The notes beneath the pieces are model-generated. The model made no database searches. It was not told the DNA's origin and saw only the letters and a list, made by a program, of their open reading frames with translations. 13,588 nucleotides of DNA from a candidate division SR1 bacterium CG_4_9_14_3_um_filter_40_9 (lineage in GTDB: Bacteria; Patescibacteriota; Gracilibacteria; Absconditabacterales; Absconditicoccaceae), in assembly GCA_002791215.1 (NCBI GenBank), contig PFWQ01000026.1, positions 1-13,588 of the forward strand, given 5' to 3'. The position numbers were made by a program, and so were the translations under genes. Positions 1 through 13,588 of this stretch are shown here, piece after piece (within the stretch, counting starts at the first letter, position 1; every line of letters starts with the position of its first letter).

Positions 1-2246
1 ATATCAACCCGGCAAGCATGTTCGTCTCATTCATCTCGACAAAAGAATTCTTCTCAGTCATCAATAGGAAAATCGTAGAGAATTATAAAATGAATCTTTT
101 TGATATAGCTTTGGACCCATTTGAATTCAAAACAGGATTCTGAGAGAACCCGCAGATCAAGCAGAAAGACAACGATATGTATTACAGTTACTGCGCAGCA
201 TCCAATCTAAACGGATACAGATTTCTCAACTGTGCCAATATCAGCAACTCATTGACGCTCATCACAAGCATCTACACCAAAGACATCTTCCTCAAGTACG
301 GACAAGACTCTTACTTGAATTTTTTGTACACGAGTTATCTCTTAAGTTTCGTATTCCTCTCGAGAATAAAAATATTTCCGCACAAAAATAGGGACCACGG
401 TCCCGAGCATGCGAGGGAAGAGAATTATAATCGATTCATCCAGACTTTTTTCCATTTTTATGAATTCGTATTTTCTCAGACAGGAAAAAAAATCAGCAAG
501 GAAGAACTTGTAAAGATAAAAAAGGAGCTTCTTAACAAAAGCGAGATATTTTTCCCGCTCTTCGCGACATATCAGAGGCTGAACGCCATGTTTACCAATC
601 CGGACATCACCGACAAAGATCTCTATTCCCGGATTTTTTATGACGAACTCAAAGGAGACCAGAAAAATATAGTCGCAGAATTTATAGAAAATTATCAGAA
701 GTATACGTCGCAGGCAAACTACTCCAGCGTGGAAACGAAAATCATGCAATTCATCCTTCCTGCAGACATCCTTATCAGATATATGTTTCTGGATATGGAT
801 ATGTTTTTGGTCACAGAAACTATTATTTCCAAAATCTACGACAGGAAAGTGATAGATAAATACATCGCGAGCCTACACAAAGATGATCATGATTTAGAGA
901 GTTTTCTTCTCTACATCACCGACTACAGACACTTCAAAAAAAGTTTTTTCTCATGAGTACAGAAGTATCTCATCACCGTGCTGAGAAGCGATAATGGAGA
1001 AGAGACAGATGAAGAATTGGACGATCTTATGTCATCGATAGGTGATGATATCGAGAATCTTGAGAACTTCAAAATCCCTGAAAGGATAAAGAAAGAATCG
1101 AAGATCATGGAAAAGATATTAAACTTTTATATCACTCTCATCGGCGGATTCCGGATTTCCAGAGGAGATAGTTTTTTCCTCAGATTATTCAGGAAACCGA
1201 TGATACAACAGATAGCGCAAAGTACGGATATGTTCGACCAGAAGAATCAGAATCTGTATTATTACGGTTCATTGCTCTACAATTACGGAAAGAACGTATT
1301 CTACTACAAATACGCTTCAGAGAACGTGAGGGCAGGTAAGCAGAGATTCTTCCTGCCGCACAAAAGCAATATAAAGAATATCTATTCCAATATCTGCATC
1401 CTCAAGCTTTTCGATGAGAATTTCATAGCGACGATATTCCAGGATATCAATCCCAAAGACGTGAGGATCTTCATCAAAAATAAGAATATCCTCGATATCT
1501 TTAGAAAAATGTTCGGCAAAGAGATATCCACACTGGTAAAAAAAGAGAAAAACGAAATAGGAAAAGGCATCTACGGATGAATAGCTTCCTTGCTCGCAAA
1601 CGATAAGAAATTCCTCAAGACAATACAAAAAAATCTGACCGACAACGACATCTACCATCTCAAAGAAAGCATCTACAACCTTGATTTCCGAATGGGACAA
1701 TCTTTTTATAAAGCGCTTTTCGAGTGAGATATCAATCTCAAAAAATATTATTCTGACCAAGTCATTTTCTGAATCTGCGCCAACTGCAGAGAGACACTTC
1801 TGGGACTCATGCTCTACATAGCTTTCATTTCACAAGAAGAGAACAAAACGAAGATGACTAACTGAAAGGCAGGAACCACGCTGAAGAGCGGGGAAGACTT
1901 TAAGATTCATCTCATAAAAAGGATTTACATTACAGATATCTTGAATATGAATATCGAAAAAGACGAAGACGCTGTAAGAGAAAAAATGATCCAGATACTG
2001 GATACCATCTACGGACAATTCGCAGAGATCCTAGAAAATCGAATAGCAATTGATGACAACAAAGATTTCCTTAGAATAAGCATGGGAAACCGGACACATT
2101 TCATAGAAAGCGACAAAACTGATGGACGCAGAGCTATCGATGACGAAGAGATTGTAAAGAAGATAAGCGGAGAAGATATCATATGGTTCAGATGACTCCT
2201 CAAAAATATCACCTATTATAATAAAAGATTCTTGATACCTAGATAA
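1..2246 (+). CDS. Large uncharacterised protein, 3' part only
   Basis: One frame stays open from the left edge to a TAA at 2244-2246 when UGA is read as Gly. It crosses seven in-frame TGAs (141, 954, 1578, 1725, 1770, 1863, 2193) and gives about 747 residues without the true N-terminus. I do not recognise a family. The visible part is rich in Ile, Phe, Tyr, Lys and Asp/Glu and looks largely helical. No P-loop, HExxH or long membrane segment is obvious. An acidic stretch lies just after the TGA at 954. A palindrome-bearing insert near 389-416 encodes the odd segment [10 protein letters not shown]. With a standard code this region gives three separate ORFs in the same frame, which argues for one recoded gene. 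The reading frame is secure; the function is unknown. Confidence 0.75.
389..416. repeat. Palindromic insert inside the large hypothetical gene
   Basis: GGGACCACGGTCCC is a 5-bp stem around CACG, followed by a GAGCATGCGAGG stretch. It is more GC-rich than its surroundings and is read in frame. It resembles the short palindromic repeats seen elsewhere in the window, but it has no second copy here. Confidence 0.4.
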
Positions 2247-2254
2247 GAAATTCC

Positions 2255-2362
2255 CTTACCCCTTCCATCCCCTCTCCTTCAGAGGAGGGAATTGTGCCAA
2301 GACACCCTTCAGCGTTTACCACGTAAGGCGGGGCAGGAGAAGGGACGGGGATGAGGGGAAAA
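2255..2362. repeat. Intergenic C-rich/G-rich imperfect inverted repeat
   Basis: This spacer lies between the large hypothetical gene and nrdR. The left arm is C/T-rich (CCCTTACCCCTTCCATCCCC) and the right arm is the approximate complement (GGGACGGGGATGAGGGG). A second short stem, CTCTCCTTCAGAGGAGGG, lies inside the left arm. It looks like an intergenic palindromic repeat element and could fold into a large RNA hairpin that ends the upstream transcript. A similar architecture occurs at 11116-11214. Confidence 0.5.
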
Positions 2363-2388
2363 TTTTATTCATTTACGCTTCGCTTAGT

Positions 2389-2823
2389 ATGAAATGCCCG
2401 AAATGTCAGAGTATGGAAACCAAAGTCATCGATTCCAGAGTGATCGAAGATGGCCAGAGCATCAGAAGAAGAAGAGAATGCGAATTCTGCAACAATAGAT
2501 TTACAACCTTCGAAAGGAAATGATTCACCGAGTTGATGGTGATAAAAAAAGACGGAAGCAAGGAGATGTATGATAGGGAGAAGCTCAAAAGAGCGCTTAT
2601 GCTTGCTTGCGTAAAAAGAGAAATGGACAAGGAAGAGATAGAAAATATCATCAATAATCTGGAAGCGGAACGATCCACAGACAAAAATGAGATCAGCTCC
2701 AAGCAAATCGGAGACGATATTCTCAAAGCGCTGAAAAATATCGATCCTGTAGCATATGTCAGATTCGCTTCAGTATATAAATCATTTGATAATCTAGAAG
2801 ATTTCAAAAAATACGTAGAATAA
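2389..2823 (+). CDS. nrdR: NrdR, transcriptional repressor of ribonucleotide reductase genes
   Basis: NrdR senses ATP/dATP and represses ribonucleotide reductase operons by binding paired NrdR boxes. The 144-residue product has the expected length. An N-terminal zinc ribbon carries C3-x2-C6 and C31-x2-C34, followed by the family's RFTTFER motif. An ATP-cone domain occupies about residues 48-137 (VIKKDGSKE, then [10 protein letters not shown] and the Ser-Lys-Gln-Ile region). The single in-frame TGA at 2521 is residue 45, at the junction between zinc ribbon and ATP-cone. Without recoding, the gene splits into a zinc ribbon too short to call and a 96-residue ORF. ATG 2389 is chosen because it puts CPKC at the very N-terminus, as in the family. 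No strong Shine-Dalgarno is seen. No nrd gene lies nearby and I could not identify an NrdR box. Confidence 0.95.
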
Positions 2824-2826
2824 TCA

Positions 2827-2908
2827 GTTAACAACGAACAGTGAACAACTAACAATAAATGGCAGATGATAGGCAACTGTTAACTGTTAGTTTTTAGTTG
2901 TTAGTTGT
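2827..2908. repeat. Heptamer-type inverted repeat between convergent nrdR and the protease
   Basis: The left arm (2827-2855) is built of GTTAAC/GAACAACTAAC units. The right arm (2875-2908) is built of TTAACTGTTAGT and TTAGTTG units, roughly its reverse complement. The right arm contains tandem TTAGTTG heptamers. It lies between two converging genes, and the TAA stop of the minus-strand protease is inside the right arm. It probably acts as a bidirectional hairpin terminator. Related sequence recurs at 9620-9718 and 12189-12223. Confidence 0.6.
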
Positions 2909-4384
2909 AAGTGCCGCTTGAAGTTGCTCGTCCTCTATTGTTTTTGGATCATCAGAAATCTTCACATCAGGCTGGAGACCCACGTGATCAATAGTAGTCT
3001 TGGATTTCCCTGTATACCATTTAGCGACAGTGTATTTGAGCATCGAGCCATCACTGTATTGGAGTAATTCCTGTACAGATCATTTCCCATATGTCTTCTC
3101 ACCTATCAGTGTAGCGTAAGGAAGATAATCCTTGATAGTTCAGGCGAATATTTCAGATGCAGAAGCCGATCATTGATTCATCAGAATTGCAACTTTCTTG
3201 TAAGTCAACTTCTTCCCATCGATATCGGATGCGACCAGTGAGTCTTCTCACAATCTAGAATCTACAAGCACGGTAACCTTGCCCGTAGGGACAAAATAAG
3301 ACAGTATATTTGCTACTTCCTCAAGACTTCCACCGGGATTATTTCTTACATCAAAGATATATTCCTTGCATTTGTTCTTACCGAAGACGTTTGTCAGTGC
3401 AGTGACAAATTCATCATACACGCCATAACCGAACATACCGATAGCCATATAGCAAGTACTGGTATTATATGTTTTAGCAGAAATATTCTCCACGACAATC
3501 GCATCTCTGGTGATAGTGAAAGTTAGGATCTTTTTGTTCCTTAGGATAAGAAGTTTGACTTGAGTTCATGATGGTCACTTGATCCAGTCCACTGCAGTGG
3601 TTGTATCAATATTTTCATTCACCCTGTGATTATCTATTTTGAGTATTCTATCTCATGCGAGCAAACCAGCTTCCTGAGCGGGAGATCAAACGATAGGAGA
3701 AGTGATGATCAATATACCTGGCTCCGCCATCTCCACATACGCTCAGATTCATTCAAATTCTCATTGCATCTCTTCATTGAATTGTTGTGCGTCCGTAGGC
3801 GGGAAAAAAGTTGTATAAGGGTCCTGGGCGCTATCGATCATCTTTTGGATAGTATCATAGATTTCGCTAAGATTTTTTGAATTGGTCGAAGCAGAATCCA
3901 GTATATCAGAAATCTTTTCAAGCGAACTATCATCCAGATATCCGTCATCAGTCAGCTTGAGCTCCATCATAGAATTCTGTTTTATCTGAAGAGTTTCAAC
4001 CTGATAAAGAATGCTATCCATCCAAGAAGAAGTTACTCATTTTCATTTTTCGCATGATGCGCTGATAGTAAATTTGATTTTGATGATCGCACATGCCTGA
4101 TCTTCAGCAGGATTTTTGCTCAAAGGCAAAGTGATGCGTCCATTTGGAAAAAGTTTGTAAGAAACAGCCTTTTGCATGGTTTGATAGATAGCAGTATCTT
4201 TTGTAATGCCTTTGTATTTGAGAACGATATCTTTGTAGGATTCGGATGAATCCATATTTTTGGCGACAGCATCGACATACGACGTGAAAAACTGTTCTCG
4301 AGTGAGAGAAGAATCTGCAAGTGTATGAAAGCCGAACCCAAATAGACCTATCAATATGAATAAAAACAATCTCTTTATATTCAT
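2894..4384 (-). CDS. C-terminal processing peptidase (S41A, CtpA/Prc family), secreted
   Basis: This is a periplasmic or extracytoplasmic serine protease that cleaves exported proteins near their C-termini. The 496-residue product starts with a signal peptide (MNIKRLFLFILIGLFGFGF, about residues 1-24). A family-atypical N-terminal region of about 180 residues follows. A PDZ domain begins near residue 209 (FEGIGAYVEM, then SPAQEAGLLAGDRILKI). The S41 core has VRNNPGG and the catalytic dyad: the middle Ser of NQGSASASE (about S408) and Lys of TYGKGSVQ (about K434). Thirteen in-frame TGAs (for example 3080, 3170, 3575, 3653) fall on glycines conserved in these motifs. An ATG 12 codons upstream (4420) is possible, but 4384 places the signal peptide first. 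The TAA at 2894-2896 lies inside a heptamer repeat. Confidence 0.93.
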
Positions 4385-4446
4385 GATTTCTGGATACACA
4401 ATTAAAATCTGATTCAACATACGTATTCGTACTACATTTTCAAATC

Positions 4447-4455
4447 ATTATAACA
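4447..4455 (-). promoter_or_regulatory. Probable extended -10 promoter of the S41 protease gene
   Basis: On the minus strand the sequence reads TGTTATAAT, a consensus -10 with an extended TGn. It lies about 62 bases before the chosen ATG at 4384 and just after the terminator of the upstream gene. No convincing -35 is visible. Confidence 0.45.
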
Positions 4456-4456
4456 T

Positions 4457-4509
4457 AAAAATGGGGAGAGAATCCTCGACCCATTTTTAAAACCCTAAAT
4501 ACAGGGTTT
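4457..4509 (-). terminator. Two stacked hairpins ending the 89-residue protein gene
   Basis: On the minus strand, downstream of the stop at 4516, there are two hairpins. AAACCCT/AGGGTTT pairs 4503-4509 with 4490-4496. AAAAATGGG/CCCATTTTT pairs 4480-4488 with 4457-4465 over 9 bp, ending in a run of T. The second has the form of an intrinsic terminator. Confidence 0.6.
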
Positions 4510-4515
4510 AAATTT

Positions 4516-4785
4516 TTAATCAATCAGTAGTACCGGTTCTTCTACAAAGATGTCTGCGAAAAACTCCTTTATTTTGCTCTCCAGATCGGGGAACATCGTA
4601 CTGAAAGTTTTTAACACCCAATCTACGAACTCTCTCAAATCTTCTACTAAAAGCCAATTTTTGACCTTTTTCAATTCTTTTTCAAAGAGTTCTTGATTAA
4701 AACTCACGCTTTCGAGAACTTTTTTTTGATAAGCTGACATTTGCCTGCTGTACTCCAGATCAATTTTTTGCACAATTTGCGTCAT
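4516..4785 (-). CDS. Small helical hypothetical protein (89 residues)
   Basis: The product is uncharacterised, 89 residues, starting MTQIVQKIDLEYSRQ. It is predicted almost entirely helical from alternating charged and hydrophobic residues, with an acidic C-terminus (DIFVEEPVLLID). It has no membrane segment, cysteine or recognised motif, and no in-frame UGA. It is flanked by a good minus-strand promoter at 4869-4896 and a hairpin terminator at 4457-4509, so it appears to be an independent, possibly well-expressed transcript. The leader before ATG is very AT-rich and has no clear Shine-Dalgarno. The discrete promoter and terminator support a real gene. Function unknown. Confidence 0.7.
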   Translation of the reverse strand: MTQIVQKIDLEYSRQMSAYQKKVLESVSFNQELFEKELKKVKNWLLVEDLREFVDWVLKTFSTMFPDLESKIKEFFADIFVEEPVLLID

Positions 4786-4868
4786 AATGTTTTCTTTTTT
4801 TTAGGATTAATTAATAATAGAACTTTCTTTGTAATGATTTTCTGAAAAACAAAAAATCACCAGTAATT

Positions 4869-4896
4869 AATATAGCGATTCGTTGATGAAAGTCAA
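4869..4896 (-). promoter_or_regulatory. Sigma-70-type promoter for the 89-residue protein gene
   Basis: On the minus strand a -35 TTGACT (4891-4896) is followed after 16 bases by a -10 TATATT (4869-4874). An overlapping TATTAA gives an 18-base spacer. It implies a leader of about 75-80 bases to the ATG at 4785. Confidence 0.6.
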
Positions 4897-4910
4897 GCTA
4901 AACTAATCAG

Positions 4911-4990
4911 AAAGTCCTTAAGGTCTGTAAAGTCCATAAAGTCAAATCTAGTGACCTTATAGACCTTCGACCTGATGACCTTATAGACTA
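4911..4990. repeat. Nonamer-period repeat with inverted arms downstream of murD
   Basis: The left part repeats units such as AAAGTCCTT, AAGGTCTGT, AAAGTCCAT and AAAGTCAAA at a 9-base period. The right part contains GACCTTATAGAC twice. The two parts are near reverse complements, so the block can fold. It begins one base beyond the murD stop codon (4992-4994) and may terminate murD transcription. Confidence 0.55.
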
Positions 4991-4991
4991 T

Positions 4992-6404
4992 TTATCAATC
5001 AAGCAATTCTTTCACATATTTTTTGAAAAGGTCTCCTTTCTCTTCAAAATTCTTCCACACGCTATAGCTTGGAGAGGCCGTGGAGAGCAAGGCCATCTTT
5101 CATTTTTCCGTATACATATAGGCAAATTTCACAGCCGCTTGCATATCATCAGTAGAAAAGATTTTAAGATTGTCGATATGATTTCAATGTTTGTATTGCA
5201 CTTGGATGCAATGTTTGAAATCAGCTGTAGATATATCAGTATATTTTTCTATATGTTCTTTGAGGAGTTCCAATATTTTTTTCCCAGAGTCAGGGAATAA
5301 GACTATATTACGAATCTTATATTCGAGTATACATTTGATCAGCTCATTAAAATTATATCCCCTGTCAGTGCCTCACAAAAATATCGTATCGATCTTTTTT
5401 CAAAATGTTTTGATGGCCTGGATAGTGCTTTCAGGAGTAGTAGAAATAGCATCATCTACTCGCTCCCTTCATCCGTAGATACCGAAATTTTCCATCCTAT
5501 GCGGCAGTCATTTGAATGTCTTGATAGATTGATGGACGGTCTTGAGCGGCAATCCGATGACGTCCCCTACTGCCAATGCCGCACAGATATTATCCAGATT
5601 ATGCTCTCCTAGGATATTTCTATCATTTTCTGAGAAAAGCTTTTTATCGTCTTCCATAAAAAAACCATAGTACCGTTTATATTTTCATTCGCTTCCGTAA
5701 GAGATCAGATGTGTGTTGCTGCTTGATGATGGGGCGATAAGTTGTTCTCCCAATTTACATTCCTGGATAGTCTTTCGATGGGCCACATTATATTCACTGC
5801 CATTGAGAACATTAAGTTTAGCCTTGGCATACGCCTGAAAAGATCCATGCCGATCAAGATGATCCGGGAAGACACTTCCAAGGACTGAGATATAATTCTG
5901 CTTTTTCAAAGTATCAAGCATGTAGCTTGAAAGTTCAAGCACCACATAGTCAAATTCTTCCAAAAAATCTATCTCATCAAGTACCGGATTCCCTATATTT
6001 CCGACTAATTTCACGCGATATCAGGCATCCTTGAGGATATGGAAAATCAAGGAGACTATAGTAGATTTACCTTTGGTAGCAGTGACTGCTATCACTCTGC
6101 CCTTATAATTATCAAAGAAAAATTGGATCTGAGTGATGATTTTATCCTTATGCAAAAATAATTTCTTGCCCATGGGTATTCATGCTGACTTGAAAATGAT
6201 ATCATATTGATCCAAACGTTCAAGATACTCATCTCAGGTGACAGAACCGACTAAACTGGAAGTCTGAAGGTGCTGATTGACGTCAAGAATGGTAATGCTT
6301 TTGAACTGTGCATTCTGATTCATCAGAAAATTAAGCGTGGATTTTCATTCCAATCCAAACCCCAAGATGGCGATATTCTTATCTTTGAGATCAGCAATTT
6401 GCAT
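4992..6404 (-). CDS. murD: UDP-N-acetylmuramoylalanine--D-glutamate ligase
   Basis: MurD adds D-Glu to UDP-MurNAc-L-Ala with ATP in cytoplasmic peptidoglycan precursor synthesis. The 470-residue product matches the family length. The N-terminal nucleotide-binding domain has ILGFGLEGKST (residues 13-23), with Gly20 encoded by TGA. The central domain carries ATKGKST (about 109-115), GNIGNP, ELSS (about 157-160) and FPDHLDRHG (about 179-187). The C-terminal domain has PHRME and VDDA. The first Gly of the usual GTxGKST is Ala here. Several further TGAs lie in frame, for example at 4995, 6180 and 6234. ATG 6404 is 15 bases after the miaB stop, so the two genes are probably co-transcribed. The start is supported by the family-like MQIADLKDKNIAILG. 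A cell-wall ligase suggests the organism makes its own peptidoglycan. Confidence 0.94.
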
Positions 6405-6419
6405 ACAGACACTATATGA

Positions 6420-7991
6420 TTATGGAAGCATTTCTCAAGACAGTTTGAATTCAGCTCACTTTATGATTTTCACCTTTACGAAATCTCATACGTTGCGCGT
6501 TACACGTTGAATGTTACACGTGATCTGCTTCATGTTGTCTGTATATCCAATTAATTGTATTCCGTTTCCCGTTGAGCGTTTTCCGTTCTCCATTTTTATT
6601 TCGTTTACAAGCATCTCATGAATATTGCCGATTTCTTTTTCGTTATTTTCACGTGAAATACGCTTCAAAACTTCGTTTAATCTATTCCACCTCTCTCGTT
6701 TCACCTCACGCGATACGTCGTCAGGATATTTTTTTTGAGCCAAAGTACCGGGCCTGGAAGAATAAATCCCCATATAGATCATATCAAATCTTCCATGCTC
6801 CACGAACTTCAGTGTCTGCTCAAAATCTTTTTCCGTCTCGCCGGGAAATCAGATGATGATATCTGTTGTGATACTAATATCTCTTTTCAGCTTACGCACA
6901 TCATCGATGAATTTCTTCGCATCAGTTACAGAATATCATCTGAACATCCTTTTCAAAACAGCATCAGAACCTGACTGCAACGGCATATGGATATGCGGAC
7001 AAAGCTTCTCTTCCTTTCCATGCAACGCTAACAATTCTTTGGAAAAATAGGTCGGATATGGAGACGTATATCTGAGCCGCTTCAATCCTCTGCCGTCATT
7101 GCGAGTGAGACATGGCTTTAGTCCTTTAGGGCAATCTACAGAGGATTCATCTTTTAACGCCAAAATTTTTTTTATTATCTCCACAAATTGTGGATGCTTA
7201 TTGACAATCTGTCCGAGCAAAACAATTTCCTTGGCTCAATGCTTGATGTGGTATTCACATTCTTTCACAATCTGCTCCACAGGAAAATATTTTTCCAAAC
7301 CTCTCGCATAGGGCACGATACAATACGCGCAAAACTGATTACAGCCGGTAGAGATAGGCACATATGCAGTACTCGTATGCATATTCATGGAGGTAATAGA
7401 TTCGGGAATTATTTTTTCATATTCGTTGATGAACTCTCATTCATAGTTCACCTTGTATCACAATCTTTCAAGCATCAAAGGCAGGAATCATGTGTCATCT
7501 ATTCTCCGGAATAATTCCAGATTTCTCCATTTTTTCTGTAAAATATGGAACAATGGATTGAATGCGTGATTGACGAAAACCGTATCGAGTATCGAGTTAC
7601 GAGTATCGAGAAGTTCTAATTCGCTATTAGTTAATCAAACGATAGTGGGTTTTTGAGACATCAAACTGCCAAAAAAATTTCATTGTTGAAACTGACTCGG
7701 CACTTGTCACTCATCACTCGTGACAGATTTCAGAAGTCTGCGACTTCTGAAATTATGTTGTATCATGCATCAAGTAATCCACACTTTTTGATCAGGACGG
7801 ATTTCTTTCAATTTTCCCGTTATCTTATCTTCAGATTTTTGTCTCACCGAACAGGTTTCGAAGATCACAATATCCGCTTTTTTGATATCTTCTTCATACG
7901 AAAAACCGCAATGCTGAAGCACTGCCCTAATCCTTGCACTATCTGCATAATTCATCTGACATCCAAAGGTCAGGATATGGAAAGTTTTCAT
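6420..7991 (-). CDS. miaB: MiaB-type tRNA methylthiotransferase with repeat-derived insertions
   Basis: This is a radical-SAM methylthiotransferase that adds a methylthio group at tRNA position 37. The N-terminal cluster cysteines are C11 (FGCQMN), C47 (ETCSVR) and C75 (TGC, its Gly encoded by the TGA at 7770). The radical-SAM CxxxCxxC is C217/C221/C224 (TGCNQFCAYC). MPLQSGSD, GFPGET (Gly from the TGA at 6849) and a C-terminal TRAM-like end (VGDFVKVKIIKGAEFKLSGE) complete the family pattern. At 523 residues it is longer than usual (about 440-470). The excess maps to repeats read in frame: 7727-7753, 7694-7724, 7579-7612, 7084-7147, 6563-6591 and 6491-6524. No TAA or TAG interrupts the frame. 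The i6A-type MiaB is the best call; the t6A-type MtaB is less likely given MPLQSGSD. It heads an apparent miaB-murD unit. Confidence 0.9.
6491..6524. repeat. Heptamer repeat GTTnnnC inside miaB (TRAM region)
   Basis: Successive 7-base units GTTGCGC, GTTACAC, GTTGAAT, GTTACAC lie in frame within the C-terminal TRAM region of miaB, encoding the peptide TCNIQRVTRNV. Confidence 0.6.
6563..6591. repeat. Second heptamer repeat inside miaB
   Basis: Units GTTTCCC, GTTGAGC, GTTTTCC and GTTCTCC repeat at a 7-base period. They are read in frame as ENGKRSTGNG, just before the TRAM-like segment. The sequence differs from the neighbouring repeat at 6491 but shares the GTT-plus-four pattern. Confidence 0.6.
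7084..7147. repeat. Palindromic element with GTCATTGCGA core, in frame in miaB
   Basis: Perfect 9-bp outer arms AATCCTCTG/CAGAGGATT enclose GTCATTGCGA and GGCAATCTA. The same two core words occur at 10826-10879 in a terminator. Here the element is translated as part of miaB (peptide around VDCPKGLKPCLTRNDGRG). It sits where MiaB proteins normally have a short loop before the RYTSPYP-type motif. GTCATTGCGAGC...GCAATCT is a widespread kind of bacterial interspersed palindrome. Confidence 0.65.
7579..7612. repeat. Heptamer repeat ATCGAGT inside miaB
   Basis: Units ATCGAGT, ATCGAGT, TACGAGT and ATCGAGA repeat at a 7-base period, read in frame as LLDTRNSILDT. They lie between the third N-terminal cluster cysteine and the radical-SAM motif. 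Confidence 0.6.
7692..7726. repeat. Heptamer repeat CACTCnn inside miaB
   Basis: Units GACTCGG, CACTTGT, CACTCAT, CACTCGT and GACAGAT repeat at a 7-base period. They are read in frame as SVTSDEGQVPSQ. Confidence 0.6.
7727..7753. repeat. Perfect 12-bp inverted repeat inside miaB
   Basis: ATTTCAGAAGTC and GACTTCTGAAAT are perfect inverted arms around a TGC loop. They abut the heptamer repeat at 7692-7726 and start about six codons after cluster residue C75. The peptide is NFRSRRLLK. Confidence 0.65.
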
Positions 7992-7997
7992 GTCAGT

Positions 7998-8030
7998 CTT
8001 TTAACTTTTAACTTTCAACTTTCAACTAAT
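7998..8030. repeat. Heptamer repeat AACTTTC between divergent genes
   Basis: AACTTTTAACTTTC, AACTTTC and AACTAAT units repeat at a 7-base period. They lie in the 99-base gap between the divergent miaB and the 121-residue gene, immediately before the miaB start. I saw no convincing promoter hexamers in this gap for either gene. Confidence 0.6.
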
Positions 8031-8090
8031 TTTGTATTGCATTTGAATTGGTTTTGGGTATCACACAATCACAAAAAAATCCAAACAAAA

Positions 8091-8456
8091 ATGACAAAAG
8101 TAGCATCAGCGACAAAAAAAGTAACATCTGCAACCAATAAAGTTCTCAAATCTTTTTTTAAGAAATTTCTGACATTCTTTTCGAAAGAGGATAGCAAGAA
8201 AGGAGAGGGGAAAAAACGAATCTCCTACGCGAAAATGGAAGAATTTTGTAGAGAGGGTGAGTACTTTTATGATTCTATCACAAAAGATATTCTCAATCCT
8301 AAGTCTGAATATTTTTATGTGGTGGGAAAAACACGGCGTTTCGTTATTCAAAAAACAGGAGACAAAGAAGAAATTTTAGCCTCAGCGTCAAGAAACCTGA
8401 CCAAACCAAAAACACGGAAACAACCGCAGAAGAAAAAATCTCTCCTAAACTTATAA
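8091..8456 (+). CDS. Basic hypothetical protein (121 residues)
   Basis: The function is not recognised. The 121-residue product is very basic. An N-terminal stretch rich in Lys, Thr, Ser and Ala (MTKVASATKKVTSATNKVLK) could be an amphipathic helix or nucleic-acid-binding tail. A Phe/Lys-rich segment follows, then a folded-looking middle with aromatics (FCREGEYFYDSITKDIL, SEYFYVVGKTRRFVIQK), then a Lys/Arg/Gln-rich C-terminal tail. The frame is open further upstream, but that part consists of the miaB antisense and the heptamer repeat, so ATG 8091 is preferred. There is no in-frame UGA. A strong intrinsic terminator follows. The tails suggest binding to a nucleic acid or ribosome, but this is only inference from composition. 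Confidence 0.7.
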   Translation: MTKVASATKKVTSATNKVLKSFFKKFLTFFSKEDSKKGEGKKRISYAKMEEFCREGEYFYDSITKDILNPKSEYFYVVGKTRRFVIQKTGDKEEILASASRNLTKPKTRKQPQKKKSLLNL

Positions 8457-8483
8457 GAGTTTATGGAGAAATCTTATTTCAAT

Positions 8484-8515
8484 AAACTCTCCTCTGATTT
8501 CATGAGAGTTTTTTT
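8484..8515 (+). terminator. Intrinsic terminator after the 121-residue gene
   Basis: AAACTCTC (8484-8491) pairs with GAGAGTTT (8504-8511), followed by an uninterrupted T run to 8515. An alternative stem AGAGTTTAT/ATAAACTCT (8456-8464 with 8482-8490) overlaps it, giving two possible folds. Confidence 0.75.
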
Positions 8516-8547
8516 ATTTGGAATTCGCCCAGGGATTAGTATTATTC

Positions 8548-8586
8548 ATTCGTCCTATTCGTCTTTTTAGTCCTATTCGTCCTTTT
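8548..8586. repeat. CCTATTCGT repeat abutting the start of the EEP gene
   Basis: CATTCGTCC, TATTCGTCT, TTTTAGTCC, TATTCGTCC repeat at a 9-base period. They end at the base before the chosen ATG at 8587. The frame is open through the repeat, so a longer N-terminus starting at a TTG near 8518 cannot be excluded. Confidence 0.55.
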
Positions 8587-9633
8587 ATGTTCCAAGCCAT
8601 TCTCCGGGTCATAATCCTTACCGACATAGCAATCCTCCGTTTTCCAGAGAACTACTACTCTGAACTTGCTATCAGTTTTCTCCCCTATCTCATAGGGATA
8701 ACTTTGTTATGAATGATAATTTCCTTCATCAAACTCAGAAAATATCTAAAAAAAACAAATATTTTCAATGGCCCCACTGTGAAGGGGGGAACAAAAGGGG
8801 GGTTTGTTTCCTCTTCTCGCATGCGATGAGCTTTGCTGGTAGCGTTCGGCATCCTCTTCATCATCCATTCAAATGCATTCAATAGCTTCTATAATTACAA
8901 GCCTGAATCTGCAATTAGTAATCTGTGATCAAACAATCAAACAATAAAAGTTTTATATTGAAACATCTATAAACTCAACGAAGATTATAGCGGGATACAG
9001 ACGACGATAGAAAACACGAATCCTGATCTGATTCTTTTTGTAGAATTTTCAGAGAATCATTATGAGCATCTCAAGGATTTCCTCCAAAAAAACTATCCCT
9101 ACATCAACAGTACTACCTGGTCCAAAAGCTTTATCGGCAGTATGGTCTTCAGTAAATATAAGATAGAGAATCGAGCAGATGATTTTCCACAGGGAAGACG
9201 GAGATATGCATATTTTTCTCTCCAGCCCAAAGACTGACCGGAACAATATTTCTATCTCGTACACACAAGCTCGCCTGATTCCTATGCTCATTTTGACATG
9301 AGGAATACACAACTGACGGATTTCATAAATGACTTCCAATCCCATCAGAGATGATACAGAGCCGACACCGACAAAGTATTCGTTGTGGGAGATTTCAATA
9401 TCTCGCCACGATCATCGTATTACAAAGATTTCGAAGAGTGATTGGGAAGCTGATTTATCGATGCTACAAGAGAATTCCCGACATTGTTCACACGGAAATT
9501 CTTTCAATTGCCGATATTCCGAGCACATATAGACCATCTCCGGACGAACGACATAAATACCATCCAAGACATAAAAACTGTCAAAATACCAGGTTCTGAC
9601 CACAAATGACTTGTCTTTACAGTGAACAGTTAA
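8587..9633 (+). CDS. Membrane-anchored endonuclease/exonuclease/phosphatase (EEP) family protein
   Basis: The EEP fold covers metal-dependent nucleases and phosphohydrolases; the substrate cannot be told here. The 348-residue frame crosses nine TGAs (8710, 8827, 8926, 8959, 9235, 9355, 9439, 9451, 9607). Two hydrophobic segments (about residues 27-47 and 81-96) suggest an N-terminal membrane anchor. The catalytic domain shows Glu153 (VEFSENHYE), His226 (VHTSS), GDFN with D269 and N271, IDH with D316/H317, and SDHKGL with D338/H339, which are the metal and phosphate ligands of the fold. The start of the domain reads KVLYGNIYKL, where the usual Asn is retained. A G-rich insert at 8771-8802 (PTVKGGTKGG) lies between the hydrophobic segments and looks repeat-derived. 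The stop TAA lies inside a heptamer repeat. Confidence 0.88.
8773..8802. repeat. CCCC...GGGGGG...GGGGGG insert in the EEP gene
   Basis: CCCCACTGTGAAGGGGGG followed by AACAAAAGGGGGG is a GC-rich island in an AT-rich gene. It is read in frame as a Gly/Lys-rich loop between two hydrophobic segments. It resembles intergenic C-run/G-run palindromes, but there is no second exact copy in the window. Confidence 0.4.
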
Positions 9634-9718
9634 CAGTGAACAACTAACAGTAAATAAAGAGAAAATAGCCTTAAAAGGACCCAAATTGTTAGTTGCTAGT
9701 TGTTAGTTGTCAGTTGGT
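9620..9718. repeat. GTTAAC/TTAGTTG heptamer inverted repeat after the EEP gene
   Basis: The left arm (9620-9652) has GTGAACAGTTAACAGTGAAC and CAACTAACAGT units. The right arm (9686-9718) has TTGTTAGTTGCTAGTTGTTAG and CAGTTGG units. The arms are approximate reverse complements around an AT-rich loop. The EEP stop codon TAA (9631-9633) is part of the left arm. It is the same family as 2827-2908 and 12189-12223 and probably ends the EEP transcript. Confidence 0.6.
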
Positions 9719-9728
9719 TCGAAAAAGT

Positions 9729-9756
9729 TTGCAAAATTCACAAAAAACCTTATAAT
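9729..9756 (+). promoter_or_regulatory. Promoter of the TIM-barrel gene
   Basis: A -35-like TTGCAA (9729-9734) and a perfect -10 TATAAT (9751-9756) are separated by 16 bases. It implies a leader of roughly 100 bases before the ATG at 9861. Confidence 0.6.
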
Positions 9757-9765
9757 GGAGATGCG

Positions 9766-9823
9766 ATAAAAACCGAGATTCTTCGAAAGTTTTTATGACG
9801 TCGATATTATCCTTTAGGATAAT
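9766..9823 (+). promoter_or_regulatory. Structured leader with two short inverted repeats
   Basis: ATAAAAAC (9766-9773) pairs with GTTTTTAT (9789-9796), and ATTATCCT (9806-9813) pairs with AGGATAAT (9816-9823). Both are perfect 8-bp stems between the promoter and the start codon. They could be an RNA leader structure or an operator site. No known riboswitch is recognised. Confidence 0.3.
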
Positions 9824-9860
9824 TGAAGTGGAAAATTTATTACTTATACCCTCAAACAAA

Positions 9861-10799
9861 ATGTCTAAAGAAGAACAAACGACTGACCCAAAGGAAGGAA
9901 TCCAGAGGGGAAAAGACGAACTCATGGAAGATCCACTTGTCCACGAAGGTGGGAAAGATCCCTTCTTTTCTATGGAAGACGAACCGAAGGAGAAAGGTGG
10001 CAAAACAACTGGAACCAAACCGCTATTTCTGATCAGCACAGATTCTTTTTCCAATTGCGGATTGGATATGGTATTTGAACTCAGCAAAACCGCAGGATTT
10101 GATGGAATCGATCTGGCTATCCGAAAAAATTTCGATGCTCGGAATGTCGATTATGTAAAAAAACTTTCTACTACTCATGATATACCTGTCAAAGTGATAC
10201 AGGTTTCTGATAATGTGAATCAGAAAGAATTGAATAAGGCGTTGGATCTCTGCGAAGCTACAGGTGCTGATACCATCACCATCAACGCTCCGTCGTATTT
10301 CAATCTCAAAGCGTACAACTTTATCGTAGACAATATCACAACATATAAGAAGGATAACAAACACATACATTTCGCTATCATCAATCCGGAAAACTCTAAT
10401 GTATTCGCATTACCTATCCCGAAGTATCATTTCACCAATATCGTAGATATTGTGAAAAAATATGGATGCTATATAGGATTTGATGTGGCGAATTTCGATG
10501 CAGAGACTCTGGAGAACGAAGTCATGAAGAAATTACCGAATCTGTTGCCGTATATCGCAGTCCTGTATTTCTCAGACAAGAACAGGCTCGGAGAATGACA
10601 TATTCTCCCTGGAGAATGAACGCTCAAACTCGGAGCATTCCTCAAAAAAGTCAAACAAAACTGATTTATGCGCTACTTCAGTTCCAAGATTAACATAAAC
10701 AAATCTGAACTCGCAGACTCAGAAAAACTCGCCGATCTTTTGGGCAAAGCGAGAGAATACTACAAAACACATTTTGAAGAACTTAAGACCGACGAATAA
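9861..10799 (+). CDS. Xylose isomerase-like / AP endonuclease family 2 TIM-barrel protein
   Basis: The 312-residue product matches the sugar phosphate isomerase/epimerase and AP-endonuclease-2 TIM-barrel superfamily in outline. FLISTDSFSNCG begins strand 1. GFDGIDLAIRK follows the usual pattern of a helix leading to strand 2. IGFDVANFDAET resembles the late D-x-A/G-N strand, and LGEGHILPGEG the HLPxGEG-type loop. Three in-frame TGAs occur (10596, 10617, 10662); two fall in that Gly-rich loop. Residues 1-53 form a charged, low-complexity extension (many Glu, Lys, Asp, Gly) not typical of the family. ATG 9861 is chosen because it follows the leader; the frame is open to an ATG at 9795. The substrate is unknown, and several metal ligands of true AP endonucleases are not obvious, so DNA repair is not claimed. 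A strong hairpin terminator follows. Confidence 0.75.
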
Positions 10800-10811
10800 T
10801 TATAAATTATA

Positions 10812-10892
10812 AAAAAAACCTGCATTGTCATTGCGAACCTTTAGCTGCGAACGTAGTGTGGCAGGAAGTGTGGCAATCTAGCAGGTTTTTTT
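10812..10892 (+). terminator. Long-stem terminator built on a GTCATTGCGA palindromic element
   Basis: A perfect 12-bp stem AAAAAAACCTGC (10812-10823) / GCAGGTTTTTTT (10881-10892) ends in T7. It encloses GTCATTGCGA and GGCAATCTA, the same core words as the element inside miaB at 7084-7147. It begins 13 bases after the stop of the TIM-barrel gene and should end that transcript. Confidence 0.75.
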
Positions 10893-10899
10893 ATGATTA

Positions 10900-11103
10900 A
10901 TGTTTCTTAAAGACATAATAGACGACAAGAAATGGGAAAACGAGTATTTTTTTGAAACTTGGTTTGACCCGAAGGAATGCTGGATATTCTTTAAACGACA
11001 TTTTGAGAAATTGTCAAAATCTATTCTCCTTTTTATTCGGTTGAAAAGGGAATATCAGCAAATCACGGATGAAAAAGAATATTCACATACACAAAAGTTT
11101 TAA
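10900..11103 (+). CDS. Small hypothetical protein (67 residues)
   Basis: The ORF begins ATG at 10900, only eight bases after the terminator stem, and ends in TAA at 11101-11103. The product has many aromatic and charged residues (KKWENEYFFETWFDPKECW, then HFEKLSKSILLFIRLKREY). It has one Cys, no in-frame UGA and no membrane segment or known motif. The composition looks protein-like rather than random. There is no room for a normal promoter and ribosome binding site, apart from a TATGAT word overlapping the end of the terminator, so expression would need a leaderless start or readthrough. It could be a remnant of a larger gene. Confidence 0.45.
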   Translation: MFLKDIIDDKKWENEYFFETWFDPKECWIFFKRHFEKLSKSILLFIRLKREYQQITDEKEYSHTQKF

Positions 11104-11115
11104 GTGTTAAACATA

Positions 11116-11216
11116 TTACCCCACCTAACCTCCCCGGAGCCTGTCCCGCAGAAGTGCGGGAAGGGGAAGGAACATTTTTGAAGTCCGCCCTTGCAGGGAG
11201 GATTTAGGAGGGTAAA
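11116..11216. repeat. C-rich/G-rich palindromic spacer between convergent genes
   Basis: The left arm TACCCCACCTAACCTCCCC is approximately complementary to the right arm GGGAGGATTTAGGAGGGTA. Inside lies a perfect small hairpin CCCGCA-GAAG-TGCGGG (11143-11158). It separates the small plus-strand ORF from the 3' end of trigger factor. Its architecture is similar to 2255-2362. It may act as a bidirectional terminator. Confidence 0.5.
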
Positions 11217-11218
11217 AT

Positions 11219-12526
11219 TTATTTCATCAATTTTTCATATAATTTCTTTTCTATTTCAAGATGTCCCGGGTTTTCTCGATTGATTTGTAATTCGAGCAAC
11301 TGAACTAGCTTTTGGAGTACAAAGAATTTCTCCAAACTCTCCTGGGAAGCTCTTTTGATATCTTCCATAAATTGTTTGGTTTTTTCTTCACCTATCTGTT
11401 TGAAATATTCATCAACTCTTTCTTTGGTGCCAAATCTTTTCTCAAGATTAGCCACTCTGCTCTTAGATTCCTCCTCTATCAAGGTATGAGGGACTTCGAC
11501 TTTGAGATTTTTTCCCTTAACTGCGTTAAGCAAGTCTTCGACTTGTTTCATGAGTTCTTGTTCAAATTTCTGTTCAGCGATAGACGTCTCTATGAAGCCG
11601 ATAAGATCTTTTTCATTCTTCACTTGAGATTCTTTACCGAACAATTTTTCGAGCATCTCATCGTTGATTTCAGGCAAGATAATCTGTTTCACATCCTGGA
11701 TAGTGAATTTCAATTCTGCCACTTTAATGCCAGCCCCGTCTTTAGCGGGGTCAGGTTTTTTGCTCAAAAGCACTTCAGGGATTTTTTTTGTATCATATTT
11801 GATAGTAAATTCATCACCTTTTTTCTTCCCCAAAAACGTCTCCCTAAAAAACTTCTCATCATCAGACATCTTCTGATCTTTATCATCAGACATCTTCTGT
11901 CCGAATTCTGACTCTCCGACGTAGGTATGTCACTTATCAACTTCAGCTCAGTCTTTATCAAGATAAACAAGCGCGACTTTGGAGATAGTGTCCAATGCGA
12001 TTGCATCAGCGTCTTTGTAATCAGCATAATTTTTCTTTAAACGGGCCATAGCATCATCTATCTCTTCTTGTTTGACCGCGTTATCAATCTTTTTCAGACT
12101 ATGTTTTTTCCAGTCTTCATTGACTACTTCCACATCAGGAAATATATCCAATTTAAGCGTAATTATCGTATCTCCCTTCTCTTCATTTTTACTGTTAGTT
12201 GTTAGTTGTTCACTGTTAGTTGATGTTGCTTTTTTCTGATTCACATCATACGGTTCTCAGATAAATCTGATAGTCGGATTCTCTTTGATGAGCTCTTGAA
12301 GACCGCTATTGATGAGGTTTTCGTAGACTCCAACGGCAAGATATTCAGGCTTCACATTTTCTTCCACCTTATCCATAGGCGCGTGTCCTTTTCTAAATCC
12401 AGGTAATTCCAAATCTTTCTGAAAATTCTTCAGAATTTTTTCTTTAGATTTTTCTTGATCTTCGGTAGTCACAACAAGCTCGATATCATAGCAAGATTGT
12501 GCTCATTTGGTAAGTTTGTGCTGCAT
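11219..12526 (-). CDS. tig: Trigger factor, ribosome-associated chaperone
   Basis: Trigger factor binds the ribosome exit tunnel and shields nascent chains. The 435-residue product matches the family length. The N-terminal ribosome-binding domain carries the signature GFRKG at residues 43-47 (LPGFRKGHAP). A PPIase-like middle domain follows, with a helical C-terminal chaperone domain (VEVPHTLIEEES, then EYFKQIGEEKTK). Four in-frame TGAs occur (12503, 12257, 11948, 11930); without recoding the gene splits into three ORFs. Repeat-derived insertions are visible: a heptamer block at residues about 102-113 (TSTNSEQLTTNS), a tandem duplication of QKMSDDKD/QKMSDDEK, and a CCCCG palindrome encoding DPAKDGAG. 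ATG 12526 gives a normal-looking N-terminus (MQHKLTKGAQSCYDIELVV). Stop is TAA at 11219-11221. Confidence 0.92.
11733..11752. repeat. CCCCG...CGGGG palindrome inside trigger factor
   Basis: CCCCGTCTTTAGCGGGG is a 5-bp stem with a TAAAG-type loop, read in frame as DPAKDGAG. The same design (CCCTGCTAAAGCAGGG) appears intergenically at 13544-13559. Confidence 0.5.
11858..11899. repeat. Tandem duplication in trigger factor
   Basis: An exact 18-base word, ATCATCAGACATCTTCTG, occurs at 11858-11875 and 11882-11899 with a 24-base period. It produces two copies of an eight-residue QKMSDD-type unit. Confidence 0.7.
12189..12223. repeat. TTAGTTG heptamer repeat inside trigger factor
   Basis: Units CTGTTAGTTGTTAGTTG, TTCACTG and TTAGTTG belong to the same family as 2827-2908 and 9620-9718. 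Here they are translated, giving a Ser/Thr/Asn-rich linker between the ribosome-binding and middle domains. Confidence 0.65.
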
Positions 12527-12579
12527 AGGAAAAACATATGGAATAAAAACTTATATATCTTTATAGATATCTCATCTAT

Positions 12580-12656
12580 CCTCACTCTAAGTTTACCCGC
12601 CTATGGCTGAGCTTGCCTACCTATGGTAGGGATTTCCTAAGAAATTTCAACCCTGC
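12580..12656. repeat. Composite repeat block upstream of trigger factor (copy 1)
   Basis: 12580-12624 matches 13199-13243 in 44 of 45 bases. 12631-12656 matches 13524-13549 in 24 of 26 bases. Inside is a small palindrome, CCTACCTATGGTAGG. It lies between the RelE-like toxin gene and trigger factor, upstream of trigger factor on the minus strand. Confidence 0.75.
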
Positions 12657-12684
12657 AACACCAGCGAACCACAGAAATGATCAC

Positions 12685-12936
12685 TTACTGATGATCATCA
12701 ATCATAGTGACTATAAAATCACCTTCTTGATCAAAATATCCGATAGCTCTAAACTTTTTAGTGATACGAAAAGACCACATTCACGAACCATTTGGTTTTC
12801 TCTTTTTGAAATCCGTTGATCACGATATTCCATAAATGATATAATTTTTATTTTTTTGATATTGAGACAAAAGATTTCTAGATTGCAAATATTCCCTTAC
12901 TCACGACGTTTCTCTTATAGATTTCGGCAATTTCAT
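12685..12936 (-). CDS. RelE/ParE-like toxin, visible only with UGA as Gly
   Basis: The product has 83 residues. The C-terminal half fits RelE-superfamily toxins: a WSFRITKKFRAIGYF strand pair followed by GDFIVTMIDDHQ ending at the typical D-H. The N-terminal part has KLPKSIRE, the usual LPxSIR-type helix. The protein starts right at that helix, so the first short strand of the fold appears to be missing. Three in-frame TGAs (12901, 12820, 12781) hide the gene from standard-code prediction. Members of this fold cleave mRNA on the ribosome or inhibit gyrase; which applies here is unknown. ATG 12936 lies three bases after the TAG of the antitoxin-like gene, in the same frame, as expected for a co-translated toxin-antitoxin pair. 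Stop is TAA. Confidence 0.7.
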
Positions 12937-12939
12937 TAA

Positions 12940-13173
12940 CTACAAGTCACAAAGTAAATGCTTTTTTATCTTTCTAGCTTCTTTTACAGATTGACGCATA
13001 GCAGGAGTAATTTCTTCTTTTGATAATTCCCTAAAATCTATATCGTCTTGATAAAAGGGGGTAATAGTTACCCAAACTCCAGATGGTTTAAGTTTTCACG
13101 AAAAAAATGTATCCAAACGTATTATTTGATCTGGACGAGCTTTTATTGTTTGAGGTACGGTTATAGTGGTCAT
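12940..13173 (-). CDS. Antitoxin-like small protein upstream of the RelE-like toxin
   Basis: The product has 77 residues, starting MTTITVPQTIKARPDQ and ending in a charged helix (TPAMRQSVKEARKIKK). This is a common shape for antitoxins: an N-terminal DNA-binding or dimer strand and a C-terminal helical toxin-binding tail. One in-frame TGA lies at 13096 and the stop is TAG at 12940-12942. It precedes the RelE-like gene by three bases, in antitoxin-first order. The N-terminus recalls AbrB/SpoVT-type antitoxins, but I cannot assign the family. The call rests mainly on position, size and operon order. Confidence 0.6.
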
Positions 13174-13186
13174 AAGGTAAAATTAG

Positions 13187-13198
13187 AATATAAAACAC
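13187..13198 (-). promoter_or_regulatory. Shared promoter-like block before the antitoxin-like gene
   Basis: On the minus strand GTGTTTTATATTC ends about 13 bases before the ATG at 13173. The same GTGTTTTATAT (13501-13511) precedes the other small gene at 13487. TATATT fits a -10 that would give a leaderless or very short leader mRNA. Confidence 0.4.
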
Positions 13199-13243
13199 CC
13201 TCACTCTAAGTTTACCCGCCTATGGCTGGGCTTGCCTACCTAT
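13199..13243. repeat. Composite repeat block (copy 2) between small genes
   Basis: These 45 bases differ from 12580-12624 by one base. They lie between the orphan antitoxin-like gene and the toxin-antitoxin pair, in the same orientation as copy 1. Palindromic words around CCGCCTATGGC are included. Next to them, 13241-13258 contains an ATTCTT/AAGAAT hairpin. Confidence 0.75.
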
Positions 13244-13265
13244 TCTTCGGGATAAGAATCATCTA

Positions 13266-13487
13266 TTATTTCAGATGAGATAAATACTTTTTGAGCTGAG
13301 TTCTATTTTTTATAACTGCATCATTCTCACTTTTTTTTGATGCTTTTCAAGAAACTACATATTTATACGCAGACATATCAACAGATTTTTTAGGCATCAA
13401 AACAACTTCAGGATAAAAATCAACAAATTTATACATTTGCGGTATCATCTTTATAAAATTGCGTTTAGTGATAGTTATTGTATTCAT
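13266..13487 (-). CDS. Orphan antitoxin-like small protein (73 residues)
   Basis: The product starts MNTITITKRNFIKMIPQ, resembling the short N-terminal strand of several antitoxins and similar in style to the neighbour's MTTITV. It continues with a basic C-terminal helix (KNRTQLKKYLSHLK). One in-frame TGA occurs within VVSGKASKK. An in-frame ATG at 13502 would add five residues. No toxin gene follows before the repeat at 13199-13243, so it is either an orphan antitoxin, a remnant of a pair, or an unrelated small protein. The identical GTGTTTTATAT block upstream links it to the neighbouring pair. Confidence 0.5.
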
Positions 13488-13523
13488 GATGTATATTATC
13501 ATATAAAACACTCTCCTTATAAC

Positions 13524-13588
13524 GATTCCCTAATAAATTTCAACCCTGCTAAAGCAGGGCGTGACGCCCCTGCAATAGGCTCTAGCAG
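13524..13588. repeat. Composite repeat block (copy 3) with palindromes, right edge
   Basis: 13524-13549 matches 12631-12656 in 24 of 26 bases. It continues into two nested palindromes, CCCTGCTAAAGCAGGG (13544-13559) and GGGCGTGACGCCC (13557-13569), and runs off the window end. It lies upstream of the orphan antitoxin-like gene. Confidence 0.65.

Follow-up and report, generated by a model that had tools for sequence, protein, structure and literature searches.

In-frame palindromic elements and heptamer arrays in core genes of a UGA=Gly patescibacterium

Coding repeats in bacteria and the miaB locus

Palindromic repeats that are translated as part of proteins have been described chiefly from Rickettsia and Wolbachia. 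The Rickettsia palindromic elements (RPEs) are presented in reviews as palindromes of 105-150 bp that form in-frame fusions in conserved genes and encode a conserved peptide; the one tested RPE-bearing enzyme mentioned there stays active (PMC2229807, PMC10969869). Short tandem units have been described from marine Beggiatoaceae, Cyanobacteria and Bacteroidetes, whose TAACTGA heptamers are, by the account in PMC4679880, mostly intergenic and near start codons; genic copies lie mostly at protein ends, since forward copies hold stops in all frames. Template-switch mutations, as characterized in PMC8794818, produce a perfect reverse-complement copy of adjacent sequence in one step. Finally, PMC6851277 describes the hypervariable PTD gene of a BD1-5 gracilibacterium, in which 9-bp repeats with conserved amino acids occur in one surface protein. 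Among the matches listed in the open-licence literature, no report deals with palindromic or heptamer repeats in coding genes of Gracilibacteria or CPR apart from this last one, whose repeat is of another sort, and none with dispersed coding repeats in UGA=Gly bacteria.

In a UGA=Gly patescibacterium, we found that in-frame dispersed palindromes and heptamer arrays are present in many core genes. Like the RPEs and their Wolbachia counterparts, the palindromic DNA marked by GTCATTGCGAG is dispersed, lying in frame within conserved genes as well as between genes, with empty sites in relatives at its in-frame insertions in miaB and in a RimO-like gene. Unlike the RPEs (105-146 or about 150 bp, conserved peptide), it has a core of about 25-72 nt, with 25-50 nt the usual size, and copy-specific arms; its copies are read in several frames, and in its UGA=Gly host it is accompanied by heptamer arrays. 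This likeness is judged from the reviews' description. The heptamer arrays resemble the TAACTGA repeats in their 7-bp units, in the few copies per array and in lying often upstream of starts and sometimes in ORFs. They differ in having many different units instead of a fixed TAACTGA, in their internal positions in core genes and in the use of TGA as a sense codon in 4 of 13 genic arrays. Repeats in a gracilibacterium gene with repurposed TGA are shared with the BD1-5 case, but here the insertions are dispersed among core genes. Unlike the events of the template-switch study, the putative inverted copies discussed below lie beside a dispersed element, inside bacterial protein genes, and are deduced from comparisons that are not polarised. 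This patescibacterium would represent a second system, unrelated to the first, in which to study the passage of selfish or slippage-born DNA into protein. As the element's arms are specific to each copy, the mechanism of its insertion or growth could be tested by sister-strain comparison. Standard-code annotation would break the genes concerned.

The window analysed is a stretch of 13,588 nucleotides, to which all coordinates refer unless another locus is named. A first-pass annotation had credited its miaB gene with at least six in-frame repeat insertions. The relevant features are as follows.

6420-7991, minus strand: miaB, a MiaB/RimO-family methylthiotransferase gene (UPF0004, Radical SAM, TRAM; 523 codons, code 25)
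7727-7738/7742-7753, minus strand: perfect 12-bp inverted repeat with a 3-nt loop, its core unique in the genome
About 7699-7721, minus strand: degenerate period-7 array adjoining the palindrome; passes the lag-7 scan; in-frame TGA (residue 95)
7582-7610, minus strand: period-7 array of CTCGATA type, 4 units, encoding LDTRNSILDT; passes the lag-7 scan; no net gain
7089-7151, minus strand: 63-nt (21-residue) in-frame insertion DESSVDCPKGLKPCLTRNDGR; segment of 31 residues against 10-11 in 30/30 relatives
6560-6596, minus strand: degenerate period-7 array of AACGGAA type, from Tandem Repeats Finder; adds about 10 residues ahead of the GYTDNMKQ strand
6490-6521, minus strand: degenerate period-7/14 array CAACGTGTAACGCG, from Tandem Repeats Finder and the lag-14 scan; no clear gain
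7998-8027, strand not applicable: period-7 array (CTTTCAA)4 upstream of miaB, with 6 nt between it and the start codon

Inserts in miaB compared with relatives

The miaB gene is a single frame of 523 codons that holds neither TAA nor TAG and reads 13 TGA codons as glycine under code 25, which bears out the claim that all its repeats are kept in frame. Ten of the 13 TGA codons align with glycine in at least 27 of 30 relatives, and these conserved positions indicate that the host uses the UGA=Gly code (table 25); no tRNA-Gly(UCA) turned up in a scan of 20 genome stretches. The start codon is supported by alignment with relatives. Motifs reported to be intact are indeed so: UPF0004 with its three cysteines, the radical SAM CxxxCxxC and TRAM are all present, the Pfam domains score above cut-off, and C11, C47, C75, C217, C221 and C224 are invariant in miaB and the 30 aligned relatives. 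Among the NCBIfam models, the protein scores 348 bits against the subfamily model TIGR00089 (cut-off 251) and 310 bits against the MiaB equivalog TIGR01574, below the cut-off of 355; a relative without the 63-nt element (L007) scores 309 bits on the latter. The product is best described as a MiaB/RimO-family enzyme, probably closest to MiaB, with a substrate that is predicted only. Rfam gave zero matches across the window at gathering scores, and a structured RNA there was rejected on this ground.

Homologues were sought in 59 genomes, of which 51 gave a match and from which 30 loci were retrieved, and in contigs of named genomes (8 loci). After removal of duplicates and of L019, which was excluded from the counts as its N-terminal part had no match, 30 related MiaB proteins were aligned with the window protein; several genomes with split matches are absent from this alignment. 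As the search set held no genome of the same genus, insertion events cannot be closely polarised. The aligned core comprises 520 residues in the window protein. Each of the two closest relatives has 487, a difference of 33; the median of the 30 relatives is 486, and one of them reaches 521. The earlier estimate of an excess of 60-80 residues holds only against a canonical MiaB (7mjv, 457 residues). Most of that excess had been assigned to the region between C75 and the radical-SAM cysteines, and this assignment is refuted. From C75 to C217 the window protein has 142 residues; the 30 relatives, all of which have this stretch, show a median of 137 (range 110-149), and motifs in it are common to miaB and relatives. 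Conservation in relatives was the very outcome that the first-pass annotation had named as fatal to its proposal; the stretch is clade-wide and not made of insertions.

The alignment places the net gain in three other segments. Residues 276-306 number 31, against 10-11 in 30 of 30 relatives; residues 80-104 number 25, which is 8 more than the 17 of the two closest relatives, with one relative of 30 as long; and residues 455-482 number 28, against a median of 18, with none of the 30 as long and the longest at 27. The six claimed insertions are real repeats and in frame, but they stem from three kinds of event. One is a dispersed palindromic element, another is an inverted self-copy specific to this locus, and the remaining four are period-7 arrays. 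The proposed resemblance to RPEs is apt for the GTCATTGCGAG element.

The segment 276-306 holds the 63-nt insert, which bears the dispersed GTCATTGCGAG...GCAATCT palindromic element, with GTCATTGCGAG itself at 7095-7105; a palindromic element in the gene had been noticed in the first-pass annotation. Its 21 residues are matched by none of the 30 relatives, which present an empty site. The outer arms of the insert are AATCCTCTG and CAGAGGATT. One arm ends in GGATT, five bases that form codons aligned with the relatives' Gly-Leu; the other arm would then have been copied, in inverted form, from host sequence, unless the match is fortuitous. No direct duplication, such as a MITE would leave at its target site, was seen by eye at the two sites for which relatives' DNA was at hand (miaB and the RimO-like gene). 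In segment 80-104, the perfect 12-bp inverted repeat of the first-pass annotation is confirmed; folded as DNA it has a z of -7.6, and none of 200 shuffles was as stable. Its core, AGAAGTCNNNGACTTCT, occurs once in the genome and is therefore not a dispersed repeat. The first arm consists of N-F-R-S codons aligned with a conserved N-[FLM]-R-[SN] motif, and the second is an inverted copy of these codons at a place where relatives have others. Together with the adjoining heptamers, this palindrome accounts for a gain of about 8 residues. Both miaB palindromes have one arm composed partly or wholly of codons alignable with relatives.

As regards the four heptamer repeats claimed, those at 7582-7610 and 7699-7721 pass the lag-7 scan, for which codon shuffles of miaB yielded a mean of 0.07 arrays and never more than 1 (1000 shuffles). 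Those at 6490-6521 and 6560-6596 are more degenerate, the latter passing neither the lag-7 nor the lag-14 scan. Two of the four coincide with net gain, about 10 residues of array preceding the TRAM strand (GYTDNMKQ) in one case; the other two, at 7582-7610 and 6490-6521, add no clear net length, the segments holding them being at least as long in 21/30 and 20/30 relatives, respectively. A Tandem Repeats Finder hit at 7254-7273 corresponds to codons of a gaplessly aligned segment and looks coincidental.

The inserts had been suggested to be tolerated as surface loops. In the structure model they appear as low-pLDDT coil, with block means of 54 and 46 for residues 281-300 and of 52 and 50 for residues 91-110, and with residues 471-475 below 50. 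Low confidence at these places also reflects the lack of homologues for the residues concerned, and equally low blocks occur outside the inserts (191-200, 54; 221-230, 53). The low-confidence coil is thus weakly suggestive of inserts falling in surface loops.

Repeats across the genome

The GTCATTGCGAG motif has 53 copies in the genome, against none for the pattern read backward. Fifteen of these copies overlap called genes, three of them at first codons where the start may be miscalled, and 38 do not. The 9-bp outer arm of the miaB copy is the longest among 47 tabulated copies (6/53 without a recognisable right end were left out); by eye, one copy without the standard right end, L066, reads longer. 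The flanks of the element are complementary in a copy-specific manner: the outer stem averages 3.50 bp, compared with 2.00 bp (sd 0.14) when flanks are paired at random among copies, and a stem of at least 5 bp was found in 12 of 48 copies (2.7% expected; 5/53 copies without a right end left out). The same element in relatives gave no such signal, with 0/18 copies in G030 and 0/13 in G017 reaching 5 bp; these samples derive from 20 of 47 hits fetched in G030 and 18 of 24 in G017, less 2/20 and 5/18 without a right end. Only two copies exist in G008, too few for the test. In G017 (L226, L228, L234), a second palindromic repeat (TATGTCA.CCTGAG...) is nested in the element. The string GTCATTGCGA retrieved no bacterial repeat family among the titles of the matches listed in the open-licence literature.

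A Y1 (IS200/IS605-like) transposase was considered as sole mover of the element and rejected. The genome has one Y1 match, presence of such matches in relatives does not track element number, and none is present in G030, G035 and G018, where the element has 47, 30 and 23 hits, respectively. The Y1 match, at about 468-1098 of L245, contains many TGA codons and is flanked by CTCCG.GGGTTTACTCCGGAG palindromes, which are unlike GTCATTGCGAG.

Heptamer arrays were surveyed in a sample of 218 kb (20 stretches plus the window). The lag-7 scan found 32 arrays, against 0-1 at lags 5, 6, 11, 12 and 13; lags 8, 9 and 10 gave 8, 6 and 15, and the harmonic lag 14 gave 16. The units vary, ACT (complement AGT) being the commonest fixed trimer, in 7 arrays of the sample. 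Genome-wide, the (ACTNNNN)4-type pattern, in which ACT occurs four times at intervals of 7 bases, was found 115 times, the highest total among the 59 genomes searched, and its backward control 5 times. Thirteen of the 32 arrays are inside called genes, and in 12 cases the nearer gene end is over 20 codons away. With called genes making up 82-83% of the sample, they hold fewer arrays than their share. Genic arrays number 2/15, 4/26, 3/14 and 0/2 in the code-25 relatives G012, G022, G031 and G029, and 1/5 and 3/13 in two standard-code genomes (G018 and the standard-code G040 have no arrays), figures that do not show recoding to be the cause of genic arrays. Near-perfect (ACTAATA)n arrays of about 16-17 units occur in G022 (contigs C6 and C36), so some relatives may still hold young arrays. 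In the window, heptamer arrays are also seen at 2825-2912, after ORF 2389-2823 (nrdR-like by eye) and beside an S41 peptidase gene, and at 9619-9718, between ORFs 8518-9633 and 9795-10799.

Carriers of arrays or elements include the genes for UvrA, MurB, PFOR, TsaD, RsmE, Elp3, TopA, a RimO-like protein, KsgA and a U32 peptidase. They were identified by ORF calling, so frame-breaking inserts would escape notice. The RimO-like gene has a 33-nt element insert at a site that is empty in 12/12 aligned relatives, four weaker loci (L151, L155, L159, L162) having been left out. Gaps against PDB sequences coincide with array or element positions in MurB, TsaD, KsgA and RsmE; the latter has a 7-residue gap at two adjoining arrays and a third array outside the aligned block. 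The UvrA arrays and the TopA element fall between aligned blocks, where a gap is not sharply delimited. The trigger factor gene of the window carries two insertions.

12185-12232, minus strand: heptamer-array insertion of 48 nt (16 residues); none of 18 relatives as long, four having 1-5 residues at the site
11864-11902, minus strand: second in-frame insertion, of 13 residues, with the tandem duplication QKMSDDKD/QKMSDDEK; none of 18 relatives as long, one having 2 residues at the site

Origin and persistence of the inserts

The reading we favor, with a probability of roughly 0.7, is that miaB is a working gene of a UGA=Gly patescibacterium and that its loops have grown by accretion of short repeats, probably neutral if translated. 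To the observed sequence, frame, empty sites and genome-wide recurrence, and to the loop placement in the model, this reading adds translation, neutrality and three mutational routes, which we infer. By the first route, the dispersed GTCATTGCGAG element would insert. By the second, fold-back template switching would write an inverted copy of neighbouring host sequence, building or lengthening hairpins. By the third, degenerate 7-bp tandem arrays would grow, probably by slippage, a source suggested by the nature of the arrays. Genic copies would persist only if the frame is kept, TAA and TAG are absent and a surface loop is hit, TGA being harmless here, and the survivors would be translated as floppy linkers with no function of their own.

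Several other explanations were weighed against this one. The extra segments might be ancient functional MiaB sequence of the clade. Such an origin suits the stretch from C75 to C217, present at 110-149 residues in 30/30 relatives; it is very improbable for the rest, as the element and pre-TRAM segments are unmatched in length by all 30 relatives, and it is refuted for the element, one of 53 genome copies. Conversely, MiaB could be unneeded and the gene decaying, with inserts piling up and the open frame a chance survival. The many inserts within one gene would fit such decay, an improbable one given the 523 open codons, the retention of six cysteines and other invariant residues, a model score as high as that of L007 and the presence of the same kinds of insert in the core genes for UvrA, TopA, MurB, TsaD and trigger factor.

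One could also envision that the inserts are excised from the transcript or bypassed in translation, as in the case of mitochondrial byp elements, leaving a protein of normal length, since both miaB palindromes form hairpins and lie within core enzymes. The insert lengths of 63, 33, 48 and 39 nt, taken from comparison with relatives, are all multiples of three and hold no TAA or TAG, and these properties, which skipped elements do not need, make such a fate extremely improbable, even though ORF-based detection favors in-frame cases and tempers the argument. A different possibility, compatible with accretion in miaB loops, is that the arrays are regulatory, binding ribosomes or a protein, a role that has been put forward for the TAACTGA repeats, and that genic copies are spill-over. 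Of 19 non-genic arrays, 10 stop no more than 12 nt before a called start or overlap it by at most 20 nt, against 10% for random intergenic placements, and one lies 6 nt before miaB. However, called starts may be biased, as arrays hold TAA that ends upstream frames, and units and orientation differ among arrays; a regulatory role strikes us as unlikely, if credible.

Neutral accretion is held more firmly than the fold-back route. The latter is suggested by the copy-specific complementary flanks of the element and by the two miaB palindromes, each with one arm partly or wholly of host codons, and is weakened by the negative flanks in G030 and G017, by the small hairpin excess and by the similarity of G022. 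Gene-internal hairpins with stems of at least 10 number 7 against 2.1 in codon shuffles (n=8), and those of at least 12 number 2 against 0.2; the corresponding values in G022 are 5 against 1.8 and 2 against 0.1. Being only modestly above the shuffles and similar in G022, these counts led us to set aside fold-back acting genome-wide. It is tempting to speculate that active fold-back template switching inverts host sequence beside short palindromes, that elements and self-palindromes grow into genes in this way, and that recoded UGA widens tolerance so that core proteins lengthen loop by loop; we regard this scheme as tentative and on balance doubtful. Neither of the enzymes examined, Y1 transposase and RVT_1, could be linked to array growth or fold-back. 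A reverse transcriptase as array writer was rejected, as this genome (88.5% complete) has no RVT_1 match; 17 of the 59 genomes have one.

Lastly, PP..KG.KGG or PLTKGGGEAGG protein stretches, for example NGPTVKGGTKGGF, occur in window ORF 8518-9633 and in L027, L011, L037 and L122. They look like a further in-frame palindromic repeat family and are found in KsgA and in relatives' MiaB as well.
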